Below, piece by piece: positions 1-35,127 of a stretch of 35,127 nucleotides of DNA. A model generated the notes under the pieces. That model did not search any database. It worked only from the letters and a program-made list of their open reading frames with translations, and was not told the DNA's origin. Within the stretch, counting starts at the first letter, position 1. Each line of letters starts with the position of its first letter. The position numbers and the translations under genes are program-made. Source of the DNA: an uncultured Faecalibacterium sp. (GTDB lineage Bacteria > Bacillota > Clostridia > Oscillospirales > Ruminococcaceae); contig CALWZL010000018.1 in NCBI GenBank assembly GCA_944385995.1, forward strand, positions 1-35,127, read 5' to 3'.

Positions 1-452
1 GTGTCCTCGTGATGGCCCATATAATAGACGCCGTTGGTGCCGATCATGCCCACCTTGCGGCCTGCCGCCTCCAAAACACTGCGGATCATGTGGGCGGTGG
101 TGGTCTTGCCCTTGGTGCCGGTGACGCCGATCATGGTCATCTTCCGGGAGGGATTGCCGAACAGGTTGGCGCTCATCAGGGCCATGGCGTGACGGCTGTT
201 GTCCACCTTCAGGACCGTCACCCCCTCCATCCCAGCCAGGTCGATGTCGTGCTGAATGACGATGGCCGCCGCCCCTTTGGCCGCGCAGTCGGCGGCAAAG
301 TCGTGGCTGTCCCGCTGGGTGCCCACAATGCAGACAAACAGGGTCCCGGGCCCGGCCTTCCGGCTGTCATAGACGATATCGGTGATCTCGGTGTCCATGC
401 TGCCCTGTACCAGGGTATAGGCCACTCCTTCGGTCAACGCAGATAATTTCAT
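1..452 (-). CDS. murE: UDP-MurNAc-tripeptide synthetase MurE, N-terminal part (cut by window edge)
   Basis: About 150 N-terminal residues are present; the gene continues past the left edge. MurE adds the third amino acid (diaminopimelate or lysine) to UDP-MurNAc-dipeptide in the cytoplasm. The visible part has the N-terminal Mur fold with a YDSRK segment near residues 28-32 that contacts the UDP substrate, and the ATP-binding P-loop GVTGTKGKTTT at about 109-119. The GTKGKTT form is typical of MurE; MurF here has GSVGKTT. The start ATG at 452 follows GAGGAG, which overlaps the stop region of ftsQ, so the two genes are probably translationally linked. The position is odd: murE normally lies between the PBP gene and murF. 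The amino-acid specificity motif (DNPR or similar) lies outside the window. Confidence 0.93.
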   Translation of the reverse strand, partial: MKLSALTEGVAYTLVQGSMDTEITDIVYDSRKAGPGTLFVCIVGTQRDSHDFAADCAAKGAAAIVIQHDIDLAGMEGVTVLKVDNSRHAMALMSANLFGNPSRKMTMIGVTGTKGKTTTAHMIRSVLEAAGRKVGMIGTNGVYYMGHHED

Positions 453-459
453 CACTGAT

Positions 460-1908
460 TCACTCCTCATCTGTCTGCCCCTCGGCCGGGGCGTCTGCGG
501 CCTGTTCATCGGCCTGGTTTTCCGCGGCAGGCTCTGCTGTCCCGGTGTCTGTGGTTTGGCCGGCAAGATCTGTCTCACCGGCCGGATCGGCGGGCGTTTC
601 CTCTTCCTGCTGGTCCGCCGCCGTGCCGTCCGTCTGGGCCAGATCGGTTTGGCCAGTCTCCTCCTCTGCCCCGGAGACTTTTTCAGGCGCAACGTATCCC
701 GACGGCAATTCCGGCACGCCCTGGGCAAAGATGGCCTGCAAGGTGCCGTCGGACTTGACGTGACTGCAATCCAGCTGGCCGGTATCCGTCTCGGCACAGC
801 CTTTGCCCTCCTTGTTCAGGAGCATGTATTCGGCATAGTCCAGCTTGTAATCCAGTTCGTTCAGGGTGCCCAGCAAAACGCTGATCCGGTCCTGATAGAG
901 GAAGGCAATCTGTTCCACATCGGCGTACTCGATGCGGGTCACGTCCTCCATCAATCCCCGGCTCTCCAGGGCATCCAGCAGGGTTTGCAGGGCTTCCACC
1001 CGGCCATCCTGGGCCACCACCGTTTCACTGCCGGAAGCCGTCGAATCCGCACCGTTCAGGGCCGGATCGGCCAGCTTGTAGGCCAGCTGATCGCCGGGAA
1101 CCACGCTGACCGGGTCCCCGCCGTAGAGGACGGGCAGATCGGGCTGTTCGGTCTCGGCCGTCAGAATCTTGAGACTGGCCGACAGGCTGATCCAGCCGGT
1201 GCGGGTCTTTATGGCATAGGCCGGCTCAGCGGGCGTCACCCGCACCACCACGGTACTGGGATACACCCGTTTGACCTCAATCTGTTCCAGCAGCGGGAAC
1301 GTCTTTTCCAGCATGGCGGCTTTTTCGGCGGGGTCAAAGCTGAAGATGTTTTCCTCCAGCTGAATCCCCAAAGCATCCAGAATTTCGGTGCTGGTATAGG
1401 GTCCCGCCTCGTTGACGGTGACCCCGTCGGGCCCTGACACCCGGATGGCGTTGATTTTGAACAGCATGGTGACCGTCAGGTAGATGCCTGCCGCCGCCAC
1501 GCACAGCACCAGAAACACCGCCGTCAGGCGGCGCATCATCCGGCGCCGGCGGAGCATCCGGCGGGTCACACGGCGGCGCCGGCGGCTTTCCCGCCGCGGC
1601 ACCGACTGGACCGGGCGCACCTGTGCGGGACGCCGGGTCCCGCCCTGCTGCCGGGCCGTCGATTGGGTCCGGGGGCGGCCCTGGGGACGCTGTCCCCCCT
1701 GCCGCTGGGACGGACGGGTCCGCCCCGACGGAAATTCCACCAAATTATCCTCCCGGCGAACCCGCGGGGGATGCTCATAAAAGACGCTGTCCTCTACCCG
1801 CTGACTGCTGCCAGCCGGCACTGTGGGGCGCTGTCTGGCCTGCCCCTGCGTCGAACGCTGCGGGGCGGCCTGCCCGGCCGGCCTGCGCCTGCGCTTTTTG
1901 GAAGGCAT
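460..1908 (-). CDS. ftsQ: Cell-division protein FtsQ/DivIB with long basic N-terminus and acidic C-terminal tail
   Basis: This is a bitopic membrane protein of the divisome that forms the FtsQ-FtsL-FtsB complex. The start at 1908 is chosen because AAAGGAGG lies about 9 bases upstream; an in-frame upstream extension has no such site. Of about 482 residues, 1-127 are cytoplasmic and extremely rich in Arg, Gln and Pro, with an Arg-dense run just before the membrane. One transmembrane helix spans about 129-150, followed by a POTRA domain (about 152-226) and the FtsQ beta domain. The last 75 residues or so are a low-complexity acidic tail of Glu, Asp, Ala, Thr and Gln. The protein is much longer than E. 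coli FtsQ (276 residues) because of the two disordered ends. It lies between murG and murE, which starts 7 bases after its stop. Confidence 0.9.
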   Translation of the reverse strand: MPSKKRRRRPAGQAAPQRSTQGQARQRPTVPAGSSQRVEDSVFYEHPPRVRREDNLVEFPSGRTRPSQRQGGQRPQGRPRTQSTARQQGGTRRPAQVRPVQSVPRRESRRRRRVTRRMLRRRRMMRRLTAVFLVLCVAAAGIYLTVTMLFKINAIRVSGPDGVTVNEAGPYTSTEILDALGIQLEENIFSFDPAEKAAMLEKTFPLLEQIEVKRVYPSTVVVRVTPAEPAYAIKTRTGWISLSASLKILTAETEQPDLPVLYGGDPVSVVPGDQLAYKLADPALNGADSTASGSETVVAQDGRVEALQTLLDALESRGLMEDVTRIEYADVEQIAFLYQDRISVLLGTLNELDYKLDYAEYMLLNKEGKGCAETDTGQLDCSHVKSDGTLQAIFAQGVPELPSGYVAPEKVSGAEEETGQTDLAQTDGTAADQQEEETPADPAGETDLAGQTTDTGTAEPAAENQADEQAADAPAEGQTDEE

Positions 1909-2048
1909 ACCGCTCCGCCTCCTTTCTCTTTGTTCCAGGCTCATCCCCTCACGCCATCGAGCCTCTGCACAGGCCCCGGCGCTCAAAGAGAGAGGGCCGT
2001 CCCGCCCTTTTGGCCGGGAAGCTCTCTCTTCGGATGCGCAGTGTTATC

Positions 2049-3176
2049 TTACGGTTCCCGCACCAGGTGCTGCAGCTGTGCCACAATCCGGTCCAGGCTG
2101 TCATCCACCGACAAGGTCCGGGCATTGCGCCCCATTCGGGCCAGCTTTCCTTCCTCGTCCAGCAGCTGTTCGACTTCGGCCACCAGTTTTTCACCGGTCA
2201 GGTCTTTTTCTTCGATGACCACGGCGGCGTCCACCTTGGCCAGCTCCAGGGCATTGTAATACTGATGATTCTCGGCCACGTTGGGACTGGGAATCAGGAT
2301 GGCCGCCCGTCCGGCGGCCTCCAGCTCGGCCAGGGTCAAAGCGCCGGCCCGGCTGATGACCAGGTCTGCCGCCGCCAGCAGTTCAGGCATATTGTCGATG
2401 TACTCCCGCACAATCAGGTTTTCCCCGCGGGAAAAGCCCTTTTCCTTTTCCAGGTCCTTGAACAGCTGAACGCCGTACTGGCCGGTGGCGTGGAGATGGA
2501 GAATGCTGCGGTGGTTTTTCTGTTCCCAGGCGCACAGGTCGGACACCACCTCATTGATCCGGCGGGCCCCCAGGCTGCCGCCAAAGGAGAGGATCACGGT
2601 GCGGTCCCCCGCCTTCAGTTTGGCCCGGGCCTCCTCCCGGCGCCCGGCCCAGTCAAAGACCTCGGGCCGCACCGGGTTGCCCACCACAACGGTTTTGCCG
2701 GGAGCGCCCAGACGGTCGGCGCCGGCCTGCACCGCCGCAAAGACCAGGTCCACCTCGGGGGCCAGCAGTTTGTTGGTGACCCCGGGGAAGGCGTTCTGTT
2801 CATGGATGGCGGTCTTGATGCCCCGCTTGGCGGCGGCCCGGACCACCGGGCCCGACACATAGCCGCCGCAGCCGATCACCAGATCGGGCTGCACCTCGTT
2901 CAGGATGGCCTTGCAGCGGGGTCCCGAGCGGGCCAGATTCCAGACGGTGATGAGATTGCGCCGCAGATTTTCGAGGGACGGCCGCCGCTGGAAGCCGGTC
3001 ACCTCGATGTGATGGAAGGGATAGCCGGCCTGGGTCACCAGACGGTATTCCATTCCCTCTTTCCGCCCCGCAAAGTGGATTTCGGCGGAAGGGTCCGCCG
3101 CCCGCAATGCCCCCGCAATCGCGAGAGCCGGATTGATATGGCCGGCGGTGCCGCCGGCTGCGATCAGTACGCGCAT
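2049..3176 (-). CDS. murG: UDP-GlcNAc:undecaprenyl-PP-MurNAc-pentapeptide GlcNAc transferase MurG
   Basis: MurG makes lipid II from lipid I on the inner face of the membrane. The 375-residue protein has the two-Rossmann GT-B layout. The N-terminal glycine loop GGTAGHINPA lies at about 8-17, a second glycine-rich segment (FGGSLGARRIN) in the middle, and the UDP-GlcNAc-binding segment around SRAGALTLAE plus PSPNVAENHQ in the C-terminal half. Length is normal for the family (about 355-370). The ATG at 3176 has AGGAGG 8 bases upstream. A perfect 6-bp dyad (GTCCGG / CCGGAC) sits immediately before that ribosome site. The gene lies 99 bases after ftsW, a wide gap for this cluster. Confidence 0.96.
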   Translation of the reverse strand: MRVLIAAGGTAGHINPALAIAGALRAADPSAEIHFAGRKEGMEYRLVTQAGYPFHHIEVTGFQRRPSLENLRRNLITVWNLARSGPRCKAILNEVQPDLVIGCGGYVSGPVVRAAAKRGIKTAIHEQNAFPGVTNKLLAPEVDLVFAAVQAGADRLGAPGKTVVVGNPVRPEVFDWAGRREEARAKLKAGDRTVILSFGGSLGARRINEVVSDLCAWEQKNHRSILHLHATGQYGVQLFKDLEKEKGFSRGENLIVREYIDNMPELLAAADLVISRAGALTLAELEAAGRAAILIPSPNVAENHQYYNALELAKVDAAVVIEEKDLTGEKLVAEVEQLLDEEGKLARMGRNARTLSVDDSLDRIVAQLQHLVREP

Positions 3177-3190
3177 ACCAGATTCCTCCT

Positions 3191-3248
3191 GTCCGGACCA
3201 GCCGGACTCTTTCCCAACAAAATCCCATCCGCCGGTCTGACGGACGGG
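3191..3248 (-). other. Structured spacer between ftsW and murG
   Basis: Read on the minus strand, an 8-bp stem (3241-3248 with 3224-3231, one G-U pair) is followed by a T-rich ATTTTGTT stretch, resembling a weak intrinsic terminator. Next comes a perfect 6-bp hairpin directly upstream of the murG ribosome site. Together they could lower or condition murG expression relative to ftsW. This is inference from sequence only; the T-tract is interrupted, so full termination is unlikely. Confidence 0.3.
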
Positions 3249-3275
3249 AAAGACAGCAGGATGTTCTGCCGGGCC

Positions 3276-4601
3276 TCACAGCCCGGCCTGGGGACCAGTG
3301 GGGGTCCGGCGCACACGGTTGAGAACAATGGGCGTCCGGGCCGTCTCCTTCCGCATTTTTTCCGCCTGGGCGGCGTGGCGGGCTTCCGCAGCCCGGGCGC
3401 CGTTGCGGCCGATGTGGATGATAACCCCCATCTCCGCCATCAGGAGCAGCAGACTGGTGCCGCCCGAGGAGAAGAAGGGCAGGCTGATGCCGGTGTTGGG
3501 CAGGGTGTTGGTGACAACGGCCACATTGCAGAAAACCTGCCACCCAACCTGAGCCATGATGCCCACACCCACCAGGGTGCTGAACCGGTCGGCGGCCTGG
3601 AATGCAATCAGGAATCCCTGGACCAGCAGGAGCACAAAGAGCAGGATGACCACCACGGCCCCCACAAAGCCCAGTTCCTCACAGACCACGCTGAAGATGA
3701 AGTCGTTGGTGCACTCGGGCAGCCACAGCTGTTTTTCCACGCTGTTGCCCAGACCCAGGCCGGTGAGGCCGCCCGAACCGATGGCATACAGACTCTGCAA
3801 AGTCTGATCGGTCATCTTGCTCAGGTCCTGGGTCCAGCCATCCAGACGGTCCTGCAGGTAGGGGATGGCGTCGATGTGGGACAGGACGGTTTTCAGCAGC
3901 AGGATGGCCGCCGCGGCGCCGCCGTAGGTAATGACGCCGCCGCTGCCGTTGAGCAGAAGAATGCTGCCCACAATGGCGCACATCAGGACGATGCCGGACA
4001 TATGGGGTTCCAGGGCCAGCAGCGCCACCACCGGCACCAGGGGCAGCAGGGGGACCATCAGTTCCCGCACCACCTTTTGGAACAGCCAGCGGCCGAAATT
4101 GCCGGCGGTCCGGCGGGCGCCGGGCTCTCCCTCCAGCACCAGATGGGGGGTACGGCTGGCCAGATGGGCGGTCAGCAGAATCATCTCAAACTTGACCAGC
4201 TCGGAAGCCTGCAGGGTGGGCAGACCGCGGATGTTGATCCAGCGTCGGCAGCCGTTGAGGGGTTCGCAGAACAGGACTGCCACCAGCAGCAGCAGGCTGA
4301 CGATGTAGCCGGCCCAGACGAATTTGCGGATGAACCGCAAATCGAAATAGGAGAAGAGGAACATCACCCCCACCCCCATCAGGGCGTAGATGGTCTGGGA
4401 CTTGATGTAATAGTAACTGTCCCCCATCCGCAGGTAGCCGGTGGTATAGCTGGCACTGAACAGCATCACCAGTCCAAAAATCACGATCAGTGCAAGGGTT
4501 GCGAGCCAGCTGATGGTCAGCGGCGTCCACGGCCCCGGGTTGCGCTGAAACACCACCACCGGCCCGTTGGGGTCGGGGCGTCTCCTTCTAGCAACGGCCA
4601 T
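3276..4601 (-). CDS. ftsW: Septal peptidoglycan polymerase FtsW (SEDS family)
   Basis: FtsW polymerises lipid II into glycan strands at the septum together with a class B PBP. The start at 4601 (441 residues) is preferred over a longer in-frame extension because it has an AAGGTG ribosome site and follows the mraY-like stop by 29 bases. A basic Pro-rich N-terminus is followed by about ten hydrophobic helices. SEDS hallmarks are clear: NDFIFSVVCEELGF, containing the conserved loop aspartate of the family, and the C-terminal PNTGISLPFFSSGGTS segment. Roughly 50 charged residues follow the last helix. FtsW rather than RodA is inferred from the dcw setting and the PBP partner encoded upstream. Confidence 0.94.
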   Translation of the reverse strand: MAVARRRRPDPNGPVVVFQRNPGPWTPLTISWLATLALIVIFGLVMLFSASYTTGYLRMGDSYYYIKSQTIYALMGVGVMFLFSYFDLRFIRKFVWAGYIVSLLLLVAVLFCEPLNGCRRWINIRGLPTLQASELVKFEMILLTAHLASRTPHLVLEGEPGARRTAGNFGRWLFQKVVRELMVPLLPLVPVVALLALEPHMSGIVLMCAIVGSILLLNGSGGVITYGGAAAAILLLKTVLSHIDAIPYLQDRLDGWTQDLSKMTDQTLQSLYAIGSGGLTGLGLGNSVEKQLWLPECTNDFIFSVVCEELGFVGAVVVILLFVLLLVQGFLIAFQAADRFSTLVGVGIMAQVGWQVFCNVAVVTNTLPNTGISLPFFSSGGTSLLLLMAEMGVIIHIGRNGARAAEARHAAQAEKMRKETARTPIVLNRVRRTPTGPQAGL

Positions 4602-4630
4602 ATGAGCACCTTTCTTTCCTTGGTAACATT

Positions 4631-5644
4631 TCAAAGCTGCGCGGTGCGCAGGGCGGCCAATGTTCCCGCCAGCGCCAGCGCGCAGAAGATATAAAACACC
4701 GCCACCGGGCCTCCTTTTTTCCGCAGCCAGGCGTCGAAGTTTCCCTGCCGGAACAGGGGCCGGCCCCGGACCCGGCGCCAGAGGCCCTGCAGCAGGGCGG
4801 CCAGCCCTTCCACCCAAAAGGGCAGGGCCAGAGCCAAAGCGATGTCAGCCCGGCCGATGGAGAGCGGAATGCCTCCCACCGCCCCGGCCAAAAACATACT
4901 TCCCACCGATCCGGGCAGCAGCCGGGCCGGGTAGAAATTCCACAGCAGGAAGGCCATCAGCGCCCCGGCCAAAGCCGCCGGCAGGACTGCCAGCGGGAAA
5001 AAGCCCAGGATGGTTTCGGCCCCCATCAGGCCCAGCATGGCCACAAAGGCCGCACCGGCCACTGCGCCGTCGGAGGGACCGGACAGCCGGGCCGATTCGC
5101 TGAGGGCCACCAGCATGACGGCCCACAGCGGCGCCGCGGCAGCGCCCAGCTCCCAATAGCCGGTTCCGGGCAGGGTCAGCCCGGTGGGCATGGAGCCATT
5201 CAGGAAGAGGGCGGCCACCGTTATCAGGGCGGCGGCGCCCTCCAGCACCAGACGGGCGCCGATCCGCAGGCCCAGCACCTGCCGGGGCCGCAGCCGGGCC
5301 AGGTCGTCGGCCAGACCCGCCGCGCCGAACAGAAATCCGGCGCCCAGACCCAGCATCAGGCGGCCGGTCAGTCCGCCGCCCAGCAGTTCGGGCTGCACCA
5401 GGCAGACCACCACCCAGCCGACCCCCACTGCGGCCAGGGTTCCGATGATGAAACACAGTCCGCCCATGGTGGGCAGGCCCCGGGGCTCCGAGGGCTGGCG
5501 CTCCGGCTGCTGCCGGCCCGGCCTGCGTTCGGCCTCCTTTTCGGGGGGGACAAGGGTCCGCAGCAGCGGGACCAGCAGATTCCCGACCGCGGTCGTCAGC
5601 GCAAATCCCAGTACCGACGCCACGATCAAGGCAAAACGTATCAT
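4631..5644 (-). CDS. MraY-like membrane protein with lost catalytic motifs
   Basis: The gene occupies the normal mraY slot between murF and ftsW, and the 337-residue multi-helix protein has the MraY layout. It keeps LPTMGG (about 57-62), the DD pair at 113-114 and the GL segment after it. The other hallmarks are gone. The NxxDGxDG motif reads RLSGPSDG (186-193). The FMGDxGS motif reads LLPGSVGS (about 242-249), so the third catalytic aspartate is Ser. The HHHFE loop has no histidine and reads RPLFRQGNFDAW (about 295-306). Lys in DDxxK is Arg. The linker before PTMGG is long and Arg/Glu/Pro-rich. The reading frame is intact and codon use matches its neighbours, so it looks maintained. I infer it cannot make lipid I, and that a true MraY lies elsewhere. 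A divergent but active enzyme cannot be excluded. Confidence 0.75.
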   Translation of the reverse strand: MIRFALIVASVLGFALTTAVGNLLVPLLRTLVPPEKEAERRPGRQQPERQPSEPRGLPTMGGLCFIIGTLAAVGVGWVVVCLVQPELLGGGLTGRLMLGLGAGFLFGAAGLADDLARLRPRQVLGLRIGARLVLEGAAALITVAALFLNGSMPTGLTLPGTGYWELGAAAAPLWAVMLVALSESARLSGPSDGAVAGAAFVAMLGLMGAETILGFFPLAVLPAALAGALMAFLLWNFYPARLLPGSVGSMFLAGAVGGIPLSIGRADIALALALPFWVEGLAALLQGLWRRVRGRPLFRQGNFDAWLRKKGGPVAVFYIFCALALAGTLAALRTAQL

Positions 5645-5670
5645 GATCTCTATCTCCGATCCGTTGGTTT

Positions 5671-7071
5671 TCAGTCGCCGCTCTCGGTCTCAGCCTTGGC
5701 CGCGGCGTCCTGCAATGCACACAGTTTGTCGATGGCATGTTCCAGCGCCATCCCGCGGCTGCCCTTAAAGAGGATTGCATCCCCCGGGCTGGCAGCCTTG
5801 GCCAGCAGGCCGGCGATCTCGTCGTAATTGTTGGCGTGGACGGTCCGCACGCCCTTGGCCGCGGCCACCGTCGCGGTGCGGTGGGCCAGTTCGCCGTAGG
5901 TCACCAGCACATCGATGCCGCTCTGGGCCACCAGACGGCCCAGATCCTCATGGGCGGCCCGGCCCTGGTCCCCCAGCTCCAGCATGTCGGCCAGCACCGC
6001 AAACCGGCGCTTGCAGGGATATTCCTGGAACATCTCCAGCGCGGCTTTCATGCTGTTGGGGTTGGCGTTGTAGCAGTCCTTGATGATCTTGATCCCGTGG
6101 CTGTCCAGAATCTGCTGGCGCATCCCGGTCTGACGGAATTCCTTCATCTGCCTCAGGGCATCCCGGGGCTCCAGGCCGGCCTGGATGGCGGCACAGTAAG
6201 CGGCCAGGGCGTTGGCCACATTGTGGCGGCCCAAAGCGCCGATATGGACCATAAAGCACCCATTCTCGGCGTCATCCAGCAAAAAGCTCATCCCGTCGTC
6301 TTCCTGCCGGATGGCCGAGGCGTACACATCGGCTTCCTGGCTGGCCATGCTGAACCACACCGGCCGGACATGGTCCGGGAGCGCGGCTTTCCGCAGGAAC
6401 GGGTCGTCGTAGTTCAGAATCAGGGGCGCGCCCTCGGGCATTCCCTCACAGATTTCCAGTTTGGCCTTGCAGATGTTCTCCTGGCTGCCCAGGTTGCCGA
6501 TGTGGGACATCCCGATGCAGGTGATGATGCCGATATCCGGCCTGGCGCAGCGGGAAAGACGGCTGATCTCGCCGGCGTGGTTCATCCCCATCTCGATCAC
6601 CGCATATTCGGTGCCGGCATCGATCTGAAACAGGGTCCGGGGCAGGCCCAGCTCGTTGTTCTGGTTGCCCTCGGTCTTGATGGTATTGCCCAGCGCCTGC
6701 AGGGCGGTGGCACAGAATTCCTTGGTGGTGGTCTTGCCCACACTGCCGGTGACACCGATCACCTTGGGTGAGAACTGGGCCCGGTAGTTGGCGCCCATCT
6801 GCATCATGGCCTGGTAGCTGTCGGGACAGAGGATGGTCTTTTCCTCGGGGACGCCCTCTACCGGGTGGTTCAGCACCACCCAGGCGGCGCCGTCCTCCAG
6901 CGCCTTGGCTGCAAACTGATGCCCGTCAAAGTGCTCGCCCGGGAATGCCACAAAGACGCATCCCGGCACCACCTCGCGGCTGTCGGTGGTCACCAGCGTG
7001 ATGGCCTGTTCACCGGTCCGCTCTGCAGGTGCCAGACCTGCCAGGAGGATATTCGCTGCGATGTGTTCCAT
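5671..7071 (-). CDS. murF: UDP-MurNAc-tripeptide:D-Ala-D-Ala ligase MurF
   Basis: MurF adds D-Ala-D-Ala to complete the UDP-MurNAc-pentapeptide in the cytoplasm. The 466-residue protein has the N-terminal UDP-binding domain with TTDSREV (about 28-34), the P-loop GVTGSVGKTTT at 106-116 and the EGNQNNELGLP segment typical of MurF. The central domain has an EMGMNHAGEI motif, followed by the C-terminal domain with a DCYNANPNSM motif. Length is normal. It starts at 7071 after AAAGGGG, and is preceded by its own promoter in the 125-base gap behind the PBP gene. It is followed 26 bases later by the mraY-like gene. Confidence 0.96.
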   Translation of the reverse strand: MEHIAANILLAGLAPAERTGEQAITLVTTDSREVVPGCVFVAFPGEHFDGHQFAAKALEDGAAWVVLNHPVEGVPEEKTILCPDSYQAMMQMGANYRAQFSPKVIGVTGSVGKTTTKEFCATALQALGNTIKTEGNQNNELGLPRTLFQIDAGTEYAVIEMGMNHAGEISRLSRCARPDIGIITCIGMSHIGNLGSQENICKAKLEICEGMPEGAPLILNYDDPFLRKAALPDHVRPVWFSMASQEADVYASAIRQEDDGMSFLLDDAENGCFMVHIGALGRHNVANALAAYCAAIQAGLEPRDALRQMKEFRQTGMRQQILDSHGIKIIKDCYNANPNSMKAALEMFQEYPCKRRFAVLADMLELGDQGRAAHEDLGRLVAQSGIDVLVTYGELAHRTATVAAAKGVRTVHANNYDEIAGLLAKAASPGDAILFKGSRGMALEHAIDKLCALQDAAAKAETESGD

Positions 7072-7105
7072 ATCGTTCTAATCCCCTTTCCTATTTTCTA
7101 TCTGT

Positions 7106-7135
7106 ATTATAAATATAGCGTACTGCAAATGGCAA
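7106..7135 (-). promoter_or_regulatory. Internal dcw promoter upstream of murF
   Basis: On the minus strand, TTGCCA (7130-7135) and TATAAT (7106-7111) are separated by 18 bases in an AT-rich island unlike the surrounding GC-rich DNA. An overlapping alternative, TTTACT-17-TATATT, also fits. It would drive murF, the mraY-like gene, ftsW, murG, ftsQ and murE independently of mraZ. Confidence 0.7.
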
Positions 7136-7196
7136 GTAAAGCCTGTTTCTTTTCGCTTCGTTTTCACTTCCGGGGCCCCTGCGGCCCCCGGGCGGA

Positions 7197-9689
7197 TCAT
7201 TCGCAGACGATATTCACAATGGTACCCAGCTGAACCTGACTGCCCGCCGCAGCGCTCTGGCTCTGGACCAGGCCGGCGGCGTTCCCCTCCACCGTGCAGT
7301 TCAGGCCGGCCGCCAGCAGCATCTGCCGGGCAAAATCGGCGCTCTTGCCGGTCAGGTCGGGCACCTCGGTGGTCTTGCCGCTGGAACCGTCGGTGTAGAG
7401 ATAGACGGTGGTGCCGCTGGGCACACTGGTCCCGGCCGTGGGATACTGCCAGGTCACCGGGGCGGCGGTGTTGTCGGTGCCGCTCTCCACCAGCTGGTGC
7501 TGGAGGCCGCGGATGTTCAGGGAGACCTGGGCGTTGCTCCACTCGGTGCCGATCAGGTTGGGCACCTTGACGGTGGTGCCGCTGCGGTCGATGCCGTCGG
7601 TGGCCAGACCCAGATAGGGGGCGATCTCGCTGATGATGTTGCCCACCACCGGGGCCGCCAGAATGGACGAGTAGTCACTGTTGGCGTTGTTGGGGTCGTC
7701 CAGCATCACATAGACCAGAATCTCAGGGTCGTCGGCGGGAAGGACCGCCACAAAGGAAGCGGCCTTCTTGTAGTCGCCGTCGGCGCGGCGGTCCATGTTC
7801 AGCAGCTCAGAGGTGCCCGACTTGCCGCCGATCCGATAGCCTGCCACATAGGCGCGGTAACCGCCGGTCTGGATGGTACCGCCGCCCACCTCGTATTCCA
7901 TGATCTGGCGGATGGTCTCGCTGGCGCTCTCGCTGATGACCTGACGGCGGACGTTGGCGCCGATCTGCTCCACCACGTTGCCGTTGGGGTCCACAATCTG
8001 GTCCACCACATGGGGGGTCACCAGATAGCCGCCGTTGACAGCGGCTGCAATGGCGGTGCAGACCTGCAGGGGGGTGACGGCCATCGACTGGCCGAAGGCC
8101 GAGGAGGCCAGCTCCACTTCGCCCATGTTTTTGTCGGTGTAGTACTGCATGTAGGAGGTCTCGTTGGGCAGGTCCACGCCAGTCTGTTCGGTGAAGCCGA
8201 AGGCCTTGAAATACTCATAGAAGGTCTGGACGCCGATCCGCTGGCCCAGCTGGATAAAGTAGATGTTGCAGCTGTTCCGCAGCGCGTCGGCCAGATTCTG
8301 CACGCCGTGGCTGTGACGGCCGGCGCAGTGGTAGGTCTCCTTGGCGACGCCATAGGCGCCCGAACAGCTGAAGGTGGTGTTGTAGGTGGCGTTGCCCGAG
8401 TCCAGGCCCATGGCCGCCGTGATGACCTTAAAGACGCTTCCGGGGTAGTACAGCTCGGTGATGGTCTTGTTTTTCCACATAATATCACGGAAATAGCCCG
8501 AGTAGTCGGCATCGGGATCGAGGACCTTGTTGCCCTCCTCGTCGGTGACGAAGGTGCCGTCCTCGTTTTTCAGGTAGATGCCGTACAGCTCAGGCTCAGC
8601 CCGGACCAGTTCCTCCAGATAGGCCTGGTTGGCGGAATAATCGTTGGGATTGTTGGGGTCAAAGTCAGGCTTGGAAGCCATGGCCAGAATGCCCCCGGTT
8701 TTGACATCCATCACAATGGCACAGCCGCGGTTTTCAACGGTATTGGCGGCGATGGCCTCGTTCAGATACCTTTCCACCACCTCCTGAATGGTGCTGTCCA
8801 GGGTCAGAATCAGGCTGTTGCCGTCTTTGGCGTCGTAGGTGACGGCGCTGTTGTCGGCAATCGCATTGCCCCGGGCGTTGCGGATGGTGACGGTGCGGCC
8901 GTCGGTGCCCGACAGGACATCGTCATAGGACTTTTCCAGGCCGTAGAAACCCTCTCCGTCGGCGTTGGTGAAGCCCAGCACCGCCGACGCAAACGCCCCG
9001 TAGGGATAGTTGCGCTGGTAGGTGCGGGAAGAGGACAGGGAGAGCAGGCCGGTGCCCTTCTGGGCGTTGCGGTCGGAGACGTACTTCTCGATGGATTCCT
9101 TGACCGCATTGTTGACCTTTTCGGCCACCACCTGATAGGAGGAATCAATGCTGCTGAGGGCCTTGTAAATCTTGTCGTACTGGGTGGTGTAGGCCTCGGA
9201 GGCGGTGTCGACGCTGTCCAGGCTGACGCCGTCCCCCGACACCAGACGGAGCGCCAGCTCCCGGCTGATCTCGGCACAGGCCGCCGCGTCCACGGTACGG
9301 ACGGTGGATTCCACCTCTTCCCCGGTCTCGGGGTCGGTGGAGGTGACGGTCTGGCTGTCATAGAGGGCGCTGGAATAGCTGGGGTCGCACCAGAGATCCC
9401 ACACCACACTGGTGGAGGCCAGCACCTTGCCGGTGGCGTCGTAGATTTCGCCCCGGGTGGCCTGGATGGTGGTATCCAGCAGCTGCTGATTGCTGGCGTA
9501 GCGGCTGTACATCTCGCCGTTGCGGATCTGAATATTGTAAAGGCTGCCCACCACAATCACGGTGGCCAGGGCCACCGCGCCGATGGAAACCCCCAGACCC
9601 ACCATCCGGGTTTTGCGGGGGATGGGTGCTCCGTCGGGCTCCCGGTGGAGCGAGGAACCCCGCCTGCGCCTGTTGTTGTCCTGATACAT
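7197..9689 (-). CDS. ftsI: Class B penicillin-binding protein with two PASTA domains (FtsI/PBP2x/SpoVD type)
   Basis: This is the septal D,D-transpeptidase that cross-links glycan strands outside the membrane and partners FtsW. The 830-residue protein has a basic N-terminus, one transmembrane helix at about 30-50, the PBP dimer domain with RGEIYDATG near 79-87, and a transpeptidase domain. The active-site motifs are intact: S418-V-F-K421, S473-C-N475 and K623-S-G. Two C-terminal PASTA repeats follow (about 705-765 and 770-830, starting near VPNLIG and VPDLTG). Two PASTAs match pneumococcal PBP2x; B. subtilis SpoVD has one. A roughly 45-residue acidic insertion precedes the SxxK motif. AGGAG lies 6-7 bases before the ATG. 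The choice of ftsI over spoVD rests on position in the cluster only. Confidence 0.93.
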   Translation of the reverse strand: MYQDNNRRRRGSSLHREPDGAPIPRKTRMVGLGVSIGAVALATVIVVGSLYNIQIRNGEMYSRYASNQQLLDTTIQATRGEIYDATGKVLASTSVVWDLWCDPSYSSALYDSQTVTSTDPETGEEVESTVRTVDAAACAEISRELALRLVSGDGVSLDSVDTASEAYTTQYDKIYKALSSIDSSYQVVAEKVNNAVKESIEKYVSDRNAQKGTGLLSLSSSRTYQRNYPYGAFASAVLGFTNADGEGFYGLEKSYDDVLSGTDGRTVTIRNARGNAIADNSAVTYDAKDGNSLILTLDSTIQEVVERYLNEAIAANTVENRGCAIVMDVKTGGILAMASKPDFDPNNPNDYSANQAYLEELVRAEPELYGIYLKNEDGTFVTDEEGNKVLDPDADYSGYFRDIMWKNKTITELYYPGSVFKVITAAMGLDSGNATYNTTFSCSGAYGVAKETYHCAGRHSHGVQNLADALRNSCNIYFIQLGQRIGVQTFYEYFKAFGFTEQTGVDLPNETSYMQYYTDKNMGEVELASSAFGQSMAVTPLQVCTAIAAAVNGGYLVTPHVVDQIVDPNGNVVEQIGANVRRQVISESASETIRQIMEYEVGGGTIQTGGYRAYVAGYRIGGKSGTSELLNMDRRADGDYKKAASFVAVLPADDPEILVYVMLDDPNNANSDYSSILAAPVVGNIISEIAPYLGLATDGIDRSGTTVKVPNLIGTEWSNAQVSLNIRGLQHQLVESGTDNTAAPVTWQYPTAGTSVPSGTTVYLYTDGSSGKTTEVPDLTGKSADFARQMLLAAGLNCTVEGNAAGLVQSQSAAAGSQVQLGTIVNIVCE

Positions 9690-9733
9690 TTGCTTCTCCT
9701 GACGGCGCCCGGTCTGTCATGGGCGCCAAAAAC

Positions 9734-9760
9734 CGAAAAAGCGTGCGCTGCCGCACGCTT
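9734..9760 (-). terminator. Terminator-like hairpin between ftsL and the PBP gene (possible attenuator)
   Basis: A perfect 9-bp stem (9739-9747 with 9752-9760) has a 4-base loop. On the minus strand it is followed by TTTTTCGGTTTTT, the form of an intrinsic terminator. It lies in the 114-base gap between the ftsL-like gene and the PBP gene, inside the dcw operon, so it would reduce transcription of everything downstream. I find no obvious alternative pairing that would make it a switch. Confidence 0.65.
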
Positions 9761-9803
9761 CTCCGGGTAGTTTTGTTATGGGTCCGGCACGGCCGGATTT
9801 TGC

Positions 9804-10337
9804 TCACTGTCCACCGTCTGCCGAAGCCTGGTCCGGCGGATCAATGGTCCGCAGCAGGGACGAAACGCCGGCCTGCAGGGTATCGGTCCACTTTTCCACC
9901 GCGGTTTCGCGGCGGGTCAAAACGCTCTCGTCATCCAGACGGATATAGGTGATTTGGCTTTCGTCGATCTTCATCAGACCCAGCCGGCCCGCCACATCCT
10001 CCACGTTGCCGATGCTGGACTGAACATTCAGGGTGGTGTTGTAGTAATCGTTCTGGCTCTGGGCCGAGACCAGCTCCGCCTTTGCCTGACGGATATCGCC
10101 GCTCAGCTCCACGATGCGGGCCTCGCTGAACAACAGGGCCACCGAGAGTCCCGCCAGAACCCCCAGCGCCAGGATTTGCATCCCGTGCTGCATCATCGCG
10201 CGGACAGGCGAAAGTTTTTCCTTGCCTCCCTGCTCGACCCGCAGTTTGACCCGCCGCTCGGGCTGGGGAGCCGGGCGGCGGCCTGTCTGTGCAAAAGCAG
10301 TCCCCTTGTACTTGTAATCGTATGCAGGCTGACCCAT
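9804..10337 (-). CDS. ftsL: FtsL-like cell-division protein
   Basis: This is a small bitopic protein of 177 residues at the conserved ftsL position between rsmH and the PBP gene. A basic cytoplasmic N-terminus of about 50 residues is followed by one membrane helix (about 52-70), then a heptad-like coiled-coil segment (about 73-105) and the short segment ending in GRLGLMKIDESQITYI that resembles the end of the FtsL/DivIC fold. It should bind DivIC/FtsB and FtsQ outside the membrane and activate FtsW and the PBP. FtsL sequences are poorly conserved, so the call rests on topology and position. The N-terminus and the roughly 40-residue C-terminal extension are longer than usual. AAGGAG precedes the ATG by 10 bases. 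Confidence 0.82.
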   Translation of the reverse strand: MGQPAYDYKYKGTAFAQTGRRPAPQPERRVKLRVEQGGKEKLSPVRAMMQHGMQILALGVLAGLSVALLFSEARIVELSGDIRQAKAELVSAQSQNDYYNTTLNVQSSIGNVEDVAGRLGLMKIDESQITYIRLDDESVLTRRETAVEKWTDTLQAGVSSLLRTIDPPDQASADGGQ

Positions 10338-10374
10338 GATCTATCTCTCCTTCTACGCACCAAACACAGCGCGC

Positions 10375-11343
10375 TTACAATTTTTCGAGGACCCGCAGAT
10401 GGGCCGAGCGGCTGCGCCGGTTGTCGGCCAGCTCGTCCGGTTTTGCCTCGATGGGCTTGCGGGTGATGAGTTTTGCCTTTGCCTTGCCGCCGCAGACACA
10501 GACCGGAAATTCCGGCGGGCAGGTACAGGCAGTGGCCCAGCGGCGGAACTTGTTTTTCACCAGCCTGTCCTCCAGAGAGTGGAAGGTGATGACACACAGC
10601 CGTCCGCCGGGCGCCAGGGCGCCAAAGATGGCGTCCAGCCCTTCTTCCAGGGCGTCCAGCTCATGATTGACCGCAATGCGCAGAGCCTGGAAGCTGCGGC
10701 GCGCCGGATTTTTGTCCTTGCGCCGCACAGCCGGGGGGACCGCTGAAGCGATCAGCCCGGCCAGCTGCAGCGTGGTTTCAATGGGCGTTTCCTCCCGCGC
10801 CTCCACAATCCGCCCGGCAATCTGCCAGGCGTAGGGTTCCTCGCCGTAGTCGCGGAGGATGCGGGTCAGTTCTTCCCGGTCCAGGGTGTTGACCAGGTCG
10901 GCGGCGCTTGTCCCCTCCTGGCTCATCCGCATATCCAGCGGCGCATCCGCTCGGTAGGAAAATCCCCGCTCGGCGTCGTCCAGCTGGTGGCTGGAGACGC
11001 CCAGATCCAGCAGGGCGCCGTTGATCTGAGAAATCCCCAGACCGGCCAGCGCATCCGCCGCATAGCGGAAATTGATCTGTACCACGGTGGCGGGCAATCC
11101 GGCCAGCCGCTGCCGCGCTGTCTGGACCGCGTCGGGGTCCTGGTCCAGCGCAATCAGCCGTCCGCCTGCCGCAGCGTCCAGCCGGCTGGCAATCGCGCGG
11201 GAATGTCCCGCACCCCCGGCCGTGCCGTCGAGGTAGATTCCGTCGGGGCGGATTGCCAGCCCTTCCAGGCACTCCTCCAGCAGCACCGGCACATGCTCAA
11301 ACGAGGCCGGGTCAAATGCCTGCTGTCCCTGTTCTGTTTCCAT
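10375..11343 (-). CDS. rsmH: 16S rRNA m4C1402 methyltransferase RsmH (MraW)
   Basis: RsmH methylates N4 of C1402 in the ribosomal P site using S-adenosylmethionine. The 322-residue protein begins its conserved part with HVPVLLEECLEGL (about 18-30), followed by the SAM-binding DGTAGGAGHS motif (about 39-48). The LLDLGVSSHQLD segment is intact, as is the C-terminal ITFHSLEDRLVK motif. A CTCPPEFPVCVCG cysteine cluster lies near the C-terminus, as in many Firmicutes homologues. AAAGGAGG lies 8 bases before the ATG. It lies 48 bases downstream of mraZ, the standard dcw start. Confidence 0.97.
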   Translation of the reverse strand: METEQGQQAFDPASFEHVPVLLEECLEGLAIRPDGIYLDGTAGGAGHSRAIASRLDAAAGGRLIALDQDPDAVQTARQRLAGLPATVVQINFRYAADALAGLGISQINGALLDLGVSSHQLDDAERGFSYRADAPLDMRMSQEGTSAADLVNTLDREELTRILRDYGEEPYAWQIAGRIVEAREETPIETTLQLAGLIASAVPPAVRRKDKNPARRSFQALRIAVNHELDALEEGLDAIFGALAPGGRLCVITFHSLEDRLVKNKFRRWATACTCPPEFPVCVCGGKAKAKLITRKPIEAKPDELADNRRSRSAHLRVLEKL

Positions 11344-11391
11344 TGGGCCCGCCTCCTTTCTCTCCTGTCCATGGGATAGACCCGGCCCCCG

Positions 11392-11811
11392 TCAAATGTG
11401 CAGTTCCCGCAGACGGGCGGCCCGCTGTTCGTTGGTGATGGCGGCCCGGCGGGCATCCCAGCGCGCGGCGTCCCAGATTTCAGCGTGGTTGCGGTTGCCG
11501 ATGACGGCCACCGTCTTTCCCAGACCCGCATACTGGCGCAGGCTGGCCGGCAGGAGAATCCTCCCCTGCTTGTCCGGCGTCACCTCGCAGGCGGTGCTGA
11601 ACAGGTCGCCGGTGATTTCCCAGCTGTCCATCAGCTCGTCCGCCCCCAGCCGCTCGGAGATTCGTTCCACCTCCGGCATGGGCAGCGCGAACAGGCACTG
11701 ATCCAGCCATTCCATCACCACAAAGCTTTCGCCCATCCCATCCCGGAACTTTGCCGGGAAATTAAGGCGGCCCTTGGCGTCGATGGTACAGTCATACCGT
11801 CCAAAGAACAC
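11392..11811 (-). CDS. mraZ: MraZ, transcriptional regulator of the dcw cluster
   Basis: MraZ is a DNA-binding protein of the SpoVT/AbrB-like fold that forms ring oligomers and represses its own operon in E. coli. I place the start at a GTG at 11811 (139 residues): AAAGGAGG lies 8 bases upstream and the product then begins with the conserved FFGRYDCTIDAKGR. An upstream ATG (11856) would place that ribosome site inside the gene and include operator DNA. Both tandem MraZ half-domains show the DxxGR signature: D11-R15 (DAKGR) and D80-R84 (DKQGR). Length is close to the usual 140-150. It is first in the operon. Confidence 0.95.
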   Translation of the reverse strand: MFFGRYDCTIDAKGRLNFPAKFRDGMGESFVVMEWLDQCLFALPMPEVERISERLGADELMDSWEITGDLFSTACEVTPDKQGRILLPASLRQYAGLGKTVAVIGNRNHAEIWDAARWDARRAAITNEQRAARLRELHI

Positions 11812-11847
11812 CCTGACCGCCTCCTTTGGGGGAGCAGCGTGGGGCGT

Positions 11848-11877
11848 ACTCCCCACTTCTCTCTACTTTACCCCACT
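11848..11877 (-). promoter_or_regulatory. Putative MraZ operator: three 10-bp direct repeats
   Basis: Read on the minus strand the sequence divides into AGTGGGGTAA (11877-11868), AGTAGAGAGA (11867-11858) and AGTGGGGAGT (11857-11848). The outer two are near identical and the middle one is degenerate. Ten-base periodic G-rich direct repeats near the mraZ promoter are the known MraZ-binding architecture in E. coli and mycoplasmas. The last repeat also forms an 18-bp imperfect palindrome with 11839-11844. The site lies at or just after the expected transcription start. Confidence 0.7.
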
Positions 11878-11888
11878 GATATGGTTTT

Positions 11889-11917
11889 ATTGTAACAAAA
11901 TGGACCCCTGATTGCAA
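11889..11917 (-). promoter_or_regulatory. Main dcw promoter (upstream of mraZ)
   Basis: TTGCAA (11912-11917) and TACAAT (11889-11894) are separated by exactly 17 bases on the minus strand. Transcription should begin near 11881, just ahead of the repeated MraZ-type operator. The remaining DNA up to the rsmD-operon terminator (11918-12017) is AT-rich and I see no gene in it. Confidence 0.85.
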
Positions 11918-12017
11918 TAGTTTTCTCCCGACTTTTTCCATCAAATTTCCGCAGTTTGTCTAAAACATCGACCCGCTTTCTCCGAAACTTTATGATTCTT
12001 TGCAACAGCGCCCCAGC

Positions 12018-12052
12018 AAAAAGCCTCCCCCGTCCGGCTGACGGGGGAGGCT
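12018..12052 (-). terminator. Intrinsic terminator of the rsmD operon
   Basis: A perfect 13-bp GC-rich stem (12022-12034 with 12040-12052) with a 5-base loop is followed on the minus strand by TTTTT. It lies 16 bases after the stop of the coiled-coil gene. Confidence 0.92.
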
Positions 12053-12067
12053 ATGTACAGGATTCGC

Positions 12068-12532
12068 TTACTGCTGCTGTTTTTTGGGGGATTGGCGGAG
12101 GCTGGCCCGGACGTTTTTGATCTGGGAGGCATTGGAAAGCATGGTCTCCTCGGTGGTCTTGAGCATGTTGTCGCAGTAGTCCGCGGTGGTCTGGCGGAGG
12201 GTGCGGCTTTCGGCCTGGGCCTGGGCCATGATTTCAGAGGCGCGCTGCTGTGCCGTTTTGACAATTTCCGACTCGCTGACCAAAACTCTGGCCCGCTCCT
12301 CTGCCTTGCGGACGATGGCCTGGGCCTGGGCGTTGGCCGAGTCCACAATCTGGGCGCGGTCATTCACAATGGCCTGGGCCTGCCGCAGCTCGCCGGGCAG
12401 GTTGGCCCGGACCTCATCCAAATAATCCCGAATCTGGTCCACATCCACAATCCGTTTGCCCCCCGACAGCGGCATATTGGCGCTCTCTTCCAGGGCATCC
12501 TCGATGGTGTCCAGCAATTCATTGATGTTCAT
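12068..12532 (-). CDS. Small coiled-coil protein of unknown function
   Basis: The 154-residue product begins MNINELLDTIEDALEESAN, then carries one long heptad-rich, Ala/Gln/Glu/Arg-rich helix over about residues 45-125. There is no signal peptide or membrane segment. It resembles the small DivIVA-like or V-ATPase-subunit-H-like coiled-coil proteins often found beside rsmD in Clostridia, but I see no motif fixing a function. The start at 12532 overlaps the rsmD stop as ATGA, so translation is coupled. It ends the operon, followed by a strong terminator. It is not a catalytic ATPase: no P-loop is visible. Confidence 0.8.
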   Translation of the reverse strand: MNINELLDTIEDALEESANMPLSGGKRIVDVDQIRDYLDEVRANLPGELRQAQAIVNDRAQIVDSANAQAQAIVRKAEERARVLVSESEIVKTAQQRASEIMAQAQAESRTLRQTTADYCDNMLKTTEETMLSNASQIKNVRASLRQSPKKQQQ

Positions 12533-13101
12533 ACGGTTTCTCTCCCTTCCGGTTCGCTGGCGCGGGGCTTGGTGTACCGCCACAGCAGCACACGGCCATA
12601 GCGGTACTGCTTGCGCAGGGTCAGGCCGCCCACCTCAGCGGGCAGCACCAGATTTGCCTCGCTCTCGCACAGGACGATGCCGCCGGGCGCAACCACCTTG
12701 TCCACTGCCGGCAGGATCTCCGCGAGGGTTCCCTGACGGAAGGGCGGGTCGAGCAGGACGAGATCAAACTGCTCATGGCAAGCCGACAGCCAGCGGGCGG
12801 CATCTCCTACGCTGACCCGGCTGCGGTCAAACAGGCCGCAGGCCTTGCAGTTGCGCATCACGACGGCGGCTGCATCCCGGTTCTGGTCCAGAAAAACGCA
12901 CCTCGACGCGCCGCGGGACAGCGCTTCAATGCCCAGCTGGCCGCTGCCCGCAAAAAGGTCCAGGACCCGGGCGCCCGGCAGATCAAACTGGACGATGCTG
13001 AACATCGCCTCCTTGACCTGGTCCAGGGTGGGACGGGTCACATCTGTGCCGGGCAGTGCCTCCAGCCGGCGGCCCCGGGCTTCCCCTGCGATCACACGCA
13101 T
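12529..13101 (-). CDS. rsmD: 16S rRNA m2G966 methyltransferase RsmD
   Basis: RsmD methylates N2 of G966 in 16S rRNA. Two in-frame ATGs lie six bases apart. The second (13101, giving MRVIAGEARGRRL) is preferred because AAAGGAG then lies about 9 bases upstream, against 3 for the first. The product has about 190 residues, normal for the family. Visible motifs are the N-terminal RVIAGEARGR, the TRPTLDQVKEAMF segment, the SAM-binding DLFAGSGQLGIEALSRGA and the catalytic LLDPPF. The gene is transcribed away from the glycosidase gene and overlaps the coiled-coil gene downstream by four bases. Confidence 0.95.
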   Translation of the reverse strand: MRVIAGEARGRRLEALPGTDVTRPTLDQVKEAMFSIVQFDLPGARVLDLFAGSGQLGIEALSRGASRCVFLDQNRDAAAVVMRNCKACGLFDRSRVSVGDAARWLSACHEQFDLVLLDPPFRQGTLAEILPAVDKVVAPGGIVLCESEANLVLPAEVGGLTLRKQYRYGRVLLWRYTKPRASEPEGRETV

Positions 13102-13138
13102 CTGCATCCGCTCCTTTCAGTGGTACGTTGTTCCCTTC

Positions 13139-13167
13139 ATTATTGCAGAGCGGGCCGGACTTGTCAA
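13139..13167 (-). promoter_or_regulatory. Promoter of the rsmD operon
   Basis: TTGACA (13162-13167) and AATAAT (13139-13144) are separated by 17 bases on the minus strand, a near-consensus sigma-A promoter. Transcription should begin about 30 bases before the ribosome site. The rest of the divergent gap up to 13325 is AT-rich near 13230-13285 and presumably holds the glycosidase promoter, but I could not find a well-spaced -35/-10 pair there. Confidence 0.8.
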
Positions 13168-13325
13168 GCCTTGGACGAACGGCGGGGGCCATTGTCCCCA
13201 TTTTCGCCAAAAAATCTTGCCGCCGGGGTTTTACATTCTTTATTCGTTCATAACTTTGTGCTATCATAAAATCGAATTTTTATGTTGAATCCGGTCTTTC
13301 CCGACCCGTAAGGAGCCTGCAACAG

Positions 13326-15734
13326 ATGGAACGTATGGAACATTACGACTGGAATGACGGCTGGCTGTTCACGCCGCATTACGACCCGGCCCTGTTGGGG
13401 CCGGACTGCGGCAGCCTGGATCTGGAGCCGGTACGGCTGCCCCACACCGTCAAAGTGCTGCCCTTCAATTACTGCAACGAAAACGACTACCAGCTGGTCA
13501 GCGGGTACCGCCGTGTTTTTACCGCGCCCAAAAGCTGGGAGGGCCGCACCCTGTTCTTGACCTTCGGCGCCGCGGCCCACGATGCCACCGTCTATTGCAA
13601 CGGCCAGCGGGTGGGACATCACGCCTGCGGTTATACCGCCTTCACGGTCAACCTGACCGGCGCGGTCCGGCTGGGCGAGGAAAACATCCTGGCGGTCCGG
13701 TGCGACAGCCGGGAAACGCTGGACATTCCGCCTTTCGGCGGCCAGACCGAGACCCTGACCTATGGCGGACTCTACCGCGGGGTCTCCCTGGAAGTCAAGG
13801 AAAACGCCTGGCTGCGGGACGTTTTTATCCAGGCAGCGGCCGACGGGTCCTTTCGGATTTATTCGGCCGCCGACGGCGAGACGGTGGGCTGCACCCTGGA
13901 AGCCGAGATCCGCTCCCCTTCCGGCCGGCGGGCCGCCTATAGGGGGGAACTCTCCCTGCCCATCAACGGCACCCTGAACGGGGTCCAGCCCTGGAGCTGC
14001 GATCATCCCACCCGCTATACCCTGACCGTCCGCCTGATTCGGCCCGGCACCAACGGCCTGCCCGACCGGGTCCTGGATCAAAAGGTACTGCGGTTCGGAT
14101 TCCGCACCATCCAGTTTGTGGCCGGCGGCCTCTATCTGAACGGCGCCCGCACCGAATTGCGGGGCCTGGTCCGGGATCAGAGCTACCCCTACCAGGGTTA
14201 CGCCATGCCCGACAGCATCCAGCGTCTGGACGCCCAGATTCTCCGCAAGGAGCTGGGCTGCAACGCCGTCCGGTGCTGCTGTCCCCCCAGCCCCGCCTTT
14301 CTGGATGCCTGCGACGAGCTGGGCCTGCTGGCCTTTGTGGAAATGCCGGGCCAACAGTATCTCGGCAGTCCGGCCTGGAAGGCCCAGGCCCTCCAGAACT
14401 GCCGGGAAATGGTAGCCCAGTACCGCAACCATCCCAGCGTCTTTCTGTGGGGGGTGCGGGTGCCCGGCAGCGCCGACGACGAATCCTTCTACAAAAAGAC
14501 CAACGAGGCGGCCCGCCGTCTCGATCCCACCCGCCCCACCGCCGGCTCCCGCCGGATCAAAAAGAGCCAGCTGCTGGAAGATGTCTATGCCTACGACGAC
14601 TTTTCCTTTGCGGGGTCGGGCCCGGGCTGCCTGCCCCGGCCGTCGGTCACGCCCGACCTGCGCCGCGGCTATCTCATCAGCGGATACGGCGGGATGATGT
14701 ACCCCACCAAGAGCTTTGACGGCACAGCCCAGCGGCTGAGCCAGGCCCTGCGGTATGGCGCCGTCCTCAACGACGCCTCGGCCCAGCAGGGGGTGGCGGG
14801 CAGCTTCGGCTGGTGCATGACCGACTACAACACCCATCCCGCCTATGGCAGTGGAGACCGGGTCAGCTATCAGGGCGTTCTGGACCTGTTCCGAAATCCC
14901 AAGCTGGCCGCCGCGGTCTTTGCCAGCCAAAAAACGCCCCGGGTTCCCTCCGACGTGGTTCTGGAAGTCTCCCCGGCGGCCGCCTTTGGCGATATGCCCG
15001 CCGGCTACCCCGGCGGATGCTGGGCCTTCACCAATGCCGACGCAGTGCGGATGTATCGGGACGGGGATTTCATCGCCGAGTTCACCCCCGACCGGCAGGG
15101 CCGCTTTGCGGCGCTGCCCCACCCTCCCATCCAGATTGACGACTTTGTGGGGCCCCTGCTGGAAAAATACGAGGGGATCGCCCACAATGAGGCCGTCCAG
15201 CTGGCCGCCTGCCTCAACGCCATGCGGCGGGACCCCACCGTTCCCTCGCCGCTGCTGCGGGCCCGGCTGGGCCGTCTGATGCGGACTTTGCGGATGAATG
15301 AGTCCACCCTCCTCGGGCTCTACCAGACCTATATCGGGGTGCTGGGCAGCCGCACGGTGTCCTGCCGGTTCGATGCAGTCTGGCGGGGCCGGGTCACCCG
15401 GACCGTCATCCAGGAGCCCGCCCAGCGGGTCCGGCTGGAATGCACCGTCCGCAACGCCATTCTGACCGACGGCCCCACCTGGGACTGTGCAGCGGTGACC
15501 CTCCGGGCCATCGACCAAAACGGAATCCTCCTGCCCTATTGCAGCGAGGCGGTTCAGCTGTCGGTGGAAGGCCCTGCCAGACTGATCGGTCCTGCGGTGG
15601 TTCCCCTGCGGGGCGGCATGGCGGGCACCTATCTGGCCACCGAGGGGATCGCCGGCCGCGCCACCCTCCATTGCAGCATGGAAGGGGCCCTGGATACCGA
15701 GGTATCGGTCATCATCCGGCGGCGGGAAGTCTGA
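13326..15734 (+). CDS. Glycoside hydrolase family 2 homologue lacking both catalytic glutamates
   Basis: This 802-residue protein follows the beta-galactosidase-like GH2 plan: sugar-binding jelly roll (about 1-165), Ig-like domain (about 170-265), TIM barrel (about 270-560) and C-terminal beta domains. Family landmarks are easy to see: RGLVRDQSYPYQGYAMPDS, QYRNHPSVFLWGVR, SFGWCMTDYNTH and FRNPKLAAAVFASQ. The active site is not conserved. The acid/base motif normally reading RINES has Pro380-Gly381. The nucleophile motif normally ending in SE(Y/F)NG has Gly453 (ISGYGG). The R-x-x-H-Y-P motif is R316-CCC-PP, with the histidine lost. No signal peptide is seen, so it is probably cytoplasmic. AAGGAG lies 10 bases before the ATG. 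The frame is open throughout, so I infer a maintained pseudo-enzyme, perhaps a carbohydrate sensor or scaffold. Confidence 0.85.
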   Translation: MERMEHYDWNDGWLFTPHYDPALLGPDCGSLDLEPVRLPHTVKVLPFNYCNENDYQLVSGYRRVFTAPKSWEGRTLFLTFGAAAHDATVYCNGQRVGHHACGYTAFTVNLTGAVRLGEENILAVRCDSRETLDIPPFGGQTETLTYGGLYRGVSLEVKENAWLRDVFIQAAADGSFRIYSAADGETVGCTLEAEIRSPSGRRAAYRGELSLPINGTLNGVQPWSCDHPTRYTLTVRLIRPGTNGLPDRVLDQKVLRFGFRTIQFVAGGLYLNGARTELRGLVRDQSYPYQGYAMPDSIQRLDAQILRKELGCNAVRCCCPPSPAFLDACDELGLLAFVEMPGQQYLGSPAWKAQALQNCREMVAQYRNHPSVFLWGVRVPGSADDESFYKKTNEAARRLDPTRPTAGSRRIKKSQLLEDVYAYDDFSFAGSGPGCLPRPSVTPDLRRGYLISGYGGMMYPTKSFDGTAQRLSQALRYGAVLNDASAQQGVAGSFGWCMTDYNTHPAYGSGDRVSYQGVLDLFRNPKLAAAVFASQKTPRVPSDVVLEVSPAAAFGDMPAGYPGGCWAFTNADAVRMYRDGDFIAEFTPDRQGRFAALPHPPIQIDDFVGPLLEKYEGIAHNEAVQLAACLNAMRRDPTVPSPLLRARLGRLMRTLRMNESTLLGLYQTYIGVLGSRTVSCRFDAVWRGRVTRTVIQEPAQRVRLECTVRNAILTDGPTWDCAAVTLRAIDQNGILLPYCSEAVQLSVEGPARLIGPAVVPLRGGMAGTYLATEGIAGRATLHCSMEGALDTEVSVIIRRREV

Positions 15735-15777
15735 GAAAGCCGCGCTTTTTACGGTTGCTTTTCACTCTGTTCAAAAT

Positions 15778-15806
15778 TTGATCATTTCCGGCTGGCATAC
15801 TAAATT
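15778..15806 (+). promoter_or_regulatory. Possible promoter of the zinc-ribbon/DUF5685 pair
   Basis: TTGATC (15778-15783) and TAAATT (15801-15806) are separated by 17 bases in an AT-rich patch between the glycosidase stop and the zinc-ribbon gene. Matches to consensus are moderate. Confidence 0.4.
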
Positions 15807-15904
15807 TAACAGGCGGCCCTGCGGATTGCCAATTGGGGAACCGCCGCGGCCGGGCCGCCGGTCATCCACCAAATTTTACCAAGATATGGGGGCTATCTAC
15901 AGAT

Positions 15905-16300
15905 ATGCGTGAAAAAATCCGTCAATTCATGGCAGGCCGCTACGGCACCGATGCGCTCAATCAGTTCCTGAGCATTCTGGCCGTGGTCCTGCTCCTGATC
16001 TCCCTGGTCAGCCGCTGGGGCATCTTTACCTGGCTGGGCCTGGCCGCGCTGATCTACTGTTATTTCCGCACCTTCAGCCGCAACATCTCCCGCCGCACCG
16101 AGGAGAACTACCGCTTTTACAACCTGAAAGAGCAGATTGCCGGCAAGTTCCGCGGCATCAAGCGCCGCTGGGACGACCGCAAGACCTACCGGTATTTCCG
16201 GTGTCCCAAGTGCCGCCAGATGCTGCGGGTTCCAAAAGGCCGGGGCCGGATCGAAATCTCCTGCCCGCGGTGCGGCACCCAGTTCATCAAGAAGAGCTGA
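15905..16300 (+). CDS. Small membrane protein with C-terminal zinc ribbon
   Basis: The 131-residue product starts MREKIRQFMAGRYG. Two hydrophobic segments (about 21-35 and 38-54) form a hairpin, followed by a basic region and a zinc ribbon with C100-P-K-C103 and C120-P-R-C123. Both ends should face the cytoplasm. I do not recognise a named family; small membrane zinc-ribbon proteins of this shape are common in Clostridia. The start is chosen by conservation-like composition: an upstream in-frame ATG adds a Gly/Arg/Pro-rich stretch with no ribosome site, though the site before 15905 is also weak. The next gene begins two bases after its stop, so both are co-translated. Confidence 0.75.
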   Translation: MREKIRQFMAGRYGTDALNQFLSILAVVLLLISLVSRWGIFTWLGLAALIYCYFRTFSRNISRRTEENYRFYNLKEQIAGKFRGIKRRWDDRKTYRYFRCPKCRQMLRVPKGRGRIEISCPRCGTQFIKKS

Positions 16301-16301
16301 T

Positions 16302-17135
16302 ATGTTTGGCTATATCATTCCTGACCAGCAGGCCATGACCCCCGAGGCCCGGGACCGCTACCGCACCGCCTATTGCGGCCTGTGCCGCCGGGCGGCGGCC
16401 CTCCACGGGATGGCGGGCCGGATGACCCTGAGCTACGACCTGACCTTTTTGAATCTGCTGTTGTCCAGCCTGTACGAGGGCGAGACCCCGGCGGTGGCCG
16501 AAACCGGCCGCTGTCCGGTCCATCCCATCCGGCCCATCCATTGGCGGTACAGCGGTCCCACCGACTACTGCGCCGACATCGGTCTGGCCCTCCACTACTA
16601 CAGCGCCCAAGACAAATGGGAGGACGACCGCAGCCCCCTGGGCCTTGGCTACATGAAATTGCTGGACCAGCGCCGCCGGGACGCTGAGGCCCGGTGGCCC
16701 CGGGCCTGCCAGGCCATCACCCAGGGTCTGGACCAGCTGGCCCAATATGAGGCCGCAGGCTGCGAGGATCTGGACCTGGTGTCGGGGTCCTTCGGCGGGC
16801 TGATGGCCGAGCTGTTCGACTACAAACAGGACCGATGGTCCGGCGAGCTGCGGACCATCGGCTACAGCATCGGCAAATACATCTATCTTTTGGATGCCTG
16901 GGACGACCTGGAGCGGGACAAGCGGAAGGGCTCCTACAATCCCCTCCGCCGGATCTCCGCCGAGCCCGACTATGAGGACCAGATGCGGGAGATCTTTGAA
17001 TTGCTGCTGGCCCAGGCGGCGGCCGCCTTCCGGCGTCTGCCCTGTGTCGAGGATGCGGACCTGTTGGAAAACATCCTGTATTCCGGCATCTGGCTCAAAT
17101 ACAATGTCAAAAACAGCCGAAAGAAGCCCCGCTGA
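16302..17135 (+). CDS. DUF5685 family protein with two acidic motifs
   Basis: The 277-residue, largely helical protein begins MFGYIIPDQQ and has a YCGLC motif (C25, C28), with C71 and C90 as further candidate metal ligands. This matches my memory of DUF5685, a Clostridia family of unknown function. Two Asp-rich motifs, DKWEDD (104-109) and DAWDDLERD (198-206), lie about 90 residues apart on predicted helices. Their spacing and form recall the metal-binding motifs of all-alpha isoprenoid synthases, but the family link is unproven. No membrane segment or signal peptide is seen. The ATG follows the zinc-ribbon stop by one base. A J-domain gene follows, suggesting a functional trio. Confidence 0.75.
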   Translation: MFGYIIPDQQAMTPEARDRYRTAYCGLCRRAAALHGMAGRMTLSYDLTFLNLLLSSLYEGETPAVAETGRCPVHPIRPIHWRYSGPTDYCADIGLALHYYSAQDKWEDDRSPLGLGYMKLLDQRRRDAEARWPRACQAITQGLDQLAQYEAAGCEDLDLVSGSFGGLMAELFDYKQDRWSGELRTIGYSIGKYIYLLDAWDDLERDKRKGSYNPLRRISAEPDYEDQMREIFELLLAQAAAAFRRLPCVEDADLLENILYSGIWLKYNVKNSRKKPR

Positions 17136-17165
17136 GCCCTGTTGTGTGGTGTGGGGCTTGCTTTT
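17124..17165 (+). terminator. Possible terminator at the end of the DUF5685 gene
   Basis: AAGCCCC (17124-17130, overlapping the last codons) can pair with GGGGCTT (17153-17159), followed by a CTTTTT run. The loop is long (22 bases), so this is a weak call. Part of it also serves as the proposed dnaJ-like -35 region. Confidence 0.35.
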
Positions 17166-17186
17166 TGAGCATTCATACGATAAAAT
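17158..17186 (+). promoter_or_regulatory. Possible promoter of the J-domain gene
   Basis: TTGCTT (17158-17163) and TAAAAT (17181-17186) are separated by 17 bases, in the only AT-rich patch before the gene. Confidence 0.45.
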
Positions 17187-17286
17187 AGATAAGCTTTTGA
17201 AACGATGACAGGGGCCGGGCCCAGCGAGGGGCGGCCGGCATCCCTTTTTTCCACATTGCGATAGAGAGTTGTGAGGAAGTTATCCG

Positions 17287-18021
17287 ATGAAAGATCCCTA
17301 TGAAGTCCTTGGCATCCAGCGCGGTGCCAGTGAGGAAGAGATCAAAAAAGCCTACCGCGCCAAGTGCAAGCGCTGGCATCCCGACCTGAACCCCAATGAT
17401 CCCACCGCCGAGGGACATTTCAAGGAAGTCCAGGCCGCCTACGACGCCATTATGAAGGGCGATACCGGTCCCCAGACATCCGGCGGCTACAGCCAGCAGG
17501 GCTACGGCGGGTACAGTCAGCAGAGCTATCAGCAGGGCTACCAGCAGGGCGGCTTTGAGGATGGTTTTTATGGCTTTGACCCCTTTGGGTTTGGCTTTGG
17601 CTATGGCGGCGGCTACACCCAGCAGCGGGGCCCCAGCAGTTCCAGCAGCGACCCCGCCGAAATCCAGGCGGCCCGCAACTTCATCGTCAACGGCCGTTAC
17701 GCCGAGGCCCGCCGGGTGCTGGACGCCCAGAGGGACCGGAACGCCCGCTGGTACTATCTGTCCAGCCTGGCCAACCAGGGCCTGGGCCGCAGCATTGACG
17801 CCCTCCAGGACGCCCGCCGGGCGGTCCAGCTGGACCCGGGCAACACCGAATACCGCAATCATCTCAACCGCCTCCAGAATCCGGGCCAGACCTACCGGAC
17901 CCAGACCACCTATGCCAGCAACGGCGGCGGAATCATGCGGTGGTGCTGGTCCATGATCCTGCTGAACCTGCTGTGCAACTGCTGCTGCGGCAACCGCTGG
18001 TTCTTCTACCGGCCCTTCTGA
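17287..18021 (+). CDS. J-domain protein with prion-like linker and Cys-rich C-terminus
   Basis: This DnaJ-type co-chaperone of 244 residues would stimulate DnaK ATPase. The J domain spans about 1-58 with HPD at 31-33. Residues 64-112 are low-complexity Gln/Gly/Tyr/Ser then Phe/Gly repeats. A helical TPR-like region follows (about 126-190, with [16 protein letters not shown] and a second AVQLDPGN repeat). The end (about 215-244) is hydrophobic and carries [11 protein letters not shown], which could insert in the membrane or bind metal. It lacks the zinc-finger and C-terminal domains of true DnaJ, so it is a specialised class C J-protein. GAGGAAG lies 7 bases before the ATG. It follows the zinc-ribbon and DUF5685 genes. 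Confidence 0.85.
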
Positions 18022-18052
18022 GCCTCGACGGCACCGATCCGACCAAACCGCT

Positions 18053-18096
18053 CCCGGCGAGGGTGCGCCCAGCGCGCTGTTCGCCGGGACATTTTG
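18053..18096 (+). terminator. Possible terminator after the J-domain gene
   Basis: A perfect 8-bp stem (18053-18060 with 18081-18088) encloses a GC-rich inner region and is followed by ACATTTTG. The T-tract is short, so confidence is limited. Confidence 0.4.
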
Positions 18097-18152
18097 TCGA
18101 AAAGGGGCCGGCCGACAGGTGCGGGAAGCCCTCTTCGTCCTGCGGTGAAGTG

Positions 18153-18181
18153 TGGACCTTTCCCGAAAATTGTGCTAGAAT
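18153..18181 (+). promoter_or_regulatory. Promoter of trkA-trkH
   Basis: TGGACC (18153-18158) and TAGAAT (18176-18181) are separated by 17 bases. The expected start near 18188 lies only about 15 bases before the terminator-like hairpin in front of trkA. Confidence 0.55.
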
Positions 18182-18202
18182 ACTACCGTGCATAGAATGC
18201 CG

Positions 18203-18235
18203 AGCCAGGCGGCGCAGGCCCCCCTGGCTTTTTTT
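18203..18235 (+). terminator. Terminator-like hairpin in the trkA leader
   Basis: AGCCAGG (18203-18209) pairs with CCTGGCT (18223-18229) and is followed by seven Ts. It lies 25 bases before the trkA start codon and after the best promoter, so it may be a constitutive brake or a conditional attenuator for potassium uptake. I see no known riboswitch fold upstream. Confidence 0.65.
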
Positions 18236-18260
18236 CATGATGGGAAAGGATGCTGAGAGG

Positions 18261-19637
18261 ATGAAAATCATACTTGTGGGCGGCGGCAAGGTGGGCACAG
18301 CTCTGGCCCGCCAGCTCAGTGAGGAAGGGCACAGCGTAACGGTGATTGACACCAACAAGGCCCGCGTCGAGCAAATCGTTCAGTCCTACGACGTGCTGGG
18401 CGTGGTGGGCAACGGTTCTTCCATCGCTACCCTGTCCGAGGCGGGCATCGAGGACAACGATGTCTTTATCGCCATCACCGGTTCGGACGAGCTGAACCTG
18501 CTGTGCTGCATGTTTGCCAAAAAGGCGGGCAGCCGTCACACCATCGCCCGGGTTCGGAATCCGTCCTACAGCCATGAGCTGGACTTCATCCGCCAGCAGA
18601 CCGGCATTTCGGCCATCATCAACCCCGAGATGGCCGCCGCCACCGAAATTTCCCGTCTGCTCCGGTTCCCCGGCGCCACCAAGATCGACACCTTCGCCGG
18701 CGGCCGGGTCCGGCTGATTAAATTTGCCCTCACCATTGCCCACGGTCTGGACGGCATGCCCATCCGGGACATTCCCACCCGGCTGGGCTGCGACATTCTG
18801 GTCTGCGCCGTGGAGCGTGGGAAGACCGTCACCATCCCCGACGGCAGTTTTGTGCTCCGCAGCGGGGACCTGGTCACCTTCCTGGCCACCCAGGAAAAGG
18901 CCCATCAGTTTTTCCTGAAACTGGGCATCCCGGTCAACCCGGTGAAAAATGCCATGATCGTGGGCGGCGGCGCCATTGCCTTCTATCTGAGCAAATCCCT
19001 GCTGGCCGACAAGGTCAAGGTGCGGATCATCGAGCGGGACCTCAACCGCTGCGACTACCTGGCCGAGGAGCTGCCCGACGCCCAGATTCTCTGTGAGGAC
19101 GGCTCCAACCGGAGTTTTCTGTTGTCGGAGGGGCTGGACGCAGCCGAAGCCTTTGTAGCCCTGACCAACATGGACGAGGAAAACATCCTTCTTTCCCTCT
19201 TTGCCAGCAACCATTCCCGGGCCAAGCGGGTCACCAAAATCAACCGCCTGGAGTTTGACGACATGCTCTCCAGCTTTGACCTGGGCAGCATCATCTATCC
19301 CAAGTATATGACCTGTGACTTCATCGTCCAGTATGTCCGGGCCCTCCAGAACGAGGCCGGCAACAACATCAAGACCCTCTACCGGATTCTGGACGACCGG
19401 GTGGAAGCGCTGGAGTTCACGGTCCACGAACAGAGCGCCGCCACCGGCGTTCCCCTGAGCGAACTTCACCTCAAGCCCCATCTGCTGCTCTGCTGCATCA
19501 CCCGCGGCGACCAGATCATCATCCCCCGCGGCGGCGACACCATTCAGCTGGGGGATACCGTCGTTGTGGTCACTTTGCAGCACGGCCTTCATGATCTGCG
19601 GGACATTGTGGCAGGACAAGGGAGCGCGCGCCGATGA
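18261..19637 (+). CDS. trkA: Trk potassium-uptake regulatory subunit TrkA
   Basis: TrkA is the cytoplasmic RCK protein that gates the TrkH channel in response to nucleotides. The 458-residue product has two tandem units of Rossmann RCK-N plus RCK-C. The first nucleotide-binding loop is VGGGKVGTALA near the N-terminus and the second is VGGGAIAFYLS near the middle. Length is typical of double-RCK TrkA. The ATG at 18261 is chosen because AAAGGA lies about 10 bases upstream and it begins the conserved MKIILVGGG. The gene overlaps trkH by four bases (ATGA). Confidence 0.95.
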   Translation: MKIILVGGGKVGTALARQLSEEGHSVTVIDTNKARVEQIVQSYDVLGVVGNGSSIATLSEAGIEDNDVFIAITGSDELNLLCCMFAKKAGSRHTIARVRNPSYSHELDFIRQQTGISAIINPEMAAATEISRLLRFPGATKIDTFAGGRVRLIKFALTIAHGLDGMPIRDIPTRLGCDILVCAVERGKTVTIPDGSFVLRSGDLVTFLATQEKAHQFFLKLGIPVNPVKNAMIVGGGAIAFYLSKSLLADKVKVRIIERDLNRCDYLAEELPDAQILCEDGSNRSFLLSEGLDAAEAFVALTNMDEENILLSLFASNHSRAKRVTKINRLEFDDMLSSFDLGSIIYPKYMTCDFIVQYVRALQNEAGNNIKTLYRILDDRVEALEFTVHEQSAATGVPLSELHLKPHLLLCCITRGDQIIIPRGGDTIQLGDTVVVVTLQHGLHDLRDIVAGQGSARR

Positions 19638-21076
19638 ACTATGCGATTGTATTCCGTCTGCTGGGGTATATTCTGCTGTGTGAAGGCGGGCTGATGTGCC
19701 TGCCCGCCCTGGTCAGCGCCCTCTACCACGAATGGGATGTCCTGTGGATTTTCCTGTTCACGGTGGCCCTCTGCTTTGTCATCGGGCTTTCCCTCACCTT
19801 TCTCAAGCCGCGCCGCAAAATTTTCTACATGCGGGAGAGCTGCGTCACCGCGGCGCTGACCTGGGTGGTCATCAGTGTCATGGGAGCGGTGCCCTTTGTC
19901 CTGTCGGGGGCCATTCCCGACCCCGTCGCCGCCCTGTTTGAGACGGTGTCGGGTTTCACCACCACCGGCGCTTCGGTCCTGGCCGACGTGGAGAGCCTGC
20001 CCATGGGGATTTTGTTCTGGCGCAGCTTCACCCACTGGATCGGCGGCATGGGCATTCTGGTCTTTTTGCTGGCCGTGATGCCGCTGGCCGGCGGCAGCCA
20101 TGTCAACCTGATGAAGGCCGAAAGCCCCGGCCCCCAAGTCGAAAAAATGGTTCCCTCGGTCCAGGCCACCGCCAAAATCCTCTACACCATCTATCTGGGG
20201 ATGACCATCCTCCAGATTCTCTTTATGCTGGCGGGGGGCTGTCCCCTGATGGATACTCTGCTGATTACTTTCGGCACCGCCGGCACCGGCGGCTTCGGTG
20301 TCCGCAATGACAGCCTGGCCAGCTATTCCACCTACATCCAGGTGGTGGTGACGGTCTTTATGATTCTGTTCGGTGTCAACTTCAGCGCCTACTTCTACCT
20401 GACCCGCCGCAAATTCAAGAAGGCCATCGCCATCGAGGAAGTCCGCTGGTACCTGATCGTCATTGCGGCGGCCATCGCCATGGTCAGCTGGAACATCCGG
20501 GATCTCTTTCCCGATTTCCGCACCGCGGTGCAGCAGGCGGCCTTCCAGGTGGGCTCCATCATCACCACCACCGGCTTTTCCAGCTGTGACTACGACCTGT
20601 GGCCTCCCTTTGCCAAGACCGTCCTGGTGACCCTGATGTTCATCGGCGCCTGTGCCGGCAGCACCGGCGGCGGCATGAAAATCAGCCGTCTGGTCACTCT
20701 GGCCAAGAGCATCCGCAAGGAAATCCAGCAGACCCTTCACCCCAACGCCGTCACGCCGGTGCGGGTGGACGGCAAACCCATCAACCACGAGACCCTTCGG
20801 TCCATCAATGTCTTTATGGCGGCCTACATCATCATCTTCACGGTGTCGGTGCTGCTGGTCAGCCTGGACGGCTACAGCATGACCACCAACTTTACCGCCG
20901 TGGCGGCCACCTTCAACAACATTGGCCCCGGCCTGGAGGGGGTGGGTCCCACCGCCAATTTCGGCTTTTACTCCAGCTTTTCCAAGCTGGTGCTGACTTT
21001 CGATATGCTGGCCGGCCGTCTGGAGCTGTTCCCCATGCTGCTCCTGTTCGCTCCCGAGACCTGGAAAAAATTCTAA
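19634..21076 (+). CDS. trkH: Trk potassium channel/transporter subunit TrkH
   Basis: TrkH is the membrane subunit that carries potassium with TrkA as regulator. The 480-residue protein has about ten to twelve hydrophobic helices forming four channel-like repeats. The four pore loops are recognisable by their filter glycines: SGFTTTGAS, GTAGTGGFG, ITTTGFSSCD and NNIGPGLEG. The conserved STGGGMK before an amphipathic linker is also present. Length is close to E. coli TrkH (483). It begins inside the trkA stop codon (ATGA overlap), so the two subunits are coupled. A strong terminator follows at 21263-21303. Confidence 0.95.
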   Translation: MNYAIVFRLLGYILLCEGGLMCLPALVSALYHEWDVLWIFLFTVALCFVIGLSLTFLKPRRKIFYMRESCVTAALTWVVISVMGAVPFVLSGAIPDPVAALFETVSGFTTTGASVLADVESLPMGILFWRSFTHWIGGMGILVFLLAVMPLAGGSHVNLMKAESPGPQVEKMVPSVQATAKILYTIYLGMTILQILFMLAGGCPLMDTLLITFGTAGTGGFGVRNDSLASYSTYIQVVVTVFMILFGVNFSAYFYLTRRKFKKAIAIEEVRWYLIVIAAAIAMVSWNIRDLFPDFRTAVQQAAFQVGSIITTTGFSSCDYDLWPPFAKTVLVTLMFIGACAGSTGGGMKISRLVTLAKSIRKEIQQTLHPNAVTPVRVDGKPINHETLRSINVFMAAYIIIFTVSVLLVSLDGYSMTTNFTAVAATFNNIGPGLEGVGPTANFGFYSSFSKLVLTFDMLAGRLELFPMLLLFAPETWKKF

Positions 21077-21098
21077 CATTCAGATGCTCTTTGGGGGA

Positions 21099-21254
21099 AT
21101 TTCTGCACGCATCCGCGCGGCAGAAATCCTTTGGTTGCGGTTTTCTGCTTTTGCCGCAGGCAGCGGCTCAGCTCTGCCCCCCTTTGAAACAAAATTTGGC
21201 GCAGAACCGCGCACGGGCCCCAAGCGGCCCGCACACTCTCTGCGCCAAAGTTTC
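21099..21254 (+). other. Cluster of stem-loops downstream of trkH
   Basis: Two structures are clear. ATTTCTGC (21099-21106) pairs perfectly with GCAGAAAT (21120-21127). Further on, TTTGGCGCAGA (21195-21205) pairs perfectly with TCTGCGCCAAA (21239-21249). That long stem is extended outward by GAAAC/GTTTC (21186-21190 and 21250-21254) across a four-A bulge, and inward by CGGGCC/GGCCCG (21214-21219 and 21226-21231). No T-tract follows either, and the real terminator comes after them. They could be an mRNA 3' structure, a small RNA or an old repeat. No coding gene is evident. Confidence 0.5.
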
Positions 21255-21262
21255 CTGTATCT

Positions 21263-21303
21263 GTCCCAGCCGTACGCACATGTCGTCCGGCCGGGACTTT
21301 TTT
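21263..21303 (+). terminator. Intrinsic terminator of trkAH
   Basis: GTCCC-A-GCCG (21263-21272) pairs with CGGC-C-GGGAC (21288-21297) with one mismatch, followed by six Ts. It ends five bases before the stop of the converging CinA-like gene. Confidence 0.88.
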
Positions 21304-21307
21304 ATTG

Positions 21308-22246
21308 TTACAGCAGCGCTGCCCCCGAGTGGGCCGGAAGCTGGCTTCCCTCCATCAGATTCCGAACCAGACCGGGCAGGGCGGCCAGATCACCGTCGGT
21401 GACCCGCAGGGCCGCCGCCAGTCCGGCCAGCACCACCACCCCCAGCACCAAAGCCAGCCGCACCGGCCAGCGGCGGCGCCGGACCAGCGGGAGGGCTGGT
21501 TCCTCCTGAACCCCCGGGACCAGCTGTACCCCCCAGAGGGAGAGGTCGGGCTGTCTGCCCCGCCGGACAAACCGGACTTCCGGCGCCTGGGGGCTGCCGT
21601 CGGCGGCCCGCCGGACCAGGTCCAGCAGCCAGAGGGCGGGATTGTCCGCCGACCCGGCCAGATAAAGCCAGCTGCCTTTCCGGCCGGCCACCGTCACCAG
21701 GGTCCGTTCTTCCAGCTGGAGAGCGCCCGCCACCAGATCGGCTTTGGTCACCCGCAGGGCTGCCCGGAGACGGCGGAGATGCTGTTCCACAGGGTTGTCC
21801 GCCCTCTGTTGTTTGCCCCGGCGGCGGAGGGCCCGTGCTTCGATCCGGGCGCAGACATCAGGGTCTTCACAGCTGCCCGCCCCGAAATCAAAGACCTTTT
21901 CCGCCCCTTCCCGCCCCTCCAACCGGGGCGCCAGGAGCTCCAGGGCCAGCTTGTCCCCGCAGACCAGCAGCCGGTCATGCCTGACCAAAGCCTGTGCTGC
22001 GCAGTCGGCCAGCGTCTGTTCCCCGGTTCCGTACAATCCGGCCCGAAAGGTCCGGCGCAGCCGTCCCTCTGCCTTGTGCAGGGCCGATGCCGGCGCCGTC
22101 AGGGCCAGCAGGGTTTCCGCCCCCTGGGACCGGCTTTCCACCTGGGTCAGGCCATACCGGCCCGCCAGGCCGGAGGCCGTCCGGCACACCTCCGCTTCCT
22201 TCACCCCGAAAAACCGCAGCACCCAGCTCTCGTTTGCTGCTTCCAT
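21308..22246 (-). CDS. Membrane protein resembling a decayed CinA relative
   Basis: The 312-residue product is not a family I recognise directly. By eye its first 105 residues align with the middle of the CinA encoded just upstream. VLRFFGVKEAEV (9-20) matches that protein's LRVLGGESEIEY. LYGTGEQTLADCAAQAL (71-87) matches the DAVYDEDVPGLAYTVIHTL linker, and RLLVCGDKLALELL stands where the deamidase ATAESCTGG motif should be. The central region is Arg-rich and unassigned. A basic cluster leads into one membrane helix (about 261-280), and a short tail ends the protein. AGGAGG lies 9 bases before the ATG. It lies 91 bases after cinA on the same strand. I infer a KH-domain-containing CinA paralogue that lost its enzyme sites and gained a membrane anchor. 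Homology is a hypothesis from short matches. Confidence 0.55.
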   Translation of the reverse strand: MEAANESWVLRFFGVKEAEVCRTASGLAGRYGLTQVESRSQGAETLLALTAPASALHKAEGRLRRTFRAGLYGTGEQTLADCAAQALVRHDRLLVCGDKLALELLAPRLEGREGAEKVFDFGAGSCEDPDVCARIEARALRRRGKQQRADNPVEQHLRRLRAALRVTKADLVAGALQLEERTLVTVAGRKGSWLYLAGSADNPALWLLDLVRRAADGSPQAPEVRFVRRGRQPDLSLWGVQLVPGVQEEPALPLVRRRRWPVRLALVLGVVVLAGLAAALRVTDGDLAALPGLVRNLMEGSQLPAHSGAALL

Positions 22247-22337
22247 CGTCGCATTCCTCCTGTCGCTTTCTGAGGTGCATCTGAAAGCCTGTCCGGCGAT
22301 GGATGTTGCAAAAGCGTTCTGGGGTTTCAGATGGACC

Positions 22338-23654
22338 TTATAAGATCAGCGCCCGGTCCAGCGCGTCGAGGGCCTGGGGATGGTCGCAGTCGGCCGCGGC
22401 CAGACGGCAGCAGCCCGCCGGGGCCTTGCCCTGGAGCAGCCGCAGCGCCAGTTCCAGCGCCGCATGGGCCGCCCGGGCCCGGACATTTTCCCGGCCCAAC
22501 CGGATGTAGTGGAATTTTTCCACCCAGACGCTGTCCCCGGCGGCGCCGCCAATGTAGACGGTGCCCACCGGGCGGACTTCATCGCCGCCCCCAGGGCCTG
22601 CCAGTCCGGTGACCGAAATGGCCAGATCTGCGCCGGAGGCCTCCCGGGCGCCCCGGGCCATCTGGGCCGCCACCGGCCCCGACACCACATTGTAGTGCCG
22701 GATCACCGCCAGGTCCACCCCCAGCAGTTTGGACTTGGCCTGTTCCCAGTAGGTCACAAAGCCAAAGCCAAAGACATTGCTGGCTCCCGGCACCGCGGTC
22801 AGCTGCTGGGCAATCAGGCCGCCGGTGCAGCTCTCGGCGGTGGCCAGCGTCATCCCCTTGGCCTCCAGGGTGTGAATCACCGTGTAGGCCAGACCGGGTA
22901 CATCTTCATCATACACCGCGTCCCCAAGAATATCATAGAACTTTTTGGCATATGCCCGGCACATGGCCTCCCCGTCCTGATCGCTGGCCGCCCGGGCGGT
23001 GATGCGGATTTCGCTCTCGCCGGTCTTGCAGTAGATGGCCGCGGTGGGATTGGCGTTTTTCAGCAGTTCCCGCACCCGGTATTCGATCTCGCTCTCGCCA
23101 CCCAGCACCCGCAGGGTCAGGGAATGAAGGGTACAGTTCTGCCGGGCCAGCAGACGGGGCCGGACCTGCTCGGTCCACATGGCTTTCATCTCGGCCGGCA
23201 CCCCCGGCATCAGGACCGCACACCGGCCGTCCTGCTCAAACCAGGCCCCCGGCGCGGTGCCGTGGGCATTGGGAATTTTCTCCCCGTGGACCGGCACCAT
23301 GGCCTGCTTGCGGTTGTTGGGGGTGGTCTGACGCCCCATCCGGGTAAAGTAATCCACAATCTTCTCCCACTCCTCGGGGTCAAAGACCAGGCTGTCCCCA
23401 TAGCAGGCCGCGACGGTCTCCTTGGTCAAATCGTCGTCGGTGGGGCCCAGTCCGCCGGTGAACACCAGCAGATCACAGCGATCCTTGGCCTCGCTGACCC
23501 AGTCGGCCAGACGGTCGTGGTTGTCCCCGATGGTGCTCTGACGCTGGACCGTGATGCCCAGTTCGGCCAGTTCCCGGCTGAGAAACTGGGCATTGGTATT
23601 CAAAATATTCCCGAGCAGAAGCTCGGTGCCCACGCTGATGATTTCCGCCGTCAT
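22338..23654 (-). CDS. cinA: CinA family nicotinamide-nucleotide amidase / ADP-ribose pyrophosphatase-like protein
   Basis: CinA proteins combine a MoaB-like N-terminal domain (COG1058, pyrophosphatase in some species) with a C-terminal deamidase that recycles NMN to NaMN. The 438-residue protein begins MTAEIISVGTELLLGNILNTN. It has FTGGLGPTDDDLTKE (about 65-79), a PGVPAEMK motif, a KH-type middle domain (about 180-248) and the amidase motif ATAESCTGG at 271-279. The SVTGLAGPGGG segment near 385 is also present. Length is typical. The start at 23654 is set by GGGGAGG 7 bases upstream and 14 bases after the thiI stop. Translation coupling with thiI is likely. The C-terminal 35 residues add an unusual Cys/Ala-rich tail. 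Confidence 0.92.
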   Translation of the reverse strand: MTAEIISVGTELLLGNILNTNAQFLSRELAELGITVQRQSTIGDNHDRLADWVSEAKDRCDLLVFTGGLGPTDDDLTKETVAACYGDSLVFDPEEWEKIVDYFTRMGRQTTPNNRKQAMVPVHGEKIPNAHGTAPGAWFEQDGRCAVLMPGVPAEMKAMWTEQVRPRLLARQNCTLHSLTLRVLGGESEIEYRVRELLKNANPTAAIYCKTGESEIRITARAASDQDGEAMCRAYAKKFYDILGDAVYDEDVPGLAYTVIHTLEAKGMTLATAESCTGGLIAQQLTAVPGASNVFGFGFVTYWEQAKSKLLGVDLAVIRHYNVVSGPVAAQMARGAREASGADLAISVTGLAGPGGGDEVRPVGTVYIGGAAGDSVWVEKFHYIRLGRENVRARAAHAALELALRLLQGKAPAGCCRLAAADCDHPQALDALDRALIL

Positions 23655-23668
23655 CTTCCGGCCTCCCC

Positions 23669-24868
23669 TCAATCTTCCAGTTCCGGCTCGTCGTTGATCC
23701 GAATCCGCAGCCGCTCGGTCTGGGCGGCCGCCTCGGCTTCCAGCCCGGCCAAATCCGGCATGGCTGCCTCGGCTTCCAGCACCTCTTCCAGGGTGGGACG
23801 GAGTTTCGGGTGGGGCGGGGTGAAGATGGTGCAGCAATCCTCGTAGGGAAGGATACTGGTCTCAAAGGTGCCGATGTGGCGGGCCGTCTCCACAATTTCA
23901 GTCTTGTCCATCCCGATCAGGGGCCGCAGAACCGGCAGGTCCTGGGCCGCATCGGTGCAGCGGAGGGCATAGACGGTCTGGCTGGCCACCTGGGCCAGGC
24001 TTTCGCCGGTGATGAGGGCGCCGCAGCCCTGCTGTTGGGCAATCCGGCTGGCAATCCGCATCATGCTGCGCCGCATCAGGACGGTGAACAGCATGGCGGG
24101 GGCGTTGTCCCGGATATACTCCTGGGGCCGGGTGTAGGGCACCACAAACAGATTGCAGCTGCCGGTGTAGACGGTGGCGCGCTGGGCCAGGGCGATCACC
24201 TTGCGGCGGGCCCGCTCGGAGGTATACGGCGGGGACGCAAAGTGGATGTGATCCAGCGCCAGGCCCCGCTTGGCCATCCGGTAGGCCGCCACCGGGCTGT
24301 CAATGCCGCCCGACAGCAGATTCAGGGCGCGGCCGCTGGTGCCCACCGGCAGACCGCCCTCGCCGGGGGTCTTGGGGCCGTGGACATAGGCGCCCTTGTC
24401 CCGAATCTCCACAATCACCTTGCATTCGGGGTTGTGGACATCCACCTTCAGCCGGGGATGATGTTCCAGCAGATAGGCCCCCAGCTCCCGCATCAGGGCG
24501 GGGCTGTCCATGGGGAAGGTCTTGTCCGACCGGCGGGCCTCCACCTTGAAGGTGGCAACATGGCGGAGGGTCTCCCCCAGATAGGCCTCGGCGGTGCGGC
24601 AGATGGCGTCAAAGTCCTTTTCGCAGACGGCGCTGCGGCTGACCGCTGCCAGGCCGAACACCTTGCTCACCCGCTCAAAGGCCAGGTCCAGATCGGCCCC
24701 GTCCTCCTCCGGCTCCATGTAGAAGGTGGACTGGGCGCACCAGACGTTGAACTTTCCCGCGTCCTTCAGCCGGTAGCGCAGAATCTTCATGAGGGCTGAC
24801 TCAAACTGGTTCCGGTTGAGGCCCTTGAGGGACATCTCGCCCTGGTAACCGATGATTACTTCCTGCAT
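23669..24868 (-). CDS. thiI: tRNA 4-thiouridine synthase ThiI (short form, no rhodanese domain)
   Basis: ThiI adenylates U8 of tRNA and inserts sulfur to make 4-thiouridine. The 399-residue product has an N-terminal ferredoxin-like domain, a THUMP domain (about 60-165) and a PP-loop ATPase domain with SGGIDSP at 186-192. C-terminal landmarks are TGESLAQVASQT, LRPLIGMDKTEI and PYEDCCTIFTPPHPK. The rhodanese domain of the E. coli protein is absent, as in B. subtilis, where a dedicated cysteine desulfurase supplies sulfur. The start at 24868 is preferred because AGGAG lies 7 bases upstream and it begins the conserved MQEVIIGYQGEMSLKG. The desulfurase gene lies directly upstream on the same strand. 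Confidence 0.96.
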   Translation of the reverse strand: MQEVIIGYQGEMSLKGLNRNQFESALMKILRYRLKDAGKFNVWCAQSTFYMEPEEDGADLDLAFERVSKVFGLAAVSRSAVCEKDFDAICRTAEAYLGETLRHVATFKVEARRSDKTFPMDSPALMRELGAYLLEHHPRLKVDVHNPECKVIVEIRDKGAYVHGPKTPGEGGLPVGTSGRALNLLSGGIDSPVAAYRMAKRGLALDHIHFASPPYTSERARRKVIALAQRATVYTGSCNLFVVPYTRPQEYIRDNAPAMLFTVLMRRSMMRIASRIAQQQGCGALITGESLAQVASQTVYALRCTDAAQDLPVLRPLIGMDKTEIVETARHIGTFETSILPYEDCCTIFTPPHPKLRPTLEEVLEAEAAMPDLAGLEAEAAAQTERLRIRINDEPELED

Positions 24869-24940
24869 ATCCGTTCTCCTAGTCATACAATCTGTCAAAG
24901 CGATCGCCGACCCGGCCTCGGGCCGGACCGGCGTTTTCGG

Positions 24941-26092
24941 TTAAAAAGAGGCCAGCGTTTTCATCCCTGCCTCGAACCGCTCCAAAAAGGCGTCCACATC
25001 CTCAGGGGTGTTGTCGGCGCAGAAGGACACCCGGATGGCGGTGTCGATGGCCCGGTCGCTGCGTCCCATGGCCGCCAGGGTGTGGCTGGGCTGGCCACGG
25101 CCGCAGGCCGACGCCGACGACACATAGACCTGCTGCTCCGCCAGCCAGGCCAGCATGGTCTCGCTCTTGATCCGGTTCTGGCTGAAATTCAGGATTTCGG
25201 GCACCGCGTCGGCGGGGCTGTTGATCTCCACGGTGGGGAAAGCTGCCAGCCCTGCCCGCAGCCGGTCATTCAGCTCCCGCACCCGGGCGGTGCGCTCCCG
25301 AATGGTGGGGGCCAGCTTTTGGGCGGCGGCCGCCAGGCCCAGGGCATAGGGCAGGTTTTCGGTGCCGGGACGGATGCCCCGCTCCTGTTCGCCTCCCAGA
25401 TAGGGCGGCCGGAAACTCTGGATCAGTTTTTCGCTGAGGAACAATCCCCCCACCCCCTTGGGGGCGTGGATTTTGTGCCCGCTGACCGTAAAGCTGTCAA
25501 TGCCGCTGTCCGCCAGCTTCACCGGCAGCCGCATCCAGGCCTGGACGCCGTCCACATGGACCATCACCCGGGGGTTGATTTTTTTGGCCTCCCGGGCCAG
25601 ACGCTCCACGTCGCAGCGGGCGCCGGTCTCGTTGTTGACCATCATGCAGGACACCAGGACGGTGGAGCGGTCGATCTGTTCCAGCATCCGGTCCACGTCA
25701 AAACTTCCGTCCGCCTGCGGCGGCACAAACACCACCTGCCAGCCGTTTGCTGCCAGCTGTTCCAGGGGACGGCGGACGCTGGGATGCTCAAACCCCGAGC
25801 AGACAATCTTTTTGCCAAAGGTCTTGGTCAGAGCGCCCCCCAGCAGGGCCAGATTGTTTCCCTCACTGCCGCAGGAGGTGAAATAAAATTCCTTGCTCTT
25901 GCATCCGATGGTGCGGGCCAGGGCGGCCCGGGCGTGGCCCAGGGCGGCCTCGCTCTCGGCGCCGGGCCGGTAGAGGGAGGAGGGATTCGCCCAATGCTCC
26001 AGCATGGCGGTGTGAATCACATCGGCCACCGCGGGGTCCACCAGAGTGGTGGCCGCGTTGTCCAGATAGTGCAGCGAAGGGTCTGTGCGCAT
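24941..26092 (-). CDS. Cysteine desulfurase (NifS/IscS-like) partner of ThiI
   Basis: This PLP enzyme takes sulfur from cysteine and passes it as persulfide, here probably to ThiI. The 383-residue class V aminotransferase-fold protein has YLDNAATT (9-16), the PLP lysine K207 in SGHKIHAPKG and the reactive cysteine C330 in SSASACGRG. The short active loop without a large insertion resembles the B. subtilis NifZ type that works with ThiI. The start is taken as ATG 26092; a TTG immediately before it could also serve. A weak CAGGT ribosome site lies 6 bases upstream. thiI begins 72 bases downstream. Confidence 0.93.
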   Translation of the reverse strand: MRTDPSLHYLDNAATTLVDPAVADVIHTAMLEHWANPSSLYRPGAESEAALGHARAALARTIGCKSKEFYFTSCGSEGNNLALLGGALTKTFGKKIVCSGFEHPSVRRPLEQLAANGWQVVFVPPQADGSFDVDRMLEQIDRSTVLVSCMMVNNETGARCDVERLAREAKKINPRVMVHVDGVQAWMRLPVKLADSGIDSFTVSGHKIHAPKGVGGLFLSEKLIQSFRPPYLGGEQERGIRPGTENLPYALGLAAAAQKLAPTIRERTARVRELNDRLRAGLAAFPTVEINSPADAVPEILNFSQNRIKSETMLAWLAEQQVYVSSASACGRGQPSHTLAAMGRSDRAIDTAIRVSFCADNTPEDVDAFLERFEAGMKTLASF

Positions 26093-26130
26093 CAAATTAC
26101 CTGCTTTCTGTCAAGAATTCCTATTTTATA

Positions 26131-26139
26131 AGTATAGCA
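26131..26139 (-). promoter_or_regulatory. Extended -10 promoter of the desulfurase-thiI-cinA operon
   Basis: On the minus strand TGC-TATACT gives a TGn extended -10 element with a near-consensus hexamer in an AT-rich island. No good -35 is seen at the right distance, as expected for extended -10 promoters. Confidence 0.5.
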
Positions 26140-26194
26140 TAAATTGAATCAGGAAGAAAGCCCCGCGGCATCCTGTCAAAATGTGCCTGCCGCC

Positions 26195-26223
26195 TTGCGC
26201 GGCACCTGGATGCGCTGTATAAT
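26195..26223 (+). promoter_or_regulatory. Promoter of the SGNH hydrolase gene
   Basis: TTGCGC (26195-26200) and a perfect TATAAT (26218-26223) are separated by exactly 17 bases. It diverges from the desulfurase promoter about 60 bases away. Confidence 0.8.
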
Positions 26224-26269
26224 AGAAGTACCAAGCAAAGCCCCCGTACATCGGGGCAAGGAGGACCTT

Positions 26270-27289
26270 ATGGCAGACTATCAGGAATACCGCCGCCACG
26301 TCCTGCACAGGCGATGGCGCAGGATGTTTTCAACTGTTCTGGCGTTTCTGATGCTGGTGCTGCTGTGCGGGGTGTGGGTGCTGTGGCGTCAGCTCTACCC
26401 CACCCGGCCCGGCAACAAAGAGCCCCAGGTCAGCCTGTTGGAGCAGACGCTGCCCAGCACCGAATGGCGCAGCCTCAGCTACACCCGCCAAACCAGTCTC
26501 ACCGTCCAGAAACTGGCCGACGGCGTCACCACCGCCATGGATTTCCGGCTGGCATCCATGCCCGAAACCCAGTCCGATCCGGTGGAGCTGAGCTATTTTG
26601 ACACAGCGGTCTTTTTGGGCGACAGCCTGACCCAGGGGATGCAGATCTATGACACCGGCCTCCCCAACGCCCATTACTGCGCCTACCGCGGCGTAGGGCC
26701 CAACGCGGTGGTCAACGGCACCACCTGCACCCGGGTGGACGGCGTCCAGGAGATTCCGCTGGAGGCACTTGTATCGTATGCGCCCAAATCTGTGTACATT
26801 CTGCTGGGAACCAATGTCCTGACCCAGGACACCGATTACAGCAACTTTCTCAACTACTACGGCCTGATGCTGGACCGGATTCATCAGCTTCTGCCGGAGG
26901 CGGACATCTATGTCCAGTCCATCACCCCGGTCCGCCCTGAAGTCAGCGCCGACCCCCAGCACGCCGGCATGTACGCCGAACGGTTCATCCGGGTGAACAA
27001 CGATCTGGCCGCCCTGGCGGTGGAGAAAGGCTGTTATTTCCTGGACCTCTGGGAAGTTCTGGCCGACGAAAACGGCGACCTGAAAGCCGAATATGCCCAG
27101 CCCGACGGCTACCACCTGCTGCCGCAGGGCTATACCGCCTGGGTGAGCTATCTGCGGACCCATGTGGCCCACACCGAGGTGGTGGACTCTGCCCAGGAAG
27201 TACCCCCCGCCGGGGCCAGCATCCCGGCCGACAGCGCCGCCGCCAGCGCGTCAGTCCAAATGGCCCCCGCTGCCAGCACCCCGGCCTGA
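26270..27289 (+). CDS. Membrane-anchored SGNH/GDSL hydrolase
   Basis: This is a likely extracellular esterase or deacylase acting on cell-envelope or dietary glycans; the substrate is unknown. The 339-residue product has a basic N-terminus, one signal-anchor helix (about 21-39), a linker and an SGNH domain. The nucleophile is S119 in FLGDSLTQG, the block III motif is GTN (180-182), and the Asp-His pair is D279/H282 in PDGYHLLPQGY. The block II glycine is probably in YRGVGPNAVV. The last 35 residues are a Pro/Ala/Ser-rich tail. AAGGAGG lies 5 bases before the ATG, which sets the start. It stands alone between a strong promoter and a terminator. Confidence 0.88.
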   Translation: MADYQEYRRHVLHRRWRRMFSTVLAFLMLVLLCGVWVLWRQLYPTRPGNKEPQVSLLEQTLPSTEWRSLSYTRQTSLTVQKLADGVTTAMDFRLASMPETQSDPVELSYFDTAVFLGDSLTQGMQIYDTGLPNAHYCAYRGVGPNAVVNGTTCTRVDGVQEIPLEALVSYAPKSVYILLGTNVLTQDTDYSNFLNYYGLMLDRIHQLLPEADIYVQSITPVRPEVSADPQHAGMYAERFIRVNNDLAALAVEKGCYFLDLWEVLADENGDLKAEYAQPDGYHLLPQGYTAWVSYLRTHVAHTEVVDSAQEVPPAGASIPADSAAASASVQMAPAASTPA

Positions 27290-27306
27290 TGCAAATGACC
27301 AACAGA

Positions 27307-27336
27307 AAAGGGACAGCCTTTCGGTTGTCCCTTTTT
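27307..27336 (+). terminator. Terminator between converging hydrolase and ridA genes
   Basis: AAAGGGACA (27307-27315) pairs with TGTCCCTTT (27326-27334), extended inward by GCC/GGT to a TTTC loop and followed by a T-rich GCTTTGTT. On the other strand the stem is followed by TTTTC, so it can probably also stop ridA transcription. Confidence 0.85.
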
Positions 27337-27342
27337 GCTTTG

Positions 27343-27714
27343 TTAGCGCTTTGCGATGCACTCAATTTCCAGCTTGGCGCCCTTGGGGATGGCCGCCACC
27401 TGCACGCAGCTGCGGGCGGGGTAGGGCTCGCTGAAGGCCTGGGCGTAGACCTGGTTCACCGCCGCAAAGTCATTGATATCGGCCAGGAAGATGACGGTCT
27501 TGACCACATTGGACATGCTCAGACCGGCCGCAGCCAGGATGGCCTTGAGGTTGGCCAGGCTCTGGGCGGCCTGCTCCTCCACGGTGTCAGCCATCAGGCC
27601 GGTGGCGGGGTCCACCGGAATCTGACCCGACACAAAGACCAGGTCGCCCAAATCGAGGGCCTGGCTGTAAGGACCGATGGCGGCGGGTGCGTTGGAAGTA
27701 GAAACAACGTTCAT
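27343..27714 (-). CDS. ridA: RidA family 2-iminobutanoate/2-iminopropanoate deaminase
   Basis: RidA hydrolyses the reactive enamine/imine products released by PLP enzymes such as threonine deaminase. The 123-residue protein has the signature segments AIGPYSQAL (12-20), FVSGQIPVDPATG, NVVKTVIFLADINDF and the C-terminal PARSCVQVAAIPKGAKLEIECIA. The catalytic arginine is the R of PARS. Length is normal. The start at 27714 is fixed by AAAAGGAG 9 bases upstream. It lies downstream of ilvA on the same strand, matching its biochemical role, but 448 bases of repeat-bearing DNA separate them. I see no convincing promoter of its own. Confidence 0.94.
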   Translation of the reverse strand: MNVVSTSNAPAAIGPYSQALDLGDLVFVSGQIPVDPATGLMADTVEEQAAQSLANLKAILAAAGLSMSNVVKTVIFLADINDFAAVNQVYAQAFSEPYPARSCVQVAAIPKGAKLEIECIAKR

Positions 27715-27809
27715 GGTAAGTTCTCCTTTTGCGGCAGGCTTGCGCCTGGATGATACGTTTGTTGAATCAAGGCCCCCGTGCCGAATCATCCGAAACAGAA
27801 CCGCCTGCA

Positions 27810-27868
27810 AATCAGCCAGCGCATCGCATTGGACCAGAAGCACAGCCCGGGGCCTTATAAAGCGGCTG
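27810..27868 (+). repeat. Core fragment of the intergenic repeat family
   Basis: This stretch lines up with 28004-28066. Shared blocks are AATCAG, CAGCGCAT, GGAC, CAGCC/CAGGC-CGGG and CCTTATAAAGCGGCTG (CCTGATAAAGCGGCTG in the second copy), with a few gaps. It lacks the terminal hairpin arm. It is in direct orientation with the larger copy about 195 bases away. Confidence 0.6.
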
Positions 27869-27916
27869 TCCCCTTGCACTTGGCCGGATTTACGGCCCGT
27901 TTCTGCGGGTGTTTGC

Positions 27917-28158
27917 CTGCTTCTTCTCTAAAAAACAGGAGTTTGCATCGTACCGCGCCGCAGGCGCAAACGCCGGGAGCGAGCTAAGGCGTAAAGGCCG
28001 GAAAATCAGGCAGCGCATAACGCCGGACTCACAGGGCCGCAGGCCGGGAGCCTGATAAAGCGGCTGAAACCTGACCGCCGGCAGGGCCTTGTGAGGACCA
28101 CAGCAGTCGGCGGTACACAGTGAACGTCTTTTGCTTACTTTTCTTCCAGAAAAGTAAG
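27917..28158 (+). repeat. Structured intergenic repeat, short copy
   Basis: The segment 28025-28116 matches 34843-34934 at 85 of 92 positions with no gaps by direct comparison. It ends in a perfect 11-bp hairpin (28134-28144 with 28148-28158), the equivalent of the right arm of the long copy. The left limit is set by a degenerate CCTG...CAGG hairpin near 27917-27940 followed by GCATCGTACC, resembling the left arm of the long copy, and is uncertain. An inner GCGCC-gca-GGCGC hairpin is also present. Confidence 0.7.
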
Positions 28159-28162
28159 GCGG

Positions 28163-29368
28163 TCAGGTGCGTTCGGCCACCAGCTGGAAACCGGCCTTGG
28201 CCAGCTCGGTGCGAATCTGTTCGATCTGGGCTTCGTCGCGGGTCTCCATGCCCAGCTTGAGGAAACAGCTGGAAATGGGCATGTCGGGGTCGGAACCGTC
28301 GTACTGGACCGACACCACGTTGCCGCCGCAGTCGGCCACAATCTGGGATACCTTGGTGAGCTGGCCCGGCTTGTCCTCCAGCGCGATGGTCAGATTGGAC
28401 TTCCGGCCGCTCATGATGAGGCCGCGGGTGATGACGCGGCTCAGGATGTTGACATCGATGTTGCCGCCCGACACCACGCAGACCACCTTTTTGCCCTGGA
28501 TGGGCAGCTTGTGGAAGAGGGCTGCCGCCACAGGCACCGCGCCGGCGCCCTCGGCCACCAGCTTCTGATTTTCCATCAGGGACAGGATGGCCGCGGCGAT
28601 TTCGTCCTCGCTGACGGTGACCATCTCGTCCACATACTTTTCGCACATCTCATAGGTCAGCTCGCCGGGGGTCTTGACCTGGATGCCGTCCGCAAAGGTG
28701 GAAGCGGTGTCCAGGGTCCGGTAACAATGCTCCTTCATGGACATATACATGCTGGGCGCACCCGCCGCCTGGACGCCGTAGACCTTGACATCCGGCCGCA
28801 GGGACTTGATGGTAAAGGCAATGCCGGCAATCAGGCCGCCGCCGCCCACCGGCACAATCACGGCGTCCAGATCGGGCAGCTGATCCAGGATTTCCAGACC
28901 GATGGTGCCCTGGCCTGCAATCACCAGTTCATCGTCGTAGGGATGGATGAAGGTCATCCCGGTTTCGGCCTGGAGCTCGACGGCCTTGTCGTGGGCGTCG
29001 TCGTAGGTGCCCGGCACCAGACAGACTTCGGCGCCCAGATTCTTGGTATTTTCCACCTTCATGATGGGGGCGCCGTCCGGCATGCAGACAATGCTTTTGA
29101 TCCCCCGGCGGGTGGCAGCCAGGGCCACACCCTGGGCGTGGTTGCCCGCCGAACAGGCGATGACGCCCCGGCTCCGCTCTTCTTCCGAGAGCTGGCTGAT
29201 CTTGTAGTAGGCGCCCCGCACCTTGAAACTGCCGGTCACCTGGAGGTTTTCGGTCTTGAGGTAGAGGCGGCAGTCCCGGGACAGCAGCGGCGCCTCGATC
29301 AAGTCGGTGCGGCGTGCGATCTCTTTCAGGACAAAGGCGGCGTGATAGATTTTATCCAGTGTAAGCAT
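28163..29368 (-). CDS. ilvA: Threonine ammonia-lyase IlvA with ACT domain
   Basis: This enzyme converts threonine to 2-oxobutanoate and ammonia, either for isoleucine synthesis or catabolism. The 401-residue fold-type II PLP protein has the cofactor lysine K49 in TGSFKVRGAYYK, CSAGNHAQGVA, the VGGGGLIAG phosphate loop, and a C-terminal ACT domain (about 325-401, starting near NLTIALEDKPGQL). It matches the medium-length single-ACT form rather than the 514-residue biosynthetic E. coli enzyme. The start at 29368 is preferred (GGGAGAGG 4-5 bases upstream, conserved MLTLDKIYHAA). An ATG at 29410 preceded directly by AAGGAG could give a 14-residue extension. The gene lies between the leu operon and ridA, all on one strand. 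Confidence 0.94.
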   Translation of the reverse strand: MLTLDKIYHAAFVLKEIARRTDLIEAPLLSRDCRLYLKTENLQVTGSFKVRGAYYKISQLSEEERSRGVIACSAGNHAQGVALAATRRGIKSIVCMPDGAPIMKVENTKNLGAEVCLVPGTYDDAHDKAVELQAETGMTFIHPYDDELVIAGQGTIGLEILDQLPDLDAVIVPVGGGGLIAGIAFTIKSLRPDVKVYGVQAAGAPSMYMSMKEHCYRTLDTASTFADGIQVKTPGELTYEMCEKYVDEMVTVSEDEIAAAILSLMENQKLVAEGAGAVPVAAALFHKLPIQGKKVVCVVSGGNIDVNILSRVITRGLIMSGRKSNLTIALEDKPGQLTKVSQIVADCGGNVVSVQYDGSDPDMPISSCFLKLGMETRDEAQIEQIRTELAKAGFQLVAERT

Positions 29369-29442
29369 AATCCCTCTCCCAATAAAATACAGGGCCGAGC
29401 CGCCCTGCATCTCCTTATGTGTAACAAATTCTGATAGACACC

Positions 29443-29471
29443 AGTATAGAATACATAAACTGTTTTGTCAA
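29443..29471 (-). promoter_or_regulatory. Promoter of ilvA
   Basis: TTGACA (29466-29471) and TATACT (29443-29448) are separated by 17 bases, nearly consensus. The roughly 68-base leader contains a CAGGGC/GCCCTG hairpin followed by TATTTTATT, placed just before the ribosome site, which could affect expression. Confidence 0.88.
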
Positions 29472-29536
29472 ATGAATTTCTTTCACTCTGCGTTCCAGCC
29501 GGCCATTCGAGATGTGCAGACAGGACGCCCGGGCAC

Positions 29537-29580
29537 GACAAAGGCCCCCGTCCGAGCCGCATCGGACAGGAGCCTTTGTC
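29537..29580 (-). terminator. Probable terminator of the leuACDB operon
   Basis: A 19-bp stem with two mismatches (29537-29555 with 29562-29580) and a 6-base loop lies 22 bases after the leuB stop. It has no clear T-tract beyond the stem on the minus strand, so it could instead be an mRNA 3' stabiliser. Confidence 0.55.
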
Positions 29581-29602
29581 AAACTACAGGGAGCGCCGGC
29601 GC

Positions 29603-30679
29603 TCAGTCCATGGCCTGGAGGATGGCGTCGCCCATGGCGGCGCAGCCCAGACAGGTGCAGCCTTCGCTCATATTGTCAGCGGTGCGCAGGCCGGCGTCCA
29701 GCACCTTGCCCACGGCCGCCTCAATGCAGTCGGCCTCGGCCGCCATTCCAAAGCTGTAGCGCAGCATCATGGCTGCCGACAGAATGCAGGCGGTGGGGTT
29801 GACCACGTCCTTGCCGGCGATGTCGGGGGCCGAGCCGTGGATGGGCTCATAGAGGCCCCTGGTCCCCTCGCCCAGGGAGGAGGAGGGAATCATCCCGATG
29901 GAGCCGGTAATCATGGAGGCCTCATCCGACAGAATGTCGCCGAACATATTCTCGGTGACAATCACGTCGAACTGGGCCGGATTCTTGACAATCTGCATGG
30001 CGCAGTTGTCCACAAACATCTCGCTGTACTCCACGTCGGGGTACTCAGCCTGGAGGCGGTGCATCACCGCACGCCACAGGCGGCTGGTGTCCAGAACGTT
30101 GGCCTTGTCCACGCAGCAGAGCTTTTTGCGGCGCTTTTGGGCCGTCTCAAAGCCAATCCGGCCAATCCGCTCAATCTCATGCTCCGAATAGGGCATGATG
30201 TCCACCGCCTGCTTTTCACCGGTGGGCAGAGTCTTGGTGGTGTGCTCGCCGAAGTAGACGCCGCCGGTCAGTTCCCGCACAATGATGAAGTCGATCCCCT
30301 GGGCCACAATCTCGGGCTTGAGGGGGCTGGCCGGGGCCAGCTGGGGCCAGATTTTGGCCGGACGGCTGTTGGAGTACAGGCCCATGCCGGCCCGCAGCCG
30401 GAGCAGACCCTTTTCGGGGCGCTTGTCGCCGGGCATCCCCTCCCACTTGGGGCCGCCCACCGCGCCCAGAAGGACGCTGTCGGCTTCCAGGCATTTGTCC
30501 AGCTCGTGCTGGGGCAGCGGGTCGCCGTATTTGTCGATGGCCTCGCCGCCCATGGCGGTGTCGATGTAGTGGAAGGTGTGGCCGTATTTCTCGGCGACTT
30601 TGTCCAGCACCCGCAGGGCCTGCCGGACAATTTCAGGGCTGGAGCAGTCGCCCCAGATGACGGCAATGTTCTTTTCCAT
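29603..30679 (-). CDS. leuB: 3-isopropylmalate dehydrogenase LeuB, atypical N-terminal motif
   Basis: LeuB oxidises and decarboxylates 3-isopropylmalate with NAD to 2-oxoisocaproate. The 358-residue product has the family segments LLGAVGGPKWEG, RAGMGLYSNSRPAK, VRELTGGVYFGEH, DNCAMQIVKNPAQFDVIVTENMFGDILSDEAS and EPIHGSAPDIAGKDVVNP. The N-terminal signature is strange. The usual GDGIGPE reads GDCSSPE (G10-E16), although the surrounding VI-W and IV-QAL-VLD frame is normal. The DNA clearly encodes this and there is no frameshift. Substrate and metal residues elsewhere look intact, so activity is likely. It begins 15 bases after leuD and is last in the operon. Confidence 0.93.
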   Translation of the reverse strand: MEKNIAVIWGDCSSPEIVRQALRVLDKVAEKYGHTFHYIDTAMGGEAIDKYGDPLPQHELDKCLEADSVLLGAVGGPKWEGMPGDKRPEKGLLRLRAGMGLYSNSRPAKIWPQLAPASPLKPEIVAQGIDFIIVRELTGGVYFGEHTTKTLPTGEKQAVDIMPYSEHEIERIGRIGFETAQKRRKKLCCVDKANVLDTSRLWRAVMHRLQAEYPDVEYSEMFVDNCAMQIVKNPAQFDVIVTENMFGDILSDEASMITGSIGMIPSSSLGEGTRGLYEPIHGSAPDIAGKDVVNPTACILSAAMMLRYSFGMAAEADCIEAAVGKVLDAGLRTADNMSEGCTCLGCAAMGDAILQAMD

Positions 30680-30694
30680 GGCAGTATCCCTCTC

Positions 30695-31189
30695 TTACTT
30701 GGCGTTTTTGGCCTTGATGGAGTTCATCAGGCCGCCGGCGGCAATGATCTCCTGGATGAAGGGCGGGAACGGCTCGGCCTGGAACACCGCGCCGGTGGTC
30801 TCGTCGGTGATGACGCCGGTATCAAAATCCACGCTCACCAGATCCCCCGCCTGAATGGCGTCGGCGGCTGCCTCGCACTCCAGGATGGGCAGGCCGATGT
30901 TGATGCTGTTGCGGTAGAAAATCCGGGCAAAACTCTTGGCAATGACCACCGAGATGCCGCTGGTCTTGATGCACAGGGGGGCGTGCTCACGGGAGGAGCC
31001 GCAGCCGAAGTTCCAGCCACCCACCATCACGTCGCCGGGCTGGACCTTGCTGACAAATTCCTTGTCGATATCCTCCATGCAGTGGGAGGCCAGCTCTTTG
31101 GCGTCCTGGGTGTTCAGGTAGCGGGCCGGGATGATAACGTCGGTGTCCACGTTGTCGGGATATTTGAAAACATGACCTTTCGCGTTCAT
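30695..31189 (-). CDS. leuD: 3-isopropylmalate dehydratase small subunit LeuD
   Basis: LeuD is the swivelling small subunit that joins LeuC to isomerise 2- to 3-isopropylmalate. The 164-residue protein has [12 protein letters not shown] (14-25), the substrate loop [15 protein letters not shown] and [15 protein letters not shown]. It is the short form typical of bacteria and archaea with a separate LeuC of about 420 residues. AAAGGAG lies about 10 bases before the ATG. It begins 21 bases after leuC. Confidence 0.96.
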
Positions 31190-31210
31190 TGCAGTGTGCT
31201 CCTTTCCTGG

Positions 31211-32470
31211 TCAGACGGTGCGGGGGTCGGTGATGACGCCGGTGAGGGCCGAGGCCGCCGCCGTCGCCGGAGAAGCCAGATAGACCTCGCTCTTGACGTG
31301 GCCCATCCGTCCCACAAAGTTGCGGTTGGTGGTGGAGACGCAGCGCTCGCCCTCGGCCAGGATGCCCATGTAGCCGCCCAGGCAGGGGCCGCAGGTGGGG
31401 GTGGAGACGATGCAGCCTGCGTCGATGAAGGCCTCGGTCCAGCCGCGGCGGATGCACTCCTTGTAGACCGCCATGGTGGCCGGGATGATGATGCCCCGGA
31501 CGCCCTTGGCGATGTGCTTGCCCTTGAGGATGTTGTAGGCGGCCTCCATGTCCTCCAGGCGGCCGTTGGTGCAGCTGCCAATCACCACCTGGTCGATCTT
31601 GATGTCGCCGCCCTCGCTGGCGGGGTGGGTGTTCTCGGGCAGGTGGGGATAGCTGACGGTGGGCACCAGTTTGGACAGGTCAATCTCGATGGTCTGCTCA
31701 TACTCGGCATCGGGGTCTGCCTCATAGTAGACCGGGGTGCGCTGGCTACGGCCGGCCAGATAGGCCTTGGTCACATCGTCCACCGGGAAGATGCCGTTTT
31801 TGGCGCCGGCCTCGATGGCCATGTTGCAGACGCAGAGCCGGTCCTCCATGGACAGGCTGGCCACGCCGGGGCCGGTGAACTCCATCGACTTGTACAGGGC
31901 GCCGTCCACCCCGATCTGGCCGATGATGGAGAGGATCAAGTCCTTGCCCGACACCCGCTCAGGCAGGGAGCCGGTGAGAACAAACCGGATGGCGGCGGGC
32001 ACTTTGAACCAGGCCATGCCGGTGGCCATGCCGGCGGCCATGTCGGTGGAACCCACGCCGGTGGAGAAGGCGCCCAGGGCACCGTAAGTACAGGTGTGGC
32101 TGTCTGCGCCGATGACGCAGTCGCCGGCGGTGACGATGCCCTTTTCAGGCAGGAGGGCATGCTCAATGCCCATCTCGCCCACGTCGTAGAAGTTGAGGAT
32201 GTCGTATTTGTTGGCAAAGGTGCGGCACTGCTTGGACTGGGTGGCGCTCTTGATGTCCTTGTTGGGGACAAAGTGATCCAGCACAATGGCGATGTGTTCC
32301 TTGTCGAACACGCTGTCAAAGCCGGCCTTCTCAAACTCGTTGATGGCCACCGGGGTGGTGATGTCGTTGCCCAGGACGATGTCCAGCTTGGCGTTGATGA
32401 GCTGTCCGGCCTTGACCTGGTCCAGGCCGGCGTGGGCAGCCAGAATCTTCTGCGTCAGAGTCATTCCCAT
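31211..32470 (-). CDS. leuC: 3-isopropylmalate dehydratase large subunit LeuC
   Basis: LeuC is the aconitase-family subunit that holds the [4Fe-4S] cluster. The 419-residue product begins [15 protein letters not shown] and has [13 protein letters not shown], with one cluster cysteine near residue 300 in IGSCTNGR and two in [10 protein letters not shown]. Length and sequence style match the short LeuC form found in clostridia and archaea (also called HacA-like). A GGAG ribosome site is 9 bases upstream of the ATG. It begins 18 bases after leuA. Confidence 0.96.
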
Positions 32471-32488
32471 GGTACGGTTCTCCTTCTC

Positions 32489-34141
32489 TTATTTGTTGTT
32501 GATGGCCGACACCAGCGCCCGGATACCGGCCACAATGATATCGGTGTCGGTGCCGGCGCCCCAGGTGGTGGTACCGTCACCCCAGACCAGGCCCACATAG
32601 GAGGCGGCACGGGAGGTGGAACCGCCGTCCAGGCTGTGCTCGGAATACTGCTCCAGGTGGAAGTCCATGCCGGTGGCGGTCTGGATGGCGTTGGCCACGG
32701 CGTCCAGACGGCCGTTGCCGATGGCGACGATCTCGCGGGTGGAGCCGTTCAGTTCCAGGGTGACCGAAGCGGTGATCCCCTGTTTCTGGATGAAGTGGGC
32801 CTCAGCCACGTTGAGGGGTTTGAACTTATTGAGGTAGGTATCCTCGAAGATCCGGCAGACCTCGGCGGCCGACAGCTCCTTGTGGCTGTGGTCGGACACG
32901 GCCTTGACCTTGTAGCCCAGATCCTCCCGCATCTTGGGGGGCAGGTTGTAGCCGAAGTTCTGCTCCAGCACAAAGCCGATGCCGCCCTTGCCGCTCTGGC
33001 TGTTGATGCGGATGACATCGGCGTCATAGGTGCGGCCGATGTCGTGGGGGTCGATGGGAATGTAGGGGCAGGTCCAGCGGTGTTCGCCCTTGGCCTTGCG
33101 GTAGTTCATTCCCTTGGCGATGGCGTCCTGATGGCTGCCCGAGAAGGCGGCGAACACCAGCTGGCCCGCATACGGGCTCCGCTCATAGACGTGCATCCGG
33201 GTGACGCGCTCGTACAGCTTGCAGATGGCGGGCAGATCGGAGAAGTCCAGCTTGGGATCCACGCCGTGGCTGTACATGTTCAGGGCCAGGGTGATGGCGT
33301 CCACGTTGCCGGTCCGCTCGCCGTTACCGAACAGGCAGCACTCGATCCGCTGGGCGCCGGCCAGGACGGCCAGTTCAGCGCAGGCCACGCCGGTGCCCCG
33401 GTCGTTGTGGGGATGGGTGGAGAGGATGACGCTGTCCCGGTTGTGGAGGTGCGCCGAGCAGTATTCAATCTGGCTGGCGTAGACATGGGGCATGCTCATC
33501 TCCACCGTGACCGGCAGATTGATAATCATGGGACGCTCGGGGGTGGGCTCCATGATGTCGATAACGGCGTTGCAGACTTCCAGGGCGTAGTCGGGCTCAG
33601 TGCCGGTGAAGCTCTCGGGGCTGTACTCAAACAGGAAGTTGCCCTCGTATTCCTCGCTCAGCTGCTTGACCAGCTTGGCGCCGTCGATGGCGATCTGTTT
33701 GATCTCCTCCTTGGACTTGTGGAACACCTGTTCCCGCTGGGCCACCGAGGTAGAGTTGTAGAAGTGGATGACGGCCCGGGGTGCGCCCTTGACGGCCTCG
33801 AAGGTGCGGCGGATGATGTGGTCACGGCACTGGGTCAGGACCTGGACGGTGACATCCTCGGGAATCATGTTTTGTTCGATCAGCACCCGCAGGAACTCAT
33901 ACTCGGTCTCGCTGGCGGCGGGGAAGCCCACCTCGATCTCCTTGAAGCCGATCTTCACCAGCATCTTGAAGAACTCGATTTTTTCCTCCAGGCTCATGGG
34001 GACGATCAGGGCCTGGTTGCCGTCCCGCAGGTCCACGCTGCAGAAAGCGGGGGCTTTTTCGATGTGGTCCTTCTTGACCCAGCTGTCATAGCCGGCGGGT
34101 GCGGGGTAGTATCCGGGTGCGTACTTGGTGGCGTCCATCAT
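32489..34141 (-). CDS. leuA: 2-isopropylmalate synthase LeuA (long, fungal/actinobacterial-type form)
   Basis: LeuA condenses acetyl-CoA with 2-oxoisovalerate in the first committed step of leucine synthesis. The 550-residue product has the catalytic TIM barrel with SVDLRDGNQALI near the N-terminus, FKEIEVGFPAASETE and the metal-binding STHPHNDRGTG. A C-terminal leucine-sensing domain (about 430-550) contains EQYSEHSLDGGSTSRAA. The KAPAFCSVDLRDGNQAL start and GFKEIEVGFP motif place it with the long LeuA of fungi and actinobacteria, not the 510-residue B. subtilis type. The start at 34141 is fixed by AGGAGG 8 bases upstream; an ATG three bases on is also possible. It is the first gene behind a T-box leader. 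Confidence 0.95.
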   Translation of the reverse strand: MMDATKYAPGYYPAPAGYDSWVKKDHIEKAPAFCSVDLRDGNQALIVPMSLEEKIEFFKMLVKIGFKEIEVGFPAASETEYEFLRVLIEQNMIPEDVTVQVLTQCRDHIIRRTFEAVKGAPRAVIHFYNSTSVAQREQVFHKSKEEIKQIAIDGAKLVKQLSEEYEGNFLFEYSPESFTGTEPDYALEVCNAVIDIMEPTPERPMIINLPVTVEMSMPHVYASQIEYCSAHLHNRDSVILSTHPHNDRGTGVACAELAVLAGAQRIECCLFGNGERTGNVDAITLALNMYSHGVDPKLDFSDLPAICKLYERVTRMHVYERSPYAGQLVFAAFSGSHQDAIAKGMNYRKAKGEHRWTCPYIPIDPHDIGRTYDADVIRINSQSGKGGIGFVLEQNFGYNLPPKMREDLGYKVKAVSDHSHKELSAAEVCRIFEDTYLNKFKPLNVAEAHFIQKQGITASVTLELNGSTREIVAIGNGRLDAVANAIQTATGMDFHLEQYSEHSLDGGSTSRAASYVGLVWGDGTTTWGAGTDTDIIVAGIRALVSAINNK

Positions 34142-34209
34142 AGCGGTATCCTCCTGAATGATGCAAATCAACTGCAAAATCCTCCCGGCCCATCAGGACC
34201 GGCGCATAC

Positions 34210-34257
34210 AAAAAGGCTCTCGTCTCTCAGGGGCGAAAGCCCTGAGAGACGAGAGCC
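34210..34257 (-). terminator. Regulatory terminator of the leu T-box leader
   Basis: A perfect 18-bp stem (34215-34232 with 34240-34257) is followed on the minus strand by TTTTT (34214-34210). Its 5' arm contains CGTCTCT, which can instead pair with the AGAG and ACG parts of the T-box motif to form the antiterminator. Confidence 0.95.
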
Positions 34258-34532
34258 TGTAAATTCTATTACAAGGCGGCCCGTGGTACCACTCTCTTTG
34301 CCGCAAATGATGCGGCCGCTCACACGATCAGCCAGCCTGAAACAGCGGCGAATCGCTGCCCCCGTAACGGTGGGCATCCGTCAGAACCTACTGGGAAATG
34401 ACCGTTGGGCTCTGCTGCTCAGGGGCCAGTAGCCAGAAGCTCCCGCGCCGCCTTACACCACCCGGCGGCTCTCTGCAAGCGGAACATCTTCCGATTTTTC
34501 CCCGTCAGCGCATTTGCTTGTTTGCTAACATT
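34210..34532 (-). promoter_or_regulatory. T-box leader controlling leuACDB
   Basis: The minus-strand leader of about 320 bases has the T-box features in order. These are an AGAGAGCC...GGGTGGTG Stem I segment (about 34474-34451), middle stems, the T-box motif AGAGTGGTACCACGGG (about 34294-34279) and the terminator. The TGGT in the T-box pairs with an ACCA tRNA end, as expected for tRNA-Leu. A candidate specifier codon is CTG at 34429-34427, placed before CCCCTGAGC; this assignment is tentative. Uncharged tRNA-Leu should stabilise the antiterminator and switch on leucine synthesis. Confidence 0.92.
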
Positions 34533-34538
34533 GCGCTT

Positions 34539-34567
34539 ATTTTATCACGCTGCGCCCCTAAAGTCAA
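34539..34567 (-). promoter_or_regulatory. Promoter of the T-box-leuACDB operon
   Basis: TTGACT (34562-34567) and TAAAAT (34539-34544) are separated by exactly 17 bases. Transcription should begin near 34532. The -35 hexamer abuts the edge of the long repeat element. Confidence 0.87.
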
Positions 34568-34978
34568 CCCCCTACTTTTTCAGAGAAAAAGTAGGCAAAA
34601 AGCTTTTTACTGGGTACCATACACCCTGGCCGCTCTTTTGGACGTTTGTGGGAGTTGCAGACTGTGCCGCGCTCACGGTACGTCCGGGCTGCGCCCGGGT
34701 ACGATGCACACTTCGTCATAGCCTGGTTTCCCGCCCGGTACGACTCCGGCTCCTTTCCGGCGTCTGGACCTTGCAAATTTTTGCAGCGCGGTACCATGCA
34801 AGCCCCCGGGAGCCCACAGAAAACCAAACTGCGCAAGCCTTTGGACTCACAGGGCCGCAGGCCGGGAGCCTTATAAAGAGGCTGGAAGCTGACCGCCGGC
34901 AGGGCTTTGTGAGGACCGCAGCAGTCAGCGGTACCAGGTAAAGCTTTTTGCCAAGCTTTTTCACGAAAAAGCGGGGGG
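34568..34978. repeat. Structured intergenic repeat element with terminal inverted repeats, long copy
   Basis: The two ends are inverted relatives over about 48 bases. The left end reads CCCCCTACTTTTTC, then GAAAAAGTAGG, CAAAAAGC and TACTGGGTACC. The right end, read inward on the other strand, is CCCCCCGCTTTTTC, GAAAAAGC, GGCAAAAAGC and TACCTGGTACC. Each end is a hairpin: left 34571-34581 with 34585-34595 (11 bp), right 34955-34962 with 34965-34972 (8 bp). The interior has GC-rich hairpins such as CCGGGC-tgc-GCCCGG near 34684-34698, several GGTAC(G/C)ATGCA-like words, and the core shared with 28025-28116. It encodes no credible protein. It resembles a MITE or REP-type element. No target-site duplication is obvious. 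Confidence 0.72.
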
Positions 34979-35015
34979 GATTTGTAAAGTTTGCATTAAA
35001 ACAATCAGGTTTTCC

Positions 35016-35045
35016 TTGCAAGAATATCCCTGTTTGTTGTACTAT
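35016..35045 (+). promoter_or_regulatory. Promoter of the gene at the right edge
   Basis: TTGCAA (35016-35021) and TACTAT (35040-35045) are separated by 18 bases in AT-rich DNA between the repeat element and the last gene. Confidence 0.6.
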
Positions 35046-35063
35046 TAGAGTAGGAAAAGAAAA

Positions 35064-35078
35064 GCGCCCTTCGGGCGC
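35064..35078 (+). other. Leader hairpin before the right-edge gene
   Basis: GCGCCC-TTC-GGGCGC forms a perfect 6-bp stem about 12 bases after the expected transcription start. It is flanked by A-runs on both sides, so on the minus strand it would also look like a terminator followed by TTTTCTTTTC. Confidence 0.5.
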
Positions 35079-35107
35079 CAAAAATACGGAAAGCGAAGGT
35101 GGTATCC

Positions 35108-35127
35108 ATGGATCCTTTTGTCAGTTT
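35108..35127 (+). CDS. Start of an unidentified protein gene (cut by window edge)
   Basis: Only six codons are visible (MDPFVS). The start is supported by AAGGTGG 5 bases upstream and by a promoter at 35016-35045. Nothing can be said about function. Confidence 0.55.

Follow-up and report, generated by a model that had tools for sequence, protein, structure and literature searches.

The DNA analysed here (the window, 35,127 nt) belongs to a draft Faecalibacterium genome of 2.25 Mb in 114 contigs, 88% complete (G000). On its minus strand, the leu promoter precedes a T-box leader (RF00230, 97.5 bits, 34242-34517, minus strand) and then the leuA gene. A sequence-only reading of the window had proposed that a discrete element of about 411 bp lies next to this promoter, that its inverted ends each fold into a hairpin of their own, that the interval as a whole is structured, and that one edge stops exactly at the leu -35 box. 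This description holds. The -35 hexamer TTGACT (34567-34562, minus strand) directly adjoins the interval. The outward-facing inverted ends (34568-34606 and 34940-34978) are 39 nt long and 77% complementary, and blastn of the two ends of the interval against each other returns a match of 81% over 51/49 nt (E 7.9e-4). Each end has its own hairpin, at 34571-34595 on the left and, on the minus strand, with a stem core at 34972-34955 on the right, as read by eye. The folding of 34568-34978 beats 100 of 100 shuffles on either strand (z -5.5 and -6.0). An Rfam 15 scan of the interval gave no match up to E 1, the neighbouring T-box being the sole Rfam match.

The interval and its ends are thus real, but they do not form the repeating unit. 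Searched against its own genome, the 411 bp gave 33 blastn matches; besides itself, none spans the interval, and the matches are confined to the left ~169 nt or to ~276-411 of the query. The repeating unit is a module, which consists of a head of ~48 nt and a GC-rich body; in its layout, an A/T-rich head of ~40 nt is followed by a GC-rich body of ~110 nt. The 411 bp is a one-off composite, in which two inverted module copies stand back to back with their heads outward (Table 1). Of the expectation that many copies with the same boundaries would be found, the dispersal was borne out, with 27 heads in the genome of the window, but no second full-span copy was found there.

Table 1. Features of the composite interval and of the second module copy in the window (CM, covariance model; Y, pyrimidine; R, purine).
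Feature	Position	Strand	Basis
Composite: two outward-facing module copies and ~90 nt between them	34568..34978	.	blastn matches, inverted ends
Left head (hairpin, purine tract, T-run, GGTACC)	34570..34618	+	CM E 4.5e-13
Y tract TTTTTC, strand 1 of putative triplex	34576..34581	+	read from sequence, triad parsing scheme
R tract GAAAAA, strand 2, Watson-Crick partner	34585..34590	+	read from sequence, triad parsing scheme
Second R tract AAAAAG, strand 3, mirror of strand 2	34597..34602	+	sequence, triad parsing scheme
GC-rich body of left module	34619..34729	+	relatives' matches stop at query ~162
Middle stretch separating the module copies	34730..34818	.	between two blocks of matches
GC-rich body of right module	34819..34929	-	relatives' matches start at query ~252
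Right head	34930..34976	-	CM E 1.8e-5
leu promoter (-35 TTGACT, -10 TAAAAT), touched by left edge	34539..34567	-	
Second head in window, 3 nt after stop of PALP-domain gene (28163-29410, minus)	28112..28159	-	CM match
blastn-matched stretch of second copy, 88% to query 276-384 (minus-strand module)	28025..28134	-	

The gene before the second window copy (28025-28159), which carries the PALP domain, is threonine-dehydratase-like, and a further weak head match lies at 27912-27939 (E 0.07).

To follow the module in other genomes, a covariance model was built from one end of the interval. Its 11 seed heads have tract types TTTTTC and TTTTCT, which the model may favour. It found at least 27 heads at E<1e-4 in the window's genome; heads at E<=0.01 occur in 14 of 31 genomes of the genus, and the other 17 have none. 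The copy counts are lower bounds, since 150 of ~1,000-3,700 candidates were scored per genome and 24 in the family search. Four genomes are rich carriers: G017 (76 head matches), G022 (49), G023 (44) and G000 (29). They are followed by G006 and G019 (17 each), G010 (10), G026 (5), G025 (3) and G007 (2), and four more genomes of the genus have one head match each at E<=0.01. Of 247 genomes sampled across the wider family, 9 have a match at E<=1e-4: two belong to the genus, and each of the remaining seven to a different other genus. An exact-pattern search, from which near relatives of the window's genome may be omitted, returned only Faecalibacterium sp. An122, a cultured isolate, and a Faecalibacterium MAG from chicken.

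Some heads are partial, doubled or nested in other heads. Tandem arrays of partial modules are found at G017:C2:28850-29779 (L106) and G000:C54:8674-9053 (L022, L078), with spacings of ~157 and 110 nt. Another structured repeat, starting with GGCAGC, lies inside or directly after the heads of L084, L105, L304, L171 and L077, giving nested repeats. For the analyses below, 51 of the 76 head matches of G017, 38 of the 49 of G022 and 36 of the 44 of G023 were fetched. From 180 head matches found, 165 were kept; the 15 dropped were six repeated sites (overlapping loci), two cut by contig ends and seven weak matches, two of the latter antisense to a retained head. The tract analyses used 195 heads, that is, the 165 and 30 weaker or more distant ones (22 from 30 weaker loci and 8 from loci outside the genus), fewer of which lie at stop codons.

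A frequent address of the module is the end of a gene. Heads had been chosen blind to gene context, with flanks from G000, G017, G022, G023, G025 and G007, and 161 of the 165 entered the count. Of these, 67 abut the stop codon (0-3 nt) of a frame of at least 150 codons, 54 with zero gap. In another 30 the stop codon falls within the hairpin (3' arm 19, apex 8, elsewhere inside 3), and in one it lies 53 nt into the head. The stop codon precedes the matched head start by 3-17 nt in 14 heads and by 18-60 nt in 10. When the reference point was shifted by -400 to +300 nt, 0 or 1 abutting cases per 152-160 were obtained. Because stop codons fall at or inside heads, several unrelated proteins share C-terminal tags encoded by the repeat, such as -YFFEKK, -YFSEEK, -LLF and -LTFLEEK. 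Two facts stand against the reading favoured below: 39 of the 161 heads have no end of such a frame within 60 nt, and in the window itself the composite stands beside a promoter instead of a gene end, which is unusual for the module. By eye, some heads without a neighbouring stop codon adjoin promoter-like boxes as the window copy does (L068, L147, L201, L013, L078).

Behind the head, the gene-end module usually continues towards a terminator. In 97 heads with the stop codon between 17 nt before and 26 nt inside the head, and with at least 600 nt of downstream sequence available, none of the heads scores as an intrinsic terminator itself. In 73 of the 97, a terminator-like site distinct from the head lies within the next 700 nt (median start 204 nt); the same holds for 8 of 97 coding stretches. 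Because stop-adjacent modules mostly stand before a terminator, they are probably transcribed. In other genomes, the median distance to the start of the first terminator-like site is 14 nt for prfC (11 of 25 loci) and 20 nt for the pyrimidine nucleoside phosphorylase gene (18 of 22); in the carriers, four of the eight loci of the two genes have such a site, at 80, 239, 338 and 416 nt. One recurrent terminator type stands behind 71 of 98 heads, as against 14 of 132 other terminators at the same loci, 13 of 63 near an opposite-strand head and 5 of 172 in other genomes; the motif was defined after viewing examples that belong to the counted set. In the window copy, the single terminator-like site is weak and does not belong to the recurrent type. 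The bodies fall into four main sequence types (54, 41, 31 and 17 of 165). For a body hairpin resembling GGGCTGCGCCC, covariation is clear in the 31-member type (pair 114-124: GC 15, CG 8, TA 7) and poor in the largest.

Comparison of orthologous sites reveals places with and without the module, as the earlier reading had anticipated. Here, the "other genomes" for prfC, the phosphorylase and the terminator counts include genomes with 1-17 weak head matches elsewhere. A head directly follows the stop codon of prfC (Pfam RF3_C) in all four rich carriers, whereas none is present in 25 of 25 loci read in other genomes, where the end of the protein is at nearly the same position. The pyrimidine nucleoside phosphorylase ends in -VSYFSEEK or -VSYFFEKK in the four carriers and elsewhere mostly in -DGVERY, -DGVERF or -DGVQRF, with the module absent from all 22 readable other-genome loci (of 25). 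In the four carriers, the region upstream of leuA has a head that adjoins the -35 box or lies within ~20 nt of it, and the distance from a conserved box to the leu -35 is 61 nt in G001 against 413 in G000. At G022:C27:37624-39208 the leuA match comes in two pieces (query 1-360 and 381-549), which reflects either an assembly error or a broken gene.

Heads stand at the same place in 86 orthologous site pairs (upstream identity 79-96%), which were picked via aligned upstream sequence, so that a few are at promoters. The bodies at these sites have largely been exchanged: their median identity is 0.576, compared with a background of 0.557 for random copies, and only 10 of the 86 exceed 0.75. Heads at a site common to another genome number 17 of 26 in G000, 21 of 59 in G017, 30 of 40 in G022 and 29 of 36 in G023, all of them minimum counts, because the fetched heads were a subset. 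Recurring as they do, those 17 G000 heads give no sign of recent movement.

What is kept at these sites is the place of the head, and the compensatory changes that the earlier reading had named as a check are found in the heads. In a first model-fitted alignment, 98.8% of hairpin cells pair, 108 cells have changed on both sides (25 in shuffles) and 8 on one side; in a second, 98.3% pair, with 95 two-sided (25 in shuffles) and 1 one-sided. Both alignments were fitted to the structure, which biases them in its favour. The coupling extends beyond the hairpin. The head has the strand order pyrimidine tract, purine tract, purine tract (Y-R-R), and the second purine tract, which follows the hairpin, is a mirror image of the purine arm; the combinations are TTTTTC/AAAAAG, TTTTCT/AAAAGA, TTTTTT/AAAAAA, TTTTTCTT/AAAAAGAA, TTTCTT/AAAGAA and TTTTTCTC/AAAAAGAG. 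When pyrimidine arm, purine arm and third tract are read together as triads, 192 of 195 heads can be parsed (191 of 195 in the tract-agreement parse), and 1151 of 1163 triads are concordant (T-A-A 990, C-G-G 161, discordant 12). The covariance model has no pairing between the tracts and the core and therefore cannot create this coupling. Among 82 distinct heads, 73 are concordant throughout and 9 are discordant; at positions 4 and beyond, 240 of 251 triads are concordant, compared with 154.5 (sd 7.2, max 177) when the third tract is shuffled, a comparison that is not a probability because shuffling disregards relatedness. Weaker heads of G006, G010 and G019 (L278, L282, L286, L275, L280 and others) keep the tract coupling; in place of the body they carry another short hairpin, and they seldom lie at stop codons.

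The tract types also change at orthologous sites. More than one tract class occurs in 29 of 39 orthologous site groups, and of 56 orthologous pairs that differ in tract, 50 show three-strand concordance in each of the two members. In five orthologous pairs, all three head strands differ and the bodies are still 79-97% identical. Such class switches could arise if other copies converted entire heads, but this would not account for the original concordance of each type.

These regularities are those expected of a class II intrastrand triplex. Under the ITxF rules, the Y-R-R order with compatible T-A-A and C-G-G triads is found in 192 heads (the 1151 of 1163 triads above), tracts of at least 6 nt, for a stem of 6-15 nt, in 182 of 192, and a loop 1 of at most 6 nt, for loops of 1-6 nt, in 191 of 192; loop 2 measures 5-6 nt in 157 heads and 7 nt in 35. 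A minority of heads, including by eye the right-hand head of the window, therefore lie outside the loop rule. Another result does not fit as well. The third tract agrees with the parallel complement of the 5' arm over a mean of 7.7 nt, with the mirror of the 3' arm over 5.9 and with a direct copy of the 3' arm over 5.6; for 99 distinct heads the values are 5.85 against 4.69 shuffled for the mirror and 7.48 against 5.11 for the parallel complement, the shuffles covering these two. A direct repeat, considered as the explanation for the third tract, was set aside. Agreement with the 5' arm is longer because the match extends into the apex, and this extra apex agreement (7.7 versus 5.9) is neither required nor explained by a triplex. 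The outer stem CCTAC/GTAGG also covaries. Some of its bases also belong to loop 2, so that the head may adopt the hairpin or the triplex as alternatives.

From these patterns we tentatively propose a natural DNA triplex that is under selection in living bacteria. Its T-A-A/C-G-G co-evolution would extend over at least six tract sequences, and it would head a gene-end module (stop codon, head, body, terminator) that has been placed at dozens of sites and kept there as bodies turn over; this is a plausible reading to which we give clearly less than even chances. As to how the modules came to lie where they do, we infer, at close to even odds, that triplex-headed gene-end modules spread and were swapped through template switching, and that in the interval two inverted copies have been fused. 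In this scheme, a head on the coding strand, exposed as a single strand during replication or transcription, would fold into its hairpin or into a class II (Y-R-R) intrastrand triplex and stall the replication fork. The stalled 3' end could then switch template to another head, whereby modules would be copied between gene ends and their bodies swapped. An insertion directly behind a stop codon would survive because it spares the reading frame and termination. At leu, the place that in G001 is filled by a 61-nt spacer, separating the leu promoter from the region upstream of the neighbouring gene, is taken by two modules. The scarcity of one-sided hairpin changes would agree with fork stalling and template switching. 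Against template switching, it must be said that switching alone does not explain a gap of exactly 0 nt.

The first rival holds that the module is a REP/BIME-like repeat moved in trans by a dedicated transposase, a RAYT or another, whose target is the stop codon or the short gap before the terminator. That a REP-type dispersed repeat is present, as one option of the sequence-only reading had it, is supported by the heads in 14 of 31 genomes, the compensatory changes and the relatives' sites without the module. A trans-acting mover would also account for the hairpin, the intergenic mosaic with its tandem and inverted arrays, the nesting of heads in heads and the precise edge at the stop codon. 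The claim of a distant transposase fared less well. Y1_Tnp, the only transposase family searched, has 0 matches in G000, G022 and G023 (draft genomes, 87.7-92% complete, with 29-49 head matches), and G017 has one partial match with a stop; conversely, genomes with full-length Y1_Tnp such as G014, G027 and G029 have no head match. A RAYT as mover was set aside since Y1_Tnp is undetected in three of the four rich carriers. Retro-mobility was set aside likewise, the reverse transcriptase domain RVT_1 being undetected in G000, G022 and G023. We consider movement by a dedicated transposase rather unlikely. Template switching is favoured because it needs no dedicated enzyme, neither Y1_Tnp nor RVT_1 being detected in those three genomes, and because it explains mosaic bodies at fixed places. 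A search for a phage or plasmid origin gave no match, in a collection from which records close to the window's genome may be omitted.

A second rival places the function in RNA: a hairpin behind the stop codon would stall or recycle the terminating ribosome, or protect the 3' end of the mRNA, and its position would be under selection for expression. Position at stop codons and compensatory changes are what such a device predicts, and the terminator-like site lies far downstream (after 73 of 97 heads, median 204 nt, against 14 nt for prfC and 20 nt for the phosphorylase elsewhere). There is also a precedent, in that REPs of E. coli located no more than 15 nt from a stop codon reportedly stall ribosomes (PMC12306157, in a passage citing Liang 2015), and a ribosome-stalling REP would by this analogy be the main functional rival. 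Yet an RNA hairpin leaves the coupling of the third tract unexplained, one-sided changes between standard pairs are rare (8 against 108 and 1 against 95 two-sided cells), and non-standard pairs in 62 distinct hairpins (TG+GT 6, CA+AC 14) do not favour the mRNA strand. Three-strand covariation together with the rarity of one-sided changes would point at least as much to a DNA structure as to RNA. As for the earlier suggestion of a structured RNA module, known RNA families were rejected, since the window and seven loci gave no Rfam 15 match at or above the gathering score other than the neighbouring T-box. We regard an RNA device as unlikely.

The third rival, a 411-bp MITE or transposon with terminal inverted repeats, would explain the inverted ends and the relatives' sites without the element, but it is highly improbable: no other own-genome match spans the interval, no target duplication is visible in its flanks, and bodies differ at orthologous sites. 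A 1.8-kb segment flanked by heads (L132) was considered as the carrier of a mobile gene and rejected, as by eye it has only a lipoprotein-like frame and no recognised transposase. Finally, that the heads are ordinary intrinsic terminators, alike because they are short and A/T-rich, agrees with their location after genes but is scarcely credible when 0 of 97 score as such, a separate downstream site is found in 73 of 97 (8 of 97 coding stretches) and the similarity extends through core and body.

The proposed triplex-headed module is of interest in several respects. RNA helices were established by evolutionary evidence of this kind, in which strands change in a coordinated way. Here all three strands do so, the module frequently occupies a fixed address (the stop codon), there are module-free sites, and one relative has a name, Faecalibacterium sp. 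An122. How bacterial 3' UTRs originate and change is a further matter on which a repeated module at gene ends would bear. Among the matches listed from the open-access literature, there is no description of these Faecalibacterium repeats, of REP-terminator combinations or of triplex covariation.

Several known systems resemble the module in part. MITEs (ERIC, Correia and similar) are small and non-coding and have inverted ends. The window copy shares these traits, but the module has one head per unit and no fixed second end, and no target duplication is seen at the window copy. RAYT-linked REPs follow GTAG tag and foot rules. Like REP/BIME elements, the module consists of short palindromes between genes, in tandem and inverted mosaics and often near stop codons, and it is palindromic, extragenic, present in many copies and arranged in mosaic arrays, as the REP definition has it. 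It differs from RAYT-linked REPs in its three-tract head and in that the Y1 domain is undetected in three rich carriers.

The closest likeness is to the class II intrastrand triplex motifs PIT, Box C and TM_ECO, which formed triplexes in vitro (Holder et al. 2015, PMC4666352). In vivo footprinting of TM_ECO gave no triplex signal (PMC4666352), a result that weighs against a triplex in the head. The same study describes raised intergenic change around triplex-motif loci, similar to that observed here, and the motifs were not found with mobile elements. The term "stop codon" occurs 0 times in its main text, and the sections consulted mention neither three-strand covariation nor stop-codon anchoring. 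As described there, these motifs and the head are alike in having Y-R-R tracts on one strand, stems of at least 6 nt and short loops, and in being repeated and intergenic. The TM_ECO consensus, CCCTCNCCC...GGGNGAGGG, is G/C-rich, whereas the tracts of the head are T/A-rich and do not conform to it. Unlike TM_ECO as presented in that paper, the head has a covarying outer stem, a frequent anchor at the stop codon, a body often followed by a recurrent terminator, and co-variation across three strands.
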